Positions 1-64,000 of a stretch of 64,000 bases of DNA are shown here, piece by piece (position 1 is the first letter of the stretch; every line of letters starts with the position of its first letter). Below the pieces are notes generated by a model. That model was not told where the DNA came from. It searched no databases and worked only from the letters and a program-made list of their open reading frames with translations. Source of the stretch: Asterella californica (lineage: Eukaryota; Streptophyta; Marchantiopsida; Marchantiales; Aytoniaceae); the NCBI GenBank assembly GCA_036924285.1, contig JAYKYS010000007.1:2666001-2730000 (forward strand), written 5' to 3'. The position numbers were made by a program, and so were the translations under genes.

Positions 1-1971
1 TTGCACTTCCGGAGAAGGAAAAAGATCCACTACGTTCACACCCACATTTCGTTCTTCTCTCTCCTCTTCTGACGATGTATTTTCAGATTCTGAATCTGAA
101 GAATTGGTACCTACATCAGAAGTAGTATCGACAACTTCTGACTCCCAGTAGTCCGATGTGGGTCGATCCGATTCCGACGTCCCAACTTGATCTCCGAGCA
201 ATGGAACTTTGATCCGGTGGTGATTCGGTCCGATGCGTAAATAACCTTTGTGCCAGTTATCCGTTGCATGTACTGCTCGAAGCCAAGGTCTTCCGAGTAA
301 CATTTCATAACTTGACTCTTTCAAGATTTGAAATGTCATGTTTACTTGCACTCCCATTACTGACACACAAACTCTCTCCAGCACTCCCAATGGTCTAACT
401 CGCTGTCTGTTAGCCATGCCCACCGTGATACTAGAAGGACGAGTTGGTACTAGATCCAACTTCCTCATGAGTCGTTCTGAGATGGCATTTACTGCCGATC
501 CTCCATCGACAAGAACATCCGAGACATCTCTCCCATTGATACGAGCCTCTACTTTTGATGCCTTGTTGCACACCTCTCCTTCACTAGCATCTAAAGCACT
601 CACACCGACAGTAGAAGGATTTACCTTCTTCTTCCGACCTCGTCGGGAGCTTAGACCGCTACGAAGTTCTTTTCTCACCGAAGGATTCAGAGCAATCAAC
701 TGTCCCACAGTAATGTTTGCTCGTTGCTTACCCACGTCTTCCACCACATTGTATTTTGATTGCTCCATCGAAATTGTGAAATCAGTATTTCCCAATTTCT
801 TCCGCCGTTCTTTGGTTTTTGAAGAAGATTTGCTACTCCTAGTATTTTGACTTGGAGAATCTTCCATCACGACTGGTTCTCCCTTGTCGAAATGCGTCCT
901 CATCCTCTTCCTCTCTTGAGCCAACAGCTCTACAGATTGAAAACCTTCTCGTACATCTCGTGGCTCCAAGATGTCAATGCATGCTACACCCTTGTCCTTG
1001 CTTTGTGAAGTTGAAGCTCCATCCGCCGTTCCACCATTACGAATTGGACAATTGCGTTGGAAATGTGATCCTTCGCACGTAAAACATCCTTGGTTCGTGT
1101 AGTTACTTGGTGATCCTTGCGGTGGTCCACCTCTAGACTGATAGTTCCCATAACCTCGTGAGCCTCCTCCAACATTTGGACTGCGGTGTTGCAACAAATT
1201 CACCATATTGATCTTCAAATCTGCCAGAGACTCTGTCAAACTTTTCAACTCATCACGAAAGTCGGGAGTAACAGATCTAGATGGTACAGTGACTGTAACC
1301 GCATTAGTAGGAGCTACCGGAGTCAGATTCTGAAATCGAACAGTCGGAACACTCGCAGGCGTCATAGTTGGCATGATCGGCCCTTGCACATCTCCACATG
1401 CTGCCCCAACAGTCATTGGTTGCAAGTCGTCTCCATCCAGACTCTCTTCCATCCTGGTTGCGATCTTCACTGCATCAGCTTTCGAAGTTGGTCTCTCATA
1501 CCGCACTTGTGTTCGAGTCTCCGGCCTCAATCCTCCAATAAAATTCTTTGTGAGCATTGCTCCAATGCCCACCATCGTTGGTTCTACTACATCTCCACTC
1601 TTTCGTAAAACCACCCGAAACTTTTGTTCTAATTTCTCCACCCTCTCGGCGTAAGTCCTTACTTTCTCTTTCTCTCCTTGTTTGAGGTAAGTTACCTCTA
1701 CCATTAACTTCTCGTAACTTTCATCGGGAAGAAAAGTTTCAATTAAGGCCTCCGTCAATACTTCCCAAGTATCAACTGGAGTCCCCACTACGCTTCTCTT
1801 CTTCCTATCCTCATACCATGTCAATGCAGAATTCTCAAGAAATTCAAGTATCAACCCTACCCACTCGCTCTTCTTTCGATCTCCATTGCCAATGCATGCT
1901 CTTTTGAAGTCCCTCACAAATCCTTCCACGTCTTCTCCATCCTTTCCGTAAAACACCGGAAGTTTCCCCAT
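1..1971 (-). CDS. Ty3-type gag-protease polyprotein, 3' end beyond window
   Basis: I read this frame by hand from the ATG at 1971 to the window edge: 657 codons with no stop. An in-frame stop lies just upstream at 1993-1995. The first ~150 residues are a retrotransposon gag capsid-type domain rich in charged helices, including a LTWYED-type motif. Next come a proline/glycine-rich linker and a zinc knuckle CFTCEGSHFQRNC (residues ~296-308, spacing CX2CX3HX4C, one residue short of the usual CX4H). A retropepsin-like domain follows, with active-site motif VLVDGGSAVNAIS (Asp at residue ~489) and a later LLGRPWL motif. The DGGS motif replaces the usual D(S/T)G and occurs in some plant Ty3 proteases. 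The frame is acidic and serine-rich near the edge; RT should follow outside the window. The unbroken frame suggests a fairly recent copy. It belongs with the LTR at 3153-3951. Confidence 0.85.
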   Translation of the reverse strand, partial: MGKLPVFYGKDGEDVEGFVRDFKRACIGNGDRKKSEWVGLILEFLENSALTWYEDRKKRSVVGTPVDTWEVLTEALIETFLPDESYEKLMVEVTYLKQGEKEKVRTYAERVEKLEQKFRVVLRKSGDVVEPTMVGIGAMLTKNFIGGLRPETRTQVRYERPTSKADAVKIATRMEESLDGDDLQPMTVGAACGDVQGPIMPTMTPASVPTVRFQNLTPVAPTNAVTVTVPSRSVTPDFRDELKSLTESLADLKINMVNLLQHRSPNVGGGSRGYGNYQSRGGPPQGSPSNYTNQGCFTCEGSHFQRNCPIRNGGTADGASTSQSKDKGVACIDILEPRDVREGFQSVELLAQERKRMRTHFDKGEPVVMEDSPSQNTRSSKSSSKTKERRKKLGNTDFTISMEQSKYNVVEDVGKQRANITVGQLIALNPSVRKELRSGLSSRRGRKKKVNPSTVGVSALDASEGEVCNKASKVEARINGRDVSDVLVDGGSAVNAISERLMRKLDLVPTRPSSITVGMANRQRVRPLGVLERVCVSVMGVQVNMTFQILKESSYEMLLGRPWLRAVHATDNWHKGYLRIGPNHHRIKVPLLGDQVGTSESDRPTSDYWESEVVDTTSDVGTNSSDSESENTSSEEEREERNVGVNVVDLFPSPEVQ

Positions 1972-3130
1972 TCTTCTCTTCTTTTCTTCTTCTTACTCAA
2001 AGAACTGTTTGCGGATGTGAAGATCGCACTTCACCGCAATCTACAATTTCTCCGTTGAGCTCTCTCCTCTCCAAAGGTTGGAATAAGTTTGACCCTCATG
2101 GTCATCTTATCTCTCGTGTGATAGACTATCTCCATCCTCGCTAGAGGTCTTCACTCGTTCCGTTTCTACACTCAACCTTCTCTCGAGACCTTCGGCTACA
2201 ATTTCTAGCAAAGCAACCACTGCGCTACACTCGTGCTCAACTGGAATCCCGTCCACTCCACATCTAGGACAAAAGGTTGTAGGGTTAATGACGCCTTGTC
2301 TAGGGGAAGAAGGACCTATGTGTAAGCTTAAGTCGACCAACCCTCTTCGCTCACGCAAAAGTCTATTCTTCGTAGGACACTTGCTCACTTTATGTCCTTC
2401 TTCTCCACACAAAAAGCACCTCGAGTTCTTCTCCTGGTTCTTACGACTACTCTCTGCTTCTTCCTCAAATTCTAGTCGAAATTCTCCTTTCGCCAGATCA
2501 GCGGTAACTATCACCGCATAGCCTTGAGGGATCTTGCTCAACCTCAATTTCCACTCTTGCTGTCCTTCCATGACGATGATCCGTCATACATCTCTCTCGC
2601 TCTATAGTTTGTTTGACACTTTTGATCACTCGACTATCTTCTCGCTTAGCAATCTCTCACATTACTAAGTAGAAGCTTAACTTGTCAACCCTGAGCCTCA
2701 GAGATCGAACATAACCCTCTCAAGAATTCTGAAATTCTTTCACTCTTTTACTTCAGCAAGCGATATAACAGATTTGACCCCCCTTCGCTTCGAATGCCAT
2801 AACTCCAGTTCTACTCGATCAATTCACGCATGATTTGGGTGCCTAGATAGCTTATCTTGCAAGCTATCAGCATGGAAGATTTCAAGGTCTTACTCTAAAA
2901 ACTGAAAATATGAAAATGACTGTAAACTCCTTCCCGAGAGCTCACTATTTGATACCGAAAAACTCCGAAAGACATAACTCTCTCCTTACAATTGATCTCT
3001 CGGAGATATCAAGCTTATTGGAAAGCTTATCTTGCCCTCTATAACATGGTGTATGTACAAAGGTTCTGAACTCATGCTCAAAAACAGACATGAACTGTAC
3101 TAACGACTAAATATGAATCTTTGTATCGAG
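1972..3130 (-). other. 5' leader of the minus-strand Ty3 element
   Basis: Untranslated leader between the primer binding site and the gag start, apart from the accessory frame at 2107-2571. The stretch 2572-3130 shows no reading frame or RNA gene I can support. Confidence 0.55.
2107..2571 (-). CDS. accessory zinc-knuckle ORF in the retrotransposon leader
   Basis: A 154-aa frame starting at an ATG at 2571, between the primer binding site and the gag start of the same minus-strand element. It contains a canonical CCHC knuckle, CFLCGEEGHKVSKC (about residues 52-65). A second cysteine/histidine group, CPRCGVDGIPVEHEC (about residues 101-115), could form another zinc site. The rest is charged and probably helical. 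A CCHC protein upstream of gag suggests nucleic-acid binding. It could instead be the upstream part of an older gag, or a captured host zinc-knuckle fragment. No known family is recognised beyond the knuckle. Confidence 0.55.
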   Translation of the reverse strand: MEGQQEWKLRLSKIPQGYAVIVTADLAKGEFRLEFEEEAESSRKNQEKNSRCFLCGEEGHKVSKCPTKNRLLRERRGLVDLSLHIGPSSPRQGVINPTTFCPRCGVDGIPVEHECSAVVALLEIVAEGLERRLSVETERVKTSSEDGDSLSHER

Positions 3131-3148
3131 GTCCCGGCAACGGAACCA
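3131..3148 (-). promoter_or_regulatory. primer binding site, tRNA-Asp-like
   Basis: On the minus strand, four T's after the LTR end, the sequence is TGGTTCCGTTGCCGGGAC. It resembles the complement of the 3' end of plant tRNA-Asp, as I recall that tRNA, with two differences just after TGG and divergence after GGG. Its position next to the LTR supports a reverse-transcription primer site and fixes the element's orientation. Confidence 0.65.
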
Positions 3149-3152
3149 AAAA

Positions 3153-3951
3153 TGTAAGCCGGCCTGTCTCTCACCCAGGGGTACCTCAGATGACTAGGAT
3201 TACTAGTGCACCCTAATTACAAAGATTTAAGTACACCCATGCTCACTTCACTCAACTCTCTGACCCGTATGGTCACATCGATCCCTCTAATAGCGTTCCT
3301 GCACACAAGTTCTAATCCCGCTCTCAACATTACATCGCAAAATACTCAAGGACTCCCAAGGTCTCCAATGCTCACTTTACTTACAGTCAGGAAAATGAGA
3401 GTGTCTTCCACCTTCTCAACTCCTCCTTATATACTCTACAACTTCTTACCGTGGGAACTTTCACTAAGTTACGTTACCTCATGGTAAGTGCGCAATCCAA
3501 AATAGTAAAACTTCTAAAGGCTACTAAGCTTTTAAGAATAGCACACACATTACTTGTTCTACTTTACAAAAGTAAGAGATTCTCCTACTTTAGCTTTTGT
3601 AAAGTGTTAACTTTCCACGCTATCCAGTCGAAAGACGACAACACACTAATACGTCTTTTGAGGAGCATCTTTAGATCTTTGTGCATGACTTTTCATCATG
3701 CATCCAATCAGCGATGGTCAACAAAGTCACATACTTTTGGAAAGCATATTTAGAGCTCCGCACTTGTCATATAGTGCATAGTGGAACCTCTAATAGTTTC
3801 CTCAACTTAGTTATAACTATCTCAGCTAGTTATGACTACTTTTGATCACTCTAAATTTAGATCTTCAAACTAGAGTAACCTTTAAGATAGTCATACCTAA
3901 TGAAATGTATATAAGCATACACACAAATAATGGGATACTTGTGGTGTGACA
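3153..3951 (-). repeat. 5' LTR of the minus-strand Ty3 element
   Basis: 799 bp. On the minus strand it begins TGTCACACC at 3951 and ends CTTACA at 3153, so it has TG...CA ends. It sits next to the primer binding site. A core promoter (TATATAAGGAGG, minus) lies near 3427, leaving about 250 bp of R-U5. The high-coordinate end abuts directly on the interrupted RT of a plus-strand element (3952), so this LTR marks the insertion point. The partner LTR is outside the window. Short frames within it are not genes. Confidence 0.75.
3427..3433 (-). promoter_or_regulatory. TATA box of the LTR promoter
   Basis: TATATAA on the minus strand inside the LTR, followed by GGAGG; the expected start of transcription is near 3400. 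Confidence 0.5.
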
Positions 3952-6132
3952 GAGCGCATTAACTTCTTGAGACATGTCATTAGTGCAGAAGGAGTCGGTC
4001 CGGATATGCAGAAAGTGGACGCGATTGTGACTTGGGAGTCTCCGACTACAGTCAAGGGGATGCGGCGATTCTTAGGATTGGCGCAGTTCTACCGCAAGAA
4101 TGTGAAGGGGTTTTCAAAGATCGCGAAGCCGCTGACGGACTGGACGGGCAAAGACGCATAGGTAAGTTGGACCAAGGAGGTGGATGATGCATTTCAGACG
4201 ATCAAAGCTATTTTGTCAAAGGCGCCAGTATTGAAGCTGCCGGAGTTTGACAAACCATTCGAGGTGCACAAAGACGCGAGCGACTATGCGATTGACGGAG
4301 TGTTGGTGGAGGATGGAAAACCTGAAGCATACGAAAGCAAGAAGCTATCTGGGACGGAGAGTCGATGGCCGACTCACGAGAAGGAACTGTTCGCGGTGGT
4401 TCATTGCTTGAAGAAATGACGGCATTACTTGAGACTTCACAAAACCCAAGTGTATACTGATAATATTTCGCTCAAGTACTTTGAAACACAAGATCGGGTG
4501 ACGCCAAAGCAACTACGGTGGCATGATACCTTGGCGCTCATGAACGTGGAATTAATCCACAAAGCGGGAAAGGACAATGTGGTTCCTGACGCCTTGAGTC
4601 GCAAGGAGGAATATCTTTCATCGTCAACACAGATTTTGCGAGCTATGTATCCTAAGGAGTCAGACTTGGAGAGGCGAATACGTGAAGGTTACATGGGCGA
4701 TGATCAAGCGAAGAAATACTTGGAACAACTCAAGTGAGGGGTGAAGTTGCAGAACATGCAGCTAAGACATGGTTTACTCATGTTCAAGCAAAGTCGGGTT
4801 TATGTGGGACAAGGAAAACTTAGGACTAAGCTACTCAAAGAATGTCATGATGCGCCCTTATCAGGCCATAAAGGAGAGAAGTCCACTTTAGCAGTGATAG
4901 CTAAAAAGTTTTATTGGCCCCACATGAAAGACGATGTGTCTCACTTTATGAAAACATGCGTAACCTGTCAAGCGAATCGCGTTTCTTATGAGAAGAAACA
5001 AGGATTGGTTCATCCTTTGCCAATTCTAGCCAGACCTTGGGAAAGCATTAGCATGGACTTCATCACCTCTCTGCCTGACTCGAATGGATACAATGCAATT
5101 TTTGTGATAGTTGATCGGTTTAGCAAACTAGCGAAGTTTGCTCCGACCTTGGACACTGCAACAGCGTTTACGACTTCTCGGTTGTTCCTAGATACTTGGT
5201 GGCGTTCACATGGATTACCTCGGAGTATTATTTCAGATAGAGACTCTAAGTTAACAAGTGCCTTTTGGAAACACTTGTTCCAAAAATTGGGGACTAAGTT
5301 ACAATTTAGTACCGCCTTTCATCCGAAAACAGATGGGCAAACGGAACGAGTTAACTCGGTTCTGAATCAATACTTGAGGAATTATGTGAGTGCGGACCAA
5401 AGTGATTGGGCGGAGTGGCTCAGTCTTGCGGAGTATTGCTACAATTTCACGAAGCATTCGGCAACCGGTGAATCGCCCTTCTTACTGACTTACGGATGTG
5501 AGCCAGAAGGGCCTCTTGACTTGACTCTTGCAGGGAGTTCTACATCGGCACGACCAAGAACACGGCAAACATCAGCTGAAGAGTTGGTGGCGGCAATGCA
5601 GCGGCGCGAGGAGCAAGTTAAGAAGAACCTCGAGAAGGCGCAACAACGATACACGAAGCAGGTAAACAAGCATCAGCGGCAAGTGAAGTTTCAAGTGGGC
5701 GAAGAAATATGGTTAAGTGCAAAAAACTTCACACTTCCGAAGGAAATATCGGCAAAGTTTTCATCGAAGTTCGCGGGACCTTTTGTCATTGTCAAGAATC
5801 CGCATGAAGATGTCTATACATTAGACCTTCCTCGCGAGTGGCAGTTGCATCCGACTTTCCATGTTTCTTTATTAAAGAAATACTTCAAGGATGATTTGCG
5901 GCCGGAGCGCAAACAAGTACTCAGGCCTCAACTTGATGTCGTGCAAGGCGAAGCAGAATATGAGGTGGAGTCCATTTTGTGATCTTGGCGCAAATCAAAC
6001 CGGATGGAGTACTTGGTCAAATGGCGTGGTTATCATTTGAAGGAAGCAACTTGGGTGCCAGAGGAAGATCTCGCACATGCGAGCGAAGTATTGAACCTCT
6101 TCAAGCAGAGACAAGGACAACAAGGGGGTTAG
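3952..6132 (+). pseudogene. Ty3 chromovirus pol (RT end, RNase H, integrase, chromodomain)
   Basis: One reading phase throughout. It starts mid-RT (ERINFLRHVISAEGV, then the connection region). RNase H follows at ~4180-4600 (VHKDAS, HEKELFAVV, YTDN). The integrase zinc domain with CVTCQ lies near 4850-4980, and the integrase core at ~5030-5500 has its three acidic residues in SMDF, ISDRD and TDGQTERVN. A GPF-type C-terminal domain precedes a chromodomain (YLVKWRGYHLKEATW, ~5950-6130), and the frame closes with TAG at 6130. Four in-frame stops interrupt it: TAG at 4159 and TGA at 4417, 4735 and 5980. The upstream half of pol and gag are missing because another element inserted at 3951. Chromodomain presence puts it in the chromovirus branch of Ty3. 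Confidence 0.9.
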
Positions 6133-6865
6133 CAAGATGAGGACATCTCCTTCCAGCGAGGGGTGAAGAAACGACGAACCATACGAGTAGCAACTTGAGG
6201 CGATTTGGGCCGATGGACTTTGTAGCTTCGACTTGTGTTTGGAAATAAAGATTTTGTTTCTTGAAAATTTGTCTAAGTGTATTGGTAGTGCATGGCTATG
6301 ACTAGTTCTGATCAGATGCCTAGGATGTTGTCAAGAGGAGGAACGAAGCACACTCAAAGGAAGCGAGCTGGTTTGGATAAGCATCTAAATCAAGACTAAG
6401 TCTTGATGTCAAGACTTAGGTTTGCCGTAGCGTTGGCAAAGCAAGTATGAAATTTTATACTTGTCTTGGGGCTTGGGGTGATCTTGCTTTGCGGTTTTCT
6501 AACTGCAAAGTAAACTTAGTCGCGCGTCTAAGTCAAATCAGATTGCGACCGGAAAGTGAGTTTCGGGGGACCTTGTAAGTAGGTGTGAATACTTATAGTT
6601 AGCAAGTTAGAGTCTTAAGTAGAATGTTTAGAAATTGTCAACTAGTTTTGTTTAGAGTAAGCCAAAAAGGTAAGGCTTTTCCCGAGACTAGTTGGAATTT
6701 TCTAAGTGTTCTAGCGACAACTTAAGACTCAAGCCAAGAAGGGAATTGCGGGTTAGCTACCAGAACGCAATTTTGACGCCAAGGGGTTGGCTATCCATTT
6801 TGAACTTAGTGTTAACTTAAAGGATCATTGTTGATAAGGGCATCAACCTCCAAAGTGGGGGTGAG
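6133..6865 (+). other. 3' untranslated spacer and polypurine tract of the plus-strand chromovirus
   Basis: About 730 bp between the pol stop and the 3' LTR with no convincing reading frame. It ends in a purine-rich tract, AAAGTGGGGGTGAG (6852-6865), directly against the LTR start, as expected for plus-strand DNA priming. Confidence 0.6.
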
Positions 6866-7974
6866 TGTCGCGCCCCTCATTCTCAAGATCGGGCGCAGAC
6901 GCGAACAACAAAACCCTAGCGGACTTGCGCTAGGTTGTGAACGCTGCGAGTAGGACTTAACGGCTTGACCGGCAAGTCGGGATCAGATGAACCCTAAGTG
7001 GTTCTCTGAACCAAGGTTGGAACCTTGGGTTAGGACATAAGGGCCTGCCCCAAGAGGGCCCCAGACAAACGCTGACGTAAGGAGGCGAGTCTGGAAACGG
7101 ACTGAAACATGAGTCTCAGACATAGGCCTGAGACGTGGGTCCGAGACGCGGGATCGAGACGTGGGTCCGAGACGCAGACGAACCACAGGGTTCGACCCTG
7201 GGTCTGGACCACAGGTTTTCGGAAAAACTGCTAAGTGTTGGAGCTCCAGGGACGTTTTAGGTCGTGGACGGAGCTCCACGTAAGATCTCGAGGCGAGTGA
7301 GATATCATTGAAAAGGTCTCGTCGAGAGCTTTCCAGTGATATATAACACTCCTCGATTTGACCTCCGAGCTGGAAGTTATGGCCGAACCACAATCGGGTT
7401 GTGGTATAATTTTTAGGGACCAAAGAGGAGGGCGGGGCCGCCGATCCCCAGAAGTATATATGAGGGGGGGCTCGATGCCTCGGTGGGCCAGGACGAGTCA
7501 CCCGACCCCAGGGTTCGGCGGACGGACTCTGGGGGCATGAGGTGATGGCTGGGTCGGTTCCAAGACACGTTCGGATCTAGACTTGGATGTCTGGACTTAG
7601 GAACGATGTAAGGGCTGGGGCAAGACTAGGGAACGAGTCGGCGGGTTAGACCACCGTTCAGGAGCCTAGACCCTGACGGACATCACGGACGGTTGGGCCG
7701 CTAGGTGTGCTGGAGGCACCGTTTAGGACCCTGGACTTTATGGGAAGTCCGCCCCAAGTCATATTGTGACTTGCTCATGTTTGGGACCGACTTAGGCGGA
7801 TCTAAGTCGGGACTTAGGATTGCTGAGCTTGATGAATAGGGAGACGGTCCGGCTCCGGTCCGGACCAAACAGAACTAAGGTAAGTGGTGCATGGACGCTA
7901 ACTTGTGATTGTGTTTGCAGGTTAGCGGTGTAAAGTTTGCGACCTACTGAGTTAGAGCTTCCGCTGGCGCAACA
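6866..7974 (+). repeat. 3' LTR of the plus-strand chromovirus
   Basis: 1109 bp, beginning TGTCGCGCC and ending GGCGCAACA. These ends are inverted repeats with one mismatch in nine. It lies directly after the polypurine tract. A TATATATG box is at about 7455. It is GC-rich compared with its surroundings and has an internal 26-bp direct repeat (7130-7155 and 7156-7177, motif GAGACGTGGGTCCGAGACGC). Apparent reading frames here (for example 6983-7501 minus) are by-products of GC-rich sequence. Confidence 0.75.
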
Positions 7975-8115
7975 AGGCGGTAGAGGCGCGAAAATTCTGA
8001 AATATTCTCAAGGAGTCAACTAACAAGCTGCGCCATGTGATTATCAAATTTCTACCCCCTCTACACTAAGATCACTAAAAATATTACATGTGGATTCTCT
8101 TCTTGTTTTTTATGT

Positions 8116-8265
8116 CCATAAAGTCAATAACTTTAGTTCCACCACTAATATCAAGTAAAAAAGGAGATAATGGATATTTTCCACCTCCTCCCATAAAATC
8201 AATAACTTTAGTCTCACCACTAACATCAAGTCAAAAATGAGATAAGGATATTTTCCACCTCCTTC
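8116..8265. repeat. 75-bp tandem repeat, two copies
   Basis: Units begin CCATAAAGTCAATAACTTTA (8116) and CCATAAAATCAATAACTTTA (8191), and each ends in a TCCACCTCC-type tract. The copies differ by scattered substitutions and small indels. It lies in non-coding DNA after the LTR at 7974. Confidence 0.7.
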
Positions 8266-8689
8266 CTACAGTTTAGACAAAATGACAAGATAATAGTGCT
8301 CACTATTTAAGAAATATCTGAATTCTGTCGAAAATTATAACTAAGTTTAACCATAACTAACTTTGGTCATGACTAACTTGATACCTCCTTAAAGTACTTG
8401 GGCAGCAAATAAACATTCTCCACACTTAGTTATAACTAAACACCTTCCTAATAGATAAACTTCCTATGTGTAACATAAGTCGTTATAGTATAAAGATGTT
8501 ATGAGGTTTGTAGAATCGTGCTAAACTTGTCAGATGTACTTAGAGATCAAGCATCGGGACGGTTTGCTCTCTATATATCCACTTGCAATGCATTATATGT
8601 GGGTAGTGGATCAATTATCATATCAGTTGGGATATGATAGATGCAGTATTATGCACGATAGGATCTGTCCAACCAAGTGGAAGGACGAG

Positions 8690-9263
8690 CTTTACGTACA
8701 AAATCTACTGAAGGAGTTTGCAAATTCTTGCTAGAGGACATGATTTGTATGTATGGACGTGTTGGGAAGATTACAACCGAACTGTTTGCTCTATGGACTG
8801 ATCGCTGCACGCATAGTTTAGTGATCGAGTACATGCCATCTGAGCTAATGTAGAGGTAAAAATCTATCATGTCTATCGAAGAACAAATACCTACTTGGAA
8901 CGTTCTATCTTGGGAGGATAATAGTTCTACAGAAGATCTTCTTGCACTTCAGATTCGTCAACTGGAAAGAAGATCAGAGGACATACAGACTGCAATTGAA
9001 GATTGAGGAAGTCACTGTTAAAGAATAAGGGTAGGTTTGAAGAGTGTCATCGATTATGGCCGAAGGAAGACTACTGGGTGTTGGTGTATGATAGTAGCAT
9101 GGACAACCAACACAATACGCTTAGACAATTCTCTAAGCGGTGGTTTGGATCATATGTGGTTCTTGTTGTACATGACAATGCTACATATTCACTTCGGGAG
9201 CTTGATGAGACAAAGCTCAAAGTTTCTATTGTAAGAAATCATGTGAAATTCTTCAAGAAGTGA
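8690..9263 (+). pseudogene. decayed Ty3 integrase C-terminal part
   Basis: The pieces follow the order seen in a plant Ty3 integrase family. First is EDMICMYGRVGK near 8735, then a decayed linker, then EEQIPTWNVLSWED and LLALQIRQLERRSEDIQ (about 8878-9000). The longest intact piece is 9003-9263 (DYWVLVYDSSMDNQHNTLRQ, RWFGSYVV, DNATYSLRELDE, NHVKFFKK), the GPY/F-like tail of integrase. Stops and frameshifts separate the pieces (TAG near 8850, TGA near 9003). The gag-protease element at 53570-59892 may belong to the same wider family; this is inferred from remembered protein patterns. Confidence 0.7.
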
Positions 9264-9429
9264 GATGAAGAGATAAGCATGGAGGAAGTCGGAGTGGAAT
9301 TTGATCTCTTGAATGACGATGAAGAAGACCTTGTTCTTGAGAATATTGATAACGCCGACATCATCAAGACGAGGTGTGATGTCGTCCATAACTTGTAAGT
9401 ATTTGTGACGCATGCCAAAGGATGTGCAT

Positions 9430-10440
9430 GTTTAGAGAGTGTGGATGTCGTGTTTTGACACGACTCACATATGAATTTAACGTAGAACTCGTATTGTGAT
9501 GATTTCTGTATTCCGCTGTTGTTGTGATGCGGCTCTTGAGCGAAATTCTCGTAGAACTTATGTTGTGTTTTTTTTATGTTTCATGAACCTTATCGCATAA
9601 CTTGTCAAACGATGGATGGGTGCCACGATTGCAACTATCTCTTTGAGTGATCTCACGATAGTGGAACGTGTCAAATCAATAATTTGTACGCATTCACTTC
9701 AATGGTCCTTGTCGTTGCATCTAGGTATAAGATGATGGGTTGAGAGTTTGTGAGATATTCTTCCTTGTTTGGTATTTCACAAGTGTTTCTTAATGTCTTA
9801 CATTGAGAGTAACTAGTTGTGAGAGTTGTACTCATGGAGGGAGGATTGACCCAAGTTCCAAATTTTCCACTCTTGAATCCATTACATCCATCGTGATCAC
9901 TTTTAACAATGGTTTGTCGTCTACTTTGGTGAAGAGTTCAAGAGGAGGATGATGGACTTGCCTACTCTGATGATCTTGTCGATCGTCATGTACAAGGAGA
10001 ATGAGACCTGACTGTGCACATTTTACTTTGATAGGTGAATGGACTTTAACTCTACAGCCAACGTTACTTTCAACATCTGGGTTGAGATACGATGTCACTA
10101 TCACTGAAAGGTCAATCATTGTGCGTTGATCGTGAGAAATTTGATGAGGAGTACTATAATCAAGTGATGACTTCCTCATTTTTTAGTTGTATATTTCATC
10201 ATAGATCAATTCAAGGTCATTATCTTGACCTTGTATCGCTTCTCGTGTATTTTCGTGTCATTATCATCTCTATTGTCTGACGAGGGTGATTGTCTTGTGT
10301 TAAGTTTCGAGTCCGAAGTATTTTGGTTCAAGCTTTGAAGTGTTTTAGGGTTAGTGATCTCTAATCTTCTTTCTCTTTATACATTTTTTATCAATCAAGT
10401 TCATCCAAGTTCTAATGATGGTTTTGAGGTTTCAGAGGTC
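9430..10440 (+). repeat. degenerate LTR-like repeat, copy 1
   Basis: Follows the decayed integrase end, where a 3' untranslated region and LTR would be expected. It aligns by eye with 30415-31100 on the same strand through blocks such as GACTCACATATGAATTTAAC, GATGATGGACTTG and GATCTTGTCGATCGTCAT. No protein frame is convincing; the frames at 9832-10280 are short and overlapping. Boundaries are approximate. Confidence 0.55.
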
Positions 10441-10938
10441 TTTCCAGAGATCATTCACAGAGGGTTTGACTTATTTCTCATGCATATCTTTTAATATGAA
10501 AGAGTTTAACAAGTATCAGATCATACCTCTAAGTAACAACAATCTAACAAAAAGTCCATGAGTGAGTAATTGATTAAGCAATTACTCACTCGTGAGGTGA
10601 ATACAATCATGCAACGAGCATGCAACATTAGCTTCTGGAGAACTTTAAAGAATTAGATTTAAGATTTATAAAAAAAAACATAAATATTATATGAAAATCA
10701 TATAGTAAAATCTTTAAAAAATCTATGAATAATAAATATTAATCACACCTAGAGTTGTGGAGCAGTTCAGACATAATCCATAAGGAAAACGGGAGACAAA
10801 AACGCTTCCAAGAGTATAAGTGCAAAAAAACTAGTAGCGAAAAAAATTAATTCAAGCAGAAAATTTTATTTTTTATCAAACTCTTCCAAACATAAAAGTT
10901 AGGTAATATATTAAACCTTTGCATATTTTTCTCCTCGT

Positions 10939-10977
10939 GCATATTCGCCTTTTCCATCGTGGAAAAGGCGAATATGC
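10939..10977. repeat. perfect hairpin, 18-bp arms, 3-nt loop
   Basis: Arms GCATATTCGCCTTTTCCA (10939-10956) and its exact complement (10960-10977) around TCG. It is a well-preserved member of a dispersed family whose other members have ATGCATATT...GAATATGCAT ends around a CCTCTTCC-type stem. Confidence 0.85.
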
Positions 10978-11005
10978 AAGGAAGACTCTTAGATATTCAC
11001 CCCTC

Positions 11006-11251
11006 ACTCATATGGATTATGTCAGGCTCTGCTGCAACTCTCTTGGCAGTGACCATTTGACAGTTATAGATAAAATAATATATTAATTTAATTATATTCC
11101 AATAATCGATAATTCTCAACAGGCAGATGTACTCATATGGATTATGTCTGGCTCTGCCTGCAACTTGGCAGTGACCATTTGACAGTTATAGATAAAATAA
11201 TATATTAATTTACTTATATTCCAATAATCGATAATCTCAACAGGCAGATGT
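11006..11251. repeat. tandem duplication of about 123 bp
   Basis: Unit 1 (11006-11130) and unit 2 (11131-11251) both begin ACTCATATGGATTATGTC and end AACAGGCAGATGT. They are nearly identical apart from small indels (for example CTGCTGCAACTCTC versus CTGCCTGCAAC). A recent local duplication with no coding content. Confidence 0.85.
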
Positions 11252-11305
11252 ACTAGGCAGTGGGGGAAAAATATTCATAGATTTCAGAGCACCTGATGCA
11301 TTGAA

Positions 11306-11367
11306 CTCCTCCATCGAAAGATGGAGGAGGCAAATATCTAGCCTAACCGTCCCGGCAAGAAGGTTAG
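11306..11367. repeat. hairpin pair of the dispersed family
   Basis: First hairpin: CTCCTCCATC (11306-11315), a GAAA tetraloop and GATGGAGGAG (11320-11329). Second: CTAACCG...AAGGTTAG at about 11341-11367, followed by ATAACAAATTAAAC. The same CTAACC hairpin plus ATTAAATTAAAC is seen at about 40600. Confidence 0.6.
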
Positions 11368-12605
11368 ATAACAAATTAAACTCAAAGTAAATTAATATTC
11401 GAAATAGTTACAGATTTCTGGACTTTTACTTTTAGTATCACGGTAGTATATTCATGCCTTATGGTTTATATTCTGGTTTTCCTGAGTTTTCAGATATGGA
11501 CTAACAGTTATCATTCACAAAGTCGTTTGATTAATTTCATCCACTTGGTATATAAATTTCGTTTAACACCTAGAAGTCCCCAGAAGCTCATCGAGCATGC
11601 ATATATTCATTAGTCTTGATAATGACCGAGCATTCCAAGGGTACTAGCGAGACCTTACACTTGATCCAGAGATGCATAATATAATGTAAACACAAATAAA
11701 AGGGCGCTCTTACTCGAAGATAAAGTCCTTGTTGAAGAACAAATGATATTATACATTATAAATTTATAACCAGACTCATACAAGAAGAAAGGATTGATAA
11801 CAAATTAAACTTCATGAAATTTTCCACCTTGCCAGAACATGAGGCAGGTTTGTAGGTTACAAGCCTTGACCGCCTCCTGACGGGCCACTGCCAACGAAGG
11901 CCTCACACTCGCAGTGATTGCCGCGAGAAGAAGAATAAAGTCATAAATCTTGTGCAAGGAGACGCAATGAAGCCAATACCGGACAGCAAATACAGATAAT
12001 GCCAGACTACAAATGGGAGTTTGTTTTCTCACGCGAGGAAAGGTTGGTAGTAATTTAACTTCCCTGTACTTTTACTTCACCACCAACCAACCGGGAGATG
12101 AATAACTATACACATATGCGCAATGAAACTCTTCAACAATTAATTAACTTAGTTCTCCCAAGTTCACACGTGTCGAATTTTGTTAAAAATTGCCCAAGCA
12201 TATGTCTGGTCGCTTACTCTCCTCTTCCCAGTGCTGTCTTCGCGCTTTGTACTCACGAGTGCAATCGGTGGGGTAAACATTCCTACAAACCCATGTTCCA
12301 TAAGCAGCTACTGTTATGCCGCCTGCGAGGAATAAATAAGTGAATAATATGTATGCAACATGAGCTTCTGGGAATGGTTTCTCTTGTTGTTATCGGAAAA
12401 AACAAATAATAAATAAAAACACATTTCTTATAAAGATTAAATGTTACGTGAACCAGGAAACGAAAGAAGATTTTTGTATAACCCATAAGACAAAGAAAGA
12501 TGAATGTCGTCTCGGGACTATAAGTGAAAAGGTTAGAAACAGAAAATTTAGAAATCAAAACATATTTAATTTATTACTTAATCCTTTTCAGTAAATAATA
12601 ATAAT

Positions 12606-12665
12606 AAATTAAAATACATGCATATTTCTCCTCTTTTGAACCTGGAAAAGAGTGAAAATATGCAA
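12606..12665. repeat. dispersed hairpin repeat, imperfect copy
   Basis: ATGCATATTTCTCCTCTTTT and GGAAAAGAGTGAAAATATGC flank a short loop. This is an imperfect version of the hairpins at 10939 and 16764. The preceding ~250 bp (from about 12360) also share short blocks with the copies at 16490 and 40330. Confidence 0.55.
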
Positions 12666-12775
12666 AGAAGTTAGTACATATATACAACAGTTAACAACGA
12701 CACAACAGTAAATATAAAAGACTACAAAAGTATTAAAACTCAAGATTCTCTCTTGGTGCTATCTGGAAATTCACT

Positions 12776-12935
12776 CGCACGTTATTTGATCGCACGGAAA
12801 TAACGTGCGACCAAAACGTTATGAATAAAACTAAGTTAAAAAGCACGCCCAAAACGTTATGAATATAACCAAGTTAAAAAGCACGTCCTGTAAAGTGCTT
12901 TTTAACTTGGTTTTATTCATAACGTTTTGGTCGCA
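12776..12935. repeat. compound inverted repeat, about 40-bp arms
   Basis: Three related ~40-bp segments occur. Segment A is direct at about 12807-12846 (starts GCGACCAAAACGTTATGAAT). Segment A' is direct at about 12848-12884. Segment B is inverted at about 12895-12935. B is the reverse complement of A with one mismatch, and of A' with about one over its length. A second overlapping hairpin, CGCACGTTATTT (12776-12787) with AAATAACGTGCG (12798-12809), adjoins it. A transcript could fold into alternative long stems. It looks like a miniature inverted-repeat element or foldback; no transposase is nearby. Confidence 0.8.
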
Positions 12936-13166
12936 CCCCATGGTTTATCTCCCAGTCATCGCTCCACCGTGACCTGCTCAGTGAAAGCTAAGGTCTGTGT
13001 TGTGATTATGTCTGAATACTTGAATGATATTATATCATTACTGCATCATTAGCATATTAGTTAAATTATCCTAGTGAATAGACTGAAACAATAGGGGTGA
13101 GTTATGAACTTTTCTGAAAAATTTTACATCCGCGAGAAGGAGTTACGACTTTGACCAAACCTTAGC

Positions 13167-13249
13167 AGGTGTTCCGTGCGAGCACTTCCGGAGGTATCTT
13201 TAGAAAAACGCTCGCGAGCATTTTCTTAACGATTATTCGTGGAACACCT
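13167..13249. repeat. short inverted repeat, 9-bp arms
   Basis: AGGTGTTCC (13167-13175) and GGAACACCT (13241-13249) bracket a GC-richer interior containing GCTCGCGAGC. A related GCGAGCACCTCCG stretch occurs near 16205, hinting at a small repeated element. Confidence 0.5.
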
Positions 13250-14067
13250 TCTAAGAATATTTATTTATTTATTTTTGCAGTGGAATATCTTCTACATCGA
13301 GTAATTATCCTGAGTGTGAGAACTGAAAAAAATTAATTGAAAAAAGTATGATATCTGAGTCATAAGCGCGATCCAGACTCAATCGCACTTCCATACAAAG
13401 TAATTACTGCGATATTATAGCTCTTTTTTTCTTCGCCGTTGAAGAATATTTACTTCCCAACTTTCACACCCTCTATTATTCACTACTGCATCATTCATCG
13501 GTAAAGCTACACATTATCAATCTAATGTAATAGCAGAATGATGTTACGACATCTACATCCATCATCCAAGTTACATTTAAATTATTTTAGCCGATATAAT
13601 ATTCTTGGTATTTAAATACTTTCAGTCTAATTCATAGTGGAATGATGTTACGGCAAAGTCAAATTATTTCTTCTTAAAGCATTCAATATGATTCATCGTA
13701 CATTTATATTTTTGGTGGACACTAGCTCTCAGTATGAAACGAAAATTGAAGGGTTATTATTTCTAAGCAGGCGAATGTCAGTTTGATGTCTTTCAACCCT
13801 TCCGAGAGATTCCATGAACTTTGGGTATGCAAGAACAAATTGACGGAAACCCAATTATGTCACCATCATCACAGCTAGAGCGTTAGGATGGAGGATAGTC
13901 CATGCAACCTTTCACTTCTAGAAAGTTCCAGCTTTTATTGTTTGTACTCGTGCTTATAGTTTTTGTCATGGAATAATTCAAAACCAAACGACAAGCCTCG
14001 TCTCCCAATCATTTCCTCCTTTTCAGGCTTCCAGTCTACAGGGATGCATATTTCATTCCTTCAGGAA

Positions 14068-14120
14068 AACATGCATATTTCACCCTCTTCCAAGTTAGGA
14101 AGAGAGGGGGAATATTCACT
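14068..14120. repeat. dispersed hairpin repeat copy
   Basis: ATGCATATTTCACCCTCTTCC, a short loop, then GGAAGAGAGGGGGAATATTC. It shares the CCCTCTTCC stem with the copy at 16764. Confidence 0.55.
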
Positions 14121-14514
14121 TCCTTTAGTTTATATTCTAACATTTTCTCTTGGAGAGATTAGGCTATATATTTAAAATAGTGAAATTGAAAATGTTTTTA
14201 CTCGTTGAATTCACAAGTCATTATATCAAGAAAAGCTTTAGTCTACTTGATTTGCTTATGAGTTTTTTGACTGCAGAGACTATGTGTAATCAAGTTAACC
14301 AATTCATGTTAGAATTTATAATTTTAATAATTTAAATTTAGAAAACTTTATCACTCTCGAAAATGTATTTTCAAATCCAGTAGAGCATCACTCTTCCTAG
14401 CATGTCTGCTCTTTATTCTATGTACCTAATATATTTTTCACTCAAAGTTTTTGAAGCAAGTTGCAAATCAATTGTTCATGATAATTTTGTGTGCTGTCTA
14501 AACGTTTATTTTCT

Positions 14515-14580
14515 TCTTCTCTTCGGAAAGAAGTGCATTTTCCATGCATATATTCACTTCTTCCGAGATGAAAGAGGCAA
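14515..14580. repeat. dispersed hairpin repeat copy, rearranged
   Basis: TCTTCGGAAAGAAGTGC and GCATATATTCACTTCTTCCGA form an imperfect inverted repeat. It is followed by TTTATTGCATAACCCTTCTTGC, the CTAACCCTTCTTGC block of other copies. Confidence 0.45.
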
Positions 14581-16310
14581 GCGTGCTCGTTAATTTATTG
14601 CATAACCCTTCTTGCAAAAATATCAACAAATTACTACTTTGATATAACTTTTGATTTTATTTGAGGATACACTCCTCGAATTATAGTTTTCAAAGCATGT
14701 TTTTGTGTGCTATCTTATGGGTTATGTTCGGAGAACTGTTCTTTTTATATTCTATTAAGATTTAACAATTACCATAACTATAAAATATTCATATTATCTT
14801 ATCGAGACTTCTCATTCTCAACACTTACATATTTCCTAACAACACACAGCAGAAGAAATGTTTCTCGTGTACGGACCAAGTCAAACTCCTTGTCAATTTC
14901 TTGCCTGTTTCATTGCTTGTCCTCTTCCCTCCCTCTTGCCAACAGTTTATGTTGCATGCACATTATTATTCATTCATTCACTCAGAACTTCGCTTTCGCC
15001 CACACTATCTTCCAAAACCAGTGCTTGCTTTGGCTTTGTGTGCATGCTGGATACCGATACATGGAGCGATTCAATCCTCCTTCTTTCTGCTTTTTGAGTT
15101 CTCATCCATTTCAGCACTGTTCCATATCTCGTGGTGACCTTGGCTAACCGCATGAGAAACTCGGGGGACATGGCAAGCACTAGACTGTGCAAAATAACTC
15201 AGACTGAGAAATATCTGAGAGTGACCAGAGAAAAGATGTAGACTGTTCTGGTAGTGAAGGACAGAATAACCTCCGGAACAAAAAGCTTGGGAGGAGATGA
15301 TTCCTTTGTTCCTTTATATGTTCCCGTTACATAACGCAACATAAACAGATATAAACGAAAAAGAAAACAGAAAAAGGAAAAAGAGAGGAACATAAACGAG
15401 TAAGTGGTTTTCTAAAAGAGGTAGGTTTGGAGGTCCCGATTCCACTAGGTATTTTGATCGCCGTTATCGAGCATCCTTTGGAATTAACATTTCGATTGGT
15501 GAATAAATTCCAGCCTCATAGATCTGTGAATAGAAACTGAAAGAACCCTGCCCAGAGACAGACATGCCTTTATCATGGTATCATACTAGTAAATAATAAG
15601 GAAATAAAGAAAGATTGGAGATTCTACTAAGTAAGGGCAATACCTACTTTGACCTTTAGAATACTTCATCTATGGACTTTGGCAAGTGAAAAGTATGATT
15701 GTATGATAATGAGAGTCTAGTGGGTATATTTTTTGTATGATAATATGTGTGTCAAAGCTAAAAAAAGAATTTTTGTAAGATACAAGAGCAAAACAGCCGT
15801 AGCTTATTGAAGGGAAACTTTGTCTAGAGCCTTGTATCGCTTAAAGTGGTGTCTTTTATGTTTAAAGATGGATACTTCGAGGACACTCCAAGAAGAGAGA
15901 GCGAGTAGACAAAGAAGTAAAATATGAATAAGATGAGAGATGCTTGCCTCTTCATGTATATATAGTGAGGGTGAGTACAAAAAAAATCGTAATGATGGGT
16001 TAGCCCTCTAATTATTTGTAACTACCTTAACCACTCCGACTAATGTTAGCCGGTGATCTACTAGAGCTTGAGACTATATCCAATATTTAATTTTTGATAT
16101 TTTGATGATTATAATAAATTCTCTGAATAATAACTTACTTACGACTGAAACTCACGTATGATTTGAACAAAATGCTAATTAGAGACGTCTAGGACGTTTC
16201 ATGCGAGCACCTCCGAAAGCGCATGCAGGAAATGTCCACGGCGTCTTGGACGTACTCGTAACACTCGTCCGTGGATGGAAAATCTTTCTCGAAGGTTACA
16301 ACTTTCAAAT

Positions 16311-16950
16311 GCACTAATACATCATTTGTAGCTAAATTATATACTCGTAGTTTTCTACTTAGGCATACTAATGGAATGCGAGCCTATATGCATAGCAGTG
16401 GCGGTTCCGGCCAGTGAGCAGCAACGGACAAACGGAAAAACCGGGATGTAAATATACATCCCTCGATGAACTCTGGGAACTTTGAGAACTCTGTTCGTTT
16501 AGTGTTATCCAGAAAATATATAAGTATTAAGTGAAAAAAATATATTAAGTAAATATAAAAATTAAAAATTGTATAAACATTATATGTTAGCCCATGCCTG
16601 GAAACACGGAGAAGCCAAGAGAAAACCAATAAGTAATGCCTCTGCTCTCGCGCTTCAGAAGATACAAGACCGGAGAACTGTACTGACAATTACATTAATG
16701 AAACGTGAAAAGTTTAATTTATATCTAACCCTTCCTACAAAAAAAATTAAGTAATTAAATGATTATTCCCCCTCTTCCGAACTTGGAAGAGGGTGAATAT
16801 GCATGCTTATCATCCTGGTTACCAGTAATGGAATGCGAGCCTAAGAACGAAGGTTCCAGGTTTGACACGCCCTAATACATCATTTGTAGCTAGATTATAT
16901 ACTCGTGGTTTTCTACTTAGGCATACTAATTGAATGCGAGCCTAAGAACG
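16311..16950. repeat. tandem flank duplication containing the insertion
   Basis: The unit CTAATACATCATTTGTAGCT ... GAATGCGAGCCTAAGAACGA occurs twice (from about 16315 and from about 16871). The first is split by the 439-bp insert. The copies differ by a few substitutions (for example AAATTATA versus AGATTATA). Confidence 0.75.
16387..16825. mobile_element. 439-bp insertion with 18-bp target duplication
   Basis: Both edges carry TAATGGAATGCGAGCCTA (16369-16386 and 16826-16843), an exact 18-bp duplication. A third, uninterrupted version with one difference occurs at about 16926-16943 in a tandem copy of the flank, showing an empty site. The insert contains AT-rich sequence, a CTAACCCTTCC block and a hairpin (CCCTCTTCC / GGAAGAGGG, about 16771-16794), ending near GAATATGCATGC. 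A related copy lies at about 40330-40690. The duplication length suggests a non-LTR (LINE-mobilised) mechanism. No coding region, and no clear polymerase III boxes or poly(A) tail, were seen. Confidence 0.7.
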
Positions 16951-18649
16951 AAGGAATTCTATAGCTTCCCGTTATCTCCATTACCGTTGTTTCTTTGCTT
17001 TAGCTGGTTTGAATGTGTCACTGGTTGTGTAACTTGCGTGAAAAGCAGAACAGCATAGTTCCCGCTCTTTCTGCTATGAGAATTACTATTTTACCGCCGG
17101 TGAAAGTTGAATTGCGACCATGCACGAAGGGGAGAACCATGCAAAGTTACGTCGTTATTCCCCGGAACTGTATAGTGTGGCTTGTACTTTACCCACCAGC
17201 AGTTACTCCGTAGATGCGATGCAATAACCGTACCATAGTTTCAGCAGATTCCCTTTCCCAGGTCGGATATCGTAGGTAAGTTCCGTCCCTGAGCTTTGCC
17301 TTGTTCTTTGACTCTGGACGACGGACATACTCTGCTCCGGTTTTCTAGGATAAAAATTCTATCTTTCTAATAATATTTCCTATACAGTCAGCTTCTCATT
17401 ATTTAATGAGATGTATTTTCCTAGAGAAGTAAGGGACACATCATGCTCTTCCACGTCGGGGCTGTTCACGTGTAAAAAGTCTTTTGGGTTATACGATATC
17501 TACCAAGGAAGGTGATGTGGAGCCACATCAGGTTATGGATCATTTGGTATCAAATAACATATTATATTCATGGAGCATATATATTCAGAAGTTTGCCCGG
17601 TTCTAAGCTTCAATCTGAGGATATTTGCTGGCAATACTTTCTTTTCACTATTTAGAAGCATAGTAGAGGAAGGAAAAACATTATAAAACAATAGCTCTCA
17701 TTTTCCGGATCAATTACTTAGAGTTTTGGTTAATTATAATATTATAAGTTTCGCTTTACTGGGCCTTTGACTGCTGTATCATCTATAGTGATAATAATAC
17801 ATAATTTCTCATGTCCTTCATCTGAACTGGAAAACTGAGGTTTCTGAACAACGAGTCATAAATAGTTTGCACCTGGTATCTGCTGAGGTCTATGACAACA
17901 TAAAATACGGGGAAACTGTGAAATGTCAATCACTAATTACCGAAATTATTTCACATGATCTCTGATGTTCAATATAAATTCTTAAAGTCTCTCAACCCGA
18001 GCGTCGAAGACATAGGTGTCGCCTGAATGAACATAATTAATTTGATGGGCGATACTATAACAATGCAAGTTTTGAAAAGTGGAGACTGCAGAATAGCAGC
18101 GAACCCCATACTACATGAATGTATAAGACGGGAGCCAGGCTCTGTAATATCCTCCGGTATTTTTTACCTGCTAACTGTAGAAGGAAGGACTGTGACTGTA
18201 ATACAAATCATTTTCCATATCAAGTAACGAAAGGATAACAGCGCAGTTCTTGTGAGTGCACGAGGACGTTTCGGACCTACGGAGTAGCACGCAGAAGACA
18301 AGTACCGCCCGCCGCCGTCCGTTGAACAATGATCGATAACGCATGGAGAGACAACTTCAACAGGAAGCAGGAGGTTGACCACTGACCTTCCACCGTCTGC
18401 GTTGCGACCCGAAGGGCAACCGGAGAAAAGGAGTAACCATGTGAATGGAAGGGCCGACGCCGCCCCAGCGAGCCGGACGGAGGATCTGCTTGCTGCAAGA
18501 CACGAGGCAGGCCAAGCCGAGCCTTACAAGCGGTGCTTCTCCTCTGTTTTCTTACCCTACCGTAGGACCGAGTTCACTCAAGGAAGGAAGTAAGTGAGAC
18601 TGTAGGGCCGCGGAATGTTGTTGCTTTTGTCTTGAAGGAGGAGACGTCG

Positions 18650-19744
18650 GGGAAGGTGAGAGAGAGAGAGAGAACGCAGCGGAGAACGTTTCGAAGCAAA
18701 GCGGAAATTTGAGTGTCAGGCCCTAGCGGTACGGAGAAAGACAAGAAGCAGAGGAAGAAGAAGAGGAAGAAAAAGCAAAAGAGAACAAGAGAGAGGGTTG
18801 AAAATCAAGGGTACATACAAGTGCATTGATCCCTCTTTTCTTCGTGTTTGTGAGTCTGCGTGAGCCGAGGAGCGAGTTTCAAGCTTCCCTCCTCTTCTGT
18901 CCTCCCCCTCCATTTTCATTGTCCTTCCGTCTCGTCTCGTCTCGTCTGTCACCTCCCTATTGACCGACGACGACGTCGACCCGCATTCTGCTGCCCTGCC
19001 CTGCCCTGCCCCGTCCTTCCGTCCCTTCCTCTCTCCCTCCCTCCGTCACTTCTTCTCCTCTGGTCGTCGGCCTCCTCCAGCGAAGTAGATCATGGAACTG
19101 TCGCTAGAATTGGTCCATTGATCAAATCATTGACAGCATTGTCGAGGTTTAGTGTGCTTGATAGCGAGACAACTCTCTCTCCCTCTCTCTCTCTGGGTGT
19201 CTGTCCCGGAAACCGGATGCGTTTCTCGCTGTTCTTACGGTAGTACTGCCTTTGAGCAGGAGAAAGGAAGGGAAAGGAGGAAGTGGGAGCCAGGCTTTGC
19301 GCTGAAGATAGGAAGGGCGACGCCCGTATCGGTGTGGATGTTGTTGTAGGCGTTCGCTAAGTTTCGCGCGTCGTGGTGTTTCCAGTACGGGTGCGCGCTC
19401 CTCTTTACTTTTGTGATGTAATGCTTCCCTTGCATGTGTGCGATTGCGTTTCTTCTGTTGGCGCCGGAACCATCTTTGGGCGGTATATGTGACGGTTTCG
19501 TACGAAGGGAGCTGATGATCAGGTTCTTGCGCTTGTGTGGCGAAAAGCTTAACGGACGGGATGGATTATCCCTTGTCATTGAATCCCCAGCTCTAATCTT
19601 TGAACGAGGCTAATGATTCACCATCAACGATGTTGTTTGTTTGAATTTGGCAGTGGCAGATCGTCCGTAAAAGCAATGCGTGAAGATCTTGGAGGAGCTG
19701 GGGATTCCTTGCCTTGATTGGCTGTTAATCTTGGTTTATCTACT
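18650..19744 (+). promoter_or_regulatory. promoter and pyrimidine-rich leader of MOR1
   Basis: From about 18650 the base composition shifts from AT-rich to GA/CT-rich: a GAGAGAGA run near 18660, TCTCG repeats near 18930, CTGCC repeats near 18983 and CTCTCTCC runs near 19175. Such tracts are common at plant promoters and 5' leaders. TTTGTTTGAATTTGGCAG (about 19636-19653) looks like a 3' splice site, so an intron in the untranslated leader is possible; I could not fix its donor. No clear TATA box was found. Frames on both strands here overlap each other and are not supported. Confidence 0.55.
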
Positions 19745-22700
19745 ATGTCTGAAGATGAAAAACTACTCAAGGAATGTAAGAAGCTGTCATGGGAGGACAG
19801 GTTGGCACACAAGAATTGGAAGGTTAGAGTGGACGCCAATACCGACATCGCTGCGCTTTGCGAGGGGATCAGCGATCCGAAGGATCCTAAGCTAAAAGAC
19901 TTTGGTCCGCTATTTAAGAAGGCGGTTGCTGACGCAAATGCGCCGGCGCAAGAGAAGGCGCTTGACGCCTTGATTTCTTATCTGAGAGTAGTCGATGCAG
20001 ATTTTGGCAGGTACGGGAAGGAGATATGTGACTCCGTTGTAGTTAAATGCCTTACTGGTCGGTCGAAGACCATTGAGAAGGCACAGATGGTGCTTCTTCT
20101 GTGGGTGGAGCTGGAGGCGACAGAGGCCTTCCTTGACTCGATGGAGAAAGCGGTAAAAAACAAGGTAGCTAAGGCCGTCGTGCCTGCTATCGATGTGATG
20201 TATCAAGCCGTCAGTCAATTTGGGACGAAGGTCGTCCCTCCGAAGAGAATTTTGAAAATGCTCCCTGAGCTTTTCGATCATCAGGACCAGAATGTGAGGG
20301 CATCTGCCAAAGGACTGACAATTGAGCTGTGCCGCTGGATTAGTAAGGATACTGTCAAATCCATACTTTTTGAGAAGATGCGAGAAACCATGAAGAAGGA
20401 GCTTGAAGCCGAGGTGGATATGGTCACGGGACTTGCTAAGCCTGTGCGGAAGATCAGATCAGAGCAACGAAAGGAGATTGAAGAAGAGGCAGAAGTGGTG
20501 GTGGCTGATCCGGCGTCGGTGGATGATACTTTAGTCATCGGCAATCAGGAGACTGATGATTACGAGTTCATGGACCCTGTGGACGTGTTGGGACCTCTAG
20601 GGAAGACTACGTTTTGGGAAGGTGTGAAAGCAACCAAATGGTCGGAAAGGAGGGATGCTGTTGCTGAACTCACCAAACTAGCATCTGCCAGAAGACTGGC
20701 CGTGGGCGACTATGTGGAAGTGTCTCGAATCTTGAAGAAACTTATAACAGATGTAAACCTGGCTGTAGCAGTGGAGGCAGTTCAAGCAGCCGGCAACCTA
20801 GCTAAGGGTCTACGCAAGGATTACAGTGGGGGCTCGCGGCTTCTGCTACCTCTTCTATTGGAGAGGTTCAAGGAGAAGAAGGCAGCCATGGTTGATGCAG
20901 TCATGGAAACTGTGAAAGCCATGCACAAGAGTGGTTGTTTCGGGCTTGTTGATGTAATCGAGGAGGTGAAAGTTGCTACCAAGAACAAGGTGCCATCAGT
21001 TAGATGCTCATGTCTGCAGTGGGTGACTTACTGCATTGAAACAAACAACAAAGCTACTGTTATGAAGGTGTATAAGGAGTACGTCCCAATCCTGCAGGAG
21101 TGTCTCACTGATGGTACCGCGGACGTTAGAAACGCCGCATTTGAGGGGATCATTGCCCTGGTGAAGCTAATTGGAATGAAGCCCCTTGAGAAGTCGTTGG
21201 AGAAGCTGGATGAGGTTAGGAAGAAGAAACTCACCGACTTGATGAGCACTGAACAACCGAGTAGCGTACCAGGTGCCGCTCCGCCGAAACAGCCTTCTGG
21301 TGGACTTCATTCAGGTGAGTCGACGCCTATGGTAGGTGGATCTGCCAAAGACCTTTTGTCAAATAAGAGGCCGGGTCAACCATCGCTGAAGAAGCCCCCA
21401 GCAAAGGAGAACCCAAGCACGACAAAGAAGGCTAACGGCGGGACCAGCTCTGGAGCAGCTAAAGGTCCTGGTCGTGTAGACAAAGCAGACGAGTTGGAAG
21501 GTGGGGATGTATCACCAGAGGATTTAGAATCCCGGATTGAGGGACAATTTGGAGGGGATATTGTAGCAAACCTCAAAAGCAGTAAGTGGCAGGAAAGGGT
21601 TGAAGGACTAAATACCTTGCAGAAGAAGGTGGAAGAGTTGACGGAGCTGGATTCTTTGACAGAGACGCTAGTTCGGTTTCTGTGTGTGCTGCCTGGCTGG
21701 GGCGAGAAGATTTTCCAGGTTATGCAGAGGAACATAGACCTCGTTAGCTTCTTAGCGGAGAAATCTAACAAATTCTCGAAGAGATGTGTTGCGCTTTGCC
21801 TTGTTCCAGTGGCAGAAAAGATGGTTGATATCAAATGTCGCCTACAAGCAACAAGGTGCCTTACTGCTTTCTGTGAAGCGGTTGAGCCTACATTCGTTGT
21901 CAACAGGCTTTTAGCATTCTGGAAAGATCATAAGAATCCAAAGGTGTTGCAAGATAGCATTCCTTGGTTGCTGACAAGCATGGAGGACTTTGGAGTTGGC
22001 CTTTTCCCGGTTAAGGAGTTGATAGCTTTCTGCAAGGATATGCTGAACCATCTGACAGCTCCCGGCCCCAAGGGTGCTGTAGTGAAGTTGGTGGGCGCGC
22101 TGCATAAGTGGTGTGGGCCAGATATTAAAAACTACTTCTCCGATCTTAAGAATGCGCAGCTACAGCAGAGTGTGATGGCAGAATTTGAGAAGAATCCTTA
22201 CACAGGTGAAGAGATTCCTCCCAAAAAGGCGACAAGGGCAGTTACGAGTGTAGCTGGCGGCGGCGGAGCAGAGAGTCTCCCAAGGGAGGACATCAGTGGG
22301 AAGGTTACTGCGGCGATACTGAAAAACTTCACTAGTGCCGACTGGAAGGTGCGTCAAGAAGCAATCGAAGCGGTCAACACTATCCTGCAGGAGGCAAATA
22401 TGCGGATTCAGGCGAATGGAGCAGGTGAACTCATAGGAGCCTTGAAGGGTCGCTTGGGTGACTCCAACAAGAATCTTGTGATCATGACTTTGGCAACACT
22501 TGGGAAGGTTGCTCAGGCAATGGGAGCAGGGTTTGAAAAGAGTTTCAAAGTTATTCATACAGATGTACTGAAATGTCTTGGTGATAACAAAAAGATGATG
22601 AGGGAGGCTGCAGTGAAGACCCTGGACGCGTGGCTGGTCGTACTGCAGATGAGTAAAATGCTGTCTTCCTTGACTCCAGCTCTACTGGATACGAAGCTTT

Positions 22701-25700
22701 GTGCCGATGGACGGAAGGATATGTTTGACTGGTTTGCCAAACATGTGGCAGGAGCAGACGATACGAAGGAAGTGGTCACGCTCATCAAGCCCGTGGTAAC
22801 GGGTTTACAGGACAAGAGTGCAGAAGTCAGGAAGGCTGCGGAAGGTCTTCTCATCGAGGTTGTGAAAGCTTGTGGGCCCGAAATGGCCGATCGGGCCTCC
22901 AGAAGTCTTCAGGGTCCTTCTTTGGCGTTACTGCAATCCCTGTTGGAGAAACATGGTCTGAAAGCTGGAGGGGGCCATGCAGAGGTTATAGTTGAAGAAG
23001 CTCCTAAAGGGGGTGCTTCAAGGAGTTTGCCTCAAAAGCCTGCTGGGGGCGCCCAGGGTGGTGGCAGGCGTGTTCCACTAGGGAGAGGGGGAAAGGATAC
23101 CAAAGCGGACGCTGCTGCTGATGCTGCACAGCAAGGCCAGGCTCTTTTCAATCTTAAAGAGTGTAACAAGGAGGAAAGAGAAAAGTTGCATTCACGCAGG
23201 CCCAAGTTTGATGATCAGAAAGGGGAGCAGATTCAGGATGTTGAGGGAGACCTTGTGAAGTATTTCCGGGAAGATCTCCATCGAAGGCTTTTGAGTCCTG
23301 ACTTCAAGAAGCAGGTGGAAGGTGTCGACATTCTGCACAAAGCCATTCCAACCCATCTCAGGGATATGATGGAGGTTCTGGATGTGGTTCTACGGTGGAT
23401 AGTTGTTCGTGTTTATGAAGGAAACACGACATGTCTGTTGAAGGGTTTGGACTTTCTCCAAGACTTGGCGTTGGCACTTAAAGCGGAGGGTTACTCTATG
23501 ACGGACTGCGAAGCCAGTTACATTTTTCCGTGTCTCGTTGAGAAGTCTGGACACAATAGTGAGAAAGTGCGTGAGAAGTTTCGGGAATTGTTGAGGCTCC
23601 TGTGCTGTTTGTATCCATGTTCAAGAATCTTCGGTTTTCTCCTAGATGGTTTGCGATCAAAGAATAATCGCACGAAGATTGAGTGTGTGGAGCAGCTCGG
23701 ATATCTGATTGAACGGTATGGGATGGAGGTGGGGGGATCAGGGAAAGGCTTGCAATTGGTCGTTGCCTTAACAACCGAGCGGGATGGTGATCTTCGGAAA
23801 GCAAGCCTGAATACGTTGGCAGTCGCCTATCAACATCTAGGTGAGGACATTTGGAAATATCTTGGTAGAGTATCCGATGTACAACGGAGTCTATTGGACG
23901 AGAAGTTCAAGTGGAAAGCTAGGGAGATGGAGAAGAAAAAAGAAGGAAAGCCGGGCGAAGGGCGAGGTGCAGTGCGGCGATCACCGAGGGAGAATGGAAT
24001 TGACGATGCAGAGCAGATGGTTGAGACCAACCATCAAGTTATGTCAAGTATGGTGTCGAACAACTCCAATTCTTTGGAGTCAAATTTCCGGGGGACAGCT
24101 CACATGCAGCCTGTTGGGCCGATTGACTGGAAAGACGCCATTTATGTCATAGAGAACAGTACCGTCTCGGAACAGGTTGTCGAGGGTATGAAACTCATAT
24201 GTTATGAGTTAGAACAAGCTGTTGGCGATGCAGATGGCATACTGATGGAAGAACTAGTCAGCACTGCGGATCGGCTTGTGTGCAGTTTGTCTGCAAGGGT
24301 AGCGTCTACCTTCAAAGCTGGGCTCTCGGGTTCATCGTCTAGGGCTTGTAAATATGTTCTAAATACTCTCATGCAAACATTCCAAATCAAAAGGCTTGCT
24401 TACGAGATCAAGGAAGAAAGTCTGCATTCGCTTTTCACGGAATTGCTGCTCTGGCTGCTGGATGATCGGGTACCTTTGTTGGATGATGGTAGCCAGCTTC
24501 TGAAAGCGCTGAATGTGCTTGTGCTGAAGATTCTTGAGAATGCCAATCGTACATCCGCCTTTGTGGTACTTATTGATCTCCTTCAGCCGAGCGCGGGGAA
24601 AGGAGACAGACAAATGCTGTCATCCCACAGGTTTTCGGACCTGGTTGTGAAGTGCCTCATCAAGCTCACTAAGGTTCTTGGCTCAACCATAAATGAAGTA
24701 GACTTGGATCGGCTTCTTCAAAGCATTCACGACTACTTTCAGCAACTGGGACTGGAAGAGATCCGGAAACGAGCAGGTGCTGACGACAAGCCACTGCGAA
24801 TGGTGAAGACAGTGCTACATGAACTAGTGAAGCTGAGGGGAACTTCAGTCAAAGGCCATCTGTCTATGGTTCCAATTGATTCTGAACCTCAGCCGATTAT
24901 TCTTGCTTACATTGACCTGAACTTGCAGACGTTAGCCGCAGCGAGGATGCATATGCTGACGCCCACAGGAACCGGACAGCAAGGTCATTGGTTGGACAAT
25001 GGTGGGAACGGACCTTCATCGAACACAACTAGTTCTGCCGAGACACAGCTAAAACAAGAGCTTGCCGCAATTTTCAAAAAGATTGGGGACAAGCAAACTT
25101 GCACTGTTGGGTTGTATGAGTTGTATAGAATAACGCAATTGTATCCACATGTTGACATATTCTCACAGCTGCAGAATGCCAGCATGGCGTTTCGGACCTA
25201 TATACGAGATGGGTTGGCCCAGATGGAGAAGAGTGCGGCATCTGGAAGGACACCTGCCAGTATGTCGGTTGTCTCCCCTCCCCCTTTATCACCATCAAAC
25301 ATGGGGTATCCCTCCAAAGGAGCTCCAAACCACAGTTCCCCACATTTGCCTAGTCAACACACCACCTATGGAGAGGATGCGGAAGTCGTGAGTGCGCGTC
25401 TTACTTCTTACACAGTCGATTCTTCCTCAGTCCGACAACCGGTTCAACAGCGGCACGTGGAGACCTCGTCTTATGAGACCTCAGGGGATGCGCATGGCGA
25501 GTCAAATGTGCAGAGTACTGTGGTCGGAGGAACCTTGAACGCTATCAGAGAAAGGATGAAGAACATTCAAGCAGCTGCCGCTGGGAGTACAGGAAGTGGG
25601 AATTACAGCATTCCTTCAGTGGCATCAGCCGAACCCACGTCTCAACATCTTGCACCTCCGGCAGGTGTCGAGCATCGTCAAAGGGAACCAATACCGGATA

Positions 25701-25774
25701 AAGCTCTGTCTGGCCTACAGGCAAGGATGGAAAGGCTAAAGAATGGTGTTGTAGAGCCTGCGGTATTAGTGTGA
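19745..25774 (+). CDS. MOR1: MOR1/GEM1, XMAP215-family microtubule polymerase
   Basis: 2009 residues in one uninterrupted frame. The first ATG gives MSEDEKLLKECKKLSWEDR, the conserved start of plant MOR1; upstream codons in frame start only with TTG. TOG domains are at about residues 1-230, 280-500, 590-820, 850-1075 and 1135-1400. Four have the tubulin-contacting Trp in the first loop (NWKVR, KWSERRD, KWQERVE, DWKVRQE) and the fifth has DFKKQVE. Lys/Pro/Ser-rich linkers (about 500-590 and 1075-1130) suit lattice binding. A helical C-terminal region (about 1458-1834) and a tail with AIRERMKNI and LQARMERLKNG complete the family layout. The protein binds tubulin dimers and speeds microtubule growth at plus ends in cortical arrays, spindle and phragmoplast. 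Length matches the plant family (about 1980 aa in Arabidopsis). Lack of coding introns is unusual, since the angiosperm genes have many. Confidence 0.97.
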   Translation: MSEDEKLLKECKKLSWEDRLAHKNWKVRVDANTDIAALCEGISDPKDPKLKDFGPLFKKAVADANAPAQEKALDALISYLRVVDADFGRYGKEICDSVVVKCLTGRSKTIEKAQMVLLLWVELEATEAFLDSMEKAVKNKVAKAVVPAIDVMYQAVSQFGTKVVPPKRILKMLPELFDHQDQNVRASAKGLTIELCRWISKDTVKSILFEKMRETMKKELEAEVDMVTGLAKPVRKIRSEQRKEIEEEAEVVVADPASVDDTLVIGNQETDDYEFMDPVDVLGPLGKTTFWEGVKATKWSERRDAVAELTKLASARRLAVGDYVEVSRILKKLITDVNLAVAVEAVQAAGNLAKGLRKDYSGGSRLLLPLLLERFKEKKAAMVDAVMETVKAMHKSGCFGLVDVIEEVKVATKNKVPSVRCSCLQWVTYCIETNNKATVMKVYKEYVPILQECLTDGTADVRNAAFEGIIALVKLIGMKPLEKSLEKLDEVRKKKLTDLMSTEQPSSVPGAAPPKQPSGGLHSGESTPMVGGSAKDLLSNKRPGQPSLKKPPAKENPSTTKKANGGTSSGAAKGPGRVDKADELEGGDVSPEDLESRIEGQFGGDIVANLKSSKWQERVEGLNTLQKKVEELTELDSLTETLVRFLCVLPGWGEKIFQVMQRNIDLVSFLAEKSNKFSKRCVALCLVPVAEKMVDIKCRLQATRCLTAFCEAVEPTFVVNRLLAFWKDHKNPKVLQDSIPWLLTSMEDFGVGLFPVKELIAFCKDMLNHLTAPGPKGAVVKLVGALHKWCGPDIKNYFSDLKNAQLQQSVMAEFEKNPYTGEEIPPKKATRAVTSVAGGGGAESLPREDISGKVTAAILKNFTSADWKVRQEAIEAVNTILQEANMRIQANGAGELIGALKGRLGDSNKNLVIMTLATLGKVAQAMGAGFEKSFKVIHTDVLKCLGDNKKMMREAAVKTLDAWLVVLQMSKMLSSLTPALLDTKLCADGRKDMFDWFAKHVAGADDTKEVVTLIKPVVTGLQDKSAEVRKAAEGLLIEVVKACGPEMADRASRSLQGPSLALLQSLLEKHGLKAGGGHAEVIVEEAPKGGASRSLPQKPAGGAQGGGRRVPLGRGGKDTKADAAADAAQQGQALFNLKECNKEEREKLHSRRPKFDDQKGEQIQDVEGDLVKYFREDLHRRLLSPDFKKQVEGVDILHKAIPTHLRDMMEVLDVVLRWIVVRVYEGNTTCLLKGLDFLQDLALALKAEGYSMTDCEASYIFPCLVEKSGHNSEKVREKFRELLRLLCCLYPCSRIFGFLLDGLRSKNNRTKIECVEQLGYLIERYGMEVGGSGKGLQLVVALTTERDGDLRKASLNTLAVAYQHLGEDIWKYLGRVSDVQRSLLDEKFKWKAREMEKKKEGKPGEGRGAVRRSPRENGIDDAEQMVETNHQVMSSMVSNNSNSLESNFRGTAHMQPVGPIDWKDAIYVIENSTVSEQVVEGMKLICYELEQAVGDADGILMEELVSTADRLVCSLSARVASTFKAGLSGSSSRACKYVLNTLMQTFQIKRLAYEIKEESLHSLFTELLLWLLDDRVPLLDDGSQLLKALNVLVLKILENANRTSAFVVLIDLLQPSAGKGDRQMLSSHRFSDLVVKCLIKLTKVLGSTINEVDLDRLLQSIHDYFQQLGLEEIRKRAGADDKPLRMVKTVLHELVKLRGTSVKGHLSMVPIDSEPQPIILAYIDLNLQTLAAARMHMLTPTGTGQQGHWLDNGGNGPSSNTTSSAETQLKQELAAIFKKIGDKQTCTVGLYELYRITQLYPHVDIFSQLQNASMAFRTYIRDGLAQMEKSAASGRTPASMSVVSPPPLSPSNMGYPSKGAPNHSSPHLPSQHTTYGEDAEVVSARLTSYTVDSSSVRQPVQQRHVETSSYETSGDAHGESNVQSTVVGGTLNAIRERMKNIQAAAAGSTGSGNYSIPSVASAEPTSQHLAPPAGVEHRQREPIPDKALSGLQARMERLKNGVVEPAVLV

Positions 25775-27379
25775 ACAAGTACTGTTGCGACTAGACTAGT
25801 GCAGTCACGAACCTCTTGATTATTGCAATGCAGACTTTGAGGAGCTTAGAATCCCTGAAATGTTTTCAAGCCGGATCAAGTAGCTGTTGGAGAACTGGAA
25901 AGTTGTACAGTTGAGATTTTGTCCATGATGAGAGAGACAGACATGCTTCCATAGATGAAGACACAGTGATGTCTTTACTGCTATTCTTGTCTGTGCGCAG
26001 GCAGAGTACAATCGTTTCTCTAGCACACCTTATCTGTAGAGAGAAGTCGTGGTTGATTAGGCCTTGCAGGAGTTCTGTCTGACTACTGTAGTGAAAGGAA
26101 AACTAGCGATTTTGTAAATGACATCAATCGTTGAAACCCTTTAGAGTGCCCACTAAAGAGTCAACAAGTAAATTGGAGTCAGGATTCTTGGTCCCCTGTA
26201 TTTAGGAGGAGACCCTCGTTCCACCCATGAACTATCGCCCTCGGTCGTGTATGATATTTTGTTCAGGGCTATGCACCCTACGTTGTGCGCTGTTCGACAA
26301 GCAGCGCCTATCGTTGGGGCGAATGTAGTATTCGACCTTGAATTGACTTCTGGATACTCTCAGCGGCGAACGTAGTGAAGCCACATGTAGAGCTCCCAGT
26401 ACAATTTGACAGGCGGCATTTGCCTGTTGAAAGCTTGGTAGTCCGAAGGAACCGTTTAGTAGCATGAGCTGGAGCTACGACCGAGCGGCATACCGGTTTT
26501 TATGTCTAGTGGTTTTACCGTTGCTGTTCCGAACTCTTGCTCGAAGAGGGAAGTCTCAGGATAGAAGAGTCATGAACACTAGGTTCTAGTGTCACTTTGC
26601 AGCCCGAGAGTCGCAGAATCTGACATATTGTTAGACGTTTATTTGCCGAGTAGTTGATTTCTTTGAATATCAGGAATTGTTCTTCCTCTTTGGTATCCTA
26701 ACCAATACCTAGAGATGGTCGTTCCATAGGTAGACCGGTGTCCCATGATATTTTCTTCGGTCGAGGTACATCGGTTAAGGACGTCCGTGAGATGTAAAGT
26801 GGCTTTGTATACTTGGATGAGCAACTTTGTGCACTTCGTTATCGTAACCTGGACTCTGCCGGATGGTCTTTCTTGTTAATGTGTTTCGCGTACTGGTGTG
26901 AGTCGGGGAACACGGCTATCGTAGAAGTTTGAGCACACAATGTTGTACTTGGCAAGTATACACGATATCTCAAGTTGGTGTAGGACTGTTCTGGAAGGGG
27001 CAGCCAACACAACAACTGTATTCACTCTCCTATCGTACGAAGTGAGTGAGGGTAGGTCATCTTGTTCCATCTCCACATAATTAGTCCGTTTCTCGAGATA
27101 TTTCTTATTCGCTTCTCAGATGGCTGGCAAGAAGACATTGTACTCATAATGCTTGTATGCACTTCGTCTCAACGCTAGAAACAGTTCAAGTCCAAGGTTG
27201 CGTTGTGGCTAGAACGGTGGAGAATGGTCGATGAGTCGTCCATCAGCCAGGAATGAATTCTTGCAAAATGTGGAGGTATGAAACCAAACCAGCTCTTGGG
27301 TAGATGGAGTAACTTGTAGCTTGTTAAATGGTTATTAGATGTAATTTATTAGTGGTATTATTGTTTTTTAATTTTGAGA
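25775..27379 (+). other. 3' flank of MOR1, no gene seen
   Basis: The first few hundred bases are presumably the MOR1 3' untranslated region. Beyond about 26200 the sequence has several unrelated 60-77-codon frames on the minus strand (26232-27076) without recognisable domains. I see no RNA gene, LTR or hairpin here. Confidence 0.5.
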
Positions 27380-29390
27380 TCAATTTTGTTCATGCTAGAA
27401 GTCGTGAGTCGATGCTTTTTTCTTTGACATCCATATCGATGGGGTTATCTTACAAGTGGAAAATACTTTTAAATTTTTAGGTAAATTGATAAATAGATCT
27501 TTTAAGAATTTCATCTTTTCCGTGCGATAGACTCATGGAGAATTTTTTTTTTAATATCAACATGGTTTTTTTTATAGTTTTCTTTAAGAGAGAGTTTTAT
27601 TCATCAATTTCTTTGTAGATAATTGACAAGGAGATTTTTTGGATGAATTCTTTTTGCTCTAGTTCACTAGATCATCATTTTTTATCTCTAATTGATAATA
27701 CATATATCGTAAATCCAACGGATTAAATTTGTGATATTTTTTATCATATTTTTAATAAAATTAAAAATGAAGACATCAGAGTACAAGAATTATTTTTTCA
27801 TATGTATATCGTTGGATCCTCAACGTTCGAAAGAATTATTTATACATAAAGATGTTTTATGTATCTTCAAAATATTTATGAGTATAAAAATTTTTGTCTT
27901 TCGATTTTTAGATGTTATTCTGATGAAAGACGCTTTGCATATCAAAAGTTTTTTTAAGTCAGAAGACTCATATGTTATCTTTGGTATCATTTTTTCTTCC
28001 ATAGCATGTTGTTTGGGTTATTTATTCTATATAGTATTTTCACTTTTTATTTTCATCTCGTGATTTTAAAGAGTTTGATAAGAAAATTAAAAAGATTTTT
28101 GATGATATTTTAAAACTAAAAATATTTGAGTATTTGACAAGATTTCTCATCCGTATGTAAACATTTGTTGATATCATGTGATAAAATTAATATAATATCT
28201 ATGAAAAAGATTACTTCGATAGTATTTTGGATAGTAGAACTTTTTCAACACATTGACTTTGTTGTCATTTTTTCGTACGGGATAGATCTATTTTGAAGAG
28301 TTATGTGGCAGAGATGAAAATGATTCTTATTCATTACAGATGTGTCTCCATAAGACAAAAGATAATTTGACTCTTGAGACACGAGAGACATATTTTTGAT
28401 TCTATATTTTAACTACGGATGAATCTTATGGATTATATTCTTTTCTAACAAAACATCATTTCCAACAAGTTTTTCATGCGCTCAAGTTGATCTATCCATC
28501 TCATGAGATATTAGAGCTCGATTTCGCTCTTGTTTGGACAAACACGTAAACTCTTGATTCATAGCATTTCGACTCGTATCGACTATCTTCTCTACAAGGA
28601 TGAGATTTTGCTTAGATTTAGTTTAGTCTATTATTTCGGCATTGTCCATCTGCAAGTGTGATGTCTCGTTCGACATCTCGTGTCGATACTTTGTTCGTTG
28701 TCTTCATGATGGAGAGCGGATAGCTATCCACGATGTCGTCATGGACATTGTGTTTGTCTTATGACAGAACAGCAGTTACATGACGTTGAGAGAACGTTGA
28801 TATGTTTTTCAGATGAGAGGATCAATGAAAGTTAACTTATATATAATGAGAGAGGATCATGTTTCAATGACAGATGTGATTATCATGGATCGAACACGGG
28901 ACTCGATGACATCATATGTGATCACCCATCCTCAATGATAGATTGCAAGCGTGGTAACAGCAACGAAGGTGACCAAGTATAGAGGTATGCAAGAGAGATA
29001 TTGCTTCATCTCTTTAGTCTTGGAGATATACGAACGGACAACCTCAAAGTTCGACGATTTTATTCGAGTTTGTACCAGAGCCTACCATGATAAGCACCAT
29101 GAGATATCACTTTCTGTTTCTTTTTTGCACTATGTCTTTTAGACAACCAGTTTCCATTGCTTCACAAAGAGCTTTAACAAGCGCAGTCCACATGAGAACA
29201 ATTGCAGTAGGTGAAGTTATTTCGTGTGCACTTGTTGTATGCAAGAGTTTTGACTTACCGATGTGTGATATTTTAAGAGCGATAAGCGACTTTAGAGCTA
29301 TTGACAACGAGGTTTACTCTCGGTGTTCTTTGTTTGGTCCTCTTGGTCCTTCTTCCCCCATATAGTTATTAGAGGTAGCTAAGTATCCTT
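27380..29390 (+). pseudogene. non-LTR-type reverse transcriptase, AT-decayed copy
   Basis: Aligns by eye along its length with the better-preserved copy at 45130-60790. ACATCCATATCGATGGGGTTA (about 27429) matches the HPDW block of the RT fingers. GATAATACATATATCGTA (about 27694) matches the ADDTHI catalytic block. The stretch 27810-28060 matches the post-RT domain (FLDV..., IACRLGYLF). The region 28480-29380 matches the 3' segment. It has many stops and a strong shift to A+T relative to the other copies, with changes of both C-to-T and G-to-A type, as expected from long decay of methylated DNA. The short frame at 27731-28063 is a remnant. Left edge is approximate. Confidence 0.75.
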
Positions 29391-30414
29391 GCGAGCATCA
29401 TGTACAAGCGACGGTAAGATCGATGTGTCAAGTCCGTCATATCGAATTCTTGTGTTATATGTTTTAACATTCTTTTACACTTAGGAAACAATTGGAGCTA
29501 TTTTTTTCTGGGTTTTTCTTATTATGACTCCCAATTCTTCTTGTCCGGTATTGCTGAAGAGTTACAGTTATTATTGTGGACATATGTGACGATTGTAATT
29601 TCTCACCACGTCACTTTTGGAGCTTATTTTTTGGTCTGTGACAAGGGTGTGAATGTCAAGCAATAATATTCTTAGACGTCTAAAAGTTTTAGCGGTTAAT
29701 TTTTTACTCAAGCGGGGTTTGTTTTGAGTCGACTTTTTGAATTGAGAGTACAATCACTTCGTCCGAATGATTATTTTCATGAGTATAATTTTTTACGTAA
29801 AACAAACAAGTGAAACTAGTGGATATTCAGATGGATAGTTTCTTTAAGTAAAAATAAATTGATGAAACGAGTGGGAATTCATTACAACGGCATTTGTCGT
29901 TGTTTTCGGCGAACAATTTCTAGAAATGTTTGGAAGAAATGCTTGTCAAGGTTCGGCTGAAGTCATAACGAAGAAACCAACGGACAAAAAGATCTCATGA
30001 AGTTGTACAAGAGAAAGAAGGATTTGAAGGGCCAAGCAGTCAATGCCCCGAAGAGAGGAAGAACATCAGGGTTAAGTTCCACTATCTGAAGTTCTAAAGT
30101 CATCTATTGTTCCTAAACATCAATAAATCAAAACTCTTGCATACAACACGTGTACATGAAGTAACATCGTTTATTGTAAGTGCTCTTTGTGGACCGTGCT
30201 TGCTAAAGCTCTCTATAGAGTAATAAAAACTCGTTGTCTAAAGAACTTAGTTCAAAAAGAAAGAAAAAGTGATACTCTTGACACCTCTCATGATAAATTC
30301 TGACACAATCTCAAATAAAAACATTGAACTCCGAGGCTTAAGATCCATATATCTCCAAGGTTAGAGAGATGAAGCGATGTCACTCTTGCATATCTTTATA
30401 TTTGATCATTTTCA
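29391..30414. other. intergenic, nothing identified
   Basis: AT-rich sequence with no frame longer than about 60 codons and no repeat ends I could recognise. Confidence 0.4.
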
Positions 30415-31100
30415 TTGTTGCAACCACGTTGTCGTGGCGTGACATGACTCACATGTGAATTTAACATATAACTTGTTCTTTTGTTGATTTTTTTGTGTAA
30501 CTCGTCAGACGACATATTAGGTGTCACCTTCACGGTTATCTGGGATGGGCATTCGCGTGATTGACTCTTGTCATCAAATTTAGGTTTAAGATGGAGGGTC
30601 GATGGTTCATGAGGACACTCTTCCTTGCTTGGTGTTTCGTGATTATTCTTTATGTTCTACATGAAAAGTGAAGAGATGTGAGAGAGTTGTACTCATGGAT
30701 GGAGGATTGATCGAAGTTCAAGATGCTCTATTCTCGAACCCATTCTATATCAAACTTCTCTACATCCATCATGATCATTGTCGATAGTGGTTTGTTATCT
30801 ACTTTACAAAAAGTTCATGGAGAGAGTGATGGACTTGTCTACTCGAGTGATCTTGTCGATTGTCATATACGAAGAAAAATGAGACTTGATTATATACAGC
30901 TTACTTTGACAATGAATGGACATGAATTTTTCAGCCAACGTTCCTTTCAAAGTCTGGGTTCATATCCAATGTCACTGCTCTACTAACGGAAGATCAATCG
31001 CCGTGCATGGATCATGATGAACTTTGTTCATCCAAGTTCCATGGACGATCTTGAGATTTTGGATGCCTTCTAAGAGATCATTTGCAAAGTATGAGGTCTA
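30415..31100 (+). repeat. degenerate LTR-like repeat, copy 2
   Basis: Second copy of the sequence at 9430-10440, same strand. Shared blocks include GACTCACATGTGAATTTAAC, GTGATGGACTTGTCTACTC, GATCTTGTCGATTGTCAT and CATCCAAGTTC, followed by AGAGATCATTTGCAAAG. No integrase remnant precedes it, so it could be a solo LTR of the family. Confidence 0.55.
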
Positions 31101-32499
31101 GTTGAAAAGCTCTCAAATGGAGCTCCAATTGATCGATTTGGAGTTCTGAGTGTGAAGTTATGATCATTTCAAGTCAAGGAGTCAAATCGATACCTTGAGT
31201 CATATTTCTGAGTTCCTCGAGAGTTTGAGAGATGATCTTTCAATATTGTCAAAGGGATTGGATAGTTGACTTCGTGTTAGTTGCACTACTGTAAATTTTT
31301 TCTACATTTATGTTGGGTTTGACCTTGAAATGGTTGATGAAATTTGACTGTAATAATAATGAGACAAAAGTAAAACTGTTTTGCTTAGATTCTAGGAATG
31401 AGTTATTTCATCAACATGGGATCGAATCTTAAGTGAAAATCTCCATGATTGAGGTATACACTCTCAGCTTACTACTTGTGAAATTTCAATTCTTTTGGTT
31501 AAGAGAAGGCGTTGGAGTCGTGAGTTTTAGTCATCGAATTCTATAAAGCTCATAAGTTAGCACAGATAAAAATTTTAGTCTATTTCGAACAACTGGTTTG
31601 GGATCTAAAGCTAACATTTCATAGAGTAATAATGAGGGGTCAGTGGAAATTTTTTGTGAAGTTTGAGCCTAGTTGGAAGTTCTAAGTTTTAAAAAAGAAA
31701 GGTGATTTCACCTACATATCTTGGTTGACCTTATACAAACGACTTGAGGTTTGGAAGTGGAACTTCCTCGAGGTGCTGCAAGTGAGTCAAGAGAGCTATG
31801 TTGTAAATTTGATGCGGAGATCACAGTCAGAGAAGGCGTTACATTATGTCAGAGTTGTTGATCAAAAATCTCTAACTACAAGGCACTGTTGTCTTGAGCT
31901 CATTACTCGTTGCTTGCATGTCTTAGCTTGTTGGAAGCTCTAGAAGACAAGTTTTCTAGTGGTATGTTGCATGTCCAGTTTAGAGCTTGTTTGATCACTC
32001 AAAACTTAGATCAAACATGCGGCCCAAGATGAAGATTTGACATGTTCTCTAAGTTATAAGTGTTAGAAATCCATCAATTTTGATATATTGTGGTAGGAGC
32101 TACCTTGATCCAGTCAAGATGTTATCTATATCATTGGAAAGCTTGTACAATAGACTATTCACTGATGTAAGATTCATCTTGAATGGACTTCATATCAACC
32201 AATTATAAAGAGTTAAACTTGAGTATTTAGTTCATCTGTCATAAAAAACGATGAAGAATGTATTGTTTTAAAGTGCTCTTGTGAACTAAAATGTATGTTT
32301 ATCATATAGATCCTTCATGTATTTAGAGTATGATTGAATGCTAGGTTGTGTTGTATAGTGCATGTGTATTCCACTTAAGATCATGATAGGTCGATAGAAA
32401 CTGAGACAAATAGAAGCTAGAGTCGAGATAAAGATCGACGATTGGGTAAGGAGGGCACGAGAGTTTTACCGAGTTGGTTCAAGATTTTATCGTATCACT
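31101..32499. other. unidentified non-coding sequence
   Basis: Contains LTR-like phrases (GAGCTCCAATTGATCG, AAGTTATGATCATTTC) and may continue the repeat before it, but no termini were found. The frame at 31725-31943 has no recognisable domain. Confidence 0.35.
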
Positions 32500-33010
32500 C
32501 TACAACCAGATACCTTGTGTAATCTCAAACCAAAATTCACGCTCTACGACAACGCTTGTAGTCCATCTTGAGAGATGAGTGATCACTTGTGTCGTCACCG
32601 AGTCTCATTCTGATCTATGACAATCACATCTGTCACTAAGACATGATCCTTCTTAATCATGTACAGATAAGCTCTCATTGACTCTCCCGTCTGAAGGATA
32701 TATCATCGTTCTCTCCATGTCATGTAACCGTTCTCTCGTGCTATAGCAAACACAACGTCCTTGATGACATCATGATTAGCTATCCGTTCCTCACGAACAA
32801 GGTGTCGATCTAAGGTGTTGAGTGAGACACCACACTCGTATGTGGACAATGTCGAAGCAACAAGTTGGATTAAGCTTATGTGGACCTCATCGTTGTAGAA
32901 AAAATAGTCGATGCGACTCGAAATGCTCTAATGCAAGATCGAGGTATGAGCCAAGAGTCTATACTTTTTCGAACAAAAGAGGAGTCGAGCTCTAATATCT
33001 CGTGAGATGG
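32500..33010 (-). pseudogene. 3' segment of the reverse-transcriptase element, inverted copy
   Basis: Its reverse complement matches 28500-28960 and 59930-60370 closely: GATATTAGAGCTCGA, CGACTATTTTTTCTACAACG, CATTGTCCACATACGAGTG, TGACAGATGTGATTGTCAT. No open frame survives. The RT core is not adjacent, so this is a truncated copy. Confidence 0.65.
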
Positions 33011-33717
33011 AAGGATCAATTAAGAGCGATATAGTATCTATGTTTACGCGAAAGATGCAATCGGGAATACATGAAGTATCTAGCTGTAGAAAGTTTGTAG
33101 AAGTCGATAATGTCGCAATGACATTGTCGTGCTACGTGACGTCTCATATAGTGAAACAGATCTCCAGAAGACACCCGAGTGACATTTTCATAAGAAGTTG
33201 CACCCGAGCTTACCAAGCTGGACAAGAGTTAAGCTATGGCTGAGCTAGACGAGATGCCTCATAGCTTGAGTAAAAGTATCACTTTGAAGAAGAGTGAAAA
33301 TACTAGAATGCTCGTTGAGGAGAGTGACCTCGTGCCTTTCGTTGTGAGAAGTAGCATTCTATACAATAGTTAGCGCAATTCTAAATTATAAAAAATATGA
33401 AAGAGTGAAATTCCTCGATTTTGGCTCGTGATTTAGATCCATAATCTGAAGGTACAAATGCATAGGTGTTAGTGAGTACTATAGTTTTGACTCTTCATTT
33501 ATAGAAAATAGAGCTACACAAAAAAAGTTGACGCAGAGAAAGTTAGTAAAAGTAACTCCCTTCAGATTTATGTATGAGTTTTAATTCTCTTTTTAACGAG
33601 AACAGAGGCAATCTTCAGTGATAGAGACGACCACCTAAGAAGAAAATATTTCAAGATCAAATCCTCTTGACATGTGTTTTCTATTTTGGCATGTTGATCT
33701 CTTGGATGGGAGTCTAT
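33011..33717. other. unidentified sequence
   Basis: The overlapping frames at 33007-33243 (plus) and 33016-33225 (minus) have no recognisable domains. No RNA gene or repeat end was seen. Confidence 0.35.
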
Positions 33718-34494
33718 GTTGGATATATAACTACGTCATGCACATCTAAGGACGGTAGATCGATATCTTATTGTGGGCTTCCTGACTTAAGCCTTCGCAT
33801 GCCATTTTGATTATAGGTCAGGAGTTAATTTGTGCATCTATGGAGAGGTTGTAAGTCCTATGGGATGGTTCCATAGTTATGATCTCGATTGACACTGGAT
33901 GGCATGTACTATAACAAAAGTCATATCAAGATGACATCAAGAAGTGGTATCAAGATGGGATCAAGAGCCGAGAAATTTTTAGTAAGCAAGGATATAGTTT
34001 AGCAGAGGGTTTGCTTGTTTGATACCCAAGTGTGCTTATAAAGACCCTAGCTTAGCTGGAGGGGTGCTTAGCTGGAGTGTTAGTTAAATAGTTAAGAAAA
34101 GTACCCAATGGCTTTAAGTCCATTAATCGTGGGCTTAAAGCCACCACGAAGCCAAGATCAGGAGGTGCTTAGCTGGGTGTTAGGTAAAAAAGTGTCACAT
34201 CACACTATTAAGGGTATTGTACTTTTTGTTGTCAAGAAGAGCATCACGGGAGGAAGGGTTGAAGGGTTCAGATTTTTGAGATTTTCAAGTATGAGAAGGT
34301 TGCAAGAAGAGAAATAAAGAATTAGGAGTACGAATTTCATTTGTTGTTGCATTTGAATCTATCTTTTGGTGAATGAAAATTGATCCTATTGAGTAGGGAT
34401 CGATTCTAAGACAAAATTCGATATCTGTGAGAGACTTTGGCTGTTGTAGACAAGCTGGTTGGCTCTTGTCTTCTCATTCAGTCTCTATCCTCAC
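33718..34494 (+). repeat. possible solo LTR
   Basis: Starts TGTTGGATATATAAC, a common start of plant LTRs, and a possible end is TCTATCCTCACA near 34494. Inside are a TATAAAG box (about 34037), a stretch repeating CTTAGCTGG, and GGTGAATGAAAATTGATC resembling an LTR polyadenylation region. No target duplication and no internal coding sequence were found, so this is tentative. Confidence 0.35.
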
Positions 34495-35544
34495 AATTAG
34501 TCATAGTTAGAAGGTTCGCTCTTCCTGAGGAAGACTCTCCTCGATAACGTACACCCAAAACTAAAATATTTCACTTATTATGCTTTCGCAAACGCGGAAT
34601 GTACAATCAGACTTAAAAATAATCTGTATAGTCTTTACTCAAGTGCTATAAACCCCAATCTTCTACTTGCACTATGTAGCCCTCAAAAAGTCCCTTCCAA
34701 CCATACCCAACATGTCACAAATGAACTTTCCTACAAAGAGTTATTTGTCTCAAAGTTTCTCTTTGCCCGGAGGTATCCAAAAAATCACAATATTTACAGC
34801 AAACTTCAACTATTCATAACTTCCTTATACTAGCTCCAAAAGCAATGCTTTCAGTTGTGGACTGCCAAAACGTTTTTTTCTTCCTGGCTCACGTCTCACT
34901 AATCCTCACACTCTATCGTTATTGTCTAAGGACTCACAACATCGAGGTCAGCCTCGATGTTCTACCCCCAACTTAAAAATTTCCAACCCCAACATGGAGG
35001 CCACTCTCAATATTGAGGGCACAAAACCATACAAGATATCTATAATTTCTCCTCATATTTTAGCATCATATCGACATATTCATTAGAAAATCCTCTCTTA
35101 GTGAAGGAAATTTTGCTCTTTAAATATTATACTAAACTGCTCCTTAAAATGCTACACGTAGCCTCCTAAGACAACCAAATGCCATGCATGCAGCATGCAA
35201 GGTGGCATGTCTGCATGCTGCCACATGGCAGCCATGCATACATTCACGTCATCTCATCTGCCACCTCACTGCACCGTCAGCAGCACCTTCCTGACAGCCT
35301 TTGTCGTCACATCATCACTTGACACATCAACATATGTTACGTCAAAAATGTTTACCACATCAGCAACTTCTTTTCCACGTCAGATTCAAATGTCACGTCA
35401 GCATCAATCATCGATCAAACTCTAAAATTTCTGACGCTCGTAACTTCTTCACCTTGACTCTGTTAATGAGGGTCCAATTTTGGTCTCCTCGATGAGACCT
35501 ACACAATGGTGTTGTCAGAAATAATTTAGACCTAAGATATAAAA
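34495..35544. other. intergenic with RY and ACGTCA motif cluster
   Basis: No gene seen. From 35183 to 35260 it holds overlapping CATGCATG/GCATGC palindromes. From about 35244 to 35410 it holds repeated CACGTCA/CACATCA words. In plants such words resemble RY (CATGCA) and TGACGT bZIP sites, but the tandem character fits a degenerate simple repeat equally well. Confidence 0.45.
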
Positions 35545-37720
35545 TTGTTTTTCTAGGATCGAGGATGTACCTCACGTGTCTCAAGAGTCAAAACTATCTC
35601 TTGTCCCATAGAGACATATCGGTGTAAGTAGGAATCATCTTCCACCTTTGTCACATAGCTCTCCACAATTGCATATTTCGCACGAAGAAATGACAACAGA
35701 GCCAAGGTGCTAAGAGGTCCAACTACCCAAAAAAACTACAGGACTAGTCTCTTCCATAGATAGCAAACTCATCTCGTCACATGATATCGACAATGATGTC
35801 TGACTACGTGTAAGAGGTCTTGCCACAAACTCAAAGATCCCGTGATCCTCCTATCAAACTCTCTAAAGCACGAGATGAAGATAAGAGATGGAGATATTGT
35901 GCCAACCCGGACGACGTGCTATGGAAGAAGAAATGATATCAAATGCAAGTTGGGGGTCCTCAATATGCAAAATGTCCTCCGCCAGAGCAACATCTAAGAA
36001 GCGGACAAAAAATTCCTTTGAACCCAAGGTATTCTAAGGATATGTAAATCATCTCTAGGTGTAACAAATCTCTCTGAGAGTTGGAGGTCCATCGGAATAT
36101 CTAAAGGAGATCAAGTCTTGCACTTTGACACCTTCACTCTCAACCTTATCAAGGTCAATTGAGAGACAAGGTGATCAAAGACGTCACAGACTTGACCCAT
36201 CGGACTTATGATATGTGCGTCATCAGCTAGAGATGAAAAGACACAACATGGAGCAACCAAGGTGGTCAAGAGATCTCTATAGTGAGTTGAGGCAAAGAGA
36301 GGTCCACCTAAGAGGTCTCTTTGACGAGTACCTTCAGCGGAGTCGATCATTATAACTCCCACTATCGAAAGACTGTGTTGATAATAAAAAAGAGAGAAAG
36401 AATCATAAAAAGATCGCTCTAAGAGAACGACGTTTGTCAAAGATCCATCGTAATCCATGAGCTCCTTAAAAAATATGAAAGCACTAGAAATGTTATTAAA
36501 AGTGTTTCCACGTCCACTTATAAGACAACCCAATCGGGATGGATATCCAAGAGAGCACACAGATTCACAACCTCAAAGCGTTATAATTCCAGACTGATGT
36601 GGACAAAGATGGTCTTGAAAAGTATATCGAAGCTGAAGAACAATGATACGACTAATAAGTGGTAAGAGAATCTCGCTGATGTAGATCGAATCCCTCATCA
36701 TCCTTCATCATGACCAAAAGTCTAACTACCTCCAATACTTGAGCTATAGAATGAAGAATATGTCCCTGAGCTACTGCTACCGCTACTTGAAAAAACTTTG
36801 TGAAAAATGCTAGTGGAGTCGTCTGTCTAAAAACAATCCCGTAAGTGCTCGTAAATCATTCCAGATAGACCTCCAAAAAATAGACGTGAAGTTGTGCACA
36901 AGGTCTGGACAAACGGAGATCTATCGAGACATATTAGCTCCTTAAGCTGTTAGTCCTGAACCTCATGTGGTGAGAGATCACCCGGTAGAGATGAAGAAAA
37001 TGCAATGAAGTGATTGTCTTCTCAGTAGAACATGCCACTGACAAAAGATGCAATGCTCTAGCAGTTCTACTATACTCTCCAACCTAACACAACATCCTAC
37101 AACATCGAATATGAGCGAAGATGAGACGTCACGTGTAGATAGAGACTCACTCCAACCTTGCACAACACGTATTGATTCTTCATGTACTAATTCTTCCAGT
37201 CAGGAGGTGGCTGCCTCGAGTATAACATAGACACCGGGGTAGTAAAAGAAACAATAATCATACCGTCTCGTCCTTGATATTTCATGTCAACATGTCAAGA
37301 GGTAGACGGAATGTTTGTCTCACTTTGTCATGGGAACACGAGGTAGTCGATAGAACATGTGTAGACAAAGAAAACTCATCTCGAATAATCTCAGAATAGT
37401 TGTAGTATTGCTCTCAATCACTCACGACTCATGAAGAACATCAAGAATAAAAGCTAACAGTGTCATAATGACCGCACATATAGACCTCCGCTCTCGATTA
37501 ACCTAGGCATCTCATGTAATCCACTAATAGCTTGTGTGCATCTTTCCCACATGAGACTTTATCTTTTGGGAGATAAATAATTGGCCGCACAACAAACATG
37601 GTGTATCTCGAATTGGTCTTGATCTCATGGAAAAAATAATACTTATAGCTAAAAAAGAAATGATATCTAAGTAAACGATGCAGGTAATAAAAACATCTCA
37701 AGTAATCCACTCTCAAGTAT
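35545..37720 (-). pseudogene. non-LTR-type reverse transcriptase, inverted decayed copy
   Basis: The minus-strand frame at 36111-36560 carries RT motifs: FNNISSAFIF (palm start), GTRQRDLLGGPLFASTHY (family GTRQGDPL block) and SSLADDAHII (the catalytic F/A-DD block). Upstream, 37498-37720 encodes ...DAHKLLVDYMRC and matches 45240-45300. Downstream, 35560-35900 matches the region near 53400-53520 (CTTGAGACACG). Frameshifts and stops make it non-functional. It lies inverted to the copies at 27.4 and 45.1 kb. Confidence 0.8.
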
Positions 37721-38270
37721 AGAACTATAATTTTCTAGAGGTAAAAAACACACTAAACTTAACAAGAAAGTCCTCAGAAATCTCTAAAAAAACTCTAAAC
37801 AAACAACTATGTAATCCTTAAAAACCCCAAAAATATTTCATAATCACTCATCTTCTTCACAAAATATAAAATTTCTATAACAATAAATAATAAATAAATA
37901 AATTCATGTATAAAAATCTTCACTAATCCACCTCTCCATCTTCACCACCCTCTCAACATACACTCCTATATCCCCTCCCGCAGCCGCTACTCTCTCCCAA
38001 GACTCTCTCTGTCAGAAGTTTCTCCTTTCTCTCCGTTACCGCTGAAATCATAATTCCTTCCCACAGTTCTATAATTTATGACTCCTTCCCGCGGTTCTAG
38101 AATCTTTCGGAAAGGTTATACATTGACACCCCTAATAGTCCCCGACTTTCCTTATTCCAGCTGGCAGATTTTGGGTATTCTAGAGTTCGGAGTAGTAGAT
38201 TTCAGTTTTCAGCCTTTTTCTCAAGTATTTTCGTTTTGCCTTACGTGTCTTTTATGTTTTCCTAGAGACA

Positions 38271-38308
38271 TGCATCTAGCATGCATGATAAAATGCATGC
38301 TAGATGCA
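38271..38308. repeat. perfect hairpin, 16-bp arms
   Basis: TGCATCTAGCATGCAT (38271-38286), loop GATAAA, then the exact complement (38293-38308). Each arm itself contains the palindrome ATGCAT. Confidence 0.85.
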
Positions 38309-40329
38309 CGGAAATTCTATAGTAAGTATTATTCATTTATCTGTAAATATTGAATTATAATTATCATGATATTAATCTAGAACTGTGAGACGGTCCCGAT
38401 ATAACCATACAGCAAAATCAGACAGATAAGCTTCCGCTGTCACAAGTGCGAGAGTTGTTAATCAACACACGTTAATTTCATCCAGACATTAATCATCTGA
38501 ACAGAGTATGAAGAGCTCTATAATATTATAGTTGTCATAGTTAATAGTTACGTGGTTAACCATTGGATGTGATTGTCCCGCACTAGATTGAACCTTATCA
38601 CGGTTGTGGTATAACTAGGTAAGATCGCAGCATTCATCCTAATACATACAGCACCTGCATCATCATATAAAGTTAATCCTATGTAAAACTAAAGTAATCT
38701 CATATGTTCCAAGCAATTTTCTAATAAAGATTTGAGAAAATATGCATTTTAGAATAATCATGTAGTTCTTTATGAGTACGTAGAAGAGTAACCACAAAAA
38801 TTTCTCATAAATGCAACACCATTTGCTAGGTCTTAGACTAAATGACATATATTTAATAAAACAGAAATGCAAGAAAATTTAGAAGAGATCTCTGATGTAA
38901 TTCGATAACTGGTTAACTACATCACTATTCATATATACGAATTTCCTTTTTGTTACATTTGATCACAAAGTAATAACATCTGTTTTATTTAACTTGGTAA
39001 GTCTTTGATGCGACAATTATCAATTATATAAGCATGTGGTATTTCACGACACTGGAACATTAATCCAACCCTTAAACTTCCAAGAAAGAGGTAAAGAAAA
39101 GATGTTTGGACAGGATTTGAAAGAGAGATTGCGAGAATAACTAAAGAGCACATTGGAACACCTTACTTGGAAAACGAAAATGTTCTAGATTTCATAGATT
39201 TATGTGATAATAAAGTTCTTTGTGTTCCGAAACTTGGTTGTGGTATGGAAGTGAGCTCTACTAGTCTTGTTTGTAGTATTCGTTTCTTCTTGTGTTTTGA
39301 TTTGATATCTGATAGTGGACGGATTGCACAAATATCTTCCTATGTAGAGCTTGACCATCTCCATATCTATATACTTATATTGGAACCTGAAATCCATAGA
39401 GGACTAGTCAATTGTTTGAATATATTTACTGATTATCACATTCCATATGTTCATCAACGAAAAGTTAAACAAACTACATCTAAAGATGAAGAAGTATAAC
39501 TATCTTCAAGGAGGTTAACGTTTGATGATAAATTCATTGCAAACAAGAGAATTTTCTTCGAGATCTGCGAACATTTCAATGACTTCTTTTTCAGTATAAA
39601 CTTCATAGTCTTATATAATAATTTTGGGTGGATTTTAGATTAGTATCCTATGGTTAAATCTTAATGATGGTTAGACTTGAGCATAACATACTTATTACTT
39701 CTTGAAATATACATTAATATACTAATCTATGTTAGCTGACTATCTTGTTTCGTGATGGATGAAATCTGACCATGTCTACTTTGTCGATGAGGCACAACCT
39801 GATCTACAACCATATCTAACATATTCAATATGGTATACTGATATTATGTATCACATATCTTGTTTCTCTTTAACATATTTCTTTCTCCACATGTAGTCTA
39901 GTACATAACAATCATAAAGTACTTTCCTCATATCATATGTGAGAAAGACGGCTGTTAGCTGAACATCAATTCCTCTCTTTAAGTTCACGTAAGTAATCCT
40001 TTTTATTTGATATTGAACATCCTATTAAGTTTATTTCTTCCATCAAAGTTTATCAAATTGTACATGTTTTTTGTTTTCGAATAATATAACCAATGTGTAA
40101 TTTTCTCCTGAGTGTGATCCATGAGATTATCCATAATCAGATTTCAGTTTGGTCACTTAACGACGTCAAGACCTAACATAGTTTACCCCTTGTTCCTAGC
40201 ATAGTTTACCCCTTGTTCCTACCAATGTGTGTAACCAGATGCGTTCTTTATCACACAGTGTCTGTCTAGACCTAGTTCATTCCGCATGCATGCCAACAAG
40301 ATGCATGCACAGAACTCAATGCTCAATAT

Positions 40330-40690
40330 GCATGTTGCATGCACTTCTGGGAACTTTTGTTTATTTTTTGTTATCAAAGAAATATATAAGTGTTAAATGT
40401 AAAATATATACTAAGTGAATATAAATAATTAAATATTTCATAAAACATTATCTATAATTTATGTCTGGAAACACGAAGAAAGCAAGAGAAAAACCATAAA
40501 TGTTGACTCAACTCTCGCGCTGCAAAAAGTAAAAGACCGAGAAGTTATAATCATGAATACATCAATTTAGTCAGACTTTTAATTTAATATCTAACCCTTC
40601 TTGCCGGAAGGGTTAGGTATTAAATTAAACGGACATGCATATTCTCTCTTATTCTGAACTCGGAAGAGGATGACTATGCATACCTTTCAA
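40330..40690. repeat. dispersed hairpin repeat, long copy
   Basis: Matches 16480-16810 on the same strand through CTGGGAACTTT, AAATATATAAGT, GGAAACACG, CTCTCGCGCT, AAGACCG and TAACCCTTC. It ends in a CTAACCCTT/AAGGGTTAG hairpin (about 40597-40622), then ATTAAATTAAAC, then an imperfect CTCTTATTC/GGAAGAGG hairpin within ATGCATATT...ATGCATAC (about 40636-40682). It helps define a ~350-bp non-coding family with two 3' hairpins. Confidence 0.65.
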
Positions 40691-41224
40691 TGTGCGAAAG
40701 TGAAAACACATCACTTAAAGAAGTCATGAATGAAAACTTGGGGATGAGAAAACATATATCTAAGTTCTAACATCAAATGTTAGAGACGCTATAACGTTTA
40801 TTTGGTTTTATTAGTTAGAATTTTTAATAACGTTCTACTGTCTTAGACTAAGCAGACATGATCTCAATCTACCAACATCTCTTATTTTTATTGGAACAAG
40901 TACACCTTGTTCAAATGCAAATATCTGTTTAATATTTGCTTCAGAAGATTTTATGTTTTAAAGATTCTACTTTTACCGACTAAATTATACATTTTGGGAG
41001 AAATAAATGAATTACTTATACAATACAGGGTCAAAAAAGTCTTATTGCATGTACCTTTTCGTTGTAGAAGTTCAAGTACGTGTTTGAGTTGAATAAGTTT
41101 AAATAATCAGTAGTAAGAACTCCGAGTTTGAGTTTTGCGTTTATTATATTAAACCAAGCCTGAATCATTTGTGGATTTATTTGATGTATGAAGGTTTTCT
41201 TTCTGGTTAAAAGTTTTCTCTTAC

Positions 41225-41398
41225 CGCACAAGATGGCATGTCCAGGTGACATCACATGCTCTCTTCCTCTGGATGGGAATTAATGAAGTGGGTGAAGAAT
41301 TTAGTGGAGAATTAATTAATGGAAAATGAATTAACAAAATGAGTATTACTTACTGGAAGAGACACGTCTGAGGAGTACCTAATTCTCTTCGACGTCAT
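41225..41398 (-). CDS. candidate first two coding exons of an unknown gene
   Basis: On the minus strand an ATG at 41398 opens exon 1 (41354-41398; MTSKRIRYSSDVSLP). A perfect GTAAGT donor and an 85-nt T-rich intron ending CATCCAG follow. Exon 2 is 41225-41268 (RKRACDVTWTCHLVR), ending at a GTAAGAG donor. The frame stays open across the junction. The leader has two TAGGGTTTT telo-box motifs and a TATAAG upstream, typical of growth-related plant genes. I could not find exon 3; a 22-nt gap to the next open stretch (41031-41200) is too short for an intron. The protein is not recognised. It could be the remnant of a gene disrupted by repeats, or a chance match. Confidence 0.35.
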
Positions 41399-41575
41399 AG
41401 AGAAGAAAAACCCTAAAATCGTACAATAGAAGGGAAGGGAAGGGCCCGACGGCGGACGGCGAGGGACCGCCTCGCTCGACGGCTGGACGGCCTTCGCCCA
41501 CTCGTGTCACAGAAAACCCTAGACTTGCATCTCCAAGCACTCCGAGCGGCACTCGTGTACTTATAACCTGCCAGG
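41399..41575 (-). promoter_or_regulatory. candidate promoter and telo-box leader
   Basis: On the minus strand: GGTTATAAGTACACG (TATA-like, about 41556-41570), then CTAGGGTTTTC (about 41515), a GC-rich stretch, and TTTTAGGGTTTTTC just before the ATG at 41398. AAACCCTA motifs near the start site are characteristic of plant ribosome-biogenesis and cell-cycle genes. Confidence 0.4.
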
Positions 41576-41676
41576 AATCTGCAACTTCATATCCAGAGTC
41601 GGGGCTTTCAAGGTTCTCCTGTTCCTCTCTTGGGGGCCTTAGATGGGGCCTTAGATGCCTTCAGCTTCTCGAAGAG

Positions 41677-41903
41677 AGTGTAGTATTAGGCAAGAAGCTC
41701 GTATCCATTCTCGTTAGACGGAAGATGAGTTTCTGCAATCCCGTATTCCTGTCGTTCCTTTTGAAGAGTGAGGTTGCTAGTCTAGACGAGTGTAGTATTA
41801 GGGAAGAAGCTCTTGTCCATTCAGTTATACGGTAGACGAGTTTGTGCAATCCCGTATTCCCGTCGTTCCTTCTGAAGAGTGAGCTTGCTAGTCTAGACGA
41901 ATG
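41677..41903. repeat. 112-bp tandem duplication
   Basis: Units start AGTGTAGTATTAGG at 41677 and 41789. Both contain GCAATCCCGTATTCC and GTCGTTCCTT and end GCTAGTCTAGACGA. They differ at a modest number of positions. Minus-strand frames here repeat the same peptide (LFRRNDGNTGL / LFKRNDRNTGL), which reflects the DNA duplication rather than a known protein. Confidence 0.75.
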
Positions 41904-42364
41904 CGCGATAAGGTTCACATGGACGTCCTTGATGTTGCGAGTGGCGCCGCTTTACCCCGTTTGGTGCTCAGCATTCTCGAATGAAAGCACTCGATGGAGC
42001 ACCTTATAAGGCTGACCGGTGCCACTCTCGACACATTCAGGTATGTGGGTTTGTTTTCTAGAATTCCGCGTCCATGATGACAATCCGAAGGCTTGTTTCT
42101 CAAACATTCGCAGTGGCCGCCCGAGAGTTTTCGCCTTGCCAGGCTTGAGAACTGATGCGGTTTTATCCTTCCTTGGATGTCTGAGACGTTGATTGTGAAT
42201 GTATCTTCCGACATAGAGTTTGTAGATCCTGGAAATTTTTGTCAAATCGTAGTTTAGAAGTTTGAGATACGGTATGGTTTTGAGAGCCTCGGTGGTCGGG
42301 GGTCGAGGAGAGAAGTTGCCATGATGCTAATAAAGCTCCCTCTACTGAATTCTGAAGAGACTGC

Positions 42365-42435
42365 TGGCACGAATCGAACTTAACAACTAGCCAACACTGA
42401 GCTCTTCTCTCGGACCCACTCAGCTCGAGTAGCAA
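42365..42435 (-). ncRNA. tRNA-like polymerase III promoter, possible SINE head
   Basis: On the minus strand an A-box-like GAGCTGAGTGGG (42415-42426; 11 of 12 to TRGCNNAGYNGG) and a B-box-like AGTTCGATTCG (42370-42380; 9 of 11) lie 46 bp apart, the spacing seen in tRNA genes. A full cloverleaf does not form: the acceptor and T stems pair poorly. It is therefore a tRNA-derived SINE head or a tRNA pseudogene rather than a working tRNA. The body would run toward 41.7 kb. Confidence 0.4.
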
Positions 42436-42449
42436 TTTTTTATTTCGCG

Positions 42450-45129
42450 CCAGTGAAGTGATGATTTATGTTTCCCTATTGGTTTGACTGCCGTAATGAT
42501 GGCTTGAATTTTTGAAACCTCTGATCACTGGTCATCCGTTAATTTTCTCGTTGATTATCGCGTATGTGGTTTACGGCCAGGGAGTTTGCCCGCATCTGAA
42601 TTTCTGTCGCGTAGTGCGCGCTCTTGGAATGTTACCAGCTCTTCGTAGAACCTGGGAGAACCCGGAAGAGTGATTTGGCACACTGATTTAGCTCAACCAC
42701 TGCATAGCTACTCAGTGGCACCCAAAACTCTATTTCATATAGACGATGCCTTTGTACGTGGGTGCAAAGGCGGTAAGTACCCTACTTTCACCTCTAAAGA
42801 AAAGAGGCTGAGCCCTGTGACATCTTTGTGACATTGAACTCACACTCACGTTGACAGACCTCACGTTAGGGAACACCTTGTACTAAAGAAAAGAGGCTAA
42901 GTTGTGACACTCGAACCTGTGACTCACCTCGACATATTCACGTCAGGAGTTACTAAAGAGGCTGAGGAGCCTGACTGCAACTCACTACTAACTAAGCGCA
43001 GATGATATCTGCCATCATCGACGTATGAGGATAACTAAGCGCAAAACTAAACCCATTAATTCCGCCCAAGGCCTCCGGATAAGCAAACTAAGAGACTATG
43101 TCGAAAATTTTCGACACCATTTTCAGCAGACACAATTCTGATAGAATAAGCCACGTGTCCTCGCAATGAAATATACAATGCGACAAGAAAAAAATCTGAC
43201 TAGGTATGTTAGACAAATTAAGCTTGTGTCACTAGGTTAGGAAGTCCGTTCAAACAAGAAAATGATCAAACTCTTCTTCTCGAATCAAACCAACACATCA
43301 CTAACTTCTTTCTTATACAAGACGTTTGGACTCCGGCGTGTATGGTTTTTTGTGCGTCTTTTCATCCGACCTAAAAAAATCAGAAAATGGTTTAATTATC
43401 ATTTACTTTCGATAAAATCGACACATCACCAGTAAAGGAGCGAAAGTGGGCCTCAAATTCCATCAGTAAGCATACTAACTCCATATCGAAATTGAGAAGC
43501 TTCCTTATGTCCATTGAGTTCATCCTCTCTTCCAGAATAATTGAGCTTTTTAACTCATGCCTTAACTTTTCCTTTTGGAAAAAGTGAAGTATGTAAGTTG
43601 GAATAATTTAATCCATTTAGTACTCCACAAGAAACTTTGATGTAAGAATGAGAGACGTTTTATTCGTAACATTTATAGTTTGTTGTTTGAAGACAATGTT
43701 GGAATGTTCGAACGCTGGCACAACGTTTTTGGTTAGAACGCTGATTACTTCGTTCACTTCAGAAAGAAACAAATTTTCATTCGTCATGTGTCACAGGAAA
43801 TATTTATTAAGTTTTTTCGGATTGTCCTCTTTGAACGTTCAGAGTTGTCTGGAGTATCTAAAGTCTACCCAGTAGTTTTAGATATGTGTTCAAAGCTATT
43901 ATTGTTTTCGGTACGAAACAGTCCATTGATTAATATTATCTGCACTTAAGTTTTAATACAAAATAAATTTTTCCCCAAACATGGTGATTTTTCTCTTACA
44001 TTAGCACTTGAATGCTTGTCGTTTTTCTTCAATTAATGTTAATACTAATGCCCCAAAGAAACTTAACTTTGGATGTGTATTTTTCACAATTAATGCTAAT
44101 ACTAATGCCCCAAAGAAAAATTTACCACATCGAAATTGATATTAATACTAATGTCCAAAAGAAAAATTAAGACAGAACGTTATAAGGGCGAGTTTACTCA
44201 CAACAAATGGCGAGAATGGCGTGAAAAAATGTATTTTACAGAATTCTAGAGAAAAGTGGTTTTGGAAGTTTAGACAGTTTGCAAGTGACTCTATACTGTC
44301 ACAGTTGATAGTTTCATATAAGGGCTGAAGTTCTGACCGTTGCTTCTTCTGTAGGGGAAGGATATTTTCCTAAAAGCTGGGAGCCAAAAATCGATAAGTT
44401 GACACTCTTTTTAACGGGCACCTCAGGAGTACTATCTCCACGTTTTTCGTTGATCGTTTTCGGGACATACTCTGCATGGTCCTAAGTTTTCAACCTCCGT
44501 GCACGAAAAGAAGAAACCTCGCGGGTTACTGGCGGGCAGGACGAAATGTCTAATGGCACTGTGCGCAGACGCTGATTTTCCCCTCGTTGTTAGAGTCTGA
44601 AATCCGAGGTTCGCCACAGTGGGCCCTCTAGACCTGGGTTGACAGGTTTTTCTGCAGAAGTTATAAACTAGGCGCTAGTGCGCATGCGCCCTTAGACCGA
44701 ATATAAAAGTCAGAACGTGGAATTTATCCGAAGTGAACAAGTAACTACGCTTGCGGTGTTTCTCTTCTTGTCACGGAGTCACGCGCTGCGGGGGAGGAAG
44801 CGGAGTGCGGGAGGGAGAGGAGAGGGTAGGCAACGATAGCTTTTTGAGAGGGTGGAGTGAGGTGGGGTATTTTTTTCTATACTTCTCTTAGTTTTCTCTT
44901 TCTTTTGGTTCTAGAATCGCTACATTCTGTGAAATGAATGAGTATTAAATATTTTTGAGTTTTTTGAAAAGTTTAGGGCTCCACTGTTTTCTGTTTAGAG
45001 TTTTTGAGAGATTTTTGAGAGATTTCTTGTTACATTTAGTGTGTTTTTATTTCTACATACAAGTGTTTTTTTTTTATTGAGTTTTTTTTTTTTGAGGTGT
45101 TTTTATTACGAGTACCGTTTGATTCGATA
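42450..45129. other. intergenic, repeats but no gene seen
   Basis: Holds an imperfect hairpin of the dispersed type (ACTTTTCC / GGAAAAAGT, about 43566-43587). A threefold repeat containing TAATACTAATG(C/T)CC, about 30 bp per copy with spacers, lies at 44030-44165. A repeated ACTAAAGAAAAGAGGCT phrase occurs at about 42795 and 42880. Frames at 43648-43875 (plus) and 44432-44617 (minus) have no recognisable domain. Confidence 0.5.
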
Positions 45130-46616
45130 TCGTCGTTTTTTTAGTTATGGATATTCTCTCTCATGAGATCGAGAGTGATTCGAGACACATTACGTCCGAT
45201 GTGCAATCTGTTATTTATCTCGCAAAGGATAAAATTTCATGTGAGAAAGATGCACAAGAGCTATGATAGGACCACATGAGATACCCAAGTTAGCCGAGAG
45301 CGGAGGTCTACACCTGTAGTCATTATGACACCGTTAGTCTTTGTTCTTGGAGTTCCTCCTGAGTCATGTGAATGATTGAGAGTCCACTCTGACACTATTC
45401 TGAAATTGTTCGAGACGAGTTTTCTTTGTCCGCGTTTTTTCTATTGGTTACCTCATGCTCTTCATGATGAGGTGAGACATGCATTCTGTCTATCGCTCGA
45501 CATGTTGGCATGGAACACCAAGGACGAGACGGCTTGTTATTTCCTCGTTGGTGCCTCTGTTATACTCGAGGTGACAGAGAGAGACATCGAGAGGTGGCGG
45601 TCCGTCTTTGGAGATTCCGTGCAAGTGATTGAGCGGTCTTACAGGAGGAATCAGTACGTGCAGTACGAGATAGGAGTGAGTCTGTCTCTACACGTGATGT
45701 CTCATCTTCCGTCTGCATTCTATGTTGTAAGATGTTAGATCAGGTTGGAGAGTATAGTAGAGCTGCTAGAGCATTGCATCTTTTGTCAATGACATGTCCT
45801 ACTGAAGAGACGATCGCTTCGTTCCGTCTTTCACTCCCCACCGCATGTTCTCTCACCACTTGAGGTTCAAGACTATCAGCTTGAGGAGTCATTATGTCTC
45901 GATAGATCTTTGTTTGTCCAAGCTTTATGTACGACTCAATGTCTATCTTCTGGAGGTCTGTCTAGATTATCTACGAGCACCTACGGGATTGTTTTCGGAC
46001 AGACGACCCCTCTAATGATTTCACGGAGCTTTTTCAAGTAGTGGCAGTAGTAGCTCAGGGACATATCTCTCATTCTATAGCTCAGGTACTGGAGGCAGCT
46101 AGACTGTTGGTCATGACGAAAGATGATGGTGAGATTCGACCGATAGCCATCAGCGAGATTCTTCTACGATTTATTAGTCGTGCCATTGTTCTTTAGCTTC
46201 GAGATACATTTCAGGATCACCTTTGTCCACATCAGTTTGGAGTTGCGACGTCTAGAGGTTGTGAGTATGTGTCTTTCGATATTAAGGCTTTCTTGGACAT
46301 CCATCCCGATTGGATCGTCTTACAAGTAGACGTGAAAAATACTTTTAATAGCATTTCTTGCGCTTTCATCTTTAGCGAGCTCATGGATGACGGTGGATCT
46401 CTACCGAGTCTCGTTCTCTTCGTGCATTCGTTCTATGGTTCTTCCACCCCTCTTATTACCAACACGGTCCTTTGATAGAGAGAGCTACAGTCATCAGCTC
46501 CGCTGCAGGTACTCGTCAGGGAGACCTTTTGGGTGGACTCTCTTTGTCTTAGCTCACTATAGAGCTCTCTTGACCACCGTCTTGGTTGCTCCAGGTTGTG
46601 TTTTTCCATCTCTAGC
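45130..46616 (+). pseudogene. reverse-transcriptase element, segment 1 of 3
   Basis: Best-preserved copy of the family. A leader domain at 45376-45738 (KDETACYFLVGASVILEVTE, IERWRSVFG) is followed by DGEIRPIAISEILLRFISRA (about 46120-46190). The RT fingers/palm follow (HPDWIVLQVDVKNTFNS, 46269-46475). The GTRQGD-type block near 46515 is in another frame. Stops and frameshifts occur, for example TAG near 46193. The sequence stops at TCTAGC (46616), where a chromovirus has inserted, and resumes at 52784 with the DDTHI catalytic block. It is a non-LTR-type RT by its motifs. No endonuclease domain was identified. Confidence 0.8.
46612..46616. other. left target-site duplication CTAGC
   Basis: CTAGC directly before the LTR, repeated exactly at 52784-52788 after the other LTR. 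A 5-bp duplication is the Ty3 integrase signature. Confidence 0.95.
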
Positions 46617-47123
46617 TGTAAGATGAGGCTCTAGAGTGAACTCGAAACTCGAATGCCCGTGGTGGTGCATTCGCAGCCTTTATATAGTGAGAGGAATAGT
46701 ACATGATCAGCTTCCGGCCAATGCTCATCTCTCACGCGGATCGCTGATGTGGCTTACATGCAGCCTTAGATCTAGAACAACATCTAGAGGTTCAGAATGA
46801 GCCACGTAGAAGGCTCGCTGGAAAGTTCTAGAAGCTTCTTTCTAGAAACTTCCTTCTGGAAGCTTCCCGGCTGGAAAGTTCTAGAAGCTTCTTTCTAGAA
46901 ACTTCCTTCTGGAAACTTCCCGGCTGGAAAGTTCTAGAAGCTTTATTCTAGAAACTTCCTTCTGGAAGTTTCCCGGCGGACTTTTGGCGCACTCGCCTAT
47001 TGGTAGAAGTACTATTTGCTGCATGTATTCTTCGGCCAACTTAGCCGTAACTAATTCTTATATCAAGGACTTCTACCAAACCAATTTCTCCTCTAGTTGA
47101 TAAGTAGGACTCTACTTATTACA
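46617..47123 (-). repeat. 3' LTR with heat-shock-element array
   Basis: 507 bp; on the minus strand it runs TGTAATAAGTAG ... CATCTTACA. Three 53-bp tandem units (from 46821, 46874 and 46927) are packed with alternating GAA and TTC triplets. A TATATAA box (46680-46686, minus) follows about 135 bp downstream on the same strand, then only about 35 bp to the presumed start and LTR end. Confidence 0.95.
46821..46973 (-). promoter_or_regulatory. triplicated heat-shock elements, 3' LTR
   Basis: Unit 1 contains GAAAGTTCTAGAAGCTTC (46821-46838), four alternating 5-bp GAA/TTC modules in perfect register. It is followed by TTCTAGAAACTTC and TTCTGGAAGCTTC, about ten modules per unit. Unit 2 repeats this from 46874. 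Unit 3 (from 46927) loses one module (TTT for TTC). Perfect nGAAnnTTCn arrays are the binding site of heat-shock transcription factor trimers. Confidence 0.75.
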
Positions 47124-47125
47124 AA

Positions 47126-47138
47126 CCTCCCCCCTTTT
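47126..47138 (-). promoter_or_regulatory. polypurine tract
   Basis: AAAAGGGGGGAGG on the minus strand, two bases before the 3' LTR. It overlaps the TAA stop of pol (47137-47139). Confidence 0.85.
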
Positions 47139-49083
47139 AAGAAGCAACGTCCTCGTTGCTCAACTGCTGTTCGAAAGCTTGCACTATGAGTGGGGCGTGT
47201 GCAAGATTAGTTGCAGGTTCCCATGTTGCTTCATGTAATGGATAGCCTTTCCATTTGACCAAATAATCTATCCGTTGATGACGAGTCCCACGAACACGTT
47301 TCTTTAAGATGCATTCCACTTCAAACTCTTCCTCGCCATCGATAATTTGAGGCAGTGGTCGCGACTCTTGCGAATTGCCAAATTGAGGAGGTCGTGGTGT
47401 ATATCGCCATAATAAAGACACATGAAAAACCGGATGAATCTTCATATGGGATGGAAGTTCGAGTTGATATGCCACTGCTCCAATTCTCCGGACAACAGAG
47501 AAAGGCCCGATGAAGCGAGGGTTGAATTTACGACTGCCGATCAGAGTAAGGTTGGTTGTGGATAACCAAACTTGATCACCAATCGTGAACTCTTCATGCC
47601 GACGGTGTCCATCGGCATATTGCTTTTGTCGGTTCTGAGCAACTTGTAGTTTCACCTTAGCTTTGTCCACTCCTTGTTGAATTCGTGCAACGAATTCATT
47701 AACAGCATCCACTTTGGTGTTGACTGACGACGTCGTGCTGAATCGTGTCAAACTTGCTGGTGTGAGAGGATGTTCGCCGTACATGAGATAAAAAGGTGTT
47801 TCACGAGTAGATGCATTGAGGGAGTTGTTGTAGGCAAATTCTACCAAAGGGAGTAAAGTGTCCCACTTCGCTTGCTCCTCCAGAGTAAAGGCTCGTAGCA
47901 TGTCTTCAATGGTGCGATTGGCTCTTTCGGTTTGTCCATCGGTCTGTGGGTGATAAGCCGTAGACATGGCAAGTTTGGTCTTGAACAGACCAAATAGGGT
48001 TCTCCAAAACATGCTCGTAAACTGAGGACCTCTATCTGTTATAAGCACCCGTGATAGACCGTGCTGAGCAAAAATGGTGTTCAAATATATCTGAGCAAGT
48101 TGCGGTGCTGAGACGTCTTTCGTGGTCGGTCGAAGATGGATCATCTTGCTAAGCTTATCGACGAAGACGACGATGGAGTCAAAACCTGAGCTCGTCATGG
48201 GAAGTTCACACACTAAGTCCATACTAACATGTTCCCAACGTTTGGAAGGGATCGGGAGGGGTTGAAGGAGACCGGAGGGTGCTTGATTTGTAGCCTTATT
48301 TTGTTGACACATTGCACAACTCCGAGTGTATACTGCAACATCCTCTGTCATCTTGGGCCAATAGAACACTCGTTGGACTGCTTCCAACGTCTTTTCTGCC
48401 CCCATGTGTCCTGCAATGGCTGAATCGTGACATTCAGTTAGTATGGTGGTACGTAGTTCTGGATCATCTGGGATCCATAACTTCCCTTCATGGAATACCA
48501 AACCATGGTTGCGGGTGATGGTGCTTGAAGGTTTTGCTGCGATAGTCTGTGCATCCGATTTTGTGCCCTCGATCAATTTTGTCCAGAAGTCAGAATTCAC
48601 CTTGACTTCAGAGACTATGTTATGCACCATAGGCATGCGGGTTAATGCATCAGCAATTTGCTTCTTGCCCTCAACGTACGTGATGGTCATGTTGAATCGC
48701 TGCCTCCATTCTGCCCAACGGATTTGTCTCTTTGAGAGATCCTTCTGCGTCTCCAAATAGACTAAAGGTTTGTGGTCTGTCTCGACCACAAAAGCCTTCT
48801 CCCCTAGATAGTGCTTCCAATGCTTAGTAGCGAGAACTATCGCCAATTCTTCTCTCTCGGTGGTGTGATAGTTCTGTTCTGCTGGTAACAACTTCCGAGA
48901 GAAGTATGCAATTGGATGCCAACCATCCTTCCATTCTTGCTGCAACACCGCCCCTACTGCCGTGCCTGATGCGTCCGTTGCTAACTTGATAGGTTTTTTT
49001 GGGTCGTACCACTTGAGGATCGGAGCATGTAGTAGCGCGGTTTTCAATGCTTGAAAACCTACTTCTTGCGCTGTTCCCCACAT
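47137..49083 (-). CDS. chromovirus pol, RNase H-integrase-chromodomain part
   Basis: 648 codons in the same phase as the RT block upstream, from which it is separated only by a TGA (49084-49086). RNase H occupies about residues 1-160 (ATDASGTAVG, TEREELAIV, ETDHKPLVY, DALTR). The integrase zinc domain is at ~210-260 (ECHDSAIAGH, CAMCQQNK). The DDE core is at ~275-400, with its acidic residues in SMDLV, ITDRGPQF and TDGQTERANR. A C-terminal domain (FIGPFSVVRRIG) and a chromodomain (about 585-640; FEVECILKKR, YLVKWKGYPLHEATWEP) complete it. The chromodomain of this family directs integration toward particular chromatin. All catalytic residues are present. It is normally made as part of one Gag-Pol polyprotein; the ATG at its start is probably not used. 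Confidence 0.93.
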   Translation of the reverse strand: MWGTAQEVGFQALKTALLHAPILKWYDPKKPIKLATDASGTAVGAVLQQEWKDGWHPIAYFSRKLLPAEQNYHTTEREELAIVLATKHWKHYLGEKAFVVETDHKPLVYLETQKDLSKRQIRWAEWRQRFNMTITYVEGKKQIADALTRMPMVHNIVSEVKVNSDFWTKLIEGTKSDAQTIAAKPSSTITRNHGLVFHEGKLWIPDDPELRTTILTECHDSAIAGHMGAEKTLEAVQRVFYWPKMTEDVAVYTRSCAMCQQNKATNQAPSGLLQPLPIPSKRWEHVSMDLVCELPMTSSGFDSIVVFVDKLSKMIHLRPTTKDVSAPQLAQIYLNTIFAQHGLSRVLITDRGPQFTSMFWRTLFGLFKTKLAMSTAYHPQTDGQTERANRTIEDMLRAFTLEEQAKWDTLLPLVEFAYNNSLNASTRETPFYLMYGEHPLTPASLTRFSTTSSVNTKVDAVNEFVARIQQGVDKAKVKLQVAQNRQKQYADGHRRHEEFTIGDQVWLSTTNLTLIGSRKFNPRFIGPFSVVRRIGAVAYQLELPSHMKIHPVFHVSLLWRYTPRPPQFGNSQESRPLPQIIDGEEEFEVECILKKRVRGTRHQRIDYLVKWKGYPLHEATWEPATNLAHAPLIVQAFEQQLSNEDVAS

Positions 49084-50160
49084 TCATTTCTTGCCTTTGC
49101 CTAACAGGGCAGTTAGTGGTTGTGCAAGCTTGGCAAAATGCTTAACAAATCTACGATAAAATCCTGTCAATCCCAAGAAGCTCTTAAGTTGGGTCTGATC
49201 TTCTGGAGCCTTCCATTGTTGGATGACAGCTATTTTATCGGCCATTACTTGTATGCCTTCTGCACTCACTCTGTGTCCTAAGTAGTCCACCTCCGTCTTG
49301 CCAAATTCACATTTTGAAATTTTGGCGTACAATTTATTTTGACGGAGTACTTGGAGAACCTCTCTCAAATGGTGCACATGGTCATCCATAGTTTTGCTAT
49401 AGACTAAGATGTCGTCAAGAAATACAACGACTGATCTGTCTAAGTACGGCCGGAATATGTCATTCATCAGGCCCATGAAGGTGGCCGGTGCATTTGTGAG
49501 ACCAAATGGCATTACTAAGTATTCGAAGTGACCATACCTTGTTCGAAAGGCAGTCTTTTCCACATCTTCATCAGCGATTCGAATCTGGTTGTACCCGCTC
49601 CGTAAGTCTAGCTTCGTGAAGTACTTTGCTCCTTCGAGTTGGTCGAACAAGTCATCCATCCGAGGTAGTGGATACTTATTCTTCACCGTTTGTTGATTGA
49701 GTGCTCGGTAATCGATGCACATCCGTAGGCTGTTATCCTTTTTCTTAACAAAAAGGACTGGAGCTCCATATGGTGACACGCTGGGTTGGATGAACCCTTT
49801 TTGTAACATCTCCTCGATTTGCGCCTTGCACTCCTCCAATTCATGTGGCGCTAGTCTGTATGGGGCCTTACAAGGAGGGGTGCTCCCTGGAATCACCTCG
49901 ATTTTGTGGTCAATCCTTCGTTTTGGTGGTAACCCTGAAGGAAGATCATCGGGAAAGACATCCCCATATTCTGCTATCACTCCTGTCAAGCTTTCTGGTA
50001 TCTGTCCGTCGAGTCGTGCACTCGGGACTTCTCTTATTAAACCCAAAAAACAGACATCGCTGTTACGTATAGCACTTGTACCTATTACATACAAAGGCAA
50101 GCTCTGTCTTCGAGATCTCACTCTATCTCCGAAGATTTTCCACTGTTTGGTTTTCACCAC
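49084..50160 (-). CDS. chromovirus pol, reverse transcriptase part
   Basis: 358 codons. RT motifs in order: [17 protein letters not shown] before the fingers, [50 protein letters not shown] with the first catalytic Asp, [11 protein letters not shown], and [11 protein letters not shown] with the catalytic DD pair. The thumb/connection region ([33 protein letters not shown]) follows. It lies in phase with the protease segment upstream and the RNase H segment downstream, interrupted by TAG (50170-50172) and TGA (49084-49086). Both stops sit where relatives usually have Trp, consistent with single G-to-A changes. It converts element RNA to cDNA in virus-like particles. Confidence 0.93.
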
Positions 50161-50169
50161 TTTTCTTTG

Positions 50170-50572
50170 CTAATCCACTTCAGGATTATACTGCTCCATC
50201 CACGGCATACCCAATATGACATCATAACGGGCTAATGTGATCACTCGCCACTCAATATCTTCACGATATTCACCTAAAGTAAGTTCTATCTTTCGAGGTA
50301 GAGATTCAATCTTCTCAGTCTGTCCATTGGGCAGTTCCACCTCTTCACTCTCATCACTTTCTAACTCCATTCCCAATTTCATAGCAGTCGATCGAGACAA
50401 AAAGTTCTCTGTTGCACCAGGATCGATTAGTACTCTCACCTGGGTCCCTTCCAAGACTCCATCCGTGACAATCAATTGTGCATTGTTTTTTGTCAATCTC
50501 CTTCTCCTTCCCTCGCCTTTCTTCTCCCTCCTTGCACCAGTAAGGCCGCGAGGTGCATTTACTGGTGTTCTT
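50170..50572 (-). CDS. chromovirus pol start and protease
   Basis: The pol phase is open from the frameshift site (first pol codon 50572-50574) to the TAG at 50170-50172. A basic linker (RREKKGEGRRRRLTK) precedes a retropepsin fold with active-site motif VLIDPGATENFLS and the later YDVILGMPWM motif. DPGA in place of DSG/DTG is common in plant Ty3 proteases. There is no ATG at the beginning of this frame, so expression by frameshift from gag is the simplest route. The protease cleaves the Gag and Gag-Pol polyproteins. Confidence 0.88.
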
Positions 50573-50580
50573 CGTTTCCC
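50535..50580 (-). promoter_or_regulatory. programmed -1 ribosomal frameshift signal, gag-pol
   Basis: On the minus strand the heptamer GGGAAAC (50574-50580) lies in gag phase as G_GGA_AAC. After 6 nt (GAAGAA) comes a 9-bp stem, CACCAGTAA (50559-50567) paired with TTACTGGTG (50535-50543), around a 15-nt loop. The gag stop TAA is inside the stem. Slipping back one base after AAC enters exactly the pol phase, which is open. Loop bases CCTCG could also pair with CGAGG at 50511-50515 to form a pseudoknot. Confidence 0.85.
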
Positions 50581-51689
50581 AGTCTTGCCTCGATTTCCTC
50601 ATCTCCTTCCGTCCCATTCAGATGATTCAAAGGTCGACGATATGAAGGTCTTGGATCTCTAGGAAAACGACTTCGACAATTTGCAGCTATGTGGCCGAAT
50701 CGCCCACAGCTGTAACATCGACGTTGCTCGAGTTGAGGTGTGGCATTCCTGACACCTTCTCCTCTAGGAGCTCCTTGACGTCTTTCTTCTGGCCGCCCTC
50801 GACGATCCCCACCTTGAAATTGTCGTGGCTGATAGCGGATGTTGCCTAGCTCCATGGGTGTCGGACCGTTTGCATACGGGATTTCGGATCTATTCTGATG
50901 ATTTGGTGGAATCATCACTTCTCCTCCTAACGCTCCAGCAATTCTCTGAGCGCAAGCGATGGCCTCAAAAACCGTGAGTGGGTTTTGCACCATTACTTCT
51001 TGTCGAATTCTTTCCTTCAACCCCCTCTTGAAATTATCAAGAGCCTCCGCCGGACTCATATCAGTGATTGCAACTTGCAAGTCGAGGAAGGCTTCTACAT
51101 ACTCTTGAAGACTTCCCTTCTGTTTCAATTCCCACATCCTCGTTCGAGCCATTTGCACCGAGTCCACAGACTGGAAATTCTTCAACAACCCTTCTTGCAT
51201 TGCAGTCCATGTGACTGTCCTCCCTTCCGCCAACACCGATCTCTCCCATGCATCATACCACGTGAGAGCTTTATCAGTCAAGTAGCCACACGCAAACACT
51301 CCCGCTACGTGGTCTGTGATTTGCGTACTGAAAAGTCGTAAATATCGATTCATCCGAGAAATCCAATTCTCGACTACTCCCATAAGTCGTTGGCCTTTGT
51401 ACGATTCAATGTTACATGTCTTCTTCATCCGTAGTAGCAGGGCACCTTCCTCATCGACTGGAGCTCTAACGATTTGTGCCACGGGTTCTCTTGGTGCAGA
51501 TTGCTCTCCCACCACCGGTACTCCTTGAGACGATCCTCCTCTTGCAACGTCTGTCATACTCTGACCCTCGAGGTTCAGCATTTTGTTCTGTAATGCTTCA
51601 ACCGTCATCTTCATCTCTCGAAATTCGGTCAGCATGCCTTGCATCAGTTCCTGCATCACCAACTCTGGATTTGGAGGTTGTTGCTCCAT
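50559..51689 (-). CDS. chromovirus gag
   Basis: 376 aa from an ATG at 51689 to TAA at 50559. An N-terminal helical segment is followed by a retrotransposon gag capsid domain (about residues 110-260; ENWISRMNRYLRLFSTQ, LTWYDAWER, LKQKGSLQEYVEAF, FKRGLKERIRQEV). A basic Arg/Gly-rich stretch and a zinc knuckle CYSCGRFGHIAANC (about residues 323-336) lie near the C terminus. Gag forms the particle and packages RNA. It is intact in this copy. Its last codons overlap the frameshift signal, so most ribosomes should end at TAA and a minority continue into pol. Confidence 0.93.
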   Translation of the reverse strand: MEQQPPNPELVMQELMQGMLTEFREMKMTVEALQNKMLNLEGQSMTDVARGGSSQGVPVVGEQSAPREPVAQIVRAPVDEEGALLLRMKKTCNIESYKGQRLMGVVENWISRMNRYLRLFSTQITDHVAGVFACGYLTDKALTWYDAWERSVLAEGRTVTWTAMQEGLLKNFQSVDSVQMARTRMWELKQKGSLQEYVEAFLDLQVAITDMSPAEALDNFKRGLKERIRQEVMVQNPLTVFEAIACAQRIAGALGGEVMIPPNHQNRSEIPYANGPTPMELGNIRYQPRQFQGGDRRGRPEERRQGAPRGEGVRNATPQLEQRRCYSCGRFGHIAANCRSRFPRDPRPSYRRPLNHLNGTEGDEEIEARLGNEEHQ

Positions 51690-51734
51690 GATCGCTCTCT
51701 CTCTCTCTTACGACAAGTAAGTTTCAAGCTTCTT

Positions 51735-51938
51735 CTAGTACAGAGTTATGACGGCCACTCGGAAACGTTCGTATACTACAGGTACTACAAAAGGGACAGG
51801 AGAATCAATTATCTCGCGGTAGAAATCCTCACCAAAATTTCTAATCACAAACTCTCTATGTAACGATTTCGGTCTGCAGACATAGCGGATCTCCACCCAC
51901 GTGTTGAAGGGAACAGGAGCGGGTAGGTTTAGATCCAT
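51735..51938 (-). CDS. leader small ORF 2 of the chromovirus
   Basis: 67 codons from an ATG at 51938 (the open phase extends upstream only through TTG). It contains NLPAPVPFNTWVEIRYV and NFGEDFYREIIDSPVPFVVP. It resembles the neighbouring leader ORF 1 (shared PAP-LP/PF and FGEDF---I/V-(D/N)SPVP motifs), indicating an internal duplication. It lies between primer site and gag. No known domain is recognised. It could be translated, act as an upstream ORF, or be the remnant of a longer protein. Confidence 0.4.
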   Translation of the reverse strand: MDLNLPAPVPFNTWVEIRYVCRPKSLHREFVIRNFGEDFYREIIDSPVPFVVPVVYERFRVAVITLY

Positions 51939-51943
51939 GCTCA

Positions 51944-52159
51944 CTAAATCAAGATGTAGACGGTCAAATCCCAACTAGCTGCATATGTCACTACTAGAAG
52001 AATCACCGGGACTGGCGAATTCATCACTTGACCCATGAAATCCTCACCGAAATGATAAACAAGATACACTCGAAAATGCTCTCGACGTATATACATAAGC
52101 TTGATATGGAAAGGATTCAAGAATGGTAATTCTGGAGCTGGAAATCTACCCCCATCCAT
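51944..52159 (-). CDS. leader small ORF 1 of the chromovirus
   Basis: 71 codons from an ATG at 52159. Contains MDGGRFPAPELPFLNPFHIK, YIRREHFRVYLVYHFGEDF and MNSPVPVILLVV. Its similarity to leader ORF 2 extends over most of both peptides, although they are in different phases, separated by a short gap. Function unknown. Being first in the transcript it would affect translation of gag unless bypassed. Confidence 0.4.
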   Translation of the reverse strand: MDGGRFPAPELPFLNPFHIKLMYIRREHFRVYLVYHFGEDFMGQVMNSPVPVILLVVTYAASWDLTVYILI

Positions 52160-52260
52160 CACATAGCTCTCTTGATCCTTTCAGCGCACTCAGAGTTTCA
52201 ATTGCTAGGTACCTCGATCAAAGGTCCTTCTAAGAGGGGTAATCCGCTCTCTTAGAGTTT

Positions 52261-52275
52261 CCTGCTCTGATACCA
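52261..52275 (-). promoter_or_regulatory. primer binding site, initiator tRNA-Met
   Basis: TGGTATCAGAGCAGG on the minus strand, one base after the 5' LTR. TGGTATCAGAGC is the standard complement of the plant initiator tRNA-Met 3' end. Confidence 0.95.
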
Positions 52276-52276
52276 T

Positions 52277-52783
52277 TGTAAGATGAGGCTCTAGAGTGAA
52301 CTCGAAACTCGAATGCCCGTGGTGGTGCATTCGTAGCCTTTATATAGTGAGAGGAATAGTACATGATCAGCTTCCGGCCAATGCTCATCTCTCACGCGGA
52401 TCGCTGATGTGGCTTACATGCAGCCTTAGATCTAGAACAACATCTAGAGGTTCAGAATGAGCCACGTAGAAGGCTCGCTGGAAAGTTCTAGAAGCTTCTT
52501 TCTAGAAACTTCCTTCTGGAAGCTTCCCGGCTGGAAAGTTCTAGAAGCTTCTTTCTAGAAACTTCCTTCTGGAAACTTCCCGGCTGGAAAGTTCTAGAAG
52601 CTTTATTCTAGAAACTTCCTTCTGGAAGTTTCCCGGCGGACTTTTGGCGCACTCGCCTATTGGTAGAAGTACTATTTGCTGCATGTATTCTTCGGCCAAC
52701 TTAGCCGTAACTAATTCTTATATCAAGGACTTCTACCAAACCAATTTCTCCTCTAGTTGATAAGTAGGACTCTACTTATTACA
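52277..52783 (-). repeat. 5' LTR with heat-shock-element array
   Basis: 507 bp, identical by eye to the 3' LTR except one C/T difference. The heat-shock arrays begin at 52481, 52534 and 52587, and the TATATAA box is at 52340-52346 (minus). This is the copy that would drive the element's RNA. Confidence 0.95.
52481..52633 (-). promoter_or_regulatory. triplicated heat-shock elements, 5' LTR
   Basis: Same three 53-bp units as in the 3' LTR. The motif GAAAGTTCTAGAAGCTTC is at 52481-52498 and 52534-52551, with a variant at 52587-52604. The nearest array lies about 135 bp upstream of the TATA box, a heat-inducible promoter layout. Confidence 0.75.
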
Positions 52784-53569
52784 CTAGCTGATGATACTCA
52801 TATCGTAGGTCATGCGGACCAAGTCTCTGTTGTCTTTGATCACCTCATCTCTCAATTGGCCTTGGTAGGGTTGAGAGTGAAGGTGTCAAAGTGATAGACT
52901 TGGTCTTCCATAGGTATACCGTCGGACCTTCATCTCTCGGAGGGATGTGTTACACCTAGAAATAGTTTACACATCTCTGGAGTATCGACGGATACAGAGG
53001 ACTTCGTCTCGGTGTTCTTAGATGTTGTCATGACGGAGGACGTTTTACATATCGAGGATCTCTCTATGTTAGAGGACCCACATATTATCTTTGATATCCT
53101 TTCCTCTTCCATTGCATGTCGTCTTGGTTACTTATTCCGCATAGTACCTCCATCTCCTATCTTCATCGCGCGTCTTAGATAGTTTGATAGCAGGATCATG
53201 GAGGTTTTTGATGACATCATAAGATCGGGGATCTTTGACTACTTCGCAAGACCTCTAGCACGTGGACATACATCTTTGCCGATATCATGTGACGGGGTGG
53301 ACTTATTATTCATGGAGGAAATTGCTCCGGCAGTCTTTTTGGGTAGTTGGGCACTCTGAGCACCTTGTCTATCTTATCGTTTCATTGTGCGAGATAGATT
53401 TATCCTGGAGAGCTACGTGATAGAGGTGGAGGATGATTCTTACTTACTACAGTTGTGTCTCCGTGAGACAAGAGATAGTTTGACTCTTGAGGCACGTCAA
53501 GCACTCCTTCGATTCGATACCCTAGCTTTCGATGGACCTCACGTACTACAATCTTCTTTGATGGTACCG
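52784..53569 (+). pseudogene. reverse-transcriptase element, segment 2 of 3
   Basis: Starts with the second copy of CTAGC, then GATGATACTCATATCGTAGG (the DDTHIV catalytic block), continuing the palm interrupted at 46616. Then come the post-RT domain (FLDVVMTEDVLHIEDLS, SSSIACRLGYLFRIVPPSPI, PLARGHTSLPISCDGVDLL) and, near 53387-53560, a fragment ending FDTLAFDGPHV. Frameshifts and a TAG at about 53180 break it. It stops at about 53569, where the second LTR element begins. Confidence 0.8.
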
Positions 53570-55416
53570 TATAGGATTTTGCGTGAAGGATGCCAACAAA
53601 ACGTAAGGTTCCTGGCTGTGGAGATGTAGTGTGCTGAACAAAGAACAAGAAAGAAGAAACACAAGCACGTAAACGAATGTCGCTATATATACCAACTCTC
53701 AACGCATATACACTGCCGATTCTTTCTCTTAAGAACTCAAGACTGAAAACAGACTAGAGCGGTCTGTACTCTGCTTCAAAATCCTCTACAACGAGTCTTT
53801 AAATCTCAGCCCGGACCCAAAACTATCGAAGCGTAGCTCAAAGCAAGAGAAATATCCCTTTGCTAACAAAAAGAGCTCCCTTAGTATCACACGATTCAAA
53901 CCCAAGTCCAAACAATGTTCATGTACAAGCTCTTAGCTAAAGCTAGCTACCACAAGCTGTGCATAACCAACTAGAACTCCAACGAACTAAAAAAGATAAA
54001 AATCTTGACGAAGGAACCGAAAAAGATCTATCTAAGAACTTTCTTCTTTCGCCAAACGGTCTTCAGATGTCTATAAGGTTTTCTTCCTTGACTCCGTTGG
54101 CCCAAGAAACCTTCAGATCCGATTCCCAACAGTCGAGATATCGTCGATTTTTTATCGCAGGTGACCGAACTTTCAAAAACTCCTCCCTGCGGCTTAAAAC
54201 TGCACACACCGCTCAAACGGATCGTCTGATCTGATATCCGTCTTCTCTGGTAGGTAGATCTAGCTATCCTTAACCCAACGAGACTCCAAAAAGACGTTTG
54301 GAGTTCTTGTCGCAAAACCACGCAAGAAATTTGATCGTAAGATACAAAAAACTGACGTAAATCCACTCCTTGTAGCTCAAACTCGCTCACCACATCCAAA
54401 CCAACAACCCAAACCACATACGATCTTCTCCTATGTGTAGATGAAGACTCCTTGATCGCTTAGGCACCAAGAACGAAGAACTTGACTCACCGATCGCGAA
54501 AAACAACCAAATTTCAAGTGGTAGACGATAAAAAATCTGACGCAATCGCTTCCATGCGAGCCAATTTCACTCAGAACTCTCAAACCGTCCGATGAAACTT
54601 CGTATCGTCTTTAATTTCCTGAAGAACTCGGCGTTTTGATCCCGGTGGATCCAAGGACAACAAGTTTGGACTCCGGAACGGACCGAACGGTCCAACTCTC
54701 CTTCATAAATTACTAAAGCACTCCAAATCTCCTTCCTGCGTCTCAGTTTCTCTCCAGTACACACTCTCCGATTCATCTCTTCACGAAATGTCTTAACCAA
54801 CGTAGCTTCCACAAATCTGAACCTAATGACACCTTGCGCGCATGCACTGGACTTCCTAATTCTCCAAACCGTCCACCGACAAGTCGTAAGAACAAGCTAG
54901 CCCTTTAAGCAGCCCCCTTACGTTTGTCACAGTACGTACCAGTTTTCTCAGATAATGAGGAACCAAGCTCTTTGCGTCTTTAGTATAGTGCTTGGAGCTA
55001 CAAATACCCAGTCAGCAAAAGTAAACTAGGACTTAGCTTGATTTTCTCTTTTGAGTCTCGTAACTTCTCCACTAAGCGTCCAAATGAAATAGACAAAGTG
55101 ACATGGAAAGCTGACAATGAGCTCTACCCATTGATGCGATTAAAGTGAAGATCCGAAGTCGTGCCAAAAGTCTGTAAGCTGGATCCTAGCTTGTTTTATC
55201 CATCTTTCGAATCTCGTAACTTCTCCACTAGACATCCAAATGAAGTAGACAATGTGCTTATCGAAAGTTGACAACGAGCTCTATCCATTGATGAGATGAA
55301 AGTGAAGATCTGAAGTTGTGCCAAAAGTCTCATTTTTGGTCCCATGAGCGTCTTTGGAGCGATAATGATAAACATCGGAATATATTTTCAGGTAGAAGAC
55401 GGTCCACGACACGACA
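53570..55416 (-). repeat. 3' LTR of the gag-protease element
   Basis: On the minus strand it starts TGTCGTGTCGTGGACC at 55416 and ends near AAAATCC at 53570. Its last bases (TATA in place of CAACA) are mutated relative to the partner. A TATATATA box (about 53683-53690, minus) leaves about 110 bp of R-U5. Internally, two ~130-bp direct repeats (about 55058-55185 and 55195-55325) share GTAACTTCTCCACTA and CCAAATGAA(A/G)TAGACAA. Confidence 0.75.
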
Positions 55417-55898
55417 TCCACCTTCTCTAAACTTGTGCATCCTCCGGTATGCACCAGAGATATCACCCAAAGAGTGGACTGACACGCACTTCTTCTTGTC
55501 GTCCTACTTCTCAGTAGGTAACCTCATTTTCAAGCTCTTTTGCATAATCCTCATTCTCAAACCGAAACACTGTCAAGATATTTGCTAGATCGACCTCCTC
55601 ATCTCTCTTTTTTAAAATCTTGACATTTACCTGCTTCCTGGTATCTTCAAGCTCGTTTCGTCCAGCTCTTGCAGGGCGTAAGTTGCGTTGTCATGAACTT
55701 TCTTCACCACACTCTGAAACCCCAACAAACCTTGTATAAAAGGCACTTTCTCCTTCAAGCGAGAGTACCTTCTCTTGCGCATCACCACAATCCCACTCTA
55801 TAGTGGTACTTAACAAAAATCCTTGAAATCTTCACTCACCCTTGGAAGCGATTTCTCCCTCAGATGATCTCGATTGTGCTCGTGATTGGACGGTACAG

Positions 55899-56699
55899 TC
55901 AAGAATTATACCACCCTTTTTCCATCTTGACTTCAGATCCTAGCATAAGCAGATTTGTCGTTAGTATCCTCGTCTCCATCCGAGTAGCTGTGATGAAAGG
56001 TTGATCAAGAATGAACGGGTATGATGTTGCTTCTTGAACAAAGAAGTTTTGCTCGATAGCAACATCACCTATGTGCACTCTAATGTCTGAAAAAGCTCCA
56101 TACAAATCTTCTCTTGTGTTGTTGGCTGCTCTTATGACCCACCCATGCTCTGTGTCGATCGTCGACTTCTTCTTCTTGTACAACTCTTTCGACATGATGT
56201 TGATTCTTGATCCATGGTCAATTAGAGCAACCACCGGCTCATCCAAGTCTCCGATCCTCACCAGCGTCTCCATCATAGCTCGAGTCCAGTGACTGTAATG
56301 ACTTGAGCTTTGCTTCCCATCCTCCTCTTCATCCTCAAAATATACCTTGCATTTTCGATCTCTTTTTTCCTCTAAAGAATAAACAATGGACTTTGCAAAC
56401 TCTTTCTCCTCATCCCCAGACATCCTAGTATCCAAGGCATGCGATAAACCAATCTCACCCGTAATCTGTTGTTTCTGTTTGATGATGTCGATGATGACAT
56501 CATGAAACTCACGCTTAGCAATGTCTAGAACTTCTCTCAAAATAAACTCCACCTTCGCATTCAAAATGCGATCTTCCAAGACCCCCTTCAAGTCTGTTGA
56601 AGCTTCGATGTCCGACTGCAGTATGTAGGCAGCTGACTTATCCTTCTCCTTCTGAGACTCCTTTGCTCTTTCTTTCGATGTAGAAGGAGCATCATCCAT
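55899..56699 (-). CDS. retrotransposon protease region
   Basis: 266 codons on the minus strand. The N-terminal part is charged and probably links gag to protease. The region from about residue 135 has the aspartic-protease motif VVALIDHGSRINIMSKELY, followed by TEHGWVIRAANN, LYGAFSDIRVHIGDVAIEQN, FFVQEATSYPFIL and QPFITATRMET. DHGS replaces D(S/T)G; as I recall, relatives in the same Ty3 subgroup also have DHGS. The frame ends at 55899, about 480 bp before the LTR, with no RT after it. It may still be a working protease or simply the last open piece of a gag-protease gene. Confidence 0.75.
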   Translation of the reverse strand: MDDAPSTSKERAKESQKEKDKSAAYILQSDIEASTDLKGVLEDRILNAKVEFILREVLDIAKREFHDVIIDIIKQKQQITGEIGLSHALDTRMSGDEEKEFAKSIVYSLEEKRDRKCKVYFEDEEEDGKQSSSHYSHWTRAMMETLVRIGDLDEPVVALIDHGSRINIMSKELYKKKKSTIDTEHGWVIRAANNTREDLYGAFSDIRVHIGDVAIEQNFFVQEATSYPFILDQPFITATRMETRILTTNLLMLGSEVKMEKGWYNS

Positions 56700-56879
56700 C
56701 GGTAGATCTTGAGCTCCTGCCCGAAGCTCTTGACGAACCTTCTCCTCTCGAATCTATCTCTTTGAAGAAGTTCATTCCCCTGCATCCTCTGAATCTCGTC
56801 TTCTCTTCTCTTTCAACAACACTTCGTGCTGGTTCTTGGCGATGTAAGCATGCACCGATAGCGCTTCTATCGGATCTTC

Positions 56880-57988
56880 TCATCCAATATCCTTTCTGAT
56901 CGTAGCAACTGTCCTCAATAATGTCTCACATGTCATCTTTCCTTTTTGTTTAATGGAGATGACAGATGAACACAATCCACTCGGCTCAACATGCTCGTTA
57001 AAACTCCTCTCAGCTTGATCCTCAACTCTTGTGCCGTATGTTTCAGCTTCCATAATTGCAATTACTTGCGCTGATAAGTGATCCTCAACCAACTTTTTCA
57101 TCCCTCCTCTGCCAAAGTTGGTCTGAAGAAGTGCACTGATATCTCAATGCCACTTTCCATCCTTCCAGAAGATCACTCCTTGTTGCAAGATATCAGTGAA
57201 CTCTTTACAATCTCTTCGTGGATGATCTGTATCATCGCATCAGATACATCGTTGGATCCAGCCTTGCTTCTCAAACGGTTTTGCTCCGCTTGTAGACCTC
57301 TTCTCTTCCAATCTTATGAGCTTGATCTGCAGATCTCACATTCCACGCATGATCTCCTCAAGGTTTGAATCATCCTTCTTCGGAGATACTACAGATGCTT
57401 GGGCAACCGGAACAATTGGAGCAACTGGTACCATTTGTCTAGCAACAGGAACCACTGGTCAAACCACAGGAACAGGTGCTACAGCAGTCGGTGTTGGTGC
57501 CAGTCTCCTAACATGAACCTTCTCTCTGCGTCGCTCCCTCTTGATAAGTAGACCAACAGCTTCTTCAACCTTCTTCCAACTACTGATCCAATCATCGTCT
57601 TCCTCCCGATCCTCCAGAAGTACCTCAAGCTTCTCTTGTAGCTTCTCATCTGCAGCCCGAGTTAGCATTTTAACAAGATCTCTAATCTCTGGAGTTACTG
57701 CCAACTCAAACGTCTCAATCATCTCATCTTCTGATACCCGGTTCAACTCCATCTTCTTCACATAATTCTCAAATATCTTGAAACATCTCTCTCATTGAAC
57801 TGGTCAATCTTGCTGACCATCGCTTGAAACGCTTTGATTGCCAAAGCTTCCTTTCGCTCATCGAACTGTTGCTGTCACAAGAACATCGTGAAAGCTTGAA
57901 ACATCGATGCAGTCGTCGGATCCAGCTGCACCTTTGGCAATCCATCCGAACCACTAGCTCCGTTCTCATCACCGTTCTCGTCCTCGCT
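56880..57988 (-). pseudogene. decayed gag of the non-autonomous element
   Basis: An ATG near 57990 (MSEDENGDENGASG) opens a frame that soon meets TGA. The next recognisable pieces are DQFNERDVSRYLR and, after a frameshift, 57459-57761 (KKMELNRVSEDEMIETFEL, LVKMLTRAADEKLQEKLEVL). This is the gag pattern found with the DHGS-type protease family. A Thr/Val/Pro-rich spacer follows (near 57380-57490), then fragments to about 56880. No CCHC knuckle was located. Confidence 0.6.
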
Positions 57989-58072
57989 CATGATTGTCAA
58001 TCTCTTCTTCAACGTTCAAACACAAAAGAAATCTCCACCCCGGACCTTCACGTCGAGTTCACCACCGTATCG

Positions 58073-59892
58073 TGTTGGATTTTGCGTGAAGGATGTCCAG
58101 CAAAATGCGAGGTTCTTGACTGTGGAGATGTAGTGTGCTGAACAGAGAACAAGAAAGAGAAATACAAGCACGAGAACGAACGTCGTTATATATACCAACT
58201 CTCAACGCATATACATTGCCGATTCTTTCTCTTAAGAACTCAAGACTGAAAAACTGACCAGAGCGGTCTGTACTCTACTTCAAAAGCCTCTACAACGAGT
58301 CTCTAAATCTCAGCCTTGACCCAAAACTATCGAAACGTAGCTCAGAGCAAGAAAAACATCCTTTTGCTAATAAAAAGAGCTCCCTTTGTATTACACGATT
58401 CAGACCCAAGTCCAGACAATGTTCATGTAAAGCTCTTAGCTAAAGCTAGCTACCACAAGCTGTACATAACCAACTAGAATTCCAACAAACTAAAAAAAGT
58501 GAAAATCGTAGCGAAAGAACCGAAAAGGATCTATCTGAGAACTTTCTTCTTTCATCAAATGATCTTCAGATGTCGATAAGGTTTTTTTCCCTGACTCCGT
58601 TGACCCAAGAAACCTTTAGATCCGGTTCCCAACAGCCGTGATATCGTCGGTTTTCGGATCGCAGGTGACGGAACTTTCATAAACTCCTCCATGCGGCTTA
58701 AAATCACACACATCGCTCAAACGGATCGTCTATTCTGATATCCGTCTTCTCTGGTAGATAGATCTAGCTATCTTGAACCCAACGAGACTCCAAACAAACC
58801 GTTTGGAGTTCCCCTCGCAAAACCACGCAAGAAATTTGATCGTAGGATGTAAAAAATTGACGTAAATCGACTCCCTACCGCTCAAACTCGCTCACCACAT
58901 CCAAACCAACAACCCAATCCACATACGGTCTTCTCTTAGGTGTAGATGAAGACTCTCTGATCGCGTGGACACCAAGAACGAAGAACAACCAAATTTCTGA
59001 TCGCATGCGATGAAAAATCTGACGCAAGCGCTTCCTTGCGGGTCAATTTCACTCAGAACTCTCAAACCACTCGATGAAACTTCGTCTTCAATTTCCTGAA
59101 GAACTCGGCGTTCTGATCCTGATGGATCCAAGGACAACAAGTTTAGACTCCGGAACGGTCCGAACGGTCCAACTCTCCTTCACATGTCACTGAAACACTC
59201 CAAATCTTTTTCCTGCGTCTCAATTTCCCCCAGTACACACTCTCCGATCCGTCTTTTCACGAACCGTCTTAACCAACACGTAGCCTGCACAGATCTGAAC
59301 CTAATGACACCTTGCGCGCATGCATTAGACTTTCTAATTCTCCAAATCGTTCACCGAAATGTCGCAAAAATAAGCTAACCCCTTAAGCAGCCCCCTTACG
59401 TCAGTCACGGTATGTACCAGTTTCAGATAATGAGGAGCAAGCCCCTTGCGTCCTTAGTATAGTGCATGGAGCTACAAATACGCAATCAACAAAAGTAAAC
59501 TAAGACCTAGATTGATTTTCTTTTCTTTCGAGTCTCGTAACTTCTCCATTAAACGTCCAAATGAAGTAGACAAAGTGCCTATGGAAAGCTGACAACGAGC
59601 TCTGCCCATTGATGCGATGAAAGTGAAGATCTGAAGTCGTGCCAAAAGCTCGTAAGCTGAGGCCTAGCTTGTTTAACCATCTTTTGAATCTCGTAACTTC
59701 TCCATTAGACGTCCAAATGAAGTAGACAAAGTGCTTATGAAAAGTTGACAACGAGCTCTATCCATTGATGGGATGAAATTGAAGATCCGAAGTTGTATCA
59801 AAAGTCTCATTTTTTATCCCATGAGCGTCTTTGGAGCGATAATGATAACTTCGGAATAGATTTTCAGATAGAAGACGGTCCACGACACGACA
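58073..59892 (-). repeat. 5' LTR of the gag-protease element
   Basis: On the minus strand it runs TGTCGTGTCGTGG (59892) to AATCCAACA (58073). It matches the other LTR throughout with scattered substitutions and small indels. A TATATATA box is at about 58190. After the LTR, on the minus strand, TGGTGAACTCGACG follows at an 8-nt gap and may be the primer site; the tRNA is not identified. It also contains two ~130-bp direct repeats (about 59530-59655 and 59690-59800). Confidence 0.75.
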
Positions 59893-60790
59893 ATTGGACA
59901 TCACTTCAAGCAGGTTCTCCATGCGCTCTTAGTGGATCTTTCCATGTCACGAGATACTAGAGCTCGATTCCGCTCTTGTTCGGACAAGGACGTAGGCTCT
60001 TGATTCATAGCTCGATCTTGCATTAGAGCGTTTCGACTCGCACCGACTATCTTCTCTACAGCGATGAGGTTCCGTCAAGACTTAGTCCAGCCTGTTACTT
60101 CGACACTGTCCATCTGTGAGTGCGGTGTTTGGCTCGACACTTTGCTCACTGTCCTCACGATGGAGAGCAGATGTCATTAGAGACGTCGTGTTTGTCTTAG
60201 CACGGGAGAGCGATCACATGACGTGGAGAGAGCATTGATATGTCTTTCAGACGGGAAGATCAGTGAGAACTGATCTGTACATGATGAGAGAGAATCAGGT
60301 CTTAGTGACAGATGTGATTCTCACGAATCCGACACGAGACTCAGTGACGGCACAAGTAATCACTCATTTTTTACGATGGGTTGCAAGCACAACGACAACA
60401 ACGAAGATGACCAAGTATAGGAGTATGCAGATGAGACACCGCTTCATCTCTTTAGCCTTGGAGATATACGGATCGATAGTTTTGGAGTTCGACGTCTTCT
60501 TTCGAGATTGTGCTAGAGTCTATCATAAGAGACGTCAGTGGTATCACTTTCTCTTTCTTTTTGTATTATGTTTTTCAGACAGCGAGTTTTCATTGATTTA
60601 CAAAGAGTTTTAGCAAGCGCGGTCCACAAGAGAGCAATTGCAGTAGCGATGCTACTTCATGTGCAGCTGTTGTATGCAAGAGTTCTGACATATCTGTGTC
60701 TTATATTATAAGTGCAGTAAGCAACCTTAGAGCTACTGATAACGGGGTTTAGCCCCTCTGTTCTTCCCTTCGGGGCGTTTGTTTCTCTTC
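59893..60790 (+). pseudogene. reverse-transcriptase element, segment 3 of 3
   Basis: Resumes after the LTR with GGACATCACTTCAAGCAGG and matches 28455-29380: GATACTAGAGCTCGATTCCG, CGACTATCTTCTCTACA, TGACAGATGTGATTCTCA, AAGCGCGGTCCACA, TTGTATGCAAGAGTT. The frame at 60263-60613 is a remnant (ALEIYGSIVLEFDVFF). It ends near 60790, where similarity to the copy at 29.4 kb fades. Confidence 0.75.
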
Positions 60791-62132
60791 GGCTCCTTCT
60801 TTCCCTTTTCCCTTGTTAGACTTGATGGGGTCTTTCCATCCATTACTATTCATTGCGTCGCGTGTTCTCTTGCAATCGAATTACGGGGCTCTCCCGATTT
60901 ATCTCCTTTTCTGCTTTCCGGCTTTGCGGGGGAATTTCCGGAATTCCGGATCCTTCCTGTTTTCCGGTTTTCACAGGACTCCATCCGCACGTTTCGCTAC
61001 TTTTTCACAATCGAGTAAAAAGCTATGGTATGGCATAGGAAAAACCTCTCCTTAGAACATTTGTCCCACGACAAATGGCATAAGTGAACCGCTGCCGGAG
61101 ATGTGACACTATTTGCAGACTTACCGTGTAGTGCTTCTGATCACCTCAACAGTGATCACCTCTATATCTGCAATACAAATATTGCTGGCAACATTCCTCG
61201 CATTTTCTCCCTCTGCAGAGGTGCCAATGAACCCAACAGGTCATCAAATTTTGAATGAAGGCACTGAAAGATCTCAACGATTAAAAGAAAGAGTATTTGT
61301 TTTGTCAACGATAGATGTAGTATGTGAAAAGTACGAAGACAGCTCTTTTGCACTCCGTAGGTAGAGAGGAAGCGTACAATACCTCCTGCAATCAAATTCA
61401 CTTCCAATATACACCTGATGCTTACTTGGAAGTAGGTTAACTTTCTTTGGAGAGGAAGTCCGCACAGCCACCTTATGTAGGTGGTGTCTCAGTCTCCATG
61501 CCCTTCCAAGTAAGGATTAAAGTGTGAAAACACTTCCGAAAATGGGAGTAACGAGGTGTGCTAATCTTTCCTCGCAAGTGGGAACAATCGACACAGAAGG
61601 AGTAGTGTTACACTCTGATCCGGAGCGAATGAAGCAACTTAACATTCTCGCAGAAGTAACTATAGAGGGGAACGCATGTCTGGCTTCGGCAACCTAGGAA
61701 TAAAAAGAACAATGCACACGAGTGTCTGTGGAAGTTAGAAAGGAAAGTAATCCAAATAGTTTATATACTTTCTTCCCTAGCCTGTTAAGTACTCTACTAA
61801 CGATAAAACCTTTTGGGCTCATTCTTTAAAACTGAACTGCTCGAATCGACGCTTCGCGTTCTTCATCCGCTTAGAACTATGTAGCTGCAGTAAGCCTAAA
61901 GTTACCTCTAGGGAAGAAAATATATGCCAGTCACTCCCAGTCGTGCCAAAATCACTTGCGCGTCAACAGCAGACAGTCATCAGCAGTTATCTTCAAGTTG
62001 GAAATTACAATGTACAACCGATCGATGTATAAGACAAGTTTCATGGGTTTCAACCTTGCATCATTTTCGTGAAGGAGAATGAGGAGTTTCCGTTTCTAAA
62101 TCTGCATAGCTCCACTAAAGTTACATTCATTG
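60791..62132. other. intergenic and 3' flank of the transporter
   Basis: Frames at 60779-61055 (plus, three overlapping phases) and 61113-61471 have no recognisable domain. The part nearest 62133 is presumably the 3' untranslated region of the minus-strand transporter gene. No RNA gene or repeat was recognised. Confidence 0.45.
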
Positions 62133-63593
62133 TCATTTTTGACTCTTCCCGTCGATCGTCACTCCGGGCGCAGCATACAGCAGGCCTGATTCTTCCTCAG
62201 ACTTGGAAAACGAAGTCTCATTATCTACTATGTTCACGAAGTTCATCCACCGATGCTCCCTCATGTACTCAAGGGCAGGATAAATAATACATCCAAGCAG
62301 AGACAGCAGAATGGCAAATATTATCGTCTTCATGGAGGCCACGAACATGACGATGAGAAGGAAGAAGGAGGGTATCATCAACAAAATAGTGATACCCACA
62401 GTGCCCATAGGGATGACGAAAGGTCGGGGGAGCTCTGGTTGCTTCATCCTCAGCTGAATAAAAGCCGCAAACTCGAGAAGCATACCGAGACAGTAGAGAA
62501 AATTGAGGCACTCAACTATCTCTTGGAAACTCATCCATGACAGCAGAATCACACCAGTGGCAGAGCACAGGATGCCGAGCACCGGGGTTCCGTGCTTAGA
62601 TCTGTAGGCAAAAACCTGAGGCAACATTCCAAGCTCCCCCATTCCGAGCAGCTGATAGGAGTCGCTACTCATCTCTGCTTGGAAGAGACCCAAATTCGAC
62701 ATGGCAGCTGCAACTGTTATCCACCATGCCAATCCTACTCCTCCTACGGCCAGACCAACCTCGGCGAAATAACCGTCCTCCCATTCCGAAGGCTTGCTTT
62801 CAACCGCTCCAGTTCCTGCTAACAACGGGAGGAGATAAGCTAACATCACAAGAACACCGGCCAGCCCCAGAGCCTTGGGAAAAGTTTTCCTGGGCTGGTC
62901 CACTTCTCCAGCCAAAGTGCTGGCAGAGTCCCAATAGTTCAAATTCCAGAACAGGTTGTTCAAATACCCTCGCCAGTCTACAGTCGCCAAATTCACTACC
63001 AGCCATCTCTCTGGCTTGATTCGAGGGACTGCCAGGACTGCGAGGACGATGAACGGAAGTAAGGAGAACACTGTAAGGGCAACAGCGGTGTATCCGACGA
63101 TGGTCAAGCCTCGATAGTTGAGGTATGTGAGGAGAGCTGTGATCACGAGGAGGGCAATTATCCTAGCGGGGCCATTGGCGAAGATCGGGATCCCCCGCTT
63201 GAGGTAGTCTAGGAAAAGAACCGGATAAAGAGCATTGTCGATCACACCACTCAGCCATTTCCACCAGCCTTCCTGGAAACCCCAGAAATCCCCGAACGCC
63301 GCAGCAATCCAGACGACGTAGCCGCCATTCTCCGGAAAAGCAGTAGCCAATTCCGCTGTGACCAGAGCCTCCGGAACACTCCACAACAGAGGGAAAACGA
63401 TGAATCCTAAAAGAGTCAGAAGCGGCCCTCCTGCCCTCACTGAATCCTCAACGCCAAACGGGCCTCCCGACACTTCGTAAAAGATGAGAGCCACAAGGGG
63501 CAGCATCGAAAGCTTGGCGTGCCCTCCATGCCCCGAAGACGCGAAGGGCTGCTTCGCAGCATCGGACGGCGGCTCATCCATGGATCCACTCAT
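62133..63593 (-). CDS. PUT: polyamine uptake transporter (PUT/LAT family)
   Basis: 486 aa from the ATG at 63593 (MSGSMDEPPSD); the open phase extends further only with GTG. It is an APC-superfamily carrier with about twelve membrane segments. The first has the family motif LIFYEVSGGPFGVEDSVRAG (about residues 35-54), the substrate-binding unwound helix. Other family blocks are VPEALVTAELATAFPENGGY, VVWIAAAFGDFWGFQEG, NLNYWDSASTLAGEVDQPRK, FQAEMSSDSYQLLGMGE and PRPFVIPMGT, with a hydrophilic C-terminal tail. Relatives (Arabidopsis PUT/RMV1/LAT proteins) take up putrescine and spermidine, and paraquat, by proton-coupled transport at the plasma membrane or endomembranes. Length is normal. It has no coding introns, which is common for this plant family. 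Which polyamine it prefers cannot be told. Confidence 0.93.
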   Translation of the reverse strand: MSGSMDEPPSDAAKQPFASSGHGGHAKLSMLPLVALIFYEVSGGPFGVEDSVRAGGPLLTLLGFIVFPLLWSVPEALVTAELATAFPENGGYVVWIAAAFGDFWGFQEGWWKWLSGVIDNALYPVLFLDYLKRGIPIFANGPARIIALLVITALLTYLNYRGLTIVGYTAVALTVFSLLPFIVLAVLAVPRIKPERWLVVNLATVDWRGYLNNLFWNLNYWDSASTLAGEVDQPRKTFPKALGLAGVLVMLAYLLPLLAGTGAVESKPSEWEDGYFAEVGLAVGGVGLAWWITVAAAMSNLGLFQAEMSSDSYQLLGMGELGMLPQVFAYRSKHGTPVLGILCSATGVILLSWMSFQEIVECLNFLYCLGMLLEFAAFIQLRMKQPELPRPFVIPMGTVGITILLMIPSFFLLIVMFVASMKTIIFAILLSLLGCIIYPALEYMREHRWMNFVNIVDNETSFSKSEEESGLLYAAPGVTIDGKSQK

Positions 63594-64000
63594 TCTTTTT
63601 CTACTTTGTCTTGTGGCTTCTTCTGCTGCCACCAGCGATCGATCAATCTCTTTGCTCACTATGCTGCAGACGAGATGGATGTGATCCGGCCGGTCGGTCT
63701 ATCCTATGACCTCAACCTGGACGAGTTACCTGTCGTCCACCCTGCCCGAGCGCCTTGCACTCCTCCGGAATTCCCAATTCTCCCATTCTCCCGCTCCATA
63801 ACCCACATACAAGTCGCTTCTGCCATCTGTTTCACTCAAATGCCGACCGCTCGTTTACTGTATATAGTTCATCGTCAAAGAACAGTAAACTCACTCACTC
63901 ACTCTCCGCTCAATCAATCATCCATGCAGGCGATGATGCAGAATAGCAAATGTCTCGTGATCGATAGGTCACTGGGCCAAAAGCTGATCTCGGCTGCTGC
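63594..64000 (-). promoter_or_regulatory. upstream region of the polyamine transporter
   Basis: A TATA-like CTATATA (63861-63867, minus) lies about 270 bp before the ATG, so transcription could begin near 63830. CACTCACTCACTC-type repeats lie upstream near 63890-63903. No other gene is seen to the window edge. Confidence 0.45.

Follow-up and report, generated by a model that had tools for sequence, protein, structure and literature searches.

A tandem heat-shock-element array in the LTRs of a young Ty3 chromovirus of the liverwort Asterella californica

Heat-responsive transposable elements

Among the described systems, ONSEN (ATCOPIA78) of Arabidopsis thaliana has LTRs with clusters of nGAAn motifs (4P), which are bound by HSFA2, and it is induced by heat; its 4P element has been inferred to stem from the duplication of a proto-HRE (PMC3907296, PMC5059998). 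The 4P, that is four adjacent nGAAn, forms the strongest published class of heat-responsive elements (HREs) and is the one bound by HSFA2, and the predicted HRE strength tracked the heat induction across the copia families of Brassicaceae (PMC5059998). Clusters of HREs have also been gained in the LTRs of the Brassicaceae elements TERESTRA / Alesia.FAM.7, COPIA37 and ROMANIAT5 (PMC5059998), the last of which has been proposed to confer heat response on APUM9 (PMC10881000). As far as the consulted parts of these sources go, the three families are of Ty1/copia type and contain up to six nGAAn motifs, and no tandem array of 53-bp units is described in them.

Heat has been linked to Ty3 elements as well. 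According to a review, PHRE1 and PHRE2 of moso bamboo and certain Ty3 elements of Cryptomeria are heat-active or heat-induced members of Ty3/Gypsy (PMC9780303); however, the excerpted text of the PHRE paper itself mentions neither HSE nor HSF nor nGAAn nor chromovirus, and names a heat shock factor only in the title of a reference (PMC8656106). In Cryptococcus, the Ty3/gypsy element TCN3, listed together with TCN12, carries a pair of putative HSEs in its LTR; at 30 °C no insertion of TCN3 was obtained, and its authors, who call HSE-driven activation in fungi undescribed, propose an Hsf1-driven mobilisation at 37 °C (PMC12810828). TCN3 is, however, a fungal element, and the excerpted part of that paper mentions the two putative HSEs without any tandem array of units. 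Substantial numbers of HSEs within one transposon family are known from the Helitrons of Caenorhabditis (PMC6927752), which are animal DNA transposons and not LTR promoters. Thus, PHRE1/PHRE2, the Cryptomeria elements and TCN3 were brought into connection with heat before the Ty3 family described below. Among the best-ranked results of a search in the open-access literature, outside which most subscription papers lie, there was neither a comparable liverwort element nor an LTR with HSEs arrayed in tandem.

The array and the element that carries it

The window analysed here is the whole stretch of 64,000 nucleotides at positions 2,666,001 to 2,730,000 of contig JAYKYS010000007.1 (assembly GCA_036924285.1, forward strand). 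On its minus strand there is a structurally complete Ty3 chromovirus insertion of 6.17 kb (46617-52783), the 3' LTR of which (507 bp, 46617-47123) carries an HSE array of three 53-bp units with 29 GAA/TTC triplets (46821-46972, minus strand), while the identical array in the U3 of the 5' LTR (507 bp, 52277-52783, array at 52481-52632, minus strand) represents the promoter copy. An earlier, sequence-only reading of the window had reported such three units in both LTRs, with block sequences and coordinates that proved to be right. A full unit consists of ten GAA/TTC triplets in alternating blocks of 4+3+3, which are connected via 4-bp TTC-TTC steps; the successive steps within a unit are 5, 5, 5, 4, 5, 5, 4, 5 and 5 bp, with 10 bp between units. 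The near-saturated 5-bp register that had been claimed holds, therefore, within the blocks, and is overstated for the unit as a whole, given the 4-bp and 10-bp steps. The units of the window array differ pairwise at 1-4 positions and contain 10, 10 and 9 triplets (29 of 30), the third lacking one TTC that is retained in most of the fetched relatives. To our knowledge, no larger HSE array is known from the LTRs of another element family.

The array is real, far above chance and placed in the U3 upstream of the TATA box. The window LTR contains 20 five-bp GAA/TTC pairs, 11 three-triplet runs and 2 four-triplet runs (perfect 4P), against means of 0.56, 0.02 and 0 and maxima of 6, 2 and 0, respectively, in 2000 dinucleotide shuffles of the LTR; in the window without both arrays (63.7 kb), three three-triplet runs and no four-triplet run were found. 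On the sense strand of the LTR, the order is CCAAT (121), the array (151-303), ACGTG (317) and TATATAA (438), the latter following the array at a distance of about 135 bp on the strand of the element, at 52340-52346 in the 5' LTR and at 46680-46686 in the 3' LTR (both minus), in agreement with the placement given earlier for both LTRs.

The LTRs, which begin with TGTAAT and end with TTACA on the sense strand (TG..CA ends), are distinguished by a single one of their 507 sites (46674), and the insertion is flanked by the 5-bp target-site duplication CTAGC (46612-46616 on the left and 52784-52788 on the right, without strand). The primer binding site TGGTATCAGAGC (52264-52275, minus), which we take to be of the initiator-Met-tRNA type, adjoins the 5' LTR, and the polypurine tract AAAAGGGGGGAGG (47126-47138, minus) adjoins the 3' LTR. 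Between them, all on the minus strand, are the gag ORF of 376 aa (50559-51689; Retrotrans_gag, Ty3_capsid, zinc knuckle), a pol piece with the reverse transcriptase (RVT_1; 49087-50169) and a second pol piece (47137-49083), which comprises RNase H, integrase and, at its C-terminus, a chromodomain (at about 47167-47325). Pfam assigns the latter domain to PF00385 (E 1.4e-15), at residues 587-639 of the piece, which is 648 aa long. The domain order gag, reverse transcriptase, RNase H, integrase was read as Pfam matches on separate ORF pieces, and the integrase follows RNase H, so that the Ty1/copia Pol order, with the integrase before the reverse transcriptase, was not found in the window element. 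The Pol order, the C-terminal chromodomain of the integrase, the TG..CA LTRs, the 5-bp target-site duplication, the primer binding site and the polypurine tract are together those of a Ty3 chromovirus; with the near-identity of the LTRs, they bear out the earlier assignment to a young element of this group. The window copy is young, yet it has no uninterrupted Pol reading frame: two in-frame stops interrupt pol, one at 49084-49086, where it ends the reverse transcriptase piece, and one at 50170-50172, preceding that piece. For the integrase-chromodomain piece, the best named relatives come from two liverworts, namely Riccia sorocarpa, with 75% over 67% of the query, and Calypogeia fissa, with 60%. 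An integrase-like ORF of another Ty3-type element is present elsewhere in the window (4741-5979, plus strand).

Comparison with ONSEN

The array probably works in the way of the ONSEN HRE, in an element that is not an ONSEN. The origin of the array separate from that of ONSEN, as the sequence-only reading had it, is upheld because ONSEN is a Ty1/copia element. ONSEN has a 4P of four nGAAn and a gap HRE, against 29 triplets in the window Ty3 LTR, and the heat induction has been measured for ONSEN and is proposed for the window element. According to the consulted parts of the sources, the ONSEN promoter is also devoid of CG and CHG sites, which is held to help its escape from silencing (PMC3907296). 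The window LTR of 507 bp contains 18 CG and 19 CHG sites, unlike ONSEN, and silencing may for that reason override the activation of the element.

Proposed role as a heat-shock-factor-binding enhancer

The LTR is probably an HSF-driven promoter. In our estimation, it is likely that the array, as part of the U3 promoter, serves as an HSF-binding enhancer of a Ty3 chromovirus that was active recently, with heat driving its transcription and the formation of new copies. Class A HSF trimers of the host would bind the 4+3+3 blocks cooperatively upon heat stress, and the units would share about one face of the helix, since 53 bp is close to five turns; the bound HSFs would then drive transcription from the TATA box downstream, and new copies would arise by retrotransposition. 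That HSF trimers would fill the array on heat we infer from the match to the 4P class, the fit to the HSFA2/A3 motif, the presence of HSFs in the host and the HSF-HSE binding in Marchantia; the heat induction, the benefit of more units to the element and, by way of the midpoint root, the direction of change in unit number are inferences too.

The motif under the ChIP peaks of Arabidopsis HSFA2 and HSFA3 is TTCtaGAAnnTTCt (PMC10230730), and the TTCTAGAA-centred blocks of the array fit it. The form of that motif contained in the window array, TTCtaGAAnnTTC, occurs there five times on the plus and three times on the minus strand, and once in the rest of the window. Within the family, the form TTCTAGAAnnTTC was present in 39 of 39 younger and in 5 of 19 older measured arrays, the exact TTCtaGAAnnTTC form being missing from 14 of the 19 older ones; it is therefore a trait of the younger lineages. 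In Marchantia, MpHSFB1 has been shown to bind HSE in vitro by EMSA (PMC12445474).

Host heat shock factors, HSP promoters and neighbouring genes

The genome holds 16 matches to the HSF domain, including two loci with the canonical recognition helix FKHNNFSSFVRQLN, of which one is presumably A-like and the other B-like. At least 12 matches to the HSF DNA-binding domain, without intron interruption, are clustered at G000 C207:10.96-11.25 Mb (L143, L144, L147), where the recognition helix is divergent in the three that were read (FKHRKFSYFLRHLEYYGFQK), the canonical intron-split HSF loci elsewhere being only two. It is possible that the cluster is an amplified HSF-like family.

With respect to host promoters, GAA/TTC runs were not enriched, relative to window tiles, upstream of 20 HSP20 matches (p 0.71-0.72) or of 11 HSP70 matches (p 0.10-0.15), and no perfect four-triplet run was present among these 20 and 11 upstream regions. 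Of 20 HSP20 regions, 2 have a perfect three-triplet run, identical in sequence and in distance between the two, compared with 2 of 86 tiles; for the HSP70 regions the figures are 0 of 11, compared with 2 of 82 tiles. Many of the HSP20 matches may start at a later exon. Thus, the use of such perfect arrays by the host could not be shown.

These observations bear on the possibility that the array does bind HSFs and acts mainly as an enhancer at normal temperature, in general stress or in development, or as a target of a divergent HSF-like protein, and not as a heat switch. Plant HSFs act outside heat stress too, and both the clustered divergent HSF-domain ORFs and the absence of similar arrays from the HSP20 and HSP70 upstream regions speak for such a role. 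However, the blocks fit a motif that is bound by the heat-induced HSFA2/A3 of Arabidopsis (PMC10230730), and the recognition helix of the cluster departs from the canonical one. We consider this explanation unlikely, and a heat-driven enhancer is retained as the preferred reading of the array.

A transfer of heat responsiveness to neighbouring genes, suggested in the sequence-only reading, found no support in the window, where no gene is evidently promoted by the LTR: outside the element, ORFs of 150 aa or more come no closer than 3.1 kb, where an uncharacterised one is located, followed by a polyamine-transporter-like gene at 9.3 kb and, on the other side of the element, an XMAP215-like gene at 20.8 kb. 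The top match of the polyamine-transporter-like neighbour is at 83%, the best named one being in Calypogeia fissa (70%), followed by Brassica napus and Sphagnum among others. The XMAP215/CLASP TOG-domain ORF (window 19718-25774, plus strand) extends over 2018 aa without intron interruption, and an uninterrupted ORF of such a size is unexpected for a plant gene.

Family size and the 4P sites of the genome

In the genome searched (516.7 Mb, 773 contigs), which a plastid rbcL marks as that of a plant, the anchor from the TATA region of the LTR had 636 matches at up to 3 mismatches and its control none, while a 35-place unit pattern had 1156 matches at up to 2 mismatches, with again none for the control. 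The perfect four-triplet (4P) element occurs at 1292 genome sites versus 57 for the reversed pattern. A listing of 50 of the perfect 4P sites, which are all situated on contig C1, includes 43 that belong to this LTR family, 41 of them in LTRs fetched or matched and two (C1:12403479 and 12403518) assigned by position only; of the other seven, six are in a repeat of another element resembling reverse-transcriptase coding sequence and one is elsewhere. This second repeated 4P sequence on contig C1, with five listed places (G000 C1:1721605, 4763687, 9958757, 15818131 and 15893150; L148-L152) and a diverged copy, is a second dispersed source of 4P; it reads, by eye, as reverse-transcriptase coding sequence, and the 4P in it is probably a coincidence.

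A further copy, L036 (G000 C11:4715306-4715812), has a three-unit array and GGTTG directly on both sides, and is a probable solo LTR.

Unit number, age and instability

In order to avoid choice by the array, 60 LTRs were picked through array-free sequence (array-blind sample). Forty of them came from the 100 listed places of the TATA anchor, from which the later contigs and most places already known to resemble the window LTR closely had been removed, and 20 from the 40 listed older LTRs that match the array-free flank of a single-unit copy, with four already in the set left out. Measured were 58 of the 60, L099 and L125 being dropped; L075 was dropped from the flank-only tree, and L075 and L099 from the selection test that included the pattern-selected copies.

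The flank-to-flank length of the array is quantised at 48, 101, 154 and 207 bp, which corresponds to one to four units, with sub-steps of 14 bp and a few other lengths. The arrays of the 39 younger array-blind LTRs comprise 0.96-3.02 units, with about two or more in 31, three in 15 and about one in 5 of the 39, while 18 of the 20 older LTRs have about one unit or less and the other two 1.74 and 1.98 units. Four units were found in one element of the family. In the tree built on the flanks alone, which comprises 69 LTRs, the six copies that do not exceed one unit are on one side of a branch supported at 98/93, adjoining three two-unit copies, with two-, three- and four-unit copies mixed inside. 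The array-blind tree (58 rows) requires six changes of the one-unit label; therefore, contractions to one unit probably occur too. The trees were rooted by midpoint, without an outgroup.

Two presumed LTR pairs of about one unit or less show 6.9% divergence, while of the 13 presumed pairs in which each LTR has three units (including L068/L069, the arrays of which are 1 bp apart in length) 11 diverge by 0-0.8% and two by 1.1% and 2.0%; the youth of the three-unit pairs is partly one of choice, because many were fetched for likeness to the window LTR. A single unit is likely to be ancestral, as far as the midpoint root holds. The ancestral LTR probably had one ten-triplet unit already, from which the tandem duplication of 53 bp, together with the gain and loss of 14-bp blocks, would have raised the number to two and three, and to four in a single element. 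Growth of the array through tandem duplication, as earlier supposed, is thus in line with the family, its direction (from one through two to three units) depending on the midpoint rooting.

The array length differs by more than 1 bp in 14 of the 31 presumed LTR pairs, and in 5 of 9 among the array-blind pairs alone, as in a pair with arrays of 48 and 154 bp at 0.3% flank divergence. The presumed pairs are LTRs on the same strand, about 2.8-9.4 kb apart, with mates assigned mainly by position. Unless errors of the assembly play a part, the unit number therefore changes by tandem gain and loss, either once the element has inserted or in the course of reverse transcription. The array of L046 (G000 C1:10688500-10689800) is 168 bp long, that is three units and an extra 14-bp three-triplet block; along with arrays of 87 and 140 bp, it suggests that the 14-bp block is a second duplication unit.

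Selection on the triplets

In the selection test, the changes on inner and terminal branches were compared at triplets, linkers and flanks. Among the array-blind copies, triplet change was about 2.5-3.3 times rarer than linker change, on inner and terminal branches alike, and the inner-to-terminal ratios of triplets did not differ significantly from those of linkers or flanks (p 0.14-0.67). An apparent constraint on the first-unit triplets, which was seen with the pattern-selected copies included (p 0.0007 vs flanks, 0.019 vs linkers), was gone in the array-blind set, and is discounted because intact triplets had been the criterion for choosing the pattern-selected copies; the last-unit triplets, with these copies included, gave p 0.84 vs flanks and 0.64 vs linkers. 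Selection for HSF binding was thus not demonstrated across the array-blind copies.

The instability of the array length between LTR mates, the hypervariable linkers and the triplet change that is not significantly below that of the LTR flanks would also be expected of a palindrome-rich 53-bp repeat grown by slippage or unequal exchange, as a by-product without any regulatory role. This, however, is very improbable: neutral slippage accounts for the unit number and not for the ten oriented and spaced triplets in the older single-unit copies, the array is situated in U3 with triplet runs beyond all 2000 shuffles, and none of the 58 measured array-blind LTRs lacks a three-triplet element, with a four-triplet element present in 52 of them. 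That the array serves replication or nucleic-acid structure, through RNA or DNA hairpins, and not transcription is extremely unlikely, since the self-complementarity of the units, although about 70%, is imperfect and inherent in alternating GAA/TTC, and the unit number varies freely.

Implications for the family and its host

A more far-reaching scenario would be that an escalation within this one chromovirus family has taken the array from about 10 triplets to 40, and that the family holds most of the strongest HSEs, as its share of the listed 4P sites would indicate, so that its several hundred LTRs would act both as a heat-coordinated trigger of retrotransposition and as a sink or redistributor of a small HSF pool, with the divergent HSF-like cluster as a counter-move, host- or element-driven; we regard this scenario as quite improbable. 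If the element described here is heat-induced, which is the preferred reading, HSF-driven retrotransposition would be extended to a plant Ty3 chromovirus, in a liverwort. The natural series of LTRs with one to four units in one genome, including the presumed mates with unequal units, would make the relation between the array strength and transposon success testable. Finally, with hundreds of strong HSEs spread by one family, it can be asked whether transposons redistribute HSF binding genome-wide.
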